Assembly: GCA_028753945.1 (NCBI GenBank)
Contig: JAPNXP010000010.1
Location: forward strand, 2,421,042-2,485,041
Source: Hexactinellida sp. DTS-2022
Lineage: Eukaryota; Porifera; Hexactinellida
Direction of reading: 5' to 3'
Length of the DNA stretch: 64,000 nt
This document shows positions 1 to 64,000 of the stretch, one piece after another (positions within the stretch are counted from its first letter, which is position 1; every line of letters begins with the position of its first letter). The position numbers and the translations under genes were made by a program. The notes under the pieces were generated by a model. It was not told the DNA's origin and made no database searches. It saw nothing but the letters and a program-made list of their open reading frames with translations.

Positions 1-933
1 ATTTTTGTTTTCACTAACTAATAATTTTCTATTTACGTATTGGTATATCATTTAATTTGTTCTATCCTTTTCTTTTGGAATTTATCCAAACCGTTGAGTT
101 TTGATAATCGGAAAGTGTAAGGGAAGTTAAACAGAATAAAGATTTTATTGGACAAATTAATGTTGGAGCTTGGAGGTCAAAATTATACAATTTTCTTATT
201 GAAGCATTAAATTTTTGTGATCTATTGATGATGCTTGTATAAGAAATTCTATCAACACAGATATAATTTTAGATTGTCTGGTCATGTGAGCACCTGCCTA
301 AATTGACATTCTATGGTCCGGAATTCAGCATACCGACACTTTCCTCATCCAAATGAGCATCGGGCCCTATATTAAATCCTGCTATCCGACAATTTGGCAG
401 TCCGACATATTTTCCACATCCCAACGGTTAAGGATTTGATAGTTTCTACTAAATACTTTAAAAATTCTTTTACAGCGTACCGACCATATTGTATAGTAGG
501 TTCTTTTCTTTCCAACTCACTTCCTCCTGTTGACTGGATATGGATAATAATAATATTAATAATATACCAAACACTCATTTAAAACTGGCGCACAACATAG
601 TAGTCGGCACCGTAAAAGATAATCAGGAGAATTTAGAGCGTATTAAAGTGTATTCTTCTAATAAACTGCATGTCAAAAGAATAGTGATGTAAATATATAT
701 TTTGTTGTGCCCTTCATAATAGTATTAGCATATTTAAAAACTGGAAAAAAACATGACGAGAATATACATAAATTTTTCATCATAATTATATATGAATATA
801 GTAATGTGTAGTGATAACAAATTCTCCATCCATAATAGTTAAATAAGTAAATCTTCAGTATAGGGTAAAATTAATAGGTAATAATAAAAAGGTAAAAACA
901 TCTAATATACATAATTCATCAATTATGAATTAG
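1..933. other. No gene seen downstream of the MLX-like stop codon
   Basis: This is AT-rich sequence lying 3' of the MLX-like stop codon (that gene is on the minus strand), so it may hold the 3' UTR. Only short unsupported open frames occur here. No RNA gene or complete transposon was recognised. Confidence 0.4.
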
Positions 934-1340
934 TTAAAATTTAGATACAATCTCATAAATATAAAATTGGTGCAATATCGTTTGCAAAAAGTCAGGATTT
1001 TCAAAGGAATCGAGCCACTGAACAATGGACAGACTAAGATTTTCATAATTGGAGAGATCGATTTTAAGTGAAAATGTATTAAAAAGATATTCTAGAAATT
1101 TAGAAAACAATGAGTATTTAAAAAGTTGCCCATTATTTAAATTTTCAGTGTTACATTCAATTCCAGCGAAATTAGGGAACGTCTCAAAATGTTTTTCAAT
1201 TATAACAGTCGCGTTAGATTCTTCTTTAAGACTGGTTATATGCTTTTCTGCTGATATAATCTTTTTTTCCATTGTTTTAATAAATGAAATAGCATTTTTT
1301 AATATTGCAACTTTACTAATAGACTGTATAGAGGAGGAAC
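934..1340 (-). CDS. MLX: MLX-like bHLH-zipper protein, last coding exon (helix 2, zipper, DCD domain)
   Basis: MLX is a nuclear/cytoplasmic bHLHZ factor that pairs with Mondo/ChREBP or MAD proteins on E-boxes in metabolic gene control. Read on the minus strand, the exon follows a TTTATAG acceptor at 1341-1342 and encodes helix 2 (SISKVAILKNAISFI), a zipper-like stretch (KKIISAEKHITSLKEE), then a C-terminal region matching the MLX/Mondo dimerisation and cytoplasmic-localisation domain (LFNTFSLKIDLSNYENLS, then IVQWLD and ILHQF), ending at a TAA. The exon starts with two bases (GT) that complete a split Gly codon with the G left at the end of the exon at 24338-24485. Phase and domain order therefore both join the two exons across about 23 kb. 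An earlier in-frame ATG at 1390-1392 lies in the intron and is not the start. The identification comes from recognising family motifs; divergence from vertebrate MLX is substantial. Confidence 0.82.
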
Positions 1341-1910
1341 CTATAAACATTTGAGATAAAAATCTATAGTAAATGAAAATAAAAGTGGACAATATACAGT
1401 TTACAGTTGTTTATCCATAGTTAATTATATAGTATATAATCAAACTGAATGCATTTTAAGATTGAATATGTATGTAATGGATCTGTTACAGGTGGAATTA
1501 AAAATCGCTTAATTATAAGCACACTCTTAGAATAATGTAATTTAAATGTTGACAAGTTAAAAGAGCTAAACATTGGAATTATTAAATATAGCCATCAGCC
1601 CAAACTTAGGCAAACATGCTTTGCAGGAATAACTAACTCGTTTTGCAACTCAAAGTGAGTTCATATAGCCCCGAATTGCGTAGTGAACAAAAATAGTATG
1701 TTATATGGGTCCACTGATATTATTTTACATTTATCTGGATATACAGAATGAATCTCGAGTGAATTATACTTTATTTTTAGTGGTACAAGACGGAAATTTG
1801 ATGATCTTGGTTATTTTGGTAAATGAGAAGGTTTCAAAGTTCACTTTTATTCTGAAAATTTGTCGTGTAAACTGCTCTTTTTGTAGGAATTTATTGTGAA
1901 CCTCTCATAG

Positions 1911-4722
1911 GGAAAGCTGAATAACGCCGAATGGAATAAGGCCGAAATTATAAATCCGGAATAAGACCGAATAATATTCAAGAGTGGAATAAGGCCGAAT
2001 TGTAAATCCGGATTAAAGCCGAATTATATTCAAGACTGGAATAAGGCCGAATTATATTCAAGACTGGAATAAGGCCGAATTGTAAATCCGGATTAAGGCC
2101 GAATTATATTCAAGACTGGAATAAGGCCGAATTGTAAATCCGGATTAAGGCCGAATTATAAATCCGGAATAAGGCCGAATTATATTCAAGAGTGGAATAA
2201 GGCCGAATTATAAATCCGGAATTAGGCCTTTGTTTTGTTTTGTTACCATAATACCATTCATACATATTTGATGTCATTTAACTCAAATAATTGTATTCTA
2301 AGCTACAATGATTCCAAATGTTATTCTCTGATCCGGCTTCTTATCAGACTTGTTAATTCGATACAACTAGTACTTACCACTTACAAGTGTATATGTACAT
2401 AGTTTATAGTGCAAGCTTAATAGTATATATGATAGAATAAATCTTAAAGTCCTATCCCGATAATGGCTAATTACGAAATTATTGAAGGTTGTCGCAAAGA
2501 CTCGTTCATTTATGTCAATGGAGGATATACCTACAGAAAGGATAAAGATGTTAAAGGTATCCGATATTTAAGATGCACTGAATTCAAGGTGGGTTGTCCT
2601 GGACGAGCGAAAATATCTTCGGACATGATTTCAATCACAAATGAACACAAAAATCATGAATAATCCGAAACAAATGTCGAAATTAGAAAGTTATTAACTA
2701 AAGTTAAACGAAAAGCTGAAAATTCGCAAGGATCGCTTCGTGAACTTTTCGATGAAGAGGCCAATGAGTCTGAAGTAGGTGGAAATATTAGCTTTGCACG
2801 AGTGGAGAATACTATGTATAAAAGAAGAAGATTAAACAGACCACAAATTCCCTTGAATGCAGAAGACGCGATTTCTTTAATGCAAACTTGCAATGACGAA
2901 TTCAAAATATATCATTCTTTTTCAATTAATGGACCATTGCAAGGTGAGATGGCGATTGGATTTATGAGTCCTAAATGGATATGTGCTCTACATTCAGGCG
3001 GAGATGCAACACTATTGCAGGCTGATGCTACATTTTTTGTAGTCCCTAAGCAATTCAAACAATTGTTGAATATTTTCCTGGATTACAAGTCCCGTTCTTT
3101 ACCAGCAATTCACATTCTGATGACAAAAAAGACAGCCACCCTATATGATCGAGTTGTAGAGAAAATTAAAGAGATGCTACCATTTACTGCAACTAGGATA
3201 ATGACAGACTATGAAAGAGCGCTATTCAATTCTTTATCTTCAGGCTTTCCCAATGCAGCAGTTAGTGGTTGTAAGTTTCATCACGACCAAGCACTTTACA
3301 AAACTGGAATATTAAAAAATGGATTGGCGACTCTCTATACTTCACATCAGGAATTCAGAAAGTGGGCTGAACTGTTAATGTGTTTGCCTCTTCTTCCATA
3401 TGATAAAATAATGGAGATGTTTAACTACCTCAAACACAAGATACCTGATTTACCAACATCAGAGAATGAAAAAGTAAAGAAATTACTCAGATACTATGAA
3501 CGATTCTGGTTGGAACAAATAGGCCCTTCAAGACTCTCTGTATTCCAGAATGACAAACGGACAAATAATTACCTCGAAAGTTTTCACGCTAAATTGAAAA
3601 GAAAATTTTCCTCACATAATCCTAATTATTGGAGCTTTATAACAAAAATGAATCAAGTGATTAAAACAACAGAGAAAGATATAGAGAGAATTGATAACAA
3701 CATCCCTATTCGCCGTAATGCCACACCTGATGCACTCCATAAAAATCGAGTTATCCAAGACCTCCAAAGAAAATTAATACACGATGAGATCACTTTAATC
3801 GATTACTTAGAAACCATATGTTATCAATACAAGACAGATTTTATGAAATTAGGAAACATAGTCCCATCTACCATTGAGCAAGATGAAATAGATGTAATTT
3901 CAGAAAGTGAAGATTTTGAGATAGCTTTCAACGTAGGAGAACAGTCGAATGAAAGATTATGTCGAATATGTCTTCTCAATGAAGCAGACACTCTGATTAT
4001 GCCATGTCGGCATGCACAAACTTGTAAAAGGTGTACTGAAATCATTATTATTTCAGAAGAGCTGAACAAGTGTCCCGTCTGTAGAGGACCAATTCAACAA
4101 TTCCTTCAAATATTCCTTTGAATTGATGATATTTGATTGACCTAAACTACTTTTAGGTTTCTGTTCTATGATTTTCTTTTTCCATTTCTAACCATCATCA
4201 TTTTCCTTCCTATTTTCTTCCAGGTCTTCCCCTTTTTACTTATCATTTTCCTTTCTTTCAGTTTAATACTTTTTATTAAATACTCATTATTAGACTGAAT
4301 AATTAGTATTGGGATAAATGAAATTAATGGAATTGGGAACCCATGGAACTATTTTTAATTGAAATTATATATATACTACACATTCTTCCAGTCTTGAATA
4401 TACTTCGGCCCGTGACCTACGTTCGGCCTTATTCTGGATTTATAATTCGGCCTTATTCCAGTCTTGAATATAATTCGGCCTTATTCCGGATTTATAATTC
4501 GACCTTATTCCATCCTTGAATATACTTCGGCCTTATTCCGGATTTATAATTCGGCCTTATTCCAGTAATGAATATAATTCGGCCTTATTCCGGATTTATA
4601 ATTCGGCCTTATTCCAGTCTTGAATATAATTCGGCCTTATTCCGAATTTATAATTCGACCTTATTCCAGTCTCATATTCGGCCTTATTCCGGATTTACAA
4701 TTCGGCCTTATTCAGTCAACTC
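1911..4722 (+). mobile_element. MULE (Mutator-like) DNA transposon with array-type inverted ends
   Basis: The element is flanked by an imperfect 9-bp target duplication, CTCTCATAG (1902-1910) and CTCTCATAC (4723-4731), the usual length for Mutator-like elements. Each end is a long inverted array of short units: 1911-2225 on the left repeats GGAATAAGGCCGAATT- and AAATCCGG-type blocks, and 4386-4722 on the right carries their reverse complements. The outermost ends are similar (GCTGAATAACGCCGAAT against ACTGAATAAGGCCGAAT). One transposase gene (2463-4121) lies between them. The element sits in the MLX-like intron in the opposite orientation to that gene. Confidence 0.85.
2463..4121 (+). pseudogene. 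MULE transposase with FLYWCH finger and C-terminal IAP-like RING finger; one in-frame stop
   Basis: The transposase would cut and paste the surrounding element. A single reading frame of 552 codons contains one internal TAA (2661-2663). Order of parts: an N-terminal FLYWCH-type zinc finger (residues about 20-66, with C..C and H.H ligands and GYTYRKDK at its start); a linker; a MULE DDE core with D188 (QADATF), D249 (MTDYERA) and E372 (NNYLESFHAK), plus the CKFHHDQA motif; and a C3HC4 RING at about residues 500-540 (CRIC, PCRHAQTCKRC, CPVC). The protein ends in FLQIFL, like the RING tails of inhibitor-of-apoptosis proteins. Without the stop the gene looks intact, so the decay is recent. If translation restarts at 2802, the product keeps the catalytic core and RING but loses FLYWCH. 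The RING suggests a ubiquitin-ligase activity; that is inference only. Confidence 0.85.
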
Positions 4723-4731
4723 CTCTCATAC

Positions 4732-6365
4732 GCTCCAGCAAGATGCCAGTATACTATTGAGATTGGCGGTGAGATAACTATATAAGTCATGGTTCTTGAT
4801 AATCTTAGTTCGTATGGATTCGAATTAATTTTCATTTTTACGAGTTTTGGAAAGTTGATTTCTTTCAACCCCATAAATACATTAGGTTCAATCGCATCCA
4901 GGAATAGTACATAGAAATAACAATTTTGTACACATTTACTGTAACTATAGTTATTTTAAGTTCAGAAATTATAATTGCTTCCATCCACTGTGGCGTATGG
5001 ACAAGAAGAATATCAAGTCAGCTCAGATGCTGACCAACTAAAAAGTGTACTTATGTGCCAAACATTTAATCCCAAGGACATATTCAATAGTCAAACATAT
5101 TTAGACGTTGATGACATGTATATAACTCGAATTATACAACCTGGAAAAGAAAGAAGCATTATCTAAGTATCTTCCTAACTGCCATACTTCTAAAGACAAC
5201 AGCGCCATGATAAGGATAGAAGCGAATATGAGCTACAGATTCAGGTCTGTAAATAAAAATATTTTCGTTATTATGGCTTACTGAAATGAAATTCTCTTCT
5301 ATTAAATTTAGGCATTAAATTTAAGTAGTGAGTGTTTTGTAGCTGAACAAAGCAAGTTTGCAATAAATTTAGGAAGTTTTGATAAACTCGTTGCATTCTC
5401 AGATTATCTGATATACAAGTTCCCTCTGTGTGGATAATTGGCAACCCATACCCAACTCTATATAAGGTTGGCAGTAGATGTATCAGGGATGCACAAGAAG
5501 AAGTCAAAGTGTAATTTTTATGTTCAGTATTGTACTACTAAGTTCTTTATGCATTCTAGGTCAAAAGAGAACTGAGCCTTGCTAGCCCGTAATTAGTATT
5601 AGCTCCAATGACAACGGTGATTGGATTTTCATAATTTAGTAGAAGGATAAACAGTACAAATTATAATATTAATACTACCTACCTAATAAATTATACACAA
5701 ATATTTGCTTTCCTCTCTCCTCTTTCTTTTACTCTCGCTCTAGCAGTGGCACACGATACCCTAAACTACATAATAGAAATAAGAATAAACAGTGTTACAG
5801 ATCATGGTAAATACAAATAAGTAGACAATAAACGAAGATAATTTGCTTAATTTACTTTATTTGCAAGAAAGCAATTCGCTGCGGTAAAGACGAGCTTCGA
5901 TAAGATGTTCCAATTAATGCATCACAGCTAATACAAGTGGAATTCCAAATACATTAACGTGAGTTCAATTAGTATTTTCCTAGAAGGTCCATCACAAGCT
6001 TCGCTAACATGCCTTTATTGTTTTCGATGGAACTAAAGGTCTTCCATCAAACAACTATGGAATTCAAAACAGGCTCAGATGAATATTTAAGTCCGCCACC
6101 TTCCGTTAGCTGCAGAAGTTTATACTGATAGTCCAAGTCTAAATGAAAGAGAAATTATTTATCAATTGTTAGCATATGTAGTCAGATTTTGTTTGTTTCA
6201 GGTACTGATGGACAGGAATCACAGGATAGCCTGCAATAAAGGTTAATGATTGAAGCAACTGTGAACCACAATCAATTGTTGATAGATCATTAATCTCATC
6301 AAGAAATGGCTCCAAATTGAACTCACCATCAGTAGTGAATTACGGAGAAGAAAATTACTTGACAA
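4732..6365. other. Intronic stretch with no recognised gene
   Basis: AT-rich sequence between the MULE and the P-like relic. Only short open frames are present (the longest about 78 codons) and none matches a family I recognise. Confidence 0.4.
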
Positions 6366-6660
6366 ATGACTGAATTGATTGAAAGCAAGTGTCTTGTTGT
6401 TCAGTACATATGTTTAGTATGTCGACGCTCGGTTTCAATAGGAGATTTTATAATTAGAACCCGGCATCAACGGTATAGACCAAAATGGTGTTCCAAGGGT
6501 TCCATCTGTAGAAAGGAGGACAACACATATGTAAAGCCACAAGATGGAGTGAAATGGTTGGTAATTTGTGGCAAGCCAATACAAGCATGTCTAAAACTGG
6601 TGTATGTTTGGTTACTCACTTTCCCAATTTTTTCTGGTACATTTTGCCAAGCATCCAACC
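6366..6660 (-). pseudogene. Relic of a P-element/THAP-type transposase (C-terminal half)
   Basis: The minus strand encodes a fragment aligning with the catalytic C-terminal part of the two larger THAP transposases in this window: SNQTYTSFRHACIGLPQI, then LEHHFGLYR. The same motifs appear as SPQTFTSISHSCRALIEI and IEHHFGLYR in the protein at 47390-50281. After GLYR the match continues only in shifted frames (MPGSNYKISY, then ETERRHTK), so frameshifts and stops have destroyed it. No THAP domain or inverted ends were found nearby. This is the oldest of three P-like generations here. Confidence 0.7.
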
Positions 6661-6885
6661 AAAAACTACACGAGTCAAAAAAAGAAATCGCTCGTCATTA
6701 TTATTTCTATAATCAGGATTTACGCAATTCGTTCAGGATAGTTAGCGCAGATATAGTAAATTCGTTAACGACTTTCAAAACCAGCTTGACATTTTGACGC
6801 TCTATGCTAGACGGAAAACAGGATTTCAATAGTCAAATGAGTCGCTAACTTGGCTAAATTTGATCTTTATGACATAGAATTGGCG

Positions 6886-8526
6886 CACAGTGTGGAACCA
6901 TGGGGTATAGGTCAAATTTTGACATAGCAAAATGCTAATTTAAATGCGTAGGTTCGATTCTATAATGTTGAATGAATAGAAAAATGTTATTATCATTTAC
7001 CTGGCTAAATAAATCATGCATACACAATGTCTCAAAGATATGCATAAAATTGGAAAATTAATTTCTGAAAAACAATTTATATTGTTAGCGTACGTTACTC
7101 AATTTAATTATGCTTGATTCTTTGGTAATTTTTATTAACTCCCTGCATTGAGGCAAATATTCCAACTGAACGATTTTAAATGCAAACAATTGCGAGCAAA
7201 ATAGATTGCGTTTTTATATTGTCCATTTATCTAAGCTTCGATTTAAAATTTTTCAACGACGCCCAAAGGCGCCCAAATAGATTTTCGAGCTAAAGTAAAA
7301 AGTTTGTCGAAATTTCGGACGATTTTCAATTTTCTCATTTTGAACATTCATCTATTTTCCCTCATAATTAATTGTTAACGAATAATGGTTTAAAATAATA
7401 TTTATTTATTTTGCTTGAGTAATAACTATCGTAATCTTTACTAGCTCTTCAAATTTGACAATATGAGTGAATTTCTTTCTAATAAAGACACATCTGATAC
7501 TTAATTAGTTAACGACAGAAATATCATTATAAAACTATAATTGAAATTTGTCCGTATATAGCGAACCAGTACTGTTAAAAATCTTTCAAAGCTACAAGGT
7601 ATATAAAGATCCTACAAACTGCGTACAAGACACATTATACAATAATTCACTTAAAGAAAGCTATCAATATATGTCAATTAATACTATTTAGCTACTGAAT
7701 TATTTTTGATTATTATTGACCCATATTAAAAATATTCAAAAAATAATACATTATATTATGATGTCATTTCACATATTTCTAGTTGAGTTTGAATCCAAAA
7801 CTAACGATGTTTTTGGATTCTACGTAGTAGATATCCTATCAGGGCCCGTATTCACTAAGAAGTTAAGTACGTACTTAGTACTTAAGTACTAAGTATGTAA
7901 TTAAGTCATATTCACTAAGATTGGTATTCGCTAAGATTTAAGTGTGTACTTAAGTACATACTTGAGTACAAAACTTAAGTAACCTACTAAGTTGACTTAA
8001 CTTATAAGAATTTTCTTTTATTGACTCTTTAGACGTTGGTGTTTAATTAGAACATTGTATTAGGTTTCTAGTAGTACTTGCTTTACTTTAGGGGAAGTTT
8101 ATGATTCTATTTTCAACATTTATTACAATTGGTTGTTGTTTTCTAAAAGTCTGTTTTTTCTCAAGCAAAAAATCACAGGAACTTCATTGAGAATATTCTT
8201 TTTAAAGTTAAAAGAATACAGCAAGCTATTACAATAGCATTCCATACACTAATATGCTATGCTATTAAATATAATTCAATAAATATAATTCAATTTCGTA
8301 CTTAAGTACGTGCTTAGTTAAGTATGTACTTAAGTACAACAATATTTCTTAGTGAATACGACTTAAGTATGTACTTAACTAAGTACGTACTTAGTACTTA
8401 AGTATATACTTAGTACTTAAGTACTAAGTAATCTTAGTGAATACGGGCCCAGAACTAATGCAACTTTTAGGGGTACCATTAACGTAAATACCTACTACCC
8501 CATATTCGCCAATTTTCCACACTGTG
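6886..8526. mobile_element. Non-autonomous Transib-type element, family A copy 1
   Basis: The ends are inverted repeats starting CACAGTGTGGAA (left) and, read on the other strand, CACAGTGTGGAAAATTGG (right). Both are flanked by TGGCG (6881-6885 and 8527-8531), a perfect 5-bp duplication. Five-bp duplications with CACARTG ends are characteristic of Transib elements, the group from which RAG1 derives. No transposase coding is present. Interior sequence is shared with 37229-38663 in the same orientation. A smaller element (7842-8450) is nested inside. Confidence 0.78.
7842..8450. mobile_element. Inverted-repeat element nested in Transib-type copy A1
   Basis: Both ends read GGCCCGTATTCACTAAGA in inverted orientation, followed by low-complexity arms of TACTTAAGTACTTAG units. 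CAG lies on both sides, suggesting a 3-bp duplication as in PIF/Harbinger-like groups. The related copy at 37229-38663 lacks this block and reads straight through the site (near 38590), so this is a real, later insertion. No coding capacity. Confidence 0.75.
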
Positions 8527-8792
8527 TGGCGTACATCTTGAAAGAATGCATTACCGAACTTGATGGGATAATCGCATTAATAAACTTTAAAATACCAAAT
8601 TTTGGTAAATGAAATCTTTACCAAAATCTTTTTTATTTAACCAGTAATACGAATACTTTTCAATATGCATACTAGATCAAGTGTCAGAAAGAGTATTGTA
8701 TTGATATCAAATTGGTAAAATACATTGATCTCTACTTTCCATTAGATAAAATAATTTAAACACATTCAAGTTAAAGGATAATTATCAGTGGA

Positions 8793-10222
8793 TAGGGGCA
8801 TAGCTAGGGGGGGGGGGGGGGAGGGCGGCATAAATTGTAGTCTAGTTTACGGCATAAAAAGAGCAGACAATAATAATAATGTTTAATAATGATATTCCAC
8901 AGTAGGAAACCAAACATTACATACCCTTTCCTATTATTGTTCAGTAAGATATCCACAAACTCAAAGACCATAACTTCTCTCAATTAGATTGCTTCTATTA
9001 AATTCAATTTGATACATCCAGCACTAGCGATCCTGAAATGTTGAAAATGGCCATAGAAATAATGCAAGCTTAGCGAGCAACTTTTAAGGGGGTCTGGGGT
9101 GCTACCGCAAAAACTTTTCTACTTATATACACCATGGCCTACTTAATATACGGCCGTGTATGTCACCGAGAAGGCCAAAAAAATAGAAGGCCAGTTTATA
9201 AATTTAATTATAGTTTAAAGTTAACCTCCTATTGATATTATTTGGGTAGTTATGGGGTAATAACCATTGCGAGTCCAATGGAACCATTTTTGAGAATCTC
9301 AGATTTGTGGTTAAACTGTTTAGGCGCCATTCATGGTGACGGTAACAATTTATGGTAAAATAAAAAATTCAAATATCTTAAATTTCATTTTCTGCCTAAT
9401 TTCTAATAATTTTATAATAGGAATACTAAATAGGGATATATTTCATACCCCAAAGGCTACTAAATCACAAAATGGCGACATTCTAGAAATTAAAAAAATT
9501 ATAAAGCAACCACATGCTAAATTACAAGTAGTATCCGAGTTACAACTTACTATTTTCGTCCATAAAGCGTAGTATATAATTGCTGGTTTTTATATATTCA
9601 ATCACATGATATATTCGGAAAGTGTACACTAAGTACATATTAGCAAATTATCTTCATTTTCTCGTAGTTGTTTAGACTCGAATTGTATATTTTGTATATT
9701 TGTGGTGTCATCATTAAATGGCGCCTAAACAGCTTAACCACAAATCTGATGTTCTCAAAAGTGGTTCTATTGGACTCGCAATGGTTGATTACCCCATATA
9801 CAACCCAAATAATTACAATAGGAGGCATAGTTTATCCTAGAATGAAATTTATAAACTGGCCTTCTCGGTGACATACACGGCCGTATATTAATTAGGCCAT
9901 GATATACACTCAAAAGTAATTTTAAACGCTAATTTTTTATACGGAGCCCTAATTCAAACATGAAGCTGAAGTTCCTTAGTTATTTTGTCAATTCCAGAAT
10001 CGAAGGGGGACCCAGGCCCCCTGGAACCGCCTCTCATTCATGTTCCTCGGTTGTTAAAATAAGAGCATTTGTCAATGAATAAATAATACATCCAATATAT
10101 ATAAGTTGTAAATAACAGCATAATTTACTGAAATAGACATCCAACTTGAGATTGATATGGGTGCCGAAGGGCTGCATGAAATTTATCCGCCCCGGGCGGC
10201 ATAGGTGTAAGCTACGCCTCTG
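8793..10222. mobile_element. Non-autonomous hAT-like element with a nested foldback
   Basis: A perfect 8-bp duplication TCAGTGGA flanks the element (8785-8792, 10223-10230), as expected for hAT. The right end reads CAGAGGCGTAGC on the opposite strand; the left end is a decayed version (TAGGGGCATAGC) followed by a G run at 8809-8822. A foldback of about 785 bp lies inside (9125-9910). Confidence 0.75.
9125..9910. repeat. Foldback element with arms of about 200 bp
   Basis: The left arm (9125-9335) and right arm (9700-9910) are reverse complements, including CATGGCC, ACGGCCGTGTATGTCACC and TTTAGGCGCCAT blocks. The spacer (9336-9700) has only short open frames. It sits inside the hAT-like element at 8793-10222, so it inserted later. 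Confidence 0.7.
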
Positions 10223-10248
10223 TCAGTGGAAATGACTTGCACCTTAAG

Positions 10249-10418
10249 CAGTGGTGTTTTGCCAAAAAAAGAAGTGGGGGGCGCTCCCTTTTCAAATTTA
10301 GCATTTTCTTAGAAAACATAGGTGAAAACGGCCCCCAATAATGAATTTATAGACAACTGATAGGAAGGAATGCCCCCCCTGGGAAATAAGCGCCCCCCCC
10401 CCCCCCTAAACATCACTG
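10249..10418. mobile_element. hAT-type MITE, 170 bp
   Basis: The ends are CAGTGGTGTTT and its near inverse AAACATCACTG, flanked by a perfect 8-bp duplication ACCTTAAG (10241-10248, 10419-10426). The interior is rich in G and C homopolymers. Confidence 0.85.
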
Positions 10419-10426
10419 ACCTTAAG

Positions 10427-11026
10427 ACCGCAATGCTCGATATCTATTATGCAAGATTTGATGATTGGGAATGTCTTCAGAAGAAATGGATGCACAGTGT
10501 AATAAACGAGAGATACAAGACCATTTGTTATGTAAACTAGAGACCATAATCGCGTATACAGTTCTCGTTGGATCATCCTGAGTTAAGTATGGACCAAAGA
10601 CTTTTTCACCCTTAAAGAAAATATCAGATCTAACATTAATTTAATCCATTTGAACTTTGACAATTTTCCTCTGGAATAAAGCAGGAAGTGGTATTGAGAC
10701 GATATGTACAAAAATCGTTTTCAAGATAAAATGAAGCAGACTGTTTTTCTAATGTATGTCATGAGGAAGAGAGATAGAGTTAAAACTCTGAAGATACTTG
10801 TAGCAAGCAGGAGAAAAAAATGAGTTTTAATCGACATGATGTTGTACCTTCGTCTGTTCGTGGGAATAAAGGGCGTATTTACAAATGGCTGTATAATACA
10901 CTGCCGAATACGAACACTGATAATACTCGGTTACATCAACCGAATACAAATACTGATAATATTCGGTCGGGAGATGGAATACCAAATACTGATATCAAGT
11001 TGTCAACCAAATATCAAACATTAGGC
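10427..11026. other. Non-coding stretch left of the Ginger-like element
   Basis: No gene was recognised. Positions 10867-10895 contain a short segment (GCGTATTTACAAATGG) that recurs at 26814, which marks a dispersed repeat. Repeated AATACNNACACTGATAATA units occur at 10907-10965. Confidence 0.4.
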
Positions 11027-12766
11027 TGTTGCATGGCAGAATTGCTACCGTGGCAGAATTGCTACCTCTATTAGTGGTACCATGAATATTCATAAGCCGT
11101 GGCAGAATTGCTACCCACTGTTTTATGACTTCTTTGATTGAATAATCACTCATTCATGCAGAACTTAGTTACGGTAACACCTTGTTTACTTTTACTGAAA
11201 CATTATACGTGTACTAGTATTTATATTTATAGATTCTAGCAGAATAGTGAGGTTAAATTGAAGATACTAAAAGAATGTATCTTGTAGAAAAGTATGCATT
11301 TTAAATACAGTAACATTATAACGAAATAATTTAGAGGTAAAAACTATGGGTACAAAATAAATTTAAATGAGTTATTCGATTATAATTGCGTCAATGAAGC
11401 TGTCTGTATGAAAAATGTGGGGGTACGTGTGTGTATCAAGTCAATAACTGGCTCGTAGTGGTAATCATAATTTGTTAAATATATCGCTGTAGTTGTAAAA
11501 CCACCATGTGTACTGGGTATCGATACCATCTTGACCCGCCTGACTTATCTTCACTGCGGCTGTGGAAATTGGAAACGAAGATATTTACTCCAAGGATAGA
11601 GGACAGAGCTACAATTTCGATGTCCGTGCCCCAAATCTCATTACCGTCATCTGAGAGTGCAATAAATACTGGGTTGGTGTGGAAGGGTTGAGCTTGGATT
11701 CGAGGTATCGTGAAATGAAGCTTGCTCCTTGGACAGCCATGTACCTGCATACTTCACCGCGGATCTCAACATGAGCATCCTGACCTGCCTGTCAATACTG
11801 CTGAAATTGCGCTGAATAAACAATTTCCATCCTTTGCGATGGGAAACTCAGCTAAAGGGGCAATACTTTGCAGTTCATGGCCCAAATATGTGAGTGGCTG
11901 GATCAAAGTTGTAATGAATTCGATTCCAAGATGCTTACACTTGGATCTCACCCAATCTGGTTGTGGTGGGGAGTACACAGGACCATCGTCAGGGAAAGCT
12001 GGCGCATGAATTCTGAACGGAAAATCACTTCTGTCTTATTGTAATTTCGCCGTCAGAATTATCTCTTCAAGCAATTCGATAATCTAAAATAGAAAATCTA
12101 ACAAGGTGGACTAAAGTTTTGTTAATTGTCTAGTCATTAACATATTTGAATACATACCGTAGCGAAAGAACATGCAGCACATAATTGATAGGAACCAATG
12201 AAGGTGGTGACTCCATAAGGGAGAAGGCGGTTCTGACCCACTCAAGCAAAGTAGAGCTTATCTCTTCTCGCTATATATAAGAGATTCTATAACATTAAAG
12301 TATAAAAAATACAATATATCTTACTATTTCAGTGGGACTAGAATCCTTTAGAACGAAGACAAGGACCGATCTTGAGTGCATTATACCTCTACCACGGAGT
12401 ATCAGTTAATTCCCTGTGTAACTCTGATAAATATGTCCTGTTTTTGAAATGGTTGATCACTGTATCCTAATGATAGATAGATGTATTTGTAAGCATTTCG
12501 CTAAATGATTGTTGACGCTAAGTGCTAACCTTCAAATTTAACAATTCGTTAATGAGCGTTTTCTTGTATACTCCAAAAGTATATACGGGATCGTTACAAT
12601 CGGTCTAAGATAAAACCATAAGAGGGATCGTTACAAGAATACTGAAGATAACACATATAATATGCCTTACCTTAAAACGCTTTACTGCATTCGAAGTGGT
12701 TGCACCTTTCCTCTTAACCGATTTAGTGTCAACCGGTGGAGGTGGAGGATTTGATTGCTCTTCATT

Positions 12767-12835
12767 CTATAGATAAGAAGAATATGAAATAAGATTACTA
12801 ATTCATTTACTAAATTATATTCTTCTTATCTATAG
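12767..12835. repeat. Short hairpin inside a Ginger-like intron
   Basis: CTATAGATAAGAAGAATAT on the left is matched by its reverse complement ending at 12835, with a loop of about 30 bases. On the minus strand the left arm supplies the splice acceptor (TCTATAG) of the exon 12671-12766. It could be a tiny insertion that was accommodated as intron sequence. Confidence 0.5.
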
Positions 12836-13744
12836 GATGAAGATCTATGATAACTATAGCTATTAGCTAATAGCACTTATACACTTACATTTATACCGCC
12901 ACGTATATGATATTTCCTAGAAAGATGAAGAGGATATTTTCGTTCTTTGCCATTTGATAAAGAAATGAGATGGCTTTCAGTCACTCTTACGATCTTAAAA
13001 GGCCCTTTATATATAGGTTTATCTTTCGTTCCTTTTATCTTCTTCTCTTTGGCCTTTTCCAGGACCAAAAATAAATCACCTTCGTCAAAGTCAGGTCTAT
13101 AAAGAATTTATGGATAGTAGTTTAATTAAGAAACTTGGTAATTTCGTACACACTTATAACAAACCTATTAGCTTGTACTTTATTGTCATATAACTTTTTC
13201 TGCTTGATTTGTTCTGCTCTAATATTAGCAAGTGCATCATCTCTTTGTTGTAGTCTAATGTGATCTAAATCTAATTTCCAATTTGTAGAAGTATGGTCTC
13301 CAATCATATCTTGCTCTCTATCTTCATCATCACTTTCCTCTTCTACCTTTTCGCCGTCAAAATTCAACAGGCGTATGAGTGGAAGATGGTCGAACTCACG
13401 ACCGAACACTAGCTGAAAGGGGCTATAGTTGGTTGCCCGTTTCCGATGGATATTGGCAGAAAGGCAAGCTGTTTGTAGTTTGCTGGGCCATTCACTATCC
13501 CCATCAGATAAAAAATTTGCGATTTTCCTAGTGTATGATTATGAAATCTAAAGTATTAATTAACAGATATCAATTACCTTATTATGATCTTGTTATGTGC
13601 TTCAACCAATCCATTACTTTGGGGATGGTAAGCAGTTGTCGAGCGATCATCTACATTAAGGGTGCTCTGTACTGATATTTTGACACCCGACGACCTAATG
13701 TTTTTATTGCGTTTTTGGATAGTACTAATATATCTAAGATATCC

Positions 13745-15780
13745 CTGAAAATATTAGAGTTCTACTATGTATATATCCTTAGTTATGAACTAGACAATGT
13801 CAATATAGGCCTAATCCATACTAGCCAAATATTTACAAAAAAATTTTATGTTAGTTTTTAGCGCGAAACATGTCAATTATAAAATACACCTGAGTCAATA
13901 CTCAATGTTTTAAATCGAACCGAAATATGCTTTTTCTTTAATCTACTCTATGTTATTGTCATTTTTGTGAAATTGGTCAAAAAACCCCACTATTTTTCAT
14001 TAAAAGTATACTAATTCAATTTTTTTGTATTATATTGCCAAAACTGCCCGCTTTTAAAACATGCGCCTACATATACTGAGCATTTTAAAAAAAAGTTTGA
14101 CTTTCTAGAATAAAAATTCTCTTTTTTACATCCATATGCCCAAATGGTCTTTTTTTACACCTTCATAATTAGCATTTAATTAATTTGTGTCGAAGTGGCT
14201 TTTTCCAGAATATGAAAGTGCGAGGAAAAGGAGTTCCTAAACTGCATAAAATAGATAATGTCATTTAAAATTGAATTAGACTATTTTTAGAAATTTAGAG
14301 CTAAGCTCTATCTCATTTGGATCAGAAGTTGGATTTTTGTCAGCTTTTTAACATATTGCCACTTTGACACCACCATATTTGGGCATTTGAAATCAGAACA
14401 CATCATTCGAATTATAATATAATCCCAAAAGTTTATCCAATGAGTAAGAAATAGTATCATGATGTGACTAGAATTTTAGAGCTAGTCTCTGCTGTCCAGA
14501 GATCCAGAGTTACAAAATTTGCATCGTCATCAAAATTGGGCACATCAAATTACCATATATGGTCATGTTAAAAAGTGTGACACCTAGAGTCCTAAAATGT
14601 ATTATAAACGTATAGAAAGTCAGGTATTTACAGTATTTTCTAATGCCTATGATCATTTTATCTCTAAGCGTTTCTGAAATATCAACAGGTGTGAAATGTC
14701 AGATTTTTCCCCCCCTTTTGTGGCCCAAAAGTCCATAACTTATCGAATAATGATTGGATCGTGTTGTGTAACGTCTCATTTTGTGCGCAAATGCTATTTC
14801 CATATTTGTATTACCAAATTGGTGTTTTATATAATACTTTATTGTATATTTGAGGGCCTTGAGGTGTGAAAATATGACAAAACAGACAAAACCATAGTCA
14901 TAAATTGGTCATAACTCATGATATATTATTGTAAAAGTGTTGAAAACAAATGCTACGCATAGATAAGAAGCTGGCGCATTTTTATGAAGAATAACAGAAT
15001 TATTCTGCTGTCCAATTTCCCACAGTAATATATGATCACCGGGTACTTGCATACCCTTCATATTCTTTTATGCCCCTAATTTCCTAAATTTTGACATATT
15101 CCTGAACCTTTTGACGTGAACCTGTATATTTTGACCTGTAGATTCCGAAATTTTTAATTTTGGGAACAATATATGGCAGTGTAGAATTTTATCACCTCTT
15201 TTGATGTTGAAATTCGGAAAAATTCGTGGGCCGCAGCCTTAGAATGCTTATAAAACCAAAAATAATAATCAGAAAGTCAAAAAATTTCTCTGGGGTAACA
15301 CATGATGCATCCTCAGACCCTTGAACTAGAATTGAAAAATTTTTCTTCTAACATTTTATAACGATAGTTTAGTGCACGACTGCGTTTTATGATTATTTTG
15401 AAAAAATGCCCTTTAGCATCGTTTCTTCTGCAAAAATAAATAAAATACAAATTATTACTGAGAGGAAATAGTCTCATAATAATATGTTCAAAAATTCAAA
15501 AAGATTCAACAATTTTTGTAAAAATGTCATGCCCATATAAGGAAGTCGACGTCTTATTTTATTAAAAAACACCATCTTGATTGAAAATTAAGAAAAAAAA
15601 AATCATAGAAGTCAATCTCTATCTCATCTAGAGTATTCCTAGTAGTAAATTATGCAATTCTGAGATTCACCGTGAACGCCCGAATATCAATACAGATTAC
15701 CCTTAAGCGCTACATGATACTACTTGAACTCCTAAAGTGAAATAACAATGTCTGATATTCAAAATTTTAAATTTGTTAGT
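13745..15780. other. Two-kilobase insertion or intron inside the Ginger-like gene
   Basis: This stretch separates the exons carrying the second Asp and the Glu of the integrase. It has no long open frame, no clear inverted ends and no recognised protein similarity. It could be a large intron or an old insertion. Confidence 0.4.
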
Positions 15781-15867
15781 TGTTGGAATTGGTGATGTTT
15801 CTTAGTGAGATTCACTTGCCTTGCTTGTAAACTATTTCCCCTGATCATGTTGTATTATTTTGGGTAT

Positions 15868-16063
15868 CAGGGTTCTCGCTAGGCCTCTATCAAAAGGTGC
15901 ATGCCTTTCTTGAAAGCCATTGCACCCTTTATTCACATGTTGTAAGTGGGTATGTACCCTTTGAGTCAATATTATTATTTGAAGGTTTCATTAAATCATT
16001 GACATTAACGCCATGTCTCACACTCATGTACCCTTACAACGAAAAATCCTGGCGAGAACCCTG
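15868..16063. mobile_element. hAT-type MITE interrupting the integrase exon
   Basis: Inverted ends CAGGGTTCTCGC and GCGAGAACCCTG lie between TTGGGTAT (15860-15867) and TTGGGTAC (16064-16071), a 7-of-8 matching duplication. Deleting it with one duplication joins GVP to KIIQHDQG of the integrase in frame, showing that it inserted into the former coding exon. Confidence 0.85.
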
Positions 16064-16587
16064 TTGGGTACGCCATAAGTTAGATAAATATCTGATAATC
16101 CGTCAAGAACAGACTTTGTTGTCTTAGTAGAGAGAGAACGAGCTGTTACAAATTTACTTAGATAACAGGCTACTACTAGAATATGTTTTAACCCGATGAG
16201 TTACTGGGTAAATCAACAACTAAATCCATTCCCACATGGTACCAAGGTTGTTTAGGCGGTACTATAGGGTGAAGTTTGCGTTGAGGCTGTGGCGGAAGAG
16301 ATGCTGTCATCTGACACCGGTTACAACTTAGAATCTATGTACATTTAAATGTCAATTAACAATCTGATATATGTTATTAATTAAGTAATCATGTGCAATT
16401 TAAGTAATCACGGATGTCTTTGTCATGCCTTTCCATGAAAAATCTTTGTGTATCATGTCTCTAGTTGCATTAATCCCACAGTGTTCGGGATCGTGGAAAA
16501 AAAAAACAGTGGGTAGCAATTCTGCCACGGCTTATGAATATCCATGGTACCACTAATAGAGGTAGCAATTCTGCCATGCAACAGGGC

Positions 16588-17148
16588 AAATAATATTCGG
16601 TTCATCCAAATATATCAGTATTCGGTTTCAAACTTGGTTATAAGTAGTGTAGATGTAGCAAATCTACAGTTTAATCATATACCAGTTACGGGCGTACATT
16701 TAGTAATTTGAGTTTTGGTTATACCTTCATGGGGTGGGGCGCGAACAAAAGTGGGTCATGGATTTGAAAAGGTTGAAAACCCCTGTCACAGAGGGTGCGA
16801 ATTAAGTGAATTTTAAAGATTCTCAAAATGTGAGAACAACGTCATAATTTGGCGAAGTAGTGATAAATTTCCATAGGAAAGACAAGTTGTTGTCGAAGGC
16901 CAAAAATCAGATTTAAAAGCGTCCAGTTTCGGAACATGCAAACAGACACACACACACACACATAGGTAAATAAATCTGTGTTTTTATTGTAAAGACTACA
17001 GTATACTAGAATAACAATTTGAATACTGCATCCAAGTTTAATGAATCAAAACAAAAAATTTAATAAAATGCGAATCCCTGTGTATGAATAAGCCTGAAAT
17101 GTATTTTTGGAACCGACTAAAAATACCGATGATACAGCAATTCTATGC
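16588..17148. other. Non-coding stretch with a CA microsatellite
   Basis: A (CA)n run of about 19 bases lies at 16944-16962. Otherwise there is no gene or complete element. Confidence 0.5.
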
Positions 17149-17285
17149 ATTTTAACCAGAGTGGACCATGGGTCAACATTGGTAACCCATGACCCATCTG
17201 ACCCATCGAATTTGTGACCCATGACCCATGACCCATCGAGTGACACATTGACCCATCAAGTAACGCTTTGACCCATCGTGTATCC

Positions 17286-18999
17286 CAAGGGTGCTCAAAC
17301 CGTGGCCCGAGACCATTCGCTGTGGCCCGCGAATAATTCGCTTCTTTTCAATTATATATACTCTCAAATGTATCAATGTTCTTAGTTTTAATACAGTATG
17401 TTGTAACTATAGTTTGCATTTACGAATTCTATCAATTATTAGATATTATTAGAAAACGTAGGAGGCAGAACCTAAATTGAAATGGCGAGTTCTAGCAGAA
17501 AACGAAATTACAGTTCAATCTCCTCCCAAAAATATCTCGCTCGCTTCGCTCGCTCGTCCAGGGAATTATTATACACTTGAATACATATAGAAACAAAGTT
17601 GTGCCTTATGTAGTCAATGCAGAATGCATGGCAGAATTTACTATCACATCTGTAGACATTTTAGGCAATATTTACTAGAGCTGTACCGGATTAGAGATTC
17701 TCTACTCCGGCCGGATCCGGATATCCGGTGCTCAATTATCCGGTTATCCGGCCGGATATCCGCTAAATATGTATTTGACAAATGAAACCATAATATTACA
17801 TCAATAACAAGTTCTGCTTATTCATAATTAAATTGTCCATAAACTAAGCTTGTGTTTTATTAGGGAGGCTTCTAAAATAATTTATGTGATTCCACAATTG
17901 ATACAGTATATGAATATACTTTCAATCGCATTCACCTATGGTAAATAAGATCTTTTGAATAACATATTTATTTTCGATTCCTATATATTATAGCTTGAAA
18001 GGTTGCATTTTTTATCAATCCCAGCATGAGTGAAATTTGGCATTTTTCTCACTATCTAATAACGATTCTTTCAGAGCACTCTGTAATGAATGTGATGTCA
18101 ATACATATATCACGTGGTAAAAATCCTAAACATATAGCACGTCACCACTGTGGAACCACATAAAACATTCACATCGAGAAATTTACAAAGAAAAAACAAT
18201 ATATGAAAATCCTCTTGTAGAAATTCACAACAAGGTGATCATAATATTTTTTCAATCAACTAGTTCTGCTATTACACACTATCTAAATTCTATTCCAAGA
18301 ATATCTATACAAGAAAACCTATACCAGACATTAGAACCTCAGAAAAAATGGACAGTTAATGACCCTAGAGCTATGCAAATTCACTTGATATTCGGAGAGA
18401 TAGTTATTCTTTAATTCATACACAAATACAACTGGGACCGTTATCCGGCCGGATAGTTGTTCATATCCGGTTCCGGCCGGATATCCGGTAATTGGCCGGA
18501 TATCCGGTAATTGGCCGGATACACCGGATACCGGATTAGAACCGGATATCCGGTACAGCCCTAATATTTACACATAATTAGTAATTAAAAATCCCTGTAC
18601 GCCTGTACAGAATGGCCAAAATGTTTAAAATTCTTTTACAGGACAGGGATCCCTGTACGATTGGCAGGCATGATGAAGTTTATCAAAAATATGTCAAGAT
18701 CAGCATTGACAGATGAGTATATTTCTCAGCTTATGCGTATTGCTACTTCAGCAAGAGAACCAAATTTTGATAAGCTAATAAAAACGCAGGATTAACTGCA
18801 CAATCCCACTAGTTATTTATACTTCCTAATATGTGATTAGATTAGTTTATACTTCCTCAGTATCATCGTTTATTTCTCCATTAATGCTACTTGAAATAAA
18901 ATAAAAAATGTGTTAAATAAGAAATGTTCACTCTCAGGCCCGCAACACTATGACATTTATCCATTTTGGCCCGCGGCCTAAAAAGTTTGCCCAATCCTG
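17286..18999. mobile_element. Non-autonomous hAT element nested in the GACCCAT element
   Basis: The ends are CAAGGGTGCTCAAAC and, inverted, CAGGATTGGGCAAAC, each next to a GGCCCG-type motif. The flanks GTGTATCC (17278-17285) and GTGTATTC (19000-19007) match at 7 of 8. The homologous site in the copy at 36003-36653 is uninterrupted, which supports insertion. A further hAT MITE lies within (17676-18563). No transposase frame remains. Confidence 0.8.
17676..18563. mobile_element. hAT-type MITE rich in CCGGATATCC units (third nesting level)
   Basis: The ends TAGAGCTGTACCGG and CCGGTACAGCCCTA are inverted and are flanked by a perfect 8-bp duplication ATATTTAC (17668-17675, 18564-18571). Subterminal arms repeat CCGGATATCCGG-type units. 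It lies inside the hAT element at 17286-18999, which lies inside 17157-19268. Confidence 0.85.
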
Positions 19000-19276
19000 G
19001 TGTATTCCATTGAGCCTTTTAAATATCTATTTTTAAAATATCTAAACATTATGCAACACAATCCGACTTATAATAAATGTATGATGCTTGTCAATCAATT
19101 AATTTTGGTAGACTTCTAATACCAAAGAACACCCTGTAATGTTTCTGGGTTAATTTGATTCGTAATATATGTAAGTGGACGAACATCGAAATTCCAAATG
19201 GGTCATGGGTCACCATGACCCATCGATTTAGGCGACACATTTGACCCATCGACCCATGGTCAACTCTGATTTTAAC

Positions 19277-21050
19277 AAGATAGTGAACTAATGACTCAAT
19301 CAGAAACATGAGCATAATTATACAAATAGATTACAGTTTAGATAATAAAATAAAATATAATATGATATAAAAAAGTTAAATACAATCAACGGATTTGAAA
19401 AAAACTTAAAAGTGATAAAATAACGGATCATTGCATGTGAAATTAACCAATTCGAACAAAGGTTCCAAGTCGAAGTTTTGAACTGCAAGCTGATGATTAT
19501 TTGTGCAAATTCATTGTGTTCATTTTGGTTTTATTATTATTATTATTATTGCTAATTTATTAATTCAGTCTTTTGGAATTTTTCGCTTATTTTCCTAAAT
19601 TACTAAATTTTCAAAAACAGTTTGATGACTTAAAACTTGCTTGGATGTCACAATGTGTTTAGAATTTACCAATACACTTTTTTGATTTACTATAATAGTA
19701 CAAACTACAATGTTACTACATGGTAAATTGCAGGATTTACACCGGTTCCTTTCACTGGTGCCAACAAATGAAGAATTCGGGTAGAATTATTATTTGTTCC
19801 AAATAAATAATCCAAAACTGTGAAGCTATACTATCTTTAGTCATATAAAGAGCAAACATTCTGCCATTATCGATTGCAATATGGATATTGCAGCTTGATT
19901 TGTTTGTAAATTTTACATGAATATTTCAGCAATTATACCAGAAAACAAGGAGTAAAGAAAATATTTGAACTTGAAAATGATGAAATTAATCTTTAGCAGA
20001 ATAGATCTGGTAAATTCCTCACATCAGAAGATCTCTTTATCATGAACAAGTTTATATCTTAAAGTATTCAATTTGGCAGTTAGCCTTTGTGACCTATGGC
20101 AGTCCAATAGAAAAACTAGCAAGTAAATAGCTTAAAACTCTCAATGCTTCAGACATAATCTTTAAACAAGTATATACAATTTTTAGAATGTCATTGATAC
20201 TTTTCTCCTATTTCTCAACAATACTGTGAAAATAATAACATTTTGACGAAATTCTTCGAAAATCTGAATGAAATTTAAAGAAAATGAAATAATCTTCGAA
20301 AGAAACAGTGTACACAACTTTTAACACTGGCACCATACACTTGGAGCATTGAGTAAATAAATTTCAGCATAACCAGTTTCATGGTCAAAGAAGCACGGAA
20401 CCTGAAACGAGGAGTATTATCCAAGCATTCTGCTAAATCTGGAAGAATAATCACCAATGATCACATTCAAATTATTAAAGTCTACGACGAAAGTGAATAA
20501 TATCTCGAATTACCCGAATGAAAAAGTTCTATTAAAGTTGACAATTCTTGTGTACAGAAACAAAAAATCGGGTTAATGAATTTGAATGAATGGTAAGCTA
20601 ATTTAAAGACCACCAGAGAATAAAAATTGCCACGTGAATCAAAATTATGCCAACTTAAACCGAAGACTACATTACAGTAGCCAAGCATTTTACGCATTCT
20701 GTTTGTGTAGGTGAAATACATCAAAATTTAATTAATCGTTGGTATGTTACATTGATTCGAAATTATGTATGCTATATCGATGTGCTAACTGCCCTGATAT
20801 ATCAAGTATACAAACCCATCTGAAATATACTGGGTTTTTCTGATCGTATGCAATAGAAGAGAGGGTCATCTCGGAATTATTTGAAATATGAAGTAAATAA
20901 ATTGATAAAGTAACAACACATGTCCATATTGCGAAAGTCACACATTTAAATCACATTTACATCTGCCATATATTATAGTAAGTCATGATAAGGGTATCTT
21001 TCATTCAATTAATAAATTTTAATAGCCAATCCAGGTGAAAGACGAATATT
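19277..21050. other. Featureless intronic stretch
   Basis: A (TTA)n microsatellite occupies 19529-19550. Open frames are short and unsupported. No inverted-repeat element was recognised. Confidence 0.45.
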
Positions 21051-21067
21051 AACGGGACCGGGAACAT

Positions 21068-21451
21068 AGGCGCCGAAACTCTCCAGCGCCAGGGAGGGTG
21101 TAACTTTACATTTATATGTGAAAGGTCATAAAAACGATTCCTATGGTGCATGGACGCAAAGTTCACAAGTATGAGGTTAAAGTTGGGGGGCGCGGAGCGA
21201 GTATTGCGAGCGACCTTTTGTGGGGTTCTGGGGGAAAGTCCCCCAGAAAAAAATGGATGCGAGCGCGAGATACCGAAATATCGATTTGTTTTGAATGAAT
21301 TATACGTTATTTACTGTCCTAAATGATATTGTACATTGTATTTTTTATCCAGAGGGCAATGTAACACTCGCAACAATAATGTTGACCCCCTTCAATTTTT
21401 ACGGGGGGGACGCACGCCCCCCAGCGCACCCCCTGTTTGCGCGCCACTGCT
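21068..21451. repeat. hAT-like inverted-repeat element, low confidence
   Basis: The left end reads CATAGGCGCCGAAAC and the right end, inverted, CAGTGGCGCGCAAAC. G and C homopolymers lie near both ends. I could not find a matching 8-bp duplication. Confidence 0.4.
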
Positions 21452-21910
21452 ATGTTGGCTGAAATTCATTATGTTGGACGGGCATAATTGTATACATATA
21501 TAAATCATCCAATGTTATTTAGAAAATTCCTTATGGAAATAATAATTTTCAATGGGTCTACGTGTATGTTAAATACTTGTTAGTTGTAACATCAAAGAAT
21601 ATGTCTAATATACCCTCCCGGACCAGGAGGGGTGTTTCCTACCTGACTGTTTCCTCAGCCTGGGGGGGATGGGTAAAACCCTCCCTGACAAAAACCATGG
21701 AGGGTGTAACCCCTGACCCCCCCCCCCCCACTTTCGGCGGATATGACCGGGAGTAAAAAATTACAGGGATAATGGAGACTCAAACCGGGATCACGGTCGT
21801 TTCCTGATGTGAGTAATAAAATTCAAACACTGAATAAATCTCCCGCTATACTAGACTATGAAACGTGATCTTGCGCTGTAAAAAGTTGGGAACGACTGTT
21901 CTAATAATAA

Positions 21911-22380
21911 GGGGGAAGCTGAATTTGTCTTACGACCTAGTACGGAATTTGTCCTAAGATCCTGTACGATTTCCCTACGACTCAGTACGGAATTTGTCCT
22001 ACGATTCTATCCAGTTTGGAATTTGTCCAAGGCCACAGTTCGGGATATATCCTACGGCACAATTTGAGATCTTTTTCTTATTGACAACTTCAGGGCTTCA
22101 AATGAGGAATTAATTTGTTGTTTCTTTTTACAACTTTAGGTCTTCAATAACTAGAATAGACCAATAAATGTAACTTATAAGAACATGATATTATCGTAGG
22201 ACAAACACCATACAATATCGTACAAATCTTAGGACAAATTCCGTACTGGGTGGTAGGACAAATTCCGTACAGTGGCGTAGGACAAATTCCGAACTTGATA
22301 GAATAGTAGGACAAACTCCGTACTGTTTAGTAATAGGACAAATTCCAGTAATATCATAGTACAATTCCGGAAACTCATAA
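21911..22380. repeat. Inverted array element, possible non-autonomous MULE
   Basis: The left half repeats CCTACGACTCAGTACGG and GGAATTTGTC units; the right half carries the reverse complement (GACAAATTCCGTAC), so it has the same array-type ends as the MULE at 1911-4722. Its first bases (GGGAAGCTGAAT) resemble the MULE end (GGAAAGCTGAAT). No coding sequence. The right boundary is uncertain. Confidence 0.5.
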
Positions 22381-23350
22381 TAAATGATAATCTAAAGTTG
22401 GAATACTAGACATTTAATTATTGGATTGCTATTAAAATTACCTATAACTAGCCAATTAATGGAAATGTATTGTGATTGAAAAAAACACTTGGCTAGTTCT
22501 ACATGGAAATTAAAAGTTGTTTTGTTATGTGGTTTATTCTGACAATAGGAAACTATAAATATTTATACTCTACAAAATTACAAAATATTTAAATAAAATT
22601 TATTGAAGCAACAAATTAATTACTAATTAGATTGTGTAATAATTAATTATGCAACTTTTTCTCGAATGCTCACAAAATTAAATTAGGCATTGTATTTTGA
22701 ATCTTCACTAAATAGAATAATAATCTTTTCATAAGTTGAAAAAGTCTGTACTAGAATACTCATGTGTATAAATTGATCAATTATTGACAAAAATACATAA
22801 TGCAGAATTAAAATAAATCAATTCGTAGGTTTGCAGGTATGCTGAATAATAATAAAACATTTCGAAGGATTCTAATATAGAAAATATTTCAGATATCCAC
22901 ATGTCGTGCGACTGTGGTCCTTACCATGTGCCACAAGTGGAAAAATGGAATTATCGTTCCATTTAAGTAGAAGAAAATTGTAGTGAATAGGTACTATTGT
23001 CATAGATTAATTCGATCACGAGGTATTTAAATCAGAAATCAGAATTTGTATATTCTACTTGACTCATTCTTATTGGAAATTAAATAATTAATTATCTGAT
23101 TACAACTATAAATTTCAATCAAAGAAATTTGCTATTTTATTATACAAAACATATCAATCAATTTATATAAATAACAGGTAGAAGCATCCATCAAGGTTAT
23201 CATGCTGCTAGAAACCATGACTGTTTGCATAATATTTTTTGTTGGCCTAGGAGTTTAGGGTAAAATTAAAAGTATATGGGCAAATTCAAAAGACATGGTG
23301 ATTATTGTTTCAGGTCATAAAAAAATTCTGAAATTTTTGGGACAATTTTT
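22381..23350. other. AT-rich non-coding stretch
   Basis: No open frame of note and no recognised repeat. Confidence 0.45.
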
Positions 23351-23360
23351 CTTAAGACCA

Positions 23361-23883
23361 GTGTTGCCAGATGATGTACACCCGAAGGCTGGAATTGGTG
23401 GGGGATGCAAATTTAAACCATAGCGTAATTATCACTCTAATTTAGCTATCTGTGAAATGTGACAGTCTCTAAGTCGAATCTCATGAAGAGTTGGGGGGTG
23501 TACCCCCCCTCCCCTCCCCCCCTCGGTGGATTCGTGCCTGGACCGAAGTTCATGCCAAAAGCTACAAAGTTCAGCAAATGTTCATGCTCCATAAACTTCA
23601 AATGTTTATGAAAATTTCATGGCAAAATTTAACCCTTCATGAATTCATTTCAAAAGTAAAAATTCCCAAAGTACATGAATAGTTCATGTAAAATTAATAA
23701 GTTGATGCTCAGTCAGGACAATTTAAAAGTTCATGAAAAGTTCATTGTGTCAAACTAAAACCTTGATGAAAAGCGAAGTTCAAAAACCGAATGTTCATGT
23801 CAAAGTTGATGCTTCATGACAAGTTCATGTCACCTCTCAAAGGTTCATCCACCTATGAACTCTTTTAATGATCTGGCAACATT
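23361..23883. repeat. Inverted-repeat element with GTTCATG-rich interior
   Basis: The ends CAGTGTTGCCAGATGAT and, inverted, CAATGTTGCCAGATCAT resemble hAT ends. The interior repeats GTTCATG/CATGAA motifs many times. No target duplication was found, so the boundaries are approximate. Confidence 0.5.
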
Positions 23884-24337
23884 GCCAGATTAGACGAAAT
23901 ACACCCAAGATAGAGGATGGAAAATTTCCAAATAAATCATTAAGTAATAATCAGTGACTATTTGATTAACATCCTAGGATAATAATTGACAGATTACGTC
24001 AATTAGAGTAGAGAGGCTCCGAACAAAACTCTCCTAAATAAAAAAATCATTGTTTTTAACTAGACATAATAATCAAACTAAAATGAATTGAGAGCCGATA
24101 TTGCATCATTATTAATATACTAGTAGGTCAATTATAATTGGATAAGCCAAACACTTCTTAATGTAACTAATAAAAAATCGTTATAGCAGCTATCGAATTT
24201 ATGACTAGTTCCTGGTCCGCACTGTTCATAAACAACATTACAGAGTAATTTTTTTATTTGAAAATAGTAGCCTTAACTCAAGTGGTCGGAACACGAAGTA
24301 AAGAAAGGTCATTGCTAATTTGTATTAAAACACATAC

Positions 24338-24485
24338 CATCTTCGATATTCGGCATCACAATCAATTGTAATTCATGATAACCATGCTTTATAGCATCCC
24401 TACGTTTTTGTTCAGATAGTGTGTGCTTTAATTTCTTTACTTTGTCATCATCAAGAGCCGAAGATTGTGACTTGAACTCTTCCAA
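24338..24485 (-). CDS. MLX: MLX-like bHLH-zipper protein, exon with basic region and helix 1
   Basis: A 148-bp internal exon on the minus strand, with a CTATTTTAG acceptor ending at 24486 and a GTATGTG donor starting at 24337. It is open in one frame for 49 codons plus one base. It encodes an acidic lead (SALDDDKVKKLK) and then HTLSEQKRRDAIKHGYHE followed by LQLIVMPNIED. The EQKRRDAIK signature, with the Glu and Arg residues that read E-boxes, is the MLX version of the basic region and differs from Mondo (EQKRRFNIK). Helix 2 and the C-terminus are supplied by 934-1340. Upstream exons should lie at higher coordinates but were not identified in the window. Confidence 0.85.
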
Positions 24486-26200
24486 CTAAAATAGACAATA
24501 AATATTGAAATTAGATAAGAAATAACAATCGATTTAAAAGGTATGGGATTAGGTTACAAAGTTTTTAATAAAATGATTATAAAGAGAAAATATCTACTAG
24601 AAGGTTCTAGACATACTCGCATTTATTGTAGACGCAATCAATATCTAATAATTGTAACTTTTATGAAAGAAATATAGAAGGTAATTTTTGACAAATGGAA
24701 TTTTCACTTTGAAAGTTTTTATAGAAGTTAGAAAAAAAGTTTTAAGACCTGGGATTCAATTACAATAAAGGTTAATTCCACGTGAAGTCAACCTGCTTTT
24801 ACAATTGTCCACCGAAATGTGCCAGCTAGTAACTAGTCATTACATACTCGAAAACAATTTTTTTCTTTTTCTCAAAATGTTAAATCAACAAACTGACCTC
24901 AAGCTCCTATATCATCACAAGTTTTGGAAGTTTAGCAAGAACTCAAGTACCACCAATGTTATTTAACAAAAGTAGTACAAATAATTTTTCTAAAAAGTGA
25001 ACTGTCATCAAAAGCTATGAATTAAAACGAAGTGTCTCCATTATCTCATAGAATGCTACTTAATAGTTCCAGTTTCGCACCCTGTTCTATTTCAATTCCA
25101 GTGTTTAGTAATATAAATAGCCCAAATCGGATTTTAGCAGATTAACTGAATTCCTCATTCCGAAAATTGCTAATTATGTTATTTCTAGGGAAAATAGTAT
25201 GAAGTCAATTCAAGTCATGTGGTGACATAACAATTTTTCGAAATCAATGGTAAAATATCAGAATTTAATTCTCTGAAATCTTCCAAAAGCTAATGACTAG
25301 TTACTACCAAATGCATACCAACTTTGAGACAAATCAGTTGATAGCGGTGAAATGACTGCTTGACTAGACATGAAATTCCACTTATACATTTAAAAGGCAC
25401 TAAAAATCGATTCCACTTTCACACATGAAGCCCAATCCAATTTTATGAATAAATCGTAACTAACATAAATTTCAAGGAGCTTTATTGCTTCGCTCTTATA
25501 TAGGGGACTGCCCCATGTCCGGTTCCACTCAGATTCTTAATTATAAATAACTACATGCACAGTGGGCAAACAAGTGGAAATAGAGCACTTTTCGAGCGCC
25601 TCAGATTGACTCGATATTATTGACATCGTTTTCAGCATACATGAAAACCTAAAAAACAATTTATTGTGCTGAGAAACATTCGAGATCAAGAGCTATGTCA
25701 GCCTATGTGTAATGAGATCATCATGTTACAACAATTCTAAAAAAAGCAATTCTTGTGGTTTCAGAATTGCAGTATCAAAGTCATACAAAATTCAACAAAT
25801 TATATTATGTTGATGCAATATACAAGTTAGCTTTATCATTGGCATTGGCATTGTATGAAATCAATGTACATGAATGCATTTTAACTTCTTATATAGTCTA
25901 AATTATAATACATTCCGACCAGAATTGTATGATTCGGACGCATTTACTAATTTCCAATATTGTTCAAGAACTTTTGAGAGCAATCATGAGCCATTAGTTT
26001 TTACATATTAAATGAAATATTATGATGATACCTTAAATTAAAAAGTATTCTAGATGCGCGAAAGGGTGCGACTGGGGTCATCTAATGACTTAAACAATAT
26101 ATTAGGATTTTAACTATTTTTGAAAAATTATATCAGGTTCAAGAAGTAGAATCAATAGTCATGATTGAACAATAAATTTTTGTTAACAAACCTAATATAT
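24486..26200. other. Probable upstream intron of the MLX-like gene
   Basis: AT-rich sequence directly 5' (minus strand) of the basic-region exon. No further MLX coding exon or transposon was recognised. Confidence 0.4.
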
Positions 26201-26214
26201 AATTTAGGATGATT

Positions 26215-27400
26215 TATAATTAATCGTCTAGAACTGCGTTTAGGAGACTACATATATCATTTTTGACATTGCCATTCAGTTTGCAGCTACCGATAACCTA
26301 TATGTCAATAATACTTCATTAGGGTCTATCTAGCATAGTTTTTCCTATCTCCACTTACACCCCTGAAAATGCCTACTGTGCACTTGGCTATAAAACTGAC
26401 ATTTGGTTCAATTGTGCGAGATTGTCATCATCAATACGCCATCGTATATAATATTCCCGGGGATTATCGTGTTTGTTTTGTTACGAGATTATTTAAACAT
26501 GCATGCATTCGAAATTTGTACTGCATATTTGTAAGTCGTATAACTGTAATTAATTCCATGTACAAAGTGAGGTTTCGCAGTAAAGTTGTCTTGAATGTGG
26601 GCAGTATTGTAACAAATTTTAACTCATAAAGCCTAAGCCCTAAGGGATGAAAGTTATCAAAGTTAGAGGTTGCACTCAGGGAATTATCCAGGATCGCGAG
26701 ACGCTCCCTTTTGAGTATGATTTTAGGAAAAATTAATTAGGAATAAGAAAAATTGGATTCTTCTCCTATACCGTAACCTTAATTTGTAATTTAGGCGTAT
26801 TAAAATTGTATCAGAGCGTATTTACAAATGGCTGTATAATATATTGACTGACATATAGGTTAATTAATGGCATCATCAAAAATGAAGTATGCAGTCTCTT
26901 AAGTTTAGTTCTGGGTCATATGCTGTAAACTAATCAAATTAAAAAAAATTGGTTTGTTAATAATCAGTTATTATTCACACATGGCAATTGCTCAAATAAC
27001 TTGTAGGTTGGAAAGTTTTTGTAAAAGCCCAGTAGCCAATGGATATAAGAAACTATACACTCATGTAATTAGTGTGTATCATAGTAAGTCATAGAAACCT
27101 TATATCACTTTTTCTAGCATAGCTGTCTCTAGTCCATCACACTAAATAACCTCCGAATTGTACAAACCAACTTCCTTCAATTAAAAAAACTAAACATGAG
27201 TTCATAGTTTGTTGCTCTTATTGATGAAATTTGTACTTGAGTGCTCAGTTGTTCTTATTATATTTGCTTAACAATAAGATATACAACTTAATAGGAACGA
27301 AAATTAGTTTGTAAATTTTCATAGCAACACAAAGTGACAATGGAATCACAAAAATATTCAAGGTTGCGCTATGTTTCGAAAACTGCAATTATTATTAATA
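26215..27400. repeat. Fragments of Transib-type family B sequence
   Basis: Positions 26840-27400 match the left and middle part of the elements at 33890-35030 and 62516-63662 (GGCATCATCAAAAATGA, TTTTTCTAGCATAGCTGTC, ATAACCTCCGAATTGT). Positions 26215-26345 carry an inverted piece of the same left region. No CACAGTG end or duplication remains, so this is a rearranged relic. Confidence 0.6.
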
Positions 27401-27916
27401 ACTCTAGATATAATAATTAAGAGAATATATTAATATCGGCCTGAAATTCGTAGACATTTTTTAATCACTCACTTTGAATTATCATTACGAAAAATTTGAG
27501 ATTTTTTAACTTATGAAATTTAAGTCGAAATTTCGTGTTAAATTATGGGAGCTCAACCAATGCGAACTCAAATTATATTCAGCATACCTTAAATAAGTAG
27601 TCTAATTCTCGAACTAGACTATTCCACATCTGCAATAGGTTACTTTTATAATCGTGTTCAAATCACTTTAGATATTGTATATGCGAAAATATTTTTATAG
27701 CATCGGTATAATTTAAGTTACACATGATGTCCACATGGGGAACCTCTAAAACTACAGGTGGACTAGTAGAACGAACAGATATCCTTATTACTAACGCACA
27801 GTTCATAATTCATAATAGACTGCAAAATATCCTCGATTAACATTATTAGACTATAATTATACACTATACTTATGTGTATATTACCTTTATTGTTACTAGA
27901 GCTAAATTTTTTAATT

Positions 27917-27985
27917 GTCCATGTTCTCTAATAGTCCGCCTGGGAGCTTTTGCCTCTGGTGGACTATTAGAGAGAACATATTATA
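27917..27985. repeat. Short inverted repeat of the CTCTAATAGTCC family
   Basis: TGTTCTCTAATAGTCC and GGACTATTAGAGAGAACA face each other across about 25 bases. Related to the element at 30397-30546. Confidence 0.55.
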
Positions 27986-28019
27986 CATATTTTGAGTGTT
28001 GAAAATGTGATGGATCTTT

Positions 28020-28192
28020 AAAGAAGTAAATAAAAAGTAAGCTGGAGAGATAATAAGATTGCTCAGGGTTCTCAATGTCTCTAAACGTATGATTGTAAAC
28101 GCAAAGGGAATAGTTGATTCTTTGGAAGATAACAATTTTGTTGCCTCTTCAAAACACTTTAGACATTTGACTGTTTGACACATAGTGTCCAT
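28020..28192 (-). pseudogene. Possible hAT transposase fragment
   Basis: The minus strand reads KCFEEATKLLSSKESTIPFA followed by FTIIRLETL, which resembles the conserved hAT/ZBED transposase block (PFEEATKELS...T.....I). Only about 50 residues match before similarity ends, and no inverted ends were assigned. Confidence 0.4.
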
Positions 28193-28220
28193 TCAGCAGA
28201 TGAGAAATCGATATCTAAAT

Positions 28221-28370
28221 GAGAATACTTATCCACCGATCATCGGCGTTTGTATTAGAAACCTCGCTACTTTCTACCGATGATGTTTTTTATAAACATA
28301 AAAAAACAATCGGTAGAAAGTAGCGAGGTTTTTTAATACAAACGCCGATGATCGGTGGATAAGTATTCCC
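28221..28370. mobile_element. Near-perfect 150-bp hairpin MITE
   Basis: Arms of about 65 bases are almost perfectly complementary (ATCCACCGATCATCGGCG, CTCGCTACTTTCTACCGAT) around a loop of about 20 bases. The flanks are CTAAAT (28215-28220, 28371-28376), a 6-bp duplication. High arm identity suggests a recent or structurally constrained sequence. The superfamily is not assigned. Confidence 0.75.
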
Positions 28371-28537
28371 CTAAATTAATATCTAATAAAGTAGCGCCAA
28401 TTGCTGGATTGAGATATATCAATCTTAGAAGCATGTAATGAGACAAAGGTACGATTTTTATCAAACAATAAGGCTCATATAGCGCGACAGTTACATTTCA
28501 AGCAATCCACGAGGGCATAGTTGAACTTGTTAAATTA

Positions 28538-28764
28538 CAGTCAACTCCCATTATAACGAAGTGCTCGGGACTGTGATTTCATTTCGTTGAGTAAAATTAA
28601 TAGATTAGTGGCTATTTGGGATTTAAAATTACTTCGTTATAAGCGGAACTTCGTTATATCCATTTCGTTGTAACCGAAGTTTTAATAATGCAATAAGATA
28701 GAAGGATTCCCGAACCATTGAATGACTTCGTTATATCCGAGTTGGTTATAACGGGAGTTGACTG
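28538..28764. mobile_element. TA-flanked pogo/Tigger-type MITE
   Basis: The ends CAGTCAACTCCC and GGGAGTTGACTG are inverted and sit between TA dinucleotides. The next bases (TTATAACGAAG) also match between ends. TA duplication with CAGT ends is typical of Tc1/mariner-pogo elements. Confidence 0.78.
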
Positions 28765-28770
28765 TATAAA

Positions 28771-30270
28771 ATTGCATTCTAAAATAACATCCATGTTTTT
28801 GTAAATATTTTGAACGGGACAAAGGAAGACTATTACGATGCCAGTCATTGATAAACACAAATATAGTATATACGTATGTGTTACAGTCAATTTGTGTTAT
28901 CAGTCATTTCATTTACTGCCTAAATTTAAAACATTTCGGGTAAAGCTGTGATCCTTAGTCAATACGCGAAATGCGTTTCATGAAATGACTAGTCCACTAG
29001 CTGACCAAAATTATTCGAACAGGAATTTTAGTCCTGACACAATATGCATCTTGTATCGTCTTAATGACTGTTTAAGCTATTCTGAAGTGAAGCTAAATAT
29101 CTTGTTATAGTAATTGACGATTTATTACGTATTAAATGATGAATTAGAGTCACTGTAATTAAATTTAGGCTCAGAGAGCTGATGGGAGTCGTACAAGGCG
29201 TCATTCGAACGCTTTCTAGAATTTTGTCAAAACAAAATTTGATAAAGGAATCTTGTCACATTCCTAAGACATTATTGCGTTGCTAGGAATATAATTTACA
29301 TGCGCAAGTAGCCCCTTAATCTACGGTTGAATTTCATGTGGACAACGAATCTGGTCGTTAAAAGTTGACCAGAATAGATTTTGACAAAGTTCGCGTTCGG
29401 GGTAATATCGGCGATTTAGTAGAGAGACTCAACTCAATTTTAAAGGTCGTGGTGCCGCGGAAGTTTGATGCCGAGGTCATACAGATTACGCATTAATAAA
29501 TTGGCGAGTTTGTCCAGGTGCTTGACTAATATGGGAATGTTGCTGTATCTCAGTGGAAAATAGTAATAAGATTAGAAATTTAACTTCCAAAGTAATTCGA
29601 CAATTTGGTGTGTCTGAAGTCAGTATTTGTACATATTAATTGCCTCTTAGTGTTAAGAAATATATTTAATTAGCTCATTATATATTTAATGAGTTTGATA
29701 CCTCCCTAAATATTAATTCCAAAATTTTGATATTTTATTATAATTTACATAACGTATTGCAATCGTTATCTTGTATAAACAGCCATGTTTAAGCTTCGAA
29801 AAATGTTTTTGCTCCTAGAACCACAAATTATTGTCCAAACACTTTTGGCCGGTTGGTGTACTTGTTGTCAGTTATTACATGAAATGATTGAATACAGATA
29901 AAACGCAAAGATTTTGATTATTGTAATTATCGGTAATGTTCGTTATAATAGCAATAAGTGCAGATAGTTTTTTTAAAACAGTTTCCATTCCTTGCAAAAT
30001 TGCTTCACTTGTATTTACACGCAAAGCTGCTATGGTAACGTCTAGAACACTTAACATTGTTCTTGAAACATAGACATCTGTTAATTTAACAGAGTTTGGA
30101 TCCTATACAGTTGCATTTAACTTCCAGAAGTTCCTTGAACTCCAGAAGTGGACCTTGTGTTACTGCCTGACGTAAGTGGTTGTTTTTGTGGCGATCGACA
30201 TACGATTCTTGTAAAAGGCGTTGTGGACATATATCAAACTGGTTGCGGAACTTTCGGGAATAGTTTTAAT
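28771..30270. other. Stretch with two unsupported candidate coding segments
   Basis: A plus-strand frame near 29380-29495 (DFDKVRVRGNIGDLVERL) and a minus-strand frame at 29875-30057 (VTIAALRVNTSEAILQGM), the latter just after a possible acceptor, have protein-like composition. I recognise neither. They may be exons or transposon relics. Confidence 0.25.
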
Positions 30271-30277
30271 AAGAATA

Positions 30278-30594
30278 CAGTAGATGTCGGATATAAGCAA
30301 CCAGTTATAAGAACATATCGCATATAAGAACACTATGTTGGAAACGGTTGCCATATATTATTTATGTAGGTTATAAGAACATGCCGGTTATAAGTACACA
30401 CTGTTCTCTCTAATAGTCCAACAGTGGGAAATTGGCCCAAAGTGGACTATTAGAGAATATGGACTATTAGAGAAATATAAATAGCTGATTTGGACAAGTT
30501 AATGAGTGGACTATTAGAGGATTGGACAATTAGAGAGAACAGACTGTACATTAAGTGCAGTTCCCGGCGATGTGCATATAACCGGCATCCACTG
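30278..30594. mobile_element. TA-type MITE with a nested TA-type MITE
   Basis: Outer ends are CAGTAGATGTCGGATATAAGC and, inverted, CAGTGGATGCCGGTTATATGC; the left is flanked by TA. Inside, at 30397-30546, is a second element with TA on both sides and inverted ends containing CTGTTCTCTCTAAT; its inner half repeats CTATTAGAGA motifs. Confidence 0.7.
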
Positions 30595-31913
30595 TGCCAA
30601 ATTTAACACAATTAATCTACATCAGGAGTCGGCAGAAATAATACTTCAGTGCGAGCGACAAATTAAATTTTCATAAATTAGTGGGCCTCTAATTGATTAT
30701 TTGTGAATAAATTTAGTGAATATCCACTGATTCTAATTTGCTACCTAGATAACACCAATTATTTCCGGTTTGTGCAAATTGCACAGCTAATAGGAAATTA
30801 TTTGGCCAAAAATCAAATAAGTAGGCATATGGAATTATAAAATACTATGTGAAATGAGCTTATGCAAAGCTATTTTGCATTTATAGCTTAAAATCATAAA
30901 ATTATAAACTTTGGCTACAATACGTTATATAAGTAAGATATTTGGAAACATTAAAAGCTTTTAACAAATATTTTCGGCGGACCAAGAAAATCGATTCACG
31001 GGACGCATTTGGCCGTCCCCTGGTGTACGGTTGTTTTCATTTCGGTCAATGATAACTCCAAGAATGTTATGGGGTTACCACGTCCTGTCAACGAGAGGTA
31101 TTGGTAGTGCTACATTATCACCAGGATCAGGGCCGCATTAAGGGTCGTGTGGGCTCTGGTGCTGTCCAAAATCTCAGAGCCCTATATGTCTTACATCCCA
31201 CCAACGTAACAGCATTTAGAAATTATAACAAATTTTGGTCTAATGAAGCACCAGTGTTTGCCAGAAAAGACCACCCGGAAAAAACCCCATGGAAAAACCG
31301 GTTTTCCCACCCCGGAAAAGGGAAGAGAAATTGGAAGACCCCACTTATGACCATATATGGCAACCCTGCATGCCCATTTATAGTCAGCTTCTATATGCAA
31401 GAGACAGATCTTCTAAAGGGATTCTACACTTTAGTGCACCGATTGTTAAATTTAGGACTTTTGAGAGTGGGTCCCTAATGTTAAACTAAGGTTAGTGGAT
31501 TAACCACTGATCACACTAATATACGTGTATGATATGTTTACTAATACGTAGTGCCAAAGGTGCTAGGTGAACGCAGTTAAGCGTGGTATGTATTAATTTT
31601 TGGATACCAAATAAATCATTTAAAAGTAATCTAACCTTATGAAAGATATCAAATTGTGGAATAAGCATTTATTTACTGTAGACAGTAAATAGTATCCGCA
31701 TTGTCACCGAAATATATTATTCATGCGTAAGCCAGTCAATAGAAAAAGGCAGAAAAGTCCAGAAAAACGCAGTTTTTTCACCTGCTCCGGTCTTTTCTAG
31801 AAAAGGTGCGGTTTTCCGAACACTGTAAAGCACCCCATTACCCTTCGAAAATCATCATATTACCCCAATTGGGACAATTACCCTGGAGTCAGGAACCCTG
31901 GTATAGTAAATCC

Positions 31914-32371
31914 CAGGGTTGTATCAACTCATTTTGAGTTGGCAGAATCAACTCATTTTCTTGAATGAGTTGAATGAGTTGGTGACAGAAAAATGAATGA
32001 GTTGAATGAGTTGGTAGACAAAAAATGAGTTGATACAACCCTACTTCCGACCATGGCCAGACAACTTTCACTTTGTCGTAACATTAATGCGTAGGGAGAT
32101 CCAAATTTGGCCGGATCACTTTTGAGAGCCGACCGACGCAGCTGTAAATGTATTATTAAACTGAAGATTTAAGATATACGTTAATTAGTAATAGTTACAA
32201 TTAGTTTAATAAAAAATGAGTTGGCAGAATCAACTCATTTTCTTGAATGAGTTGACTGAGTTGGTAACAGCAAAATGAATGAGTTGAATGAGTTGGTGAA
32301 GGAAATTTGAATGAGTTGGTAGACAAAAAATGAGTTGTTTTGCCAACTCAAAATGAGTTGATACAACCCTG
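31914..32371. repeat. Inverted element built of TGAGTTG arrays
   Basis: The ends CAGGGTTGTATCAACTCA and TGAGTTGATACAACCCTG are exact inverses. Each arm contains tandem AATGAGTTGAATGAGTTGG units; a unique spacer lies at about 32045-32215. The flanks share TAAATCC but no clean 8-bp duplication. Confidence 0.65.
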
Positions 32372-32390
32372 GTACTAAATCCAATATGTA

Positions 32391-32871
32391 CAGTACCCGG
32401 ACAAAAGTATTCGACTACCCAACATTTTCCGATTGAAAATAGTACTATAATGGGCCTAATAATATTGTTCAAAGTATTAATACTTTATGACATATTGCTA
32501 TTATGATTTCAGATTCGTATTCTACGCATTCGAATTACCCATTGTAGGTCCTTTCAAATTGACTACATATAAATTCGGTTGAAAATTATCATCAATTGGC
32601 AACAAGTGCCACCTGTTCCCATCTCTCCCATAGTGGCAATTTGGGAAAAGTGGTGCATAGTGGCACAGGATTATATTTTTAACCAAATCAAAAAGAGATT
32701 CAGATTGAAAGCTTCTACAATTGTTAATTCGAATACGCAGAATACGAATTTGTAATCGAAATAGCAATATCTCATGTAATTTGAATACACCATCTTCCAT
32801 TGTTAAATATACTATAGTACTATTTTCAATGGGAAAATGTTGGGTGGTCGAATACTTTTGTCCGGGTAGTG
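32391..32871. mobile_element. Tc1/mariner-type MITE, copy 1
   Basis: The ends CAGTACCCGGACAAAAG and, inverted, CACTACCCGGACAAAAG sit between TA dinucleotides, and inverted similarity extends well inward (TATTCGAC, CCCAACATTTTCC). A related copy lies at 51209-51659. No transposase. Confidence 0.8.
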
Positions 32872-33889
32872 TATATAGTATAGTGCTACCTCCTTATCTT
32901 ACTGTGTGAGTTTGTGGCAGGCCCTATCTATTGAATTTCACGAATATACAGGGGAGAACTCTCTGGAGGCCTCTAATGGGTTCCCTCAGGCCATGGTTTT
33001 GCAGCCTTGGGCGTAAATCGTGGGGGATGGGGGGACGCATCCCCCCACTTTTTATATGGGTTGGATCAAGTACAGTTGTACTTAAGTACTGTTTCATCAA
33101 ATTTTGAATGGGATCAAGTGATGAAATAAGAGTTGAGAAATTAACGGATAATATAATCTTTTTGTATTTAGCGTAAAATGCAAAAACCACTTACACACCC
33201 TTACGCTGGGTGTGTAGTTGGTTGGGATCAGTTTCATATAGCTACAACGAACAAGTGTTTCTCAAACTGGATGTCATTCAAATAATTCTAGGGGGTCGTG
33301 AGATACAATAAATTTCTTAAAGAACACCTTGATCTAACTTAAGTTCATTCTTCATATTTAATAGCCATAAGTGAGAAGAATACAGTCAATTATCTCATGT
33401 TAATAGCTATCATCTTGAGTTTATTCTTCTCACCTAGGTTGTAATTACTCGACTTCTTAAACAGGATATAAGGATAACAAGTATTGTCCACAATATAAAC
33501 TTTCTTATACTATTAGCTTTTCATCGTTCCAGATAAGTTATCCTGTCACTGGAAAATTGGATCAATATTCCATTGAAAAATGGTCCTAGCCTTCAATTTT
33601 GGTCCCACCATTGGAACAATATTCCATGGAATTTTGATGCCCAATTTTCCAGTATAGGCTTATTCATAAAAATTTTTGGTCGCAATATGCACAGTGGCTT
33701 TAAATGACATTTTAGTGGAAATAGGCATTTTGGTAGCGGACACCTACTCATGAATATTATTGACCTATAGGTTATAGATAGCTGCAAATTGAATGGCATC
33801 ATTAAAAATGATGTATCTAGTCTATAAATGAATTTCCGGAGATTCACATACAATTTCATCAAATATTCTATTTTGGTTTGTTAACAATC

Positions 33890-35030
33890 CACAGTGGTTT
33901 AAATTGGGAGTTAGTAAAGAATAGGTATCCTGGTTGCAGATAGACATATGAAATGTATTAAATGCATATGGGTTATTGATAGCTGCGAATTGAATGGCAT
34001 CATCAAAAATGATGTATTCACTCTTTTAAGTTTAGTTGTGGGCGATTTGTTGTAAATCAATGAAACACAAATTTTTTGGTTTGTTAACAATCTTTTAATA
34101 CTCACCCACAGTTATTGTTAAAATATCTTGAACATGGGGAATATTTCGTAAAAGTCCGGCCCCCAAAGGATATAAGGATTTGTACACTCATGTAAAGGGG
34201 GTAGATGGTTATTGAATGTAATTATAATGTGTATTAGAACTCATATAAACCCTAGATGACTTTTTCTAGCATAGCTGTCACTTGCGCATCACACTAAATA
34301 ACCTCCGAATTGTGCAAAACTAACTTCCTTCAATATCAAAATCCCAATATGAGTTCATAGTTCGCTGCTCTCATTGATGAAATTGTACTTAAGTGCTCAG
34401 TTGTTCTTAATATACTATATTTACATACATTTGGGTAACCAAATAAGATATACTACTGAATAGTAGCGAATAATTAGTTTTAGCATTTTCATAGTAACAC
34501 AAAGTGACAATGGAATTCGCTAAAATATTTAAAGTTGCGCACTGTTTCGGGGCGTGTCAGTTTAAACTATGAATTTAGATATAGTTAAGGATATCTTGTA
34601 TCAATATCTAATTGAAGTTTTGTGAAGTTTACTTTTATGGGCACTTTTGAGTTTTTATCAATTAAAATTTGATGCAAATCTAACAACCGATCTAGAATTT
34701 GATTTCACAAACGAAATATTGAAAATACATTAATGAAAACAGGTTATTCGGTTTCAGCATACTTGAAATGTATAAACTAAACTTAATTTGTCGTAATGGA
34801 TAGTTATAAAATGTTCTCGCTTGTATTTGAAGTGAAGCTAAATTTAGAATTATCTAGAACTACAATTTCAGCTAAAATGATCAGGCATATTTGGAGTGCA
34901 ATTGTATTGCTTTTAGGCACTCAATTGCTTAGAAATTTGAAATGAGCTTTATTCAAACAATAAGTAATCAATTGAATCGCTTAGAAACGAATTCTATTTT
35001 TTTCCTATTCTTTGGTTCTAAACCACTGTG
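33890..35030. mobile_element. Non-autonomous Transib-type element, family B copy 2 (nested)
   Basis: The ends CACAGTGGTTTAAATTGG and, inverted, CACAGTGGTTTAGAACC share 11 bp. The flanks CAATC (33885-33889) and CTATC (35031-35035) match at 4 of 5. It is closely similar to 62516-63662 over the left half and is inserted into an older family member. No transposase coding. Confidence 0.75.
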
Positions 35031-35408
35031 CTATCCATTATTAGTCACCCATTAATATTAATAATAAATTTTATACATGGTAAAAATAACTGAAAGCCAA
35101 TTAATTTCATTGGAATTATTATATTACATTGAATATGGAGACGGTAGATAGTTACTGAGTTTAATTATCGCAAGTACAAGTACTTTTAGGAACCCGAGAT
35201 AGTTTTTTAAAGCTTAGTTGACTATAATTAATCATGCATAGCGCTTTAATTTCCTCTGAATCTCATAAGAATAACTTACTGGAATTTAAAAAGCGTTCAT
35301 AAAATCCTCTGTTTCCTCCCTGAATTAAAGCTGTCATTTATTAAATCAATATCTTCCTTATTATCCATTAGATAATAAATAATCTGATTTATACTATTTA
35401 TATACGTA

Positions 35409-35660
35409 CAGTAGAAGCTCGCAAACCGGGGCACCTTAGCGTTTCTGAAATATGCCCCACTTTGGGAGAGTGCCCCGGTTTGCGAGCTTATCTACAAAGC
35501 TAAATATACAAATATGAAAACAAAGTAACAAATCAATGAAAAATAGTGCCCAGGTTTGCGAGCTTTGCCCCGGTTCGAGAGCGGAATTTATATATGATAA
35601 AACCAAATTCGGAACTATCTGCCCCGGTTGGGAGTTCCCCCGGTTTTCGAGCTTCTACCG
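35409..35660. mobile_element. TA-flanked MITE with CAGTAGAAGCTCG ends
   Basis: The left end CAGTAGAAGCTCGCAAACCGG matches the inverted right end CGGTAGAAGCTCGAAAACCGG; TA lies on both sides. Internal GCCCCGGTTTGCGAG motifs repeat. Pogo/Tigger-type by ends and duplication. Confidence 0.75.
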
Positions 35661-36002
35661 TAATAAAAAACAGCTAAGTAAAATAATGTTCGGACGAATT
35701 TAAATTATTGGCCCCCAAGAAAATGCCTTGGAAGACTGTCTGGGCGGGGTTGGGTGCGAGCCATTTTATTAATTAATTAATAGCCTTTAGATATACGTAG
35801 GAATAATTAAAATTATTCAAAACATCTGCCCACGACTGCCCACATTAAGTTTTCCCACTAAATTTATAAAGGACTCAATTTCCGGTCCGAAATTTTCCAG
35901 TTCCTTAAAAGCATATACAGTCAACTCCGCTTAATCGGGTCACATCGGGACCAGTTGTTTTGACCCGATTAAGCGGAGAAACCGATTAACCGGTGTTCCA
36001 AT

Positions 36003-36653
36003 CAGAGTGGACCATGGGTCAACATTGGTGACCCATGACCCATCTGACCCATCGCATTTGTGACCCATGACCCATTGACCCATCAAGTAACGCTTTGACC
36101 CATCGTGGTACCCATTGACCTTTTTAAATACCGTATTTCCCCGAATAAGCGCCGGGTCAATAAAAATGACATTGGCATGATAAAATTTACACAGATTAGT
36201 TGATCACTGTAATATAATTCCATTGATTTTGGCAACTTCGGCAAGTATACTGTTGGTAGAAACCATTAGAACCGACCTAAATATTATATTCTGGATTTTC
36301 CACGAAAATTTCAGGATAATTTTGGCCTACGAAAACAATAAGCGCCGGGGCGCTTATTCGGGGAAATACGGTATCTATTTTTAACATCTAAACATTATGT
36401 AACACAATGCGACTTGCAATATATGTATGATGCTCGTCAATCAATAAATTTTGGTAGACTTCTAATAACAAAGAAATACCATGTAATGTTTCTAGGTTAA
36501 ATTGATTCATACTTTAACTGGACGAACATCGAAATTCCAAATGGGTCATGGGTCATGGGTCACAGAGCCGTGACCCATGACCCATCTGACCCATCAATTT
36601 AAGTGACCCATTTGACCCATGACCCATGACCCATCGACCCATGGTCCACTCTG
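36003..36653. mobile_element. GACCCAT hAT-type element, copy 2
   Basis: The ends CAGAGTGGACCATGGGTCA are present in inverted orientation on both sides. The flanks GTTCCAAT (35995-36002) and GTCCCAAT (36654-36661) match at 7 of 8. It is collinear with copy 1 (17157-19268) apart from each copy's own insertion. Confidence 0.82.
36131..36371. mobile_element. TA-type MITE with CCGTATTTCCCCGAATAAGC ends
   Basis: The ends are exact inverses over more than 20 bases and sit between TA dinucleotides. Copy 1 of the host element reads TTTTAAATATCTATTTTT at the same place with a single TA, which confirms insertion with TA duplication. Confidence 0.88.
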
Positions 36654-37228
36654 GTCCCAATTAAGCGGAGTAGACTGTATATATTCCTACCAACGAGAAT
36701 TAAACTTTAAAATGTTATTTCAATGTTTTCTAGGTTATAGGTTATACTGAAGAGCGTGAAAGTACATTTCAATTGATTTGAGAAATAAAAAAATTGCCCT
36801 AATTCCACATGTCAAGCCACTGTGAATTAATATGGCGAAGAACCGCCTAAGCTACTATTCTAGTGATTCTAGTAATGACCAAATTTCCTAGTGAATGACT
36901 AAATTTCCATGACAGTCCATAAGCTGCTCACAATAAAACGGATGATAACCTATGTCTCGAAACGATGGTATTCCAAAGCGGGCGATCCTAAATAGCTAAG
37001 AATCCACCTTGATTAATTTTGAGCGTCTAAGATCAATCTTTTTGATAGGGCAAGTTCCTCTCCCCAAATGTGAAAACGTCCCCCCCCTTAGTGTGGCCCT
37101 GACCAGGATGTACATGAGTTAAATCAAGCCGACTCCCCTCTACCATTGGGCTGATCTGACAACCTGTTGTTCCATTAATATGCTATCCATGCGTGAGGGG
37201 ATGATATGAATACATTTTTGGGACAAAT

Positions 37229-38663
37229 CACAGTGTAGAACCATGGGTAATAGGTAAATTTTGACATAGCCAAATGCTAATTTACATACGTACATTCGAT
37301 TCTATAATGTTGAACCAATAAAAAATGTTATTGTCATTTGCCTTGGTTAAATATATCATGCCTACATAAAGTCTCAAAGTTATGCATTAAATTTCCAAAT
37401 TCAATTCCTGAAAAACCACAAATATCTATTGTTAGCCAACGTTGCTATATTTAATTATGCTTGATTCTTTGGTAATTCAAAACATATATGAGCATTCTTA
37501 ATTATACATTATTTGATAGATTTTAACTAGTTTTAAACCCGAAGTAGCAATGTGATTTTTTTTAATTTTTTCAGGCTATTTAAAAAATAACTTCCTGCAT
37601 TGTGGCAAATATTCCAACTGCCCGATCTTTGAATGCAAACAATTACGAGCTGAATTGTTTGCGTTTTTATATTGTCTATCTATCTAGGTATAGATTTAAA
37701 GTATTTCTACGCCCGCCCAAATATATTTTCGATCTAAAGTAAAAAGTTCAACCAAATATCGGACGGTTTTTAAAATTTTCCTATTTTGAACATTCATCTA
37801 TTTTCCCTTATTATTGTTAACGAATAGTGGTTTAAAATATTATTAATTGATTTTGCTTGAATAATAACTATTGTAATCAGTACCTACTAGCTCTTCAAAT
37901 TTGACAATATGAGTGAATTTGTTTCTAATAAAGACACATATGATATTTAGGTAGCTAACGACGGAGTGTCACTACCGTATATATGTACAAACTCTAACTG
38001 AAATTAGTCCTTATATTGTGTAATAGCGACCCTGTACTGGTAAAAAATCGTTTCAAAGCTACAAAGGTATACAAAAACCCTACAAACTGCGTATAAGAGA
38101 GAATATACAATAAGCCACTTATGGAAAGCTATCAATAAATGTCAATTAATACTATAGTATAGTAACTGAATTAATTTGTATTTGCCTCCTAGGTATATTT
38201 ACTTTGTTCTTGTTTCCATAAAAAATGTTAACATAAGGTAGAGTAGCTATTGCAGTGTCATACATAGGGCGTTTCTTCGAGTTAAAGATTGGTATTATGG
38301 GTTATGAGTCATCGGTAAGGTCTTTGGGGACAATTTTGATTATGTCAAATAGAAAATACTGATTCTGTGTAAATTATTGGTAAAGCAAAGGGTCTACCAA
38401 ACCTACCGAAACCTACGCACATGATACATGCTCTATTTTATTAATTAGCATAAAATATAGAGTGATAAAGATATGATTATTATTGACCCATATAAAAATA
38501 TTAAAAATGATGATGTCATTTTAACATAATTCTAGTGAGTTAGAAAAATAATAATAAATTTTTAGAATTCTACGAAGTCAATGCCTACCTGTACTAATGC
38601 AACTTTTATGCGTACCATTAACGTAAATACCTATTACCCCATAATCGCCATTTTGCCACACTG
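37229..38663. mobile_element. Non-autonomous Transib-type element, family A copy 2
   Basis: The left end CACAGTGTAGAACCATGG follows CAAAT (37224-37228); the right end CCACACTG is followed by CAAAT (38664-38668), missing the last two bases of the expected end. The interior is collinear with 6886-8526 but lacks the nested 0.6-kb element. No coding capacity. It appears to be inserted next to or into the integrase relic that follows. Confidence 0.72.
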
Positions 38664-38869
38664 CAAATGTGGGATCTGCAGTGAGTACTGGCATGATGGT
38701 ATCAATCGCTGAAATATTTTAATTGATAGTTGCTATCGATTATTCTTTAGCAGACATGGTAGAGTTGGGACTTGTATTTGAATATAGGTTGCTTTGGCTG
38801 GTAATGGTTAAATTTGTCTCAGGTACTGGTATATAGGAAGTTTCCTGGAGTGGCTATTGCTGATAGGAG

Positions 38870-39260
38870 GTCGTCCTCACTATTCATGCGTTCAACGACT
38901 TATGTTTGAAAAGATTAAGCCCGTTAACTTTAACATCACAGCCAAACATGCAGTTCTTTTTCCGGAATGGAAACTGTGAGTTTTTCTGGGATTGGGAAAA
39001 ATTGATTCTTGCAGACCAGTCATTTGTAGAATTTTCCCCCATCCAGGCAATAAGCATGTCCATAATATTCCCATTGGCTCATTCCACTGAAGATTGACTC
39101 TGTGGGTGGCCTGGCTTACCATGAACCATGTTAAGCATGGGCCATACAATTTTTGAGATCATTGGTCACCTGTGCTGTTAACTCACTACCATTGTCACTC
39201 TCCGCAGAATGGAAGGGGAACCGAAGAAAAGGAATAGATCCATCTAGGTGAAATGAAACT
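38870..39260 (-). pseudogene. Relic of a gypsy/Ginger-type integrase (KRBA2-like core)
   Basis: On the minus strand, several frames together show SDNGSELTAQV, then KPGHPQSQSS, then MLIAWM and FHSGKRTACLAVM. These match the second Asp region, the Glu region (PQSQSSVE; here the Glu codon is not clean) and the downstream helix of integrases such as those domesticated as KRBA2. Stops and frameshifts are numerous. It is not obviously related to the OTU-bearing element at 11027-16583. Confidence 0.65.
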
Positions 39261-39649
39261 CCAGCTGCACGTTATGAAGGTCAAAGCGAAGGTAGTTAAG
39301 CGATCTTGATACACCAGAATGTATTTCAACGAGTCAATCAAATCAATTTTTTTGAATACAGTCAAACCTCCAAGATTCGGACATCCAAGATCCGGACACC
39401 TCCTTCAACCGGGCAACATTTTTGTATAAGTTCAAAATTAAGTAGCCTTTTTTTGGTTATTAGCCCCAAATTTAGTTTATCTTTGCAGATTTGAATGTCA
39501 AACATGTTACTAAAGTAAACCACCCTAATCTGGGCAGTAAATATTGGTTTGGATTTGGCCATATGGAAATTTCGCTACTTTATATACAATTCATTTTCGA
39601 AATTTATGAACTCCATGGGTAAAGTTATAGTCGAGCAATATGGTGCAAG

Positions 39650-39890
39650 CATAGGCGTCGGATCCACCCGGCTACCCGGCAAATTCCCAAAGTCCTAGAA
39701 CCGTGTAGATCGATGAAGAGTCCGGCTAACCCGGCCACCCGCCCGCATGCACTGATGCACATAAAGCCTTGCATGAACTCGTAGCGAGACGCATGCCGTG
39801 AACGTAGCGGCCCCTGAATCGATTGGGCCGGCCCTGGAGACTTCGGGCCGGGAGGGCCGAAGTCTAGCGGGCCCATTTCCAACGCTTATG
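39650..39890. mobile_element. GC-rich hAT-type MITE
   Basis: The ends CATAGGCGTCGGATCC and, inverted, CATAAGCGTTGGAAATGG are flanked by GGTGCAAG (39642-39649) and GGCGCAAG (39891-39898), 7 of 8 matching. GC content is far above the surroundings. The opposed arm at 45.7 kb lacks it. Confidence 0.75.
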
Positions 39891-40335
39891 GGCGCAAGAT
39901 TGTGCATTTTCGAGATAAAAGTACCAAATTTTGCACAATTGTAGTAAAATAGGTTCTGATCAACTTCAGCTATGGCACACAGCAGAATTTTTGGAAGAAC
40001 AAATTTTTCAGGGGGTCAAAAATTGGTGCCCAATCGAAATCGCCGGCAGTATAAATACAGGATAGCTCATTCAAATGCATTCTTAACGACTTTACATTTT
40101 CAGATTCGTGCTCAGCACTTAATTTCCAGCATTTTGATAGGTATATTTACTGTATTTAATGAGAATATTTTTTGTTTTCCATAGCAACGCTAAGAATGTG
40201 ATAACATTCCGATCTCCCAATTTGGAGTAACCATATCGAGTGACCCCTTGTTTTTCTCGGGTTTGCGGACTGAGTGCGAATATACTATTCGAAACACTCT
40301 AAATATTAATTGTCGATCCAAAAGTATGCATTTAT

Positions 40336-41149
40336 CCGTGACCTTCGTTATATAAGGCCTTACTACTGAGTAGATTTTGCTGGACCATGGATTACTTAAA
40401 GGCCATTGATTATTGGCTAACATATCTTTATCTCAATAGCTAGTATTGACAGACCTGAGAAATGCATTATAATTATATAGGAAGTTAGGAACATGATATC
40501 AAGGCATACATAACACACTTTAGAATTGTGATATATCACCATTTGATTACGTAATCGCTATTTTTCGTGGGAATTATCGTGTTTTTATAGCCTGCTTTTA
40601 ACATAGTTAAACGCGGTATAAATGTTCAAAATTGGAACATGAGAATAATCTGATTATCTCAAAGATTATTGAAGTTAGGCCTAGAAAATGTATTATCAAT
40701 GAATAGGAAGTTACCAATTGCGAATAGATCAGTACTAGCATAGTTTACATAAAATAGATAGTTTTTGAGTATTGGCTCATTTGAAGAAATGTGCATTTCC
40801 CTTGGCAACCGAGGAATGTATCAACATTCCATTTATAATTTCGATATATTTTATTCAACTAGTTAAGGACATCCTCATGTTCCAATTTTGAACATTTATA
40901 CCGCGTTTAACTATGTTAAAAGCAGGCTATAAAAACACGATAATTCCCACGAAATAATCGATTAAGTAATAAAATGGTGATATATCACAATTCTAAAGTG
41001 TGTTATGTATGCCTTGATATCATGTTCCCAACTTCCTATATAATTATAATGCATTTCTCAGGTCTGTCAATATGTCAGCTAATAATCAATGGCCTTTAAG
41101 TAATCCATGGTTCGGAGTAGTAGAAAGGCCTTATATAACGAAGGTCACG
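40336..41149. mobile_element. Foldback element with arms of about 300 bp
   Basis: The left arm 40336-40640 and right arm 40870-41149 are reverse complements (CGTGACCTTCGTTATATAAG at the tips). ATTTAT lies on both sides (40330-40335, 41150-41155). The opposed copy near 44945 reads through the site, which supports insertion. Confidence 0.72.
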
Positions 41150-41155
41150 ATTTAT

Positions 41156-42136
41156 CATATTCCTGCTCAAAGCCAAGATTTATCCAAGATCAAAAGTAGT
41201 AGTTGCTTGAAGGAGCACTTCTGTACTTTGATCACAGAAAAAGCCGCAAGAACATGTCTTTGTATTTGTACTACTTCTAGGCAGGCTTGGACCGGCCATA
41301 GTTCCATAGTGCAATGCACATGCTCCCCCATTTATTCGTCCTGGTATCAGGCCAGTAGCTAGGGGGAGGCTCGCCGGCTAGGTTAACTTTTGTGATATAT
41401 CTGACATTTGGATTTGTTGTTGAATTGTATATTATTGGAGTTTCAATTTCCTCATGCTCACATTTTGTATTAATACCCTCGAATAATCTAGTATCGCACT
41501 TGTACGTAGGTATTGAAATTTGGGTGAATAGTACTAGTAGCATTGTATCTGGCTTCCAAGGGCTTCGCCCTGGAACAAACTGGGGAGCTAACTGCTCTCC
41601 CAGACCCCAAGCTGGCGATGTGATGTTTTAGAAACCACAACCCACCTTATAGCAAATCATAAATGCACCCCTACCCAGGGTCTTCATATTAAATTATTAT
41701 ACTCAGCTCCCCTGCAATCCTCATAGCCTCACCCACTACTACTTTCTGACTACAGGCCTGCCTTGTGCAATAGTGATTTGTTAACTTGCCCCTCCCCCTA
41801 GTCACTTAATGGCACCACCCCAAAGAGAGGCGATTCCGATCCTGCTTCTAGGTAAATGATTAACTCAGTCCCAACCAACATTTTCATTACTATTTTCACT
41901 CATTTTACTCACAATATCGTCAAAATATTGGATGTTGTAACATGTGCATCTTTTCTTCTTGAAACAAATGGACCTTTATGTTTTTATTAAGTATCTATAT
42001 GGTATGAGACGCATTTACTCCAGTCCAAACAATAATTCGAACTATATTGACCCATTTACACTAATTAGACAATAAAACTTGCATAAAAAAAGCGCACCCA
42101 AGGGGAGGCTAGCTAGGACATGGCACCCTTTCAGGG
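41156..42136. other. Non-coding stretch between foldback and hAT element
   Basis: Short open frames only. A 41548-41595 block (CCAAGGGCTTCGCCCTGG) is locally palindromic. Confidence 0.35.
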
Positions 42137-42144
42137 CTGTAGAT

Positions 42145-43051
42145 CAGGGACGTTGCCAGGAATTTTCATCTAGGAGGGGCATAGAAATTGTCAGGGGGGC
42201 GAACATTATATTGATGTTAGATCTAGCAGTTGACGCTACCAAAACTAGGCGATGAAGATGAAGCGTTCTAGTTTAATGTTCTGCAAAGTATTAAAAGTAG
42301 CCTACAAAAATCAATATATTAACAATAATTTTGCAACACCAGCTAATACTACAGCTTAACTAAGTGCTATATTGACAGTTAAAGTCAATTTTGACAGGTA
42401 ACAGGTCTAAAGTAAAAGGTGTATTGGGTTTGTAAAACTGTTGATTATAAGTTAGAACAAAATTGCCAAAATAACTTGAAATATCCTACAAGGCGTATCT
42501 AGATAACTAACAGCCCATTCCTGTCAACCGTACAGGAATTTCAACCATTTTGGATGTTCTGTCCAGGGAAGTAATAAATTTGTATATGGATTACTAGTTT
42601 GCTTAAATTATTGATTGTTTGTTGAATAATACACAAAAAATGCCTAACCCTAAAATGTAGCATTTTGTTTTGTGCAAATTAATACCCTATTCAAGCGTAC
42701 AGTACGAACTATATTTCAATATTATCTGCGTCCCTAAGTGATCATTTTGATTTAGAATAAATGACATGTTCGTATGTATATCTTGACACACACATAATAA
42801 AATGCTTTGGTTAGTATAATTCATTTCAATATAAGTGTAGATTTACGTTTTAGACGAGCGAGCGAGAAAAAAATTTGAGGTGCTAGGGATCTTGACCAAT
42901 GTATAGGGGAAATTGGAGCCTCGTACAGGGATATGATTCAAATGGATTGGAAAGTGGGAACTCATTAAATTGAATTCAATAGCATCAATGAATCAGAGGA
43001 ATAAAATATTTCAATATATTTTACCAGGCCCCCCCCGTGGCGGCGTCCCTG
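42145..43051. mobile_element. Non-autonomous hAT element
   Basis: The ends CAGGGACGTTGCC and, inverted, CAGGGACGCCGCC are flanked by a perfect 8-bp duplication CTGTAGAT (42137-42144, 43052-43059). No transposase frame. Confidence 0.85.
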
Positions 43052-43856
43052 CTGTAGATGGGGCTGACACCGCATGTGGGGTGATATAAATAGTACGGGT
43101 ATATAGTAGTTTACATGTTGTTGGACCCCTAGCTCCCCAGATATAAACCCTTGCCCCTTGAAATACTCTGGCCCTACCTCTGACCCAACTTGGCTTCCCA
43201 CCATTTGATTACTATTAAGCTAATGATGTCTAAGCATTCTATTAGTACAGTGGTGAAAACTATTTTCACTACTGTACTTACGTATAATATATTGAAGTGA
43301 TAAAATTCAACCTTCTCTGGATTCAATTCTAGTTTTTATATAGAACTTCCTCCAAATCAAGCGATGGCCCTTTGTCTATGAATCGCCCAAAGTCCGCAAG
43401 TCTCTCATCTCTCATAGTTGTTCTGAGGTTGGTTGTTCAGCTATGATTCAAAATAGAATTTGTAAATACGAAAATTGGATTGAGTATACATGATTACTTC
43501 TTATAACATTGGAAGTGAGTCTCTATCTCAATAATAAATCCGTTCTATATCGACCTATCACTCTAATAAAATCGGGAAAACAAACAAACTAGCAAACAAA
43601 AACAAAAAACAACAATCGAATTTTAATAATATAAATTTATCGTCCCATGCAGCCAGAAAGAGCGAGATATCCCAACAATACAATTGTTTGATAAAAAGAG
43701 AGAAGCGGCTGCGTCAGTTTTAACACTAATATCTGATGGCGTTACAACAACATAATACTACGGTAGTCATAATTGTGACTAATTATAACAGTCTAATAAC
43801 TAAATGGGGACTATTTAAAACTACATATAAATATTTGCAGGGTGACGCAACCCCAC

Positions 43857-44724
43857 CAGGGCTTTACATAAAACATTTTGATGATTTTTTCCAAATCAAA
43901 TCAATGATTTATGATTGATCTTTGGGTAACATCAATGATTTGATGATTGATTTTTTCCTTTTCATTTTTAGAATGATTTGATTTTGATTGATTTGTGAAA
44001 AGTTAATGATTTGATTTTTATTTAAATCAAATCATTTTTCTGCTCTGTAATAATAATATACGTAACTAATATTTATGTTATATGTTCTTCCACTTCAGGA
44101 GGTTATAGTAATATGAAAACGTTGAATACAATTGCTGGTCTATGTACATTTTATCGTTTCACTTCACCCCCGTTTGAAACTACAATCACTCAGCTAAAAG
44201 AAACCCAAGTTTGACCAGGAACAACCCAATACCAATAGTCTTAGATTGCTCCGGTTTAATGGGTGAAATATACGAATGTATATACTATTACTATCGACTT
44301 CGCTTATTAGTCTCCTCGGAATGAGTTATTTTGACCTATTAATAGGTACATCTGAAAAGGATTACTAATATATAGTAACATGTTTTTTTTTTCCCAGGTC
44401 CAAATAAACAAAGTTATTTGTTATGTAGCTATTATATTGATTAAGATTCTCAGATCACCTATTAAAACTGTTATTGTGTGTACATTAGTATTCGGCTAAA
44501 TAAACATCTTCAGGACTCGGGAGTAACAAAAAAACTAATTTTATCATCGTAATTGGAAATGATTTAATTTTGATTTCTGATGATTTGTGGTGAGTCAAAA
44601 TGATTTGATGATTGATTTTTTCAATCTCACATTTTGAATGATTTGATTTTGATTGATTTTTACATCACTAATTTTTGAATGATTTTGATTTAAAATCAAA
44701 ATCAATGATTTATGTAAAGCACTG
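43857..44724. repeat. Inverted element with ATGATTTGATTTTGATTG arrays
   Basis: The ends CAGGGCTTTACATAAA and TTTATGTAAAGCACTG are inverted. Both arms contain degenerate ATGATTTGATT repeats. No target duplication was found. Confidence 0.6.
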
Positions 44725-45039
44725 AAATTTACCCAACATATGGAAGTAAGCTGGCAGATCCCTCCCTATAGCAGGCTTATGGCCAGCTCACGAACAAAAC
44801 GGCCCTACCGACAGTGCCCTTGGAACAGTATCAGTCCGCCCTAGTTGCATAAATACAATTACAGAAATGGTTCACATATTTTTGGACAAAATATTGAGGG
44901 ATCAAGGTATTAAAATGGCGAATCAAATAGCAGGATATGAAAATGCATATTTTTGGATCGACAATTAATATTTAGAGTGTTTCTAATAGTGTATTCGCAC
45001 AAAGTACGCATACCCGAGAAAAACAAGGGGTCACTCGAT

Positions 45040-45339
45040 CAGAGGCGGCGCCACGCTGGGGCAAGGTGGGGCAAATGCCCCACCTGGCCTTCGGCTTGCC
45101 CCACCACTGGTGGGGCAAGCCTTATCAATAGCTTATAATTTATTTGGGCGCTTTTGAAGTTTTTTTCGCTCGTCTTCTTAATAGGACGCTTTTTTAACCC
45201 AATTTTGTAGCATGGATTACGTTTGAAGTGTCTACCGATATTATTTGATAGTGGTTTAATAGTTAAACATTTTGCCCCATCTCAAATGTCCTTTGCCCCG
45301 GCCAGCCCCATCGCTCATTTTGGTCTCGCGCCGCCACTG
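45040..45339. mobile_element. hAT-type MITE, 300 bp
   Basis: The ends CAGAGGCGGCGCC and, inverted, CAGTGGCGGCGCG are flanked by a perfect 8-bp duplication CACTCGAT (45032-45039, 45340-45347). It interrupts the right arm of the 39626-45708 inverted pair. The interior is rich in GCCCCACC motifs. Confidence 0.85.
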
Positions 45340-45879
45340 CACTCGATATGGTTAGTCCAAATTGGGAGATCGGAATGTTATCACTTTCTTACCGTTGCTA
45401 TGGAAAACCCAAAAATATTCTCACCAAATATAGTAAATATACCTATCAAAATGCTGGAAATTAAGTGCTGAGCACGAATCTGAAAATGTAAAGTCGTTAA
45501 GAATGCATTTGAATGAGCTATCCTGTATTTATACTGCCGGCGATTTCGATTGGGCACCAATTTTTGACCCCCTGAAAAATTTGTTCTTCCAAAAATTCTG
45601 TTATGTGCCATAGCTGAAGTTGATTAGAACCTATAATACTACAATTGTGCAAAATATTGAACTTTTATCTCGAAAATGCACAATCTCGCACCATATGCTG
45701 GACTATAAGGGGAGTTTAGTTATTATAATTATTTCAGTATTAATCAAGATCAAAATCGATTGAAATAAGCATATGAATAGTGCATATATGCTGCTTTTAA
45801 ATTGATATAAATATAGATTAAATTTGATAGCGGAATAGAAACTCTTACAATCGAATCTAATTCGTGTTGATGACTCTAG

Positions 45880-46135
45880 GGGGCCGGCGGCACGGAGCAC
45901 CATTGCCCCGGTCAATTTTTCCCCCAAATCTGATTCAAAACTAACTAGCAAACTAATACTTAATAATCAATAAATCTAACTCAACTAAAAATCATTAATA
46001 ATAAACAACATAAATAAATCAATAAATATTTTATCTTAACGGTGCATGAAGAGGGGGGGGGGGGGCAGTGGGACCTTTGCCCCCCCGGTCTTGGTTTATC
46101 ATTTATACTCGTACATGTCTTGCTCCGGCGCACCA
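45880..46135. repeat. Possible G-rich hAT relic
   Basis: GGGGGCCGGCGGCACGGAGC on the left and GCTCCGGCGCACC on the right are partly inverted, with imperfect TGACTCTA/TGACTAAA flanks. A G run lies at 46052-46065. Weak evidence. Confidence 0.3.
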
Positions 46136-46237
46136 GTGACTAAATTCAATTTAAAACAATTGAACTACCAATTGGAACGTGCTAAAACTACATTTCTTTG
46201 ATCCTTAGTTATATTAGAAATAGAAAATACATCAATA

Positions 46238-46510
46238 TTACGCATATAATGCATCAAAAATAAAGCTTTTTTCCGGTTGGCACACTGTGGACAGCATGTG
46301 CTTTGTAGGCACTATCTTTTGGTGATAAATTAATTGACAGTCCCTATAAAGGAAAATGCTGTCGGCACAGCTACAATTTGGGATATTTTCGCATGTCATC
46401 AACGTCTCAAGGTGATAAGACCCATATGTCAATTGGTCACTAGCCAAAAAGAACGGTTGACAGATTGGAAGTTTGTGTCTTAAACGATCAATGAGATTAA
46501 CGACATTCAT
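46238..46510 (-). other. Unrecognised 90-codon open frame
   Basis: A Cys-rich, protein-like frame (LPICQPFFLASDQLTYGSYH, then IPNCSCADS) with no family I recognise and no flanking splice evidence that decides its borders. It could be chance, an exon, or a transposon relic. Confidence 0.2.
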
Positions 46511-47183
46511 TAATGTATAATTAAAACAATGATTTATACGTATAATTAGGTAATTATTTCGGCAATATTATTCACAATTTGTTTAATCATATCTATAGAA
46601 CCTACTTTAAATTTATCAATTGATCCCTATGCCATGTACTACTTTTACAAATCGGTCATAACACCTTGAAGTGAGGATGTCATCGTCAATTTTTTTTACA
46701 ATTTTGTGAATTCGACATTTCGAATGTCTTGCTTACCTTTGGATGAACTTCACGCACACAAAAATGCTGACTCTTAACCTATTATATTCTACTGAAACTT
46801 GAATATATCTTAAATGAAAGGGCTAAAAATAAACTTCTAACCGTCTAAAGGAACGTTACCTCAGAAACACCCTTCTGAATTGTTTAGCACCTTTAGAGTG
46901 ATGATTATTTGACGAAAAAATCTAAAATTACATCTATGCTGGTGGACTATCAACCATCAACCACCAAGTATAGTGCCTCCAAAGGAACATGTTGTCCGGA
47001 CAGAAGTAATTTTAGATTTTCTTCACTTAGACGGTGCCCTGGGCATACTTTTCTAGATTAAGGGCTGAAAATTGGCATGTAGGTGCGAAGTGACCGTCTA
47101 ATTTGCACCTGTGGTAACGATTTTTGATAAAAAATATTTAGAACCCTTTAAACCAAATACGGATCATAACATTAAATAATTAA
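46511..47183. other. Non-coding stretch left of the P-like element
   Basis: No gene or complete repeat recognised. Confidence 0.4.
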
Positions 47184-47190
47184 TATTAAC

Positions 47191-50100
47191 CGTGGAGTAC
47201 GAAAGATAAGGAGGGAGTACTGTTATGATAAAATGGACCATGGACTGGTTAGAAGTCCCAAGTATTATTTTATTGAAAGTGAACACAATAAAGTCACACA
47301 ACTAAAGTAAATTCTAAGAAAGGTTAACACACCTAAAGGTATTACACACAGGGTCAATTAACACACACAAGGTTAAAACTGAGGTAAAACTAAGAACTTT
47401 TGAACTTTTTCAGCTTTCGATCTTGAATTGATTTCAAATGTTCTCGTTGTATCGAGTTTACATTTCGAACTTTATTTGCCAGGATACAATTGGCTGCCAC
47501 TGAACATATTTTATGAAGAACTGCCCAACCTTGTTGTTTGCAACAAATACAATAATTTCTCCAGTTTTCAGACTGAGTTTCTTCAACATAGAGTGTTGTA
47601 AGTTTGATTAAAATATTCCGTGATGGTCCTGATAAAAATCGTTGCATTAGAAGCTTCTCACTCTCAATTGCTACATATATTTTCCACACTACAATAATGA
47701 CATCAATGACAATGTGTGATGGCCATTTGAGAGCTCCTCGATCTATTAATTGGATAAGCTTGTTTTTGTCTTCTATGTCAACTACTTCCAAATCTCTATC
47801 TTGGGTTAACATTGATAAACAAGCTTCACACTTTGAACTGGAATTTCATATAAAGGAATGTACTGCATAACCACCAACGAAGGCGATAGATTGTAGAAGT
47901 GAAGTACTCAAAGGTATGTTATGAATTGTGGTTAGGACAGACAGAAATAATTCTACATTTAAAGAATTGTCCAGTTGTTCGCTAGGTTGTGTAGAGTAGG
48001 ATAGGAAGAATTCTTTTAAGCTGATATACTCAGTAGCCTGTTGTTTCGAGAATAATTTAAGGATGCTGGAAAGTTTGATTCGCCTTTCACTCTGTAAGAT
48101 TTGTGTATATGATATATGATATTGTGCACCAGACATCATGCGATACAATCCGAAATGATGCTCGATTGGATCATTTTGCAATCTTGATGTGAGCACATAA
48201 TCAAAACCACAATTCTCCGTGAGGTGTTGAACGATTTCTATCAAGGCACGACAGGAGTGAGAAATACTTGTAAAAGTTTGTGGACTTAACTTTCCATGTT
48301 TGCCTTGTCTACATTGCCAACGGTGAAGCCAGTTAACAATGTGTTTGAGAAATGCAAATCGTTCATCATTATGCTGAAGAGGTTTGGAAAATTCATCATT
48401 CAGTCTGATGTGTTTATGTGTGGTGTTAACATTAAATATTTTCCAAAGTTTGATTATTATGTCTAAAAATTCCGGTGTCTTGGATTTTGAGTTAGCGTGT
48501 GTTGCATTGTAAATCGATAGAGCTGCATAAGTTGATTGGTCAAATATTTTTAAGGCTAAATTTACGTTTTGTCTCTCTAACATGGTAGGCCAGCAAGCTT
48601 TGGAAGATAATCGATGTGCTTGTTTAAGTAAGGAAGACTGTTCACTCTTGTACAAAAGCCTGATGTCCTGAAAACGAGCGATGTGGATCTTGTTTACATC
48701 ATCATAATTAGGAAAAATCAATGGGTTTGGATAAGTAAATGTGTGATCATAATCCTTTAAGTTGAGCCAGTTGTTTCGAATTGATTTGAGAATATGTACA
48801 AAATCAAAAAGGAGAAAGAGTTTACGACTTTGGTTAACAGGATGAGGAACGGTTGGAGTCAGAGTCTTCCCATCTGAAGAGAATAATTTGAACATATTAA
48901 CGTTCAATGGATAATTGTCTGTGCAGATGGCTTGTACTTTCAGATCGCAATTCTCTATATTAAAGATTACAGACTTTACCACTGTAAACAAATCACCAGC
49001 CGAATTTGAAGAGCAGGGTATTAAACGAATTACTTGAGAACACTTTCTGTATAAACTTGAAGCCATTATAGCGAATACAGTCTTGATAGGCTTGTCAGAT
49101 TCTAAAGAATATCCAAGTATTCTCCCTCCTGTATAAGCGACGTTAGAGTTGACATGTATTTCATCCATATGCAATATTAAATTTCGTTCTTTTGAACAAA
49201 AATCTGCTGTCAATTGCTTCAAGAGGGTTGTAAAGTCGCTTTCTAATCCGATTTTCGAGTAAAGTTGCTGTAGCGTTTTAACATGAGGTAAGCATAGACA
49301 GTCTAGGGACTGGAGATATCTGTAACAAGAAGGTGATGTAAGATGTGCTTTGAGAGCCATAGCCTGTGTAATTACGTTATATTTTCTTCTATTTTTATGC
49401 ACAAGAACGTTAGCTAGTTGACATTGGATGAAGTGGAGACGCGATAGATATGGAGATAAATCTGAAACATCATCTGTTAAAGGATCTGTTAGCAGTGAAT
49501 TAAGTTTTGATATTGAAAGATCGAGTTGGTGTAAAGCTTCTTTAACGTGATGCTCAAATGTAACGAGCTTGTTTGGAGATGATTCATGGGAACTGTAATT
49601 CTCTATTTCTTCGAAAAGAAGTTCAATCTCGCGAATATCAGTTAACATATGAATTGAGAGAGGAATAACAACATTATCCCGAAATCCCTGGACACTCATA
49701 TCTTCGCTTACCAATAAACGCATCTCAATAGATATTGTATGAACTTGGAGCTTAGGCATAAGGATGTGTAGTTCAGATCCAGAACGAAATGCCATCCATT
49801 TATTAGATAAGGATATGGAGGATATGTGTGTGAGTAAGTTGGAGAAATTGTGCACACCATATTTTTCTGTATCATGCGCTTGCTGTTCAATGCTTAATTT
49901 GAGAGCCTGTGCGAACAGTTCTTCGTCCTTCGATTCGCGGACAAATCGAGTTGGTCTTGGTAATGGTTCCGACGAAAGATATGTAGGGCAGCCGGGTAGG
50001 ATCGATGGTACAGCATTTTGACAGAGTTTTGGTCTGGCGCGTATTCTTTCAGTAAAATTACCGTCAGCTTGCAAAATTCTGTCAACTGTAATAATATCCT

Positions 50101-50696
50101 TGGGATGAAAGTGATGCATGCAGACATAAATGTTAGATAATTCAGCAATGTTGTCACGATGGAGTGCATTCAACCACTGAGTACGTAACTCTTGAGGGGC
50201 TGTAGGAAGCTTGAAAACTGGTGTATATGGCTCACCTCTGTAATTGCTTTTACACCCAGGAGCAGAGCAGTGGTTAGGCATGGCGAGTGTTCCAATTGGT
50301 ACTAAATAGTAGGCTATGATTAAAAATTAATAAAATAATAAGTCATGGAGACTGGAGACGGCAGAATACAATCGAAGGAATCAAATATTGAAACTAATAT
50401 AATTAAAGGGATATGTCAGAGGGCAAATTATACGAACGTTAACTACCTTAGTTCCCAAAAATATCAAAAATATCAAAAATTTGTTATTCCAGCTAATTCT
50501 TAATAAGAAAAATTTATGACAAAATATTATGGTTATATAATATAGTTATAGGTATGTTTTCTAAATTAACCATAATATAAATCTTTGAAACTGATATAAA
50601 CCATTGACACTAATTAAGAAGTACGATGGGACTTCTAACCCATCCGTGGTGGCATATTTTTATTCAGTACTCCCTCCTTATCTTTCGTACTCCACG
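47191..50696 (-). mobile_element. P-element-like (THAP) DNA transposon, nearly intact
   Basis: Terminal inverted repeats of at least 31 bp are identical at both ends (47192-47222 and the reverse complement of 50665-50695; core GTGGAGTACGAAAGATAAGG). They are flanked by TATTAAC (47184-47190, 50697-50703), a 7-bp duplication (8 if the next C is counted). A second, subterminal inverted pair GGTTAGAAGTCCCA lies at about 47248-47262 and 50627-50641. This is the plan of the Drosophila P element: 31-bp ends plus short internal inverted repeats. Identical ends imply recent insertion. Confidence 0.9.
47390..50281 (-). pseudogene. THAP-domain P-element-type transposase, 963 codons with a single in-frame stop
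   Basis: One continuous minus-strand frame runs from ATG (50279-50281) to the stop at 47390-47392 and is broken only by a TGA at 47846-47848. The N-terminus is a C2CH THAP DNA-binding domain: C5, C10, C54, H57, with TPVFKLP and W36. The RNase-H-like core includes LHMDEIHVNSN and the DFVHILKSIRNNWLN block, and the late core contains NDPIEHHFGLYRMMSG, matching the D..E..FG..R motif of P transposases and THAP9. The part after the TGA (CEACLSMLTQD, then DRGALKWPS) is the conserved P/THAP9 C-terminus, so the TGA is a mutation and not the natural end. The length is close to the roughly 900 residues of THAP9. A truncated 811-residue product is possible. Confidence 0.9.
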
Positions 50697-50703
50697 TATT
50701 AAC

Positions 50704-50936
50704 CTTGAAAAATATTACATGTATGGATAGAAAACTATATTCTACACCTTTTATCAAATGACGAATGTTCAATTTATCCTTGGTTTGTGCCACAATTGGG
50801 GTGCCAATTTCATTTGATTCCTCACACTTCAGATTCAGTAAAACTGTTAAATTAATCTCCATTGATTCAACTTGTAAAAATTATATTGGATCAACTTGTT
50901 AACTATAACTTTATTGTTTCAACTTAAAACAGTATA
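50704..50936. other. Short spacer between P-like and Tigger elements
   Basis: No coding sequence or repeat recognised. Confidence 0.4.
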
Positions 50937-51208
50937 CAGTGGAGCCTCCCATAACGGCCCCTCCAAATAGCGGACAACCTCTAAATAACGGACAACCCTC
51001 GTGGCACGGATTGAATTTAGCATATGTCTAATAGAAAAGCAACCTCTAAATAACGGACGAATCCGAACTCTAAATAGCGGACAGTGATTGGGTCCCGAAT
51101 TGAATTATTATTACTTTTTTTACCTCCGAATAACGGACAAATGCATATCGAAATAATGATACGCCATGAATTCATGATAGCTAGAAGATTTTTATCATTA
51201 CCAAAGTA

Positions 51209-51659
51209 CAGTACCCGGGCAAAAGTATTCGACCACCCAAAGTTTTCCCATTGAAAATAGTACTATAGTATGCCTAATAATATTGTTTAATGTATTAAAA
51301 CTTTATGACATATTGTTATTTTCAATTCAGATTCGTATTCTACGCAATCGAATTACCCATTGTAGATGCTTCCAATTGATTACATATTAATTCTGTTGAA
51401 AATTATCATCAAATGACAACATGTGCCACCAGTTCCCATCTCTCCAATTGTGGCAATTTTGGAAAAGTGGTGCATAGTGGCATAGGAAGATAATTTTTAA
51501 CCAAATCAAAAAGGAATTGAATTGAAAGCTCCTACAATTGTTAATTCGAATGTGCAGAATACAAATATGTAATCGAAGTAGCAATATCTCATGTAATTTT
51601 AAAACACCATCTTTCAATGGGGAAATGTTGGGTGGTCGAATACTTTTGTCCGGGTAGTG
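51209..51659. mobile_element. Tc1/mariner-type MITE, copy 2
   Basis: The ends CAGTACCCGGGCAAAAG and, inverted, CACTACCCGGACAAAAG have TA on both sides. It is collinear with 32391-32871. Confidence 0.82.
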
Positions 51660-51691
51660 TATATGTACAATATTATGATAAATTTAGCTCT

Positions 51692-52090
51692 CTATACAAA
51701 TCCATTGGTCTTCAAAGAGTAAATTATTTCTTTCATTTTATCAATGTATTCCCTGGGTCCATAAAGCTGATATATACAGGGGATTTCTAGTCCATAACCA
51801 GCTCCTCTATTAATTTTCTCCCCTATGACTTTTGCATAAGCGATGTTGACATCTCTCTTTAGAAATCGAGACATGCATGGTGCGATATTATAAGGTACAT
51901 GTCCTACAATAGTCTCTTCAATATGAACGGCTACTGCATTTTTATCTTTTGGGTTTGTCGTCTCTCTCTTTAAAGAAAGTGTTTCACCCAGCACTCGAGT
52001 CCAACTGTCTTTGTAAGCATGGTAACCCCTTATGTATGACTGGATCTCTAAAAGTTCCAGTTCTTTAGGTATGCTGTGTTTACAAGCCAT
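51692..52090 (-). CDS. Stand-alone HIRAN-domain protein, 132 residues
   Basis: HIRAN domains bind single-stranded 3' DNA ends in HLTF/Rad5-type helicases; small stand-alone versions have unknown roles. This frame is intact from ATG to stop. It shows the family hallmarks: SYIRGYHAYKDSWTRVLGE near the start, L.LKRETTNPKDKNAVAV (Arg before the acidic/Asn turn), then VGHVPYNIAPCMSRFL, and a C-terminal extension with RGAGYGLEIPCIYQLYG and a helix ending KTNGFV. It lies between the left end of the Tigger-type element and its transposase, in the opposite orientation, so it may be a passenger gene of that element. No signal peptide or membrane segment. Confidence 0.8.
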   Translation of the reverse strand: MACKHSIPKELELLEIQSYIRGYHAYKDSWTRVLGETLSLKRETTNPKDKNAVAVHIEETIVGHVPYNIAPCMSRFLKRDVNIAYAKVIGEKINRGAGYGLEIPCIYQLYGPREYIDKMKEIIYSLKTNGFV

Positions 52091-52411
52091 GTCAAATAGA
52101 TTAATTATAATTGAAAGTTTTCTTGATATCTTTGATCCTTTTTATACGTTTATTGAAGAAACAGCAATGCATACAAAAAAATTATAACTTGTTATTAAAC
52201 CACATTTTCAAAGTAATGTAATGAAAACTACATATTAATTGAATATTATACAGTGAAACCAGTGCGAGGTATTTGCCAGTTTGCCACTATAATCTACCTA
52301 AAATCCTCAATCTTTTCTTCCAGTCCTTGGCGCGATTTTAAGCTTGTTCCACTTCCACCGTACTTAATTTATTTTCCAAATAAGAAAAATAATGACGAGT
52401 GGGATTAGAAT

Positions 52412-52604
52412 CAGGGGTTTATCTAGGAGCGCGCCATACGCCTAGAGGCGTATAAATTTGGCTATGTTGGCGTTTAGGAGCGCGAAAACGGCCGAAACTC
52501 CCCGTAGAGTAATACAAAACTAACCTTTTAGGCGTACAAAATACATATTCTAGTGACCTAAGGCCAATTAGGAGCGTTCGATTTGAGTCCTGTATAATTC
52601 CCTG
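52412..52604. mobile_element. hAT-type MITE, 193 bp
   Basis: It starts CAGGGGTTTATC and ends TAATTCCCTG, flanked by a perfect 8-bp duplication ATTAGAAT (52404-52411, 52605-52612). It is inserted just upstream of the Tigger transposase. Confidence 0.82.
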
Positions 52605-54502
52605 ATTAGAATTGACTTAATTTTACTTGAATTGTATTAATGTTGCATTTAATTAATAGGATGACTAGTCTAGTACCAAAGAAGAGAAAATTTCTAAACC
52701 TGAAGAAGAAAGTTGAATTGATTCACTTCACTGAAAAGAATCCAGGCATCAGTATCAGAAGCATAGAGAAAATTTTCACGTGTTGTAGGACTCAAATTGC
52801 AAGCATCCTCAAGAACAAGGAATCAATTCTTACCATGTATGAGTCTAACGCATCTGTGGATAGACTACATGTAAATGTGATTGGTCGTAAATCACAATTC
52901 AGTGAAATAAACAAAAGTACTTTATGAATGGTATATCTTAGCATGCTCGAAGAATATATTTCCAGGAGGACCTCAGCTGATGGAAAAGGCTAAAGAAATT
53001 GCCGAGTGCATTAAGATTTCAAATTTTAAATGTTCTCGGGGCTGGTTACAGAAGTGGAAATTGAGATATAATGTGAAACAGTTGACTATTTGTGGAGAGT
53101 CAGGTGATGTGCAGGGACCAACCCTAAGTTCATGGAAAGAGCGGCTCCCCGAGATTCTACAGGGCTACACAAAGGAAGATATATGGAATATGGATGAGAC
53201 GGGTGTTTTTTGGAAGGCTCTACCCCATCGCGGATTTGGGGGAAAGGGAAAGGAATGTAAAGGAGGAAAGAAAGTCAAACAACGTATAACTGTTGCGTTC
53301 TTTGTTTCCGCAGCTGGTACGAAAGAACAGCCTATTTTAATATGGAAATCTGAAAATCCAAGATGTCTTAAAGGAATAAATAAATACGAATTGCCCGTAA
53401 ATTACTTCAGCCAAAAAAAAGCATGGATGACTGGGGAAATCATGGAGACAGTCCTAAAAAAATTGAATCGCCGATTGATAGGTAATAACCGTTTCATTAT
53501 ACTATTGATGGATAATGCAGGCTGTCATCCCGATAAATTGGCAACAAAGTTTAGCAATATCAGAATTACTTTTTTGCCTGCTAACACCACATCAAAACTT
53601 CAGCCTCTTGATTTGGGCATTATTCAAAATTTCAAAATGTACTACCGTCGATTTTTATTGAGATATGTTCTCTCAAAGATTGACTCATGTGATACTGCTT
53701 CTGATGTTGTAAAGTCGGTAAATATACTTTCGGCAATTAGATGGGTGAGCGAGGCTTGGTCTTTAGTTCATTCGGGAACAATTTCTAAATGTTTCCGAAA
53801 GCTGGAATCTTAAGTGATGAGATGGATGTTGTTTCTGTTGGATATGATGATGATAGTGAAGATCCATTTCTTGAATGTGATGTCAGAGGAGAGATTCAAA
53901 CTCTTATTGAGAGGTCCATGGCTGTTGTTGATCGTTTTACTTTGGAGGAGTATCTACAAGGAGATGATAACCTCCTTGTGTTCATAGACCAAGACAATGA
54001 AAATTGGGAAGTCAACTTTATGGAAGAACTTGGGCTAGATCAGCAAGATGAAGATAATGATTCTGATGATTCGGATCGAGTAACTGGTACAGAATGAGTA
54101 GTTGATATTGATGTTGAACAACCTCGATCCAAGGAAACTAATTTCAAGGAGGCTCTACTGGCACTTGAAGATGTGTATACATTTCTGCAGGCCCAGAAAG
54201 GGAATATTCAAGCCATTAACAGTGTTGGCTCTGCCACACAGTGGGTTATTTTGGAAGTTCACGGGAAGTAGGCATTTCCTTGCTATATAGAGCAATGAAA
54301 TGTATTATAAGTGTATAGGTTATCATACTCAAAAAATCGAATTACACCCTCAGATTTTTTATATGGCTTCAATTTTTTGGGTTATGACGTCATCATGACA
54401 TATCATTTTCAAATAATTTTATTTTCTGATTTTAAGTTATGCAGTATCATGCACAGTACACAGTATAAACAATTACAGTTTGAGCTATGTAGAAATAGAC
54501 AA

Positions 54503-56641
54503 CTATATCACAAGTTTATTGAACAGTAAAGAATCGACCAGTTTGTCTTGATTCAAAAGCGGTACTTTGCAAACTTTACATTTTTCACTCCTAATATGGC
54601 CTATTTCACCACAATGCTTGCAAATTAATGTTCTACGATAGCTAGAGAGGAGAGGATCACTCTGACTGAGAAGACGAGTGAACACATCTTTTAAGTTGAG
54701 GGTAAAAGAATTTTTTCTGGATAGATGTTCTCGATAGCGCCGGATTAACTTATTGCATGATTCTATTGCTTCCTCTGAATATTCTTTAAGTCCATATCCA
54801 TCGTTGCAATCTCGAATTAGTTCGGTACAATGAGCTAGGAGTTTATGTAAAGATGGTGTTATATTGGCCCATGGAAAGGTAGTTAGTATTAGTTCGTATG
54901 TATTTTTACTTAATTCCTCCAAGTTTTCTGAATTTACCTCCTGGCTACTATTGAATATTCGTAAAATTGCTGAGAGATTAGTCTGGAGTATGGAGATATC
55001 ATCCCTAAATTTTGAGGGTATTAGCGACGAAACGTAGTAAATAAACTCATTCTTATTGCCAAAGCATTGTCGAGCAATATTTCCTGTTGAAGTAGTACCA
55101 CCATCACTTGTAGGTTGGTCAATTCGAAGTCCAGTTTTCTCAAATAAGAAATCACTGCAAAATTTCTTTGAAGCTTCGACCGCTTTCGAAGTCGGTGACC
55201 AGACAAATTTTCCAGAATGTAAATGGTACACCAAGAGCATGAACCATCTGAATACACATGTATAACTGTGTAGAGGTGAAGCCGATAAAATATTTCTGTC
55301 AGAAACTGGTTCATGAGTAATGCCTAACCTTTGACTGGAGGGGAGGGATAGATATTCGTCTTTAACTACGAAAGTAAACAAATCTATTGCGTCCAAAATA
55401 TGTCGATTAATGGGGAAACCAGCCCTAACCATTTCCAGGTCTTTAAGTTCTTTAAGATTTGCAGTACACAATTGACAGTGTGCGCCTCCAGCTCCGCTAA
55501 GAATCCCAGACATTTTGCCATCAAGCATACTACGAATGATCTTGGCTTGCACCATTCCTTGAGGTAACTGTAAGCCATCTTGTTCAATAGAGTTCACTTC
55601 AGGATTAATGATATTTTCCATTATAAACTTAACGTTATCAAGACACTCCTTTTGAGCAAGTAGTACAACAGGCCTTACTCCAAACGAAGAATTAGGCGAG
55701 TTATTTTTCCAAACTTGGATATTATCAGAGTCATGAATTGACAGTAGTTTGAAGGCGAATAAAATGAAGTTTTTTGTGCTTGGAGTTGGATGTAGCTCAT
55801 ACTGATTATAAATTTGGTGACAACCAGACCCATCAAGACCATCTGATAGCTTTACTGTCAAAGGAAAATGAGATTCAAAGAGTGGAGGATTAGTTTCGAA
55901 TACCCTTAGCAGGGTCTGTCGTAAAATACTTCTGTAAGAAATCGCGATTCCGATGGTTACATTCATTGGATTTGTGACAAATGTTAACTCGTTAACTAAA
56001 TTGACACCATTACGATATTGAGCTAGTCTAGAATAAGAGGGGAAGGTGATGTTCTCAGATTTGCAAAGACGTCGAAAGTTCGTATATTTTAGCTTTCCTA
56101 TTTCAAGGATGTCAAGCAAGAAAGTGGACTTGTCAATAGGTAGGGTTTTGGACAGATTAGCATATGTTCCGGTCGCTATTATTTCCTTGCAAACATTAGC
56201 GGTGTTAACATCTCGGGATCCATTAGATAATAACATTAGTGCATAGGCAGCTATTATGTTTGAGTTAACTTCCTCCTTAAGCGAAAATGCGTGCATTATT
56301 TTCAAAACCGGACCAAGTCTTGTCCGCAAGGCTTTCAGGGTAAGTAGAGATAGGGGCTTTCTTATTTCCATTGCTAGATCAGATTCTATGATAAGCTTTT
56401 CCTCGAGAAGCTGTTGCTTCGGGGAATGTGTTGATGGAAACGTGTAAAATATTTCAGCCTCCCATTCCTCCATCTTCTTGGCCTTTCGCGCAGAATCCCT
56501 CGTAGGTTTAAGATTTCTGAATTTGTACCGTAAACCATCGAATTCGCTATCATCTAATTCAAATTCTTCAACATATTTCAAAGCAGCAGCACGTATTGAT
56601 TCCTGAGTTGAAAGGTACTTCCAAGCTTCAAAATTATTCAT
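54503..56641 (-). CDS. Transib transposase (RAG1-core homologue), intact, 712 residues
   Basis: A DDE recombinase expected to nick and hairpin DNA next to CACAGTG ends and paste the element with 5-bp duplications. The frame is unbroken. Family features: D270 (LDGSGCHQIYNQ), D374 (MLDGKMSG) and a Glu at 627 (SEEAIESCNKLIRRYRE, aligning with RAG1 NESGNKLFRRFRK); the zinc pair C389/C392 (HCQLC) and H599/H604 (HKLLAH), with the same CxxC and HxxxxH spacing as the RAG1 core; TSDGGTTSTGNIARQ, matching the RAG1 NGNFARK region; and LLSQSDPLLSS, typical of Transib. The C-terminal tail has a CX2CX3GHX5CX2C cluster (C674, C677, H682, C688, C691), reminiscent of the tail zinc motif of RAG1-like transposases. 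Translation probably starts at 56639-56641, the first ATG. Whether it is active is unknown. Confidence 0.93.
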   Translation of the reverse strand: MNNFEAWKYLSTQESIRAAALKYVEEFELDDSEFDGLRYKFRNLKPTRDSARKAKKMEEWEAEIFYTFPSTHSPKQQLLEEKLIIESDLAMEIRKPLSLLTLKALRTRLGPVLKIMHAFSLKEEVNSNIIAAYALMLLSNGSRDVNTANVCKEIIATGTYANLSKTLPIDKSTFLLDILEIGKLKYTNFRRLCKSENITFPSYSRLAQYRNGVNLVNELTFVTNPMNVTIGIAISYRSILRQTLLRVFETNPPLFESHFPLTVKLSDGLDGSGCHQIYNQYELHPTPSTKNFILFAFKLLSIHDSDNIQVWKNNSPNSSFGVRPVVLLAQKECLDNVKFIMENIINPEVNSIEQDGLQLPQGMVQAKIIRSMLDGKMSGILSGAGGAHCQLCTANLKELKDLEMVRAGFPINRHILDAIDLFTFVVKDEYLSLPSSQRLGITHEPVSDRNILSASPLHSYTCVFRWFMLLVYHLHSGKFVWSPTSKAVEASKKFCSDFLFEKTGLRIDQPTSDGGTTSTGNIARQCFGNKNEFIYYVSSLIPSKFRDDISILQTNLSAILRIFNSSQEVNSENLEELSKNTYELILTTFPWANITPSLHKLLAHCTELIRDCNDGYGLKEYSEEAIESCNKLIRRYREHLSRKNSFTLNLKDVFTRLLSQSDPLLSSYRRTLICKHCGEIGHIRSEKCKVCKVPLLNQDKLVDSLLFNKLVI

Positions 56642-57971
56642 TTAAGAAGAATAAATGCTACAATGTTATTCAACAAGTAAATTACACAAATTTGTATAAA
56701 TAATGAAAGTTATCATCCAAATTATATAAATATTTTCACTTGCGCGGGGTTGTGCGGGGCTGGATAGTGGTTAAATCACAAGATAATTATGTAAGGTATA
56801 AATAAAAATCGGTCTGGATAGACACCACCTCGCACCACCATAAGTTTATTCACCATCAACTGTCCGAACATATGCATCCGGACAATTACAGCGAAAACTA
56901 TTTTTATAGCAGATTAGACCAATAATTATTCCTATCTATATTTAGTATACAACTGTTTTAGGATGATCCAAGGTATAATTACATGTACTAAAAGTCTTAA
57001 GGTTAAATTACCCCACGTGAATGAAAGTTCTTGTATTAATCTGTAAATATGAGAAATATATACCTATACGATACAAAGCAATAAACCAAAAAGAAAATGT
57101 CCCTATCTATTATACTTTAAATTTTTTGTCAGTTTCAAAATTTGGCTAATACAAATCTCCCATAGGGCGATTTCCAAAAGTGGTGGTCGATATTATACGG
57201 TAATTTGGCAATGCGGCCATCAATGTTTGTCATCAGAATCAATATTTAAAGATCATAAGCGTACGGAGTTGGTAGACGGTTTACATTTTTGAATTATGAC
57301 TTGGAATTTCTTTTTTCAAACATTTAATCAAATTTCGCATTAAAAGATGACCTTTTTATTCATTTTTTAGTTTCAAAAGGTCGCAATATTTTTTATTTAG
57401 ATCTTATCAAAATTCTAAACCGCCCACCAACCGCTCATAACGATGATCTACCTGATAGATCACACAGTATAGGTTTTTAGCAAATAATGATCTTGAAATC
57501 CACACACATATTAGGTGGAGTATGAAGAAATCCCCCTATGGGACTTTTGTATTAGCATTAAACTGCACGCCCAATAAAATCGAGGTTATAGAAGATATTT
57601 TGATTTCGTTTTCAGTTTGAATCTAGCTATAATGTCTTCTATCATATATCTGAAATTCAAACTCCCACCTTCAAAACTAAATTCATGTGTTTTTTTGGGT
57701 GAATCTGCCGTAATTTATCCTTAACTCATTCTGATAGAAGCCTACTGAGAACAAGAGCATGATGTGAAGCGATATTATGAAACTGCAAAATTTCAATAAT
57801 ACAATACTTAAAAATCCATGATTTGATGCTCTCTATTTCTCATTATATTTGGAATTATTACCTGAAATTAAAGCTACCTAGGTTTTAGACTATGCTGAAT
57901 ACAATAGCAAGTTTTAGAGGTATTTGAGAACATGAAAATTTGACCATACTTCCTGTCAATAACCCACTGTG
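56642..57971. other. Upstream non-coding part of the Transib element
   Basis: This stretch lies between the transposase start and the right CACAGTG end. It should contain the promoter, but no motif could be assigned. No kelch-type or other second frame was found on either strand. Confidence 0.5.
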
Positions 57972-58340
57972 TGCCATAGACTCAGTTGCGAATCTCAAGA
58001 TACAATACTCTGTGCAAACTAACTTGCATAAATATTTTTAGTCATCAAGTAGTGTTCCCTTATAGTCCAATTCCCTAATTGAAAAATCTCGAATTGTCTA
58101 GTTATCTAATTGTCCAGTTCTCTAATCGTCATGTTCACCATTTGTCCGCTTGGGGCCCCTGCGGACAATTATTGACTATTAATTATGTACAGTGTGATTA
58201 GGGATGTATTAGCACTATTTGATAGTGTATTATAGTACTATTAGCTAGTATAAGGCTCAACCTCCGAATAGCGGACAACCTCTAAATAACGGACAACGAC
58301 TCCGGTCCCAAAGTGTCCGTTGAACAGAGGCTCTACTGTA

Positions 58341-58780
58341 TTGATTCTATTTAGTTGTAGTATTTATTTACAATTGTTTAAAGCAAATAAAATAGAATAA
58401 ATCAATTTGTTTAGATCTTCGAGATCATTTACATTTATTTATTAAATATCTAAATTATACGTATAATGAATTAATTTAACATTAGTATCAACAGTGAATT
58501 TAATTAAAGCGTGTAAAGATAATTATGCCATTATTGATATTTGCTAAAATAGACATGAAATCACAAGGTTGTTTAAGTTAAACCTATAGTAAGATTTACA
58601 GTCATTTTAGAATAATTTGAACGGCCGTTAATAAGTTCCGAGATAAGTTTTGACATCATTAAAATTCCTGTTGGTTAAATCATATACTATTGTGTGGTTA
58701 GTGACTCAGTGTATACTATGTAGGTAAATAATAATTAAAATTTTCAAATCGATTCAAGATCTATAAATTAAATTAAACTA
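58341..58780. other. AT-rich spacer
   Basis: No gene or complete repeat recognised. Confidence 0.4.
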
Positions 58781-59108
58781 CGTTAACTCCCGTAAACGAA
58801 GTCGGATATAACGAAATTTCGACTTAAAACGAAATTCCCGCATATAATGAAATGGATGTTTTCCCCCCAGAGCACAAAATGCATTAGTTAATATCAGCTT
58901 ATAGCGAATATCCGGATGTAACGAAGGAATTTACAGGTCGCAAGCAGTGCACTTCGCAGGGCGGCGCTGGCGCGGTACCAATGGTGAGACACACTAACAT
59001 TAATTTAAGCCAGTGGCCCACCTCAGGTGGGGCACGCTCAAATTCAGGTGGGGCACAGGGCCGACCCTCCCGCCGCCCCTGGCACTTCGTTATAACGAGA
59101 GTTCACTG
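58781..59108. mobile_element. TA-type MITE with GTTATAACG arms and a nested hAT MITE
   Basis: The left end CGTTAACTCCCGTAAACGAAG and inverted right end CAGTGAACTCTCGTTATAACG resemble the 28538-28764 family; TA lies on both sides. A GC-rich hAT MITE of 125 bp is nested at 58957-59081 (CAGGGCGGCGCTGG ... GCCGCCCCTG) with a perfect duplication GCACTTCG (58949-58956, 59082-59089). Confidence 0.78.
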
Positions 59109-59109
59109 T

Positions 59110-59800
59110 AAATGCTATTTTCACCCATATGCTAATTTCACCCAAACATGGATATTCTATATCTATGCTATTTTTACCCACGTGTTAAATCACCACACTG
59201 TCCTTTTAATGTTTCACTAACTTGTTGATGATTTGTTTACAATGGTGTTATACACAATTAATATTTATACATAATTCCTATGAAATAAATAGTCGTAACA
59301 AATTATTTTCCTTTAAATTAAATTCATCAATTGTTATGTCCAATGGAGATTGAATTCTAAGATTCTTTCTTGAAATATTTGAATGATAATATGATCCCCG
59401 TACGAGTTCTTGAAACAAGTTCCAGATAATATGTGAAGAATTATAGAGCTATGGCAGCAGGTTATATGGCAAAATAAAATTCTATTTATAAGGTAAGGAT
59501 TTCAAATCAGCATCACAACCAAGCATACAAAAATTATTGTTCAAAATTAATTAATTTCGGTTCATTTAGCTAAAAATCAATGGCGTAGACAACGTAGCTC
59601 CCGAATTATTATAATATTTTATTATAATTCTGTAATTTTAAGATATTTGAAAGAATTTATCAAAGCAAAGTCAAGTATGGCTTTGCTTTGTAATACAAAA
59701 TCATCTTGATAAAAAATATTTTTCAAAGGGAAAGGTTATTACTATAGTAATTCTTAAATTAAACTTTGCCTGTTCACCATTACAGTACACTTATGCAAGA
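59110..59800. other. Non-coding stretch
   Basis: No recognised gene or complete element. Confidence 0.4.
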
Positions 59801-62248
59801 TCAATATATTTTTATAGAATAATACAAATTCCAAAATAGAACAGATCCCAACTGTTTCCAAACCACAAGAAAAACACGACTTTGAAATACATGGCGATAT
59901 GGGTTTGAGGAAGAGGAAGTACTTGGACAACTAGATTTGTTCAAAATTTGGTTAAATGAAATCTGGTAGTGATACCCTGACATTTGTCTATATAAACCGA
60001 AGTGGTGCTCCAGCGCATCATTTTGAATTCTTGCAGTTAGAAGGTACTGGTATCCGCAGTTTTCGGTAAGTTGTTTGACCAGCAGTGGTAACGCCTCGCA
60101 TGTGTGTCTGAAACTGGGAAAGGTTTGTGGTGTTAACTTTCCATATAAAGATGGCAGATTAATCCAAATATCTAACCAAGAGACGTTGTTTAAAAATTGT
60201 AAACGAAAATATCCTGGGTAAAGTGGAGCTGAATATTCATCCTTAAAACGTATATCTTTCCCGACCCAGTTGACATTGAATAGTTTCCACACCTGATTGA
60301 TTAATTCAAGGAATTCTACTGTTTGATTCGTGTGTATGAGGTCTTTTTCCATTTTCCACGATAATAAGCCGGCATATGTTGTCTCATGGAAAATTTCCAA
60401 AGCAAAACTAACATTTTGTCGTTCTAACCTTGAGGGCAAACACGCTTTCGCTGTTAATCTTGGTGCTCGCTTCAAGACATTACATTTATCAGAATTGAAT
60501 TAATTACGGATATCCTGAAAGGGTGCATAACATAGTTCAGGATAAAGAGATTAAAGGTAAATGAGTGGTCGAAATGTTGGTTCGAGAAATGGAGACGTAA
60601 AACTTTGTTTACGTTACTGATATTTTGTTGTACACATAATTTGCATTCAGCAAATTTCGGAAAAATAAATGTATTGTCTAAATTTCTTAGATTTAAACAA
60701 TTATTCCTAATGGACTTAATGATATGAACAAAATCAAAAAACAAAATTAAACTTATTTGTGGATTGCATGGGTGCTGTACCTTTGGTTCCAGTCTCGAAT
60801 TAAAAGAAAATAATTTGTATAAACGAACATTGAGTGGATAAATATCAGTACACACAGCTTCAACAAACAGACCGCAAGCTTCGATGTCACAAATAGTTGA
60901 TTTAACAATTGGATATAATGATTCAGCAGATCAAGAACCCAAAGGTATTAATCGCACAATGGTGGAAAACCTGGTCGATAAACTAGAAACCATCATAGAA
61001 AAAACTGTAGTATGTGGATCATCCGGATTATTAATCGACCCAATTACCCTTCCTCCCTTATAGGATGCATCACTACGAATGTGAACTTCATCCATTTGAA
61101 GAATCACATGGCGCTCTAAATCATTAAACGTGGTAGCAACTTCTTCAAGAATTTTAGTATACTCACTCTCTAGGCCAATACTATTTTTAATCTTCAACAA
61201 ATTACGTTCGTGTGGAAGTATGATACAGTTAGAGCTTTGGATAAGCAGATAACAAGCTGGTGAAATTCCGTGAATTTTTAGACAATAGACCTGAGTGAGA
61301 ATATTATAACGTCGAGCATTTTTATCAACAATTTTGCATTTCAGCTGATCGAGCAAAAAATTAAGACGATTAGCATATAATCATTCTCGGCTTCGAAATC
61401 AAATGTGGAATGGGTAGGATCTAGTGTATCAATAGCACTAGAAAGAGTATGAATGACATTCTAGAAAGGGGTTGCTGTGGAAATTGAGCAATCTTTTTGA
61501 CTCATTTCAAATATTTCAACTTCATGAATAATATTTTCTAACAATCTGATATCGTTAAACGAATTACAAGATAGTTTGATTCTATTATTTTCTTTATAAA
61601 AAGCCTTACAATCTAATTTTTCATCAACAATTATTGAACGTTCGACCGTAAAATTTCATTATGATAGTGAATCTTAAGAGATAGAATGATTGTAGAATTG
61701 GGTCGATGAAGAAGCCAACCGTTAGGTAGTTCAATTAGATGTAACTTAGAAATAATGCAATTAAGATTAGAAAGAATAAACTTAGATTCAGTTTCTTTGA
61801 AATCTGCGCGGCTCTTCTGGTAGGCTTCCTGTACCCTCTTCTCCACCTTAACATCTAAAGATAGTCTTTGACATCTATCAGCAGCATCTGTCAGATAGCT
61901 AGGACAGTTTGGAAAGATGCTAGGGACTGCACACTTCTTAAGAGCCACTTTCTTCCTGATCGTCAATCATCTCCATTCCGTTGAAGTATTGAATGGTCCT
62001 CTCTATGTCTTCTTCATGAAAATGGTGTATGCAGACCTTCAAAACAAAAGACATAGAATACAATAAAAAAGTAAACATATTATAACATAGTACCTTCAAT
62101 CGTTTATTCATCTCGTAGTCTTCTCTCTGCCTAGTATTGCTCGGAACCACTTCTCACAAGTTTCAACATCAGTGGGGAAAGAGAAAACAGGTATATATTC
62201 ATCTTTGTCAGAATAGTTTTACTTAGAACCAGGTACGAGGCAAGTCAT
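59801..62248 (-). pseudogene. Second THAP/P-element-type transposase, heavily decayed
   Basis: Collinear with the gene at 47390-50281 but in pieces. A THAP start at 62246-62248 (MTCLVPGSK, then a stop; YIPVFSFP; W) has the second Cys changed to Ser. A 57-bp GT-AG intron (62037-62093) joins RLK to VCIHHFHEEDI. Next come KKCAVPSIFPNCPSYLTD (61631-61966), ILQMDEVHIRSDASYKGG (60931-61356), FFDFVHIIKSIRNNCLN (60472-60855) and a last piece 59801-60475 with LTPQTFPSFRHTCEALPL and NDALEHHFGLYRQMSG. At least three frame breaks separate the pieces, and the C-terminal DRG region is absent. No inverted ends were found. Confidence 0.82.
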
Positions 62249-62515
62249 GTTGAAATTTGAATTCGCAAAGTGAAAATTATGAAGTTTAGCAAGTAACAAT
62301 GCAATTAAAATCATTATTGAATATCGTAAAATTTTGAGTGTAATAATTATGGGTGGTTATTATGTGGTTAGTGAAATTCGTACTCTCACTACTCTGTTGT
62401 TTATTGGGCAGCATGTAGAAATTAGTCAGTTACTCAAGTGTTTATAACTTCTATAATCATTCAGTACTTGTATTTCTTGAACGTGAATATGATCTAAACG
62501 AATTTTAATCGTTCT

Positions 62516-63662
62516 CACAGTGGTTTAAAATGGGAGTTAGTAAAGAATAGGTATCCTGGTTGCAGATAGACATATGAGATGTATTAAATGCATATGGGTT
62601 ATTGATAGCTGCGAATTGAATGGCATCATCAAAAATGATGTATCCACTCTTTTAAGTTTAGTTCTAGGCGATTTGTTGTAAATCAATGAAACACAAAAAT
62701 TTTGGTTTGTTAACAATCTTTTAATACTCACCCACAGTTGTTGTTCAAATATGTTGAACATGGGGAATATTTTGTAAAAGTCCAGTTCCCAAAGGATATA
62801 AGAATTTGTACACTCATGTAAAGGGGTTAGATTGTTACTTATTGTAATTATAATGTGTATTAGAACTCATATAAATCCTAGATGACTTTTTCTAGCATAG
62901 CTGTCACTTGTGCATCACACTAAATAACCTCCGAATTGTGCAAAACTAACTTCCTTCAATATCAAAATCCCAATATGAGTTCATAGTTCGCTGCTCTCAT
63001 TGATGAAATTGTACTTAAGTGCTCAGTTGTTCTTAATATACAATATTTACTTACATTTGGGTGACCAATAAGATATACTACTGAATAGTCGCGAATAATT
63101 AGTTTTAGCATTTTCATAGCAACGAAAAATAGAGAATGGAATTTGAATATAAATTCTATATTGCGCATCGAAGCGCATCTAAATATTTTAATATGTTGTA
63201 TATGTTCCATCATAGAATGGCCACAGGAAATTTCTAAGCTATAGAATGATATATGTGTTTTAGCGGATACTTAAAAATTTCAAAATAATTTGATATTGAT
63301 AATTTTGTCAAACAGCTCCAAAGAAGAAATTTGAGAAGTTAATAAGACATTTCGATCAATTTGACAATTTGAATAGATTGAATATGTGTTAAATTTATAA
63401 TGTATAAGAAGAGTAAGGTATATTGCAGACACAAACGAAATCCTAGCAAATTGAAATTCTTGATATTTTGAAACCGCAATTTAAGGAATTTTGATAAATA
63501 CATTCTTTCATCTTTAACAGTTGCTAGTTTTAGCTATAGGTACTCCACCAAGTTAATTTTTGAAATACTTAGTAATTACACAATTATAAATCTATTTATT
63601 TCATAATTAAGCAATTTCTACACCTTGAAATTTTCAACTATTCCGTGCCCCAAACCACTGTG
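62516..63662. mobile_element. Non-autonomous Transib-type element, family B copy 1
   Basis: The ends CACAGTGGTTTAAAATGGG and, inverted, CACAGTGGTTTGGGGC share 11 bp. The flanks are a perfect 5-bp duplication GTTCT (62511-62515, 63663-63667). The left half is nearly the same as 33890-34500. No transposase coding; the short open frames inside are not conserved as genes. Confidence 0.82.
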
Positions 63663-63667
63663 GTTCT

Positions 63668-64000
63668 GTAGGGATGAATTAAAACAATTGTTACCGCTAG
63701 ATTAATATAGTGAATATCCCTGAAGATCAAGTTTATATTCTCGCTGTTATTCCAAAAATAAGTTTTAAGGGGCACAAAGTCGGTGAATTCACCATAAATA
63801 CTCAAATCATCTTTAAATTTCAAGTTATTGTACAGAATAATCCCATGGTAATTGCCATCCATGGTAATTCACTAGAGTGCCATTGCCTTAGTATATAGAT
63901 TGCTATGATATAACCTTCAAGATTGTGCTTATTAAAGTTGTATTATTTGTAGGCAGTGGAATATATAAACTTCTCATTCATGGGAAAAGTAGCTCCATTA
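63668..64000. other. Window end, nothing recognised
   Basis: AT-rich sequence with one unsupported 74-codon frame on the minus strand. Confidence 0.35.

Follow-up and report, generated by a model that had tools for sequence, protein, structure and literature searches.

A Transib transposon, probably of the RAG-proximal kind, with asymmetric bipartite ends in the genome of a glass sponge

RAG1, the protein that cuts antibody genes, is thought to descend from the Transib family of transposons. An element at positions 54237–57971 of a 64,000-nucleotide stretch of glass sponge DNA (Hexactinellida sp. DTS-2022; the whole stretch is referred to in the following as the window) has ends that begin with the RAG-type heptamer and encodes a RAG1-like protein, which raises the question of what kind of mobile element it is and how its transposase might distinguish its two ends. 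The analysis described here indicates that it is very probably a genuine cut-and-paste Transib of the RAG-proximal Subgroup I kind, with a transposase that would pair one short and one long end.

The element is bounded by 14-bp inverted ends starting with CACAGTG, CACAGTGGGTTATT at 54237–54250 and its reverse complement at 57958–57971. The heptamers themselves lie at 54237–54243 (forward strand, gene-3' or long-spacer end) and 57965–57971 (reverse strand, gene-5' or short-spacer end). Immediately outside them is a perfect 5-bp target-site duplication, TGCCA, at 54232–54236 and 57972–57976; ends and duplication were thus as reported in the initial annotation. This was the single perfect 14-nt inverted-repeat pair in the window with a spacing of 1–6 kb and a perfect 5-bp flank repeat, and 20 first-order Markov sequences gave none by the same criteria. 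A plain count of CACAGTG in the genome (10,484 sites; reversed control, 7,649) was uninformative, because the trailing N of the pattern was ignored.

The insertion lies within a Tigger/pogo transposase gene on the forward strand, with matches to DDE_1 and HTH_Tnp_Tc5. Its left part, counted from the first long ORF, occupies 52980–54236 (the ORF in the window is 52980–54097) and its right part 57977–58338, where the right limit was placed by eye at the CAGTAGAG... end, followed by TA. The Tigger/pogo frame that reaches 54236 resumes at 57977 and is continuous when one TGCCA is retained. The left flank gave 19 matches in the genome, and besides the window six of them extend to the insertion point; all five that were fetched carry one uninterrupted TGCCA and are 96.6–99.1% identical to the joined flanks over 206–220 bases. 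These paralogous empty sites, together with the continuity of the frame, prove that the Transib inserted into a Tigger/pogo gene, and the possibility, raised with the initial annotation, that the TGCCA flanks were coincidental can be set aside. Another Transib copy (L011, C16:1906370–1912127) occupies the same site in Tigger and has in common with the window copy a variant near the junction, ATTAACAG, where the five empty sites have ATAAACAG. It is without the 720-bp insert described below, its left junction carries a short deletion, and it is flanked on the right by TGAGA, not TGCCA. Probably, L011 and its Tigger host were duplicated as one unit.

Inside the 14-bp repeats, each end carries a second block, and the two are placed unequally. 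When the element is oriented by its gene, the distance from terminus to block is about 18 bp at the gene-5' end and, for the same block, about 27 bp at the gene-3' end. In the window copy these are AGGAAGTATG at 57945–57954 (reverse strand; positions 18–27 from the terminus, 10-bp spacer) and GGGAAGTAGG at 54263–54272 (forward strand; positions 27–36, 19-bp spacer). The 14-bp identity given in the initial annotation therefore stands, but its view of the ends as a simple repeat does not, having overlooked the asymmetric second block.

The arrangement recurs elsewhere in the genome. At E ≤ 0.001, a protein search gave at least 71 matches, some copies being represented by more than one, and 11 of the 30 loci that were fetched had a frame of at least 690 residues. 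A candidate end pair (at least 10 of 14 matching bases) was found in 21 of these loci and none in the other nine. Two pairs (L057 and L059) looked spurious and were dropped. A perfect 5-bp duplication, as in the window copy, flanked 16 of the 19 pairs that were kept for autonomous copies; the exceptions matched at four (L058), one (L050) and none (L041) of the five positions. Offsets were compared in 12 of the 19 copies, after omission of six near-duplicates and of L047, which has an inverted interior. The second block was shifted by 9–10 bp between the two ends in 10 of the 12, while the offset was 14 bp in L049, and L061 had no matching second block. The block varies by family (e.g., GTCGATTAG, TTCGAATAGG and TGGAAATAG, in families with proteins 39–69% identical), yet it is common to both ends of an element. 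For 10 non-redundant end pairs, the summed within-element block score was reached by none of 20,000 partner swaps, with an offset that was picked after viewing the ends and was used identically in the swaps; three of the ten (L049, L061 and L088) score at most 6/9.

It is unlikely, in light of these results, that the element is an ordinary Transib that needs the terminal 14 bp alone, the second block being inherited baggage without a role. Such a reading would fit the perfect inverted identity, which spans 14 bp only, the deviation of L061 and L049 from the usual offset, and the ends of HzTransib, which are described as symmetric in PMC8289069. However, a block that drifts without a function should not stay matched between the two ends of an element, 9–10 bp apart in position, in 10 of the 12 copies compared though the families differ.

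The pairing of unlike ends was also seen with genome patterns for the short and the long end, written from ends that were already known. These matched 76 and 81 times, respectively, and both reversed controls gave 0. All 59 convergent end pairs 0.8–3.7 kb apart consisted of one short and one long end, although they stem from few families and are thus not independent events; 39 ends were unpaired. Most convergent pairs, about 1.05 kb apart, represent a non-autonomous derivative. Among 10 fetched end pairs, a perfect 5-bp duplication was present in all seven of the ≈1.05-kb kind and in a longer copy on C4; the remaining two, L088 and L090 with GGGCTATT ends, lacked both a perfect duplication and a clear second block. 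A scan of prokaryote contigs yielded 33 pattern matches and no confirmed relative, so that the bacterial Transibs described by Tao et al. were not recovered.

Several further features of the ends were observed. The 24 perfect duplications lean, in raw counts, to a palindromic [CT]ANTG: position 1 is a pyrimidine in 21 of them, position 2 is A in 13, position 4 is T in 13 and position 5 is G in 10. This is unlike the GC-rich target preference of insect Transibs. L047 (C14:2912081–2916604) has a perfect TAATG duplication, and its interior, including the gene, is inverted relative to the short and long ends. At the long (gene-3') end of the autonomous copies, positions 37–56, beyond the second block, form a further partly conserved stretch, approximately TATTT-N5-GCAGATAGAC. 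At the short end, positions 28–40 are rich in A and T, with an A+T fraction of 0.72 compared to 0.62 and 0.58 in two long-end stretches (12 copies; a comparison among the end stretches themselves).

The transposase is encoded by one open frame of 712 residues on the minus strand (54503–56641), unbroken as the initial annotation had claimed. The catalytic residues D270, D374 and E627 and the zinc ligands C389, C392, H599 and H604 were also all as named there and are kept across the aligned relatives: D270, D374, C389 and C392 are identical in 21 of 21 sequences, and H599, H604 and E627 in all 20 that have a residue there. Profile searches aligned the DDE and zinc residues with those of HzTransib, BbRAG1L and RAG1, with PDB and Pfam matches to RAG1 and with higher scores for HzTransib than for RAG1L. 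The predicted structure of the protein matched the same three proteins, so that the relationship to Transib and RAG1 was supported by both profile and structure comparison. The named Transib relatives in the profile searches were all from Oopsacas minuta, with no named non-sponge Transib among them, and a second profile search returned only further relatives of the same kind.

Residues about 93–139 (56225–56365, minus strand) resemble the nonamer-binding domain (NBD) of RAG1. When a sub-profile of residues 77–164, built from 10 relatives, was run against the PDB, all 16 matches at E ≤ 10 were RAG1 sequences, that is, one protein family, and the best was 3gna at a marginal E = 0.001. This entry is a 96-residue RAG1 fragment that we take to be the isolated NBD. 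The stretch from CxxC to SPLH, counted on the alignments, is 62 residues here and 57 in BbRAG1L, whereas the corresponding CxxC–STLH stretch of HzTransib (Helicoverpa zea; PDB 6pqn and 6pqx) is 27. By this count the protein has the α11–12 region that HzTransib is missing, and the predicted model has helices in this region, at 395–430 in model numbering.

At its C-terminal tail, the protein has a zinc knuckle of the form Cx2Cx3GHx5C, one residue longer than the CTT1 motif, Cx2Cx3GHx4C, published in PMC7204232. A looser C-C-H-C pattern occurs in 13 of the 21 aligned proteins, with the exact x4 spacing in P0020 and P0025, and the motif is missing in eight. The looser pattern is also found in eight of the 11 long ORFs of the genome. 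L065 and L066, which have long ORFs without the motif, keep the 9-bp offset, so that the zinc-knuckle tail and the end asymmetry are separable. The Pfam family PF26100, precomputed on many relatives, was not reproduced when the window protein or seven relatives were scanned, five of which are annotated with it; library copies that differ in date may account for the discrepancy. Zinc-finger families matched at E ≤ 1 only at residues 673–695, below the cut-off, and no RAG1 N-terminal RING region was found. Nor did the element contain a RAG2-like gene: its only ORFs of at least 80 residues from an ATG are the 712-residue frame and one of 97 residues, which lies inside it on the same strand in another frame.

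These features bear on whether the element is a RAGL transposon that lost its RAG2-like gene, as opposed to a Transib that never had one. The α11–12-length insert, the CTT-type zinc knuckle and the NBD-like stretch are common to RAG1L or RAG1, an alternative order of events is discussed in PMC7204232, and the RAGL element of Aureococcus likewise has an 18/27 layout of its terminal repeats, computed from the lengths in PMC9435367. Nevertheless, such a loss seems quite improbable, more so than a role-less second block: HzTransib outscored RAG1L, there is no second gene inside the element, no homologue returned from candidates restricted to 0.55–1.75 times the query length exceeded 725 residues, and traits of this kind are ascribed by Tao et al. 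to both RAG1L and Transib Subgroup I (PMC9435367).

Subgroup I comprises the Transibs closest to RAG1L, and all of them have asymmetric ends (Tao et al. 2022, PMC9435367). The window element shares with this subgroup a RAG1-core transposase alone, asymmetric bipartite ends, the α11–12 region and a putative NBD equivalent, and its tail resembles the CTT1 type; it differs in its glass sponge host and in the x5 spacing of the tail in the window copy. Membership in Subgroup I, placed by traits rather than by a tree, is therefore likely. AanRAGL of Aureococcus anophagefferens, with a 13-bp first element and 4/13-bp spacers (PMC9435367), has its second element, as computed from these lengths, at 18 and 27 bp, the same geometry as here, but it carries RAG2L and has the end sequence CACACCCAAACCT. 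Transib5 (Drosophila) and Transib2/N1-N3 (Anopheles) also have asymmetric ends, of the 12/23 type, according to PMC8355894; these differ in their near-12/23 spacers, RSS-like nonamers and insect hosts. Vertebrate RAG1 and its 12/23 RSS have in common with the window element the CACAGTG heptamer, bipartite ends with two spacer lengths, the core fold and the NBD-like stretch. The spacers, however, are 12/23 there and 10/19 here, the A-rich ACAAAAACC contrasts with the GGGAAGTAGG-like block, and the sponge element is without RAG2 and transposes.

The search for near-identical copies proposed in the initial annotation found five copies of the window subfamily, at 98–100% identity. The frame is open in two, the window copy and C1:2361101–2364110, and the longest frames of the other three are 395, 306 and 449 residues. 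Between these two frames, 17 of 2136 coding positions are different; dN/dS on these 17 differences was 0.68, too shallow a comparison, and gave no sign of purifying selection. In a sister family, copies on C4 and C5 differ at 3 of 2130 coding bases, so that this family must have moved recently. That the gene is instead a domesticated RAG1-like host gene has a practically negligible probability, since despite its open frame and PDB and Pfam matches to RAG1 it comes with transposon ends, a duplication, empty sites, five subfamily copies (three with broken frames) and dozens of related matches.

The description of the element as complete and undamaged had to be revised. A non-autonomous, high-copy element of 720 bp, with ends GGTTAAATTAC and GGATAAATTAC, is nested at 57001–57720, upstream of the gene, at a distance of 359 bp from the ATG and of 251 bp from the gene-5' end. 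It is flanked by TTAA duplications at 56997–57000 and 57721–57724, a piggyBac-type target that presumably points to a piggyBac-type mover. The four other subfamily copies skip query positions 2765–3484, i.e., they are without the insert. These positions match a very abundant repeat (best 40 of 788 whole-query candidates scored). Among 24 fetched copies of the repeat, 16 had both ends 719–720 bp apart with TTAA on both sides, and L015 and L019 had both ends and one flank other than TTAA; in L016, L017, L018, L022, L035 and L037, the script recognized one end alone. Fifteen of the 24 best-scoring copies (L015–L038) are on contig C11, which makes up 15.6 of 112.4 Mb. Within the insert, 57145–57556 is an inverted repeat of 30 nt and 90% identity whose arms are 352 nt apart, which raises the possibility of an older unit nested inside the insert. 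The insertion leaves the Transib ends and frame whole, but it may separate the gene from its promoter or impair its expression; the element could still be active.

If the element is a genuine Transib that joins unlike ends, as we favor, a single RAG1-core-like transposase dimer would pair one short-spacer with one long-spacer end. Its DDE core would grip the CACAGTG heptamers of both ends, and the NBD-like N-terminal pair might grip the second blocks at unequal distances, as RAG does with 12/23 spacers. By analogy with RAG and HzTransib (PMC8289069), the DNA would be nicked at the heptamer and a hairpin formed on the flank, and the excised element would be joined to its target with 5-bp staggered cuts. 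The window copy landed in the Tigger transposase gene, and the 720-bp TTAA-targeting element entered it afterwards.

A broader interpretation, which we regard as a serious but tentative possibility, is that glass sponge Transibs are a RAG2-free system obeying a 12/23-like (10/19) rule, in which the NBD-like domain reads the block, and block and domain have co-diversified from one family to the next in a single genome. In that case, asymmetric spacers and their enforcement would predate the acquisition of RAG2. The reliance on spacer asymmetry has been hypothesized to have arrived with vertebrate RAG2 (PMC8355894), and the counter-hypothesis holds that asymmetric ends are ancestral (PMC9435367). 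Asymmetric Transib ends were already known from insects and from Subgroup I, in the same two sources. A literature search listed no paper whose title or abstract deals with Transibs of sponges, and a term search did not find the word Transib in the main texts of two glass sponge genome papers. As far as this search shows, the present genome contributes a radiation of Transibs in a glass sponge, a second block that has diversified while its offset was mostly kept, and an 18/27 geometry equal to that of the Aureococcus RAGL. Many divergent Transibs in one genome, with ends that mostly share a block at a 9–10 bp offset, can shed light on how the 12/23 rule came about, and such families are suited to asking what reads the block and whether a RAG1-type protein is by itself enough to enforce the pairing of unlike ends.

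The window also contains other transposons. A 183-residue ORF at 59801–60352 is, by its look, a P-type fragment, without a Pfam family match, and a MULE transposase with a RING finger is located at 2814–4121. A THAP/P-type transposase with an 811-residue frame occupies 47846–50281; its named relatives are two from O. minuta and, lower down, two from beetles.
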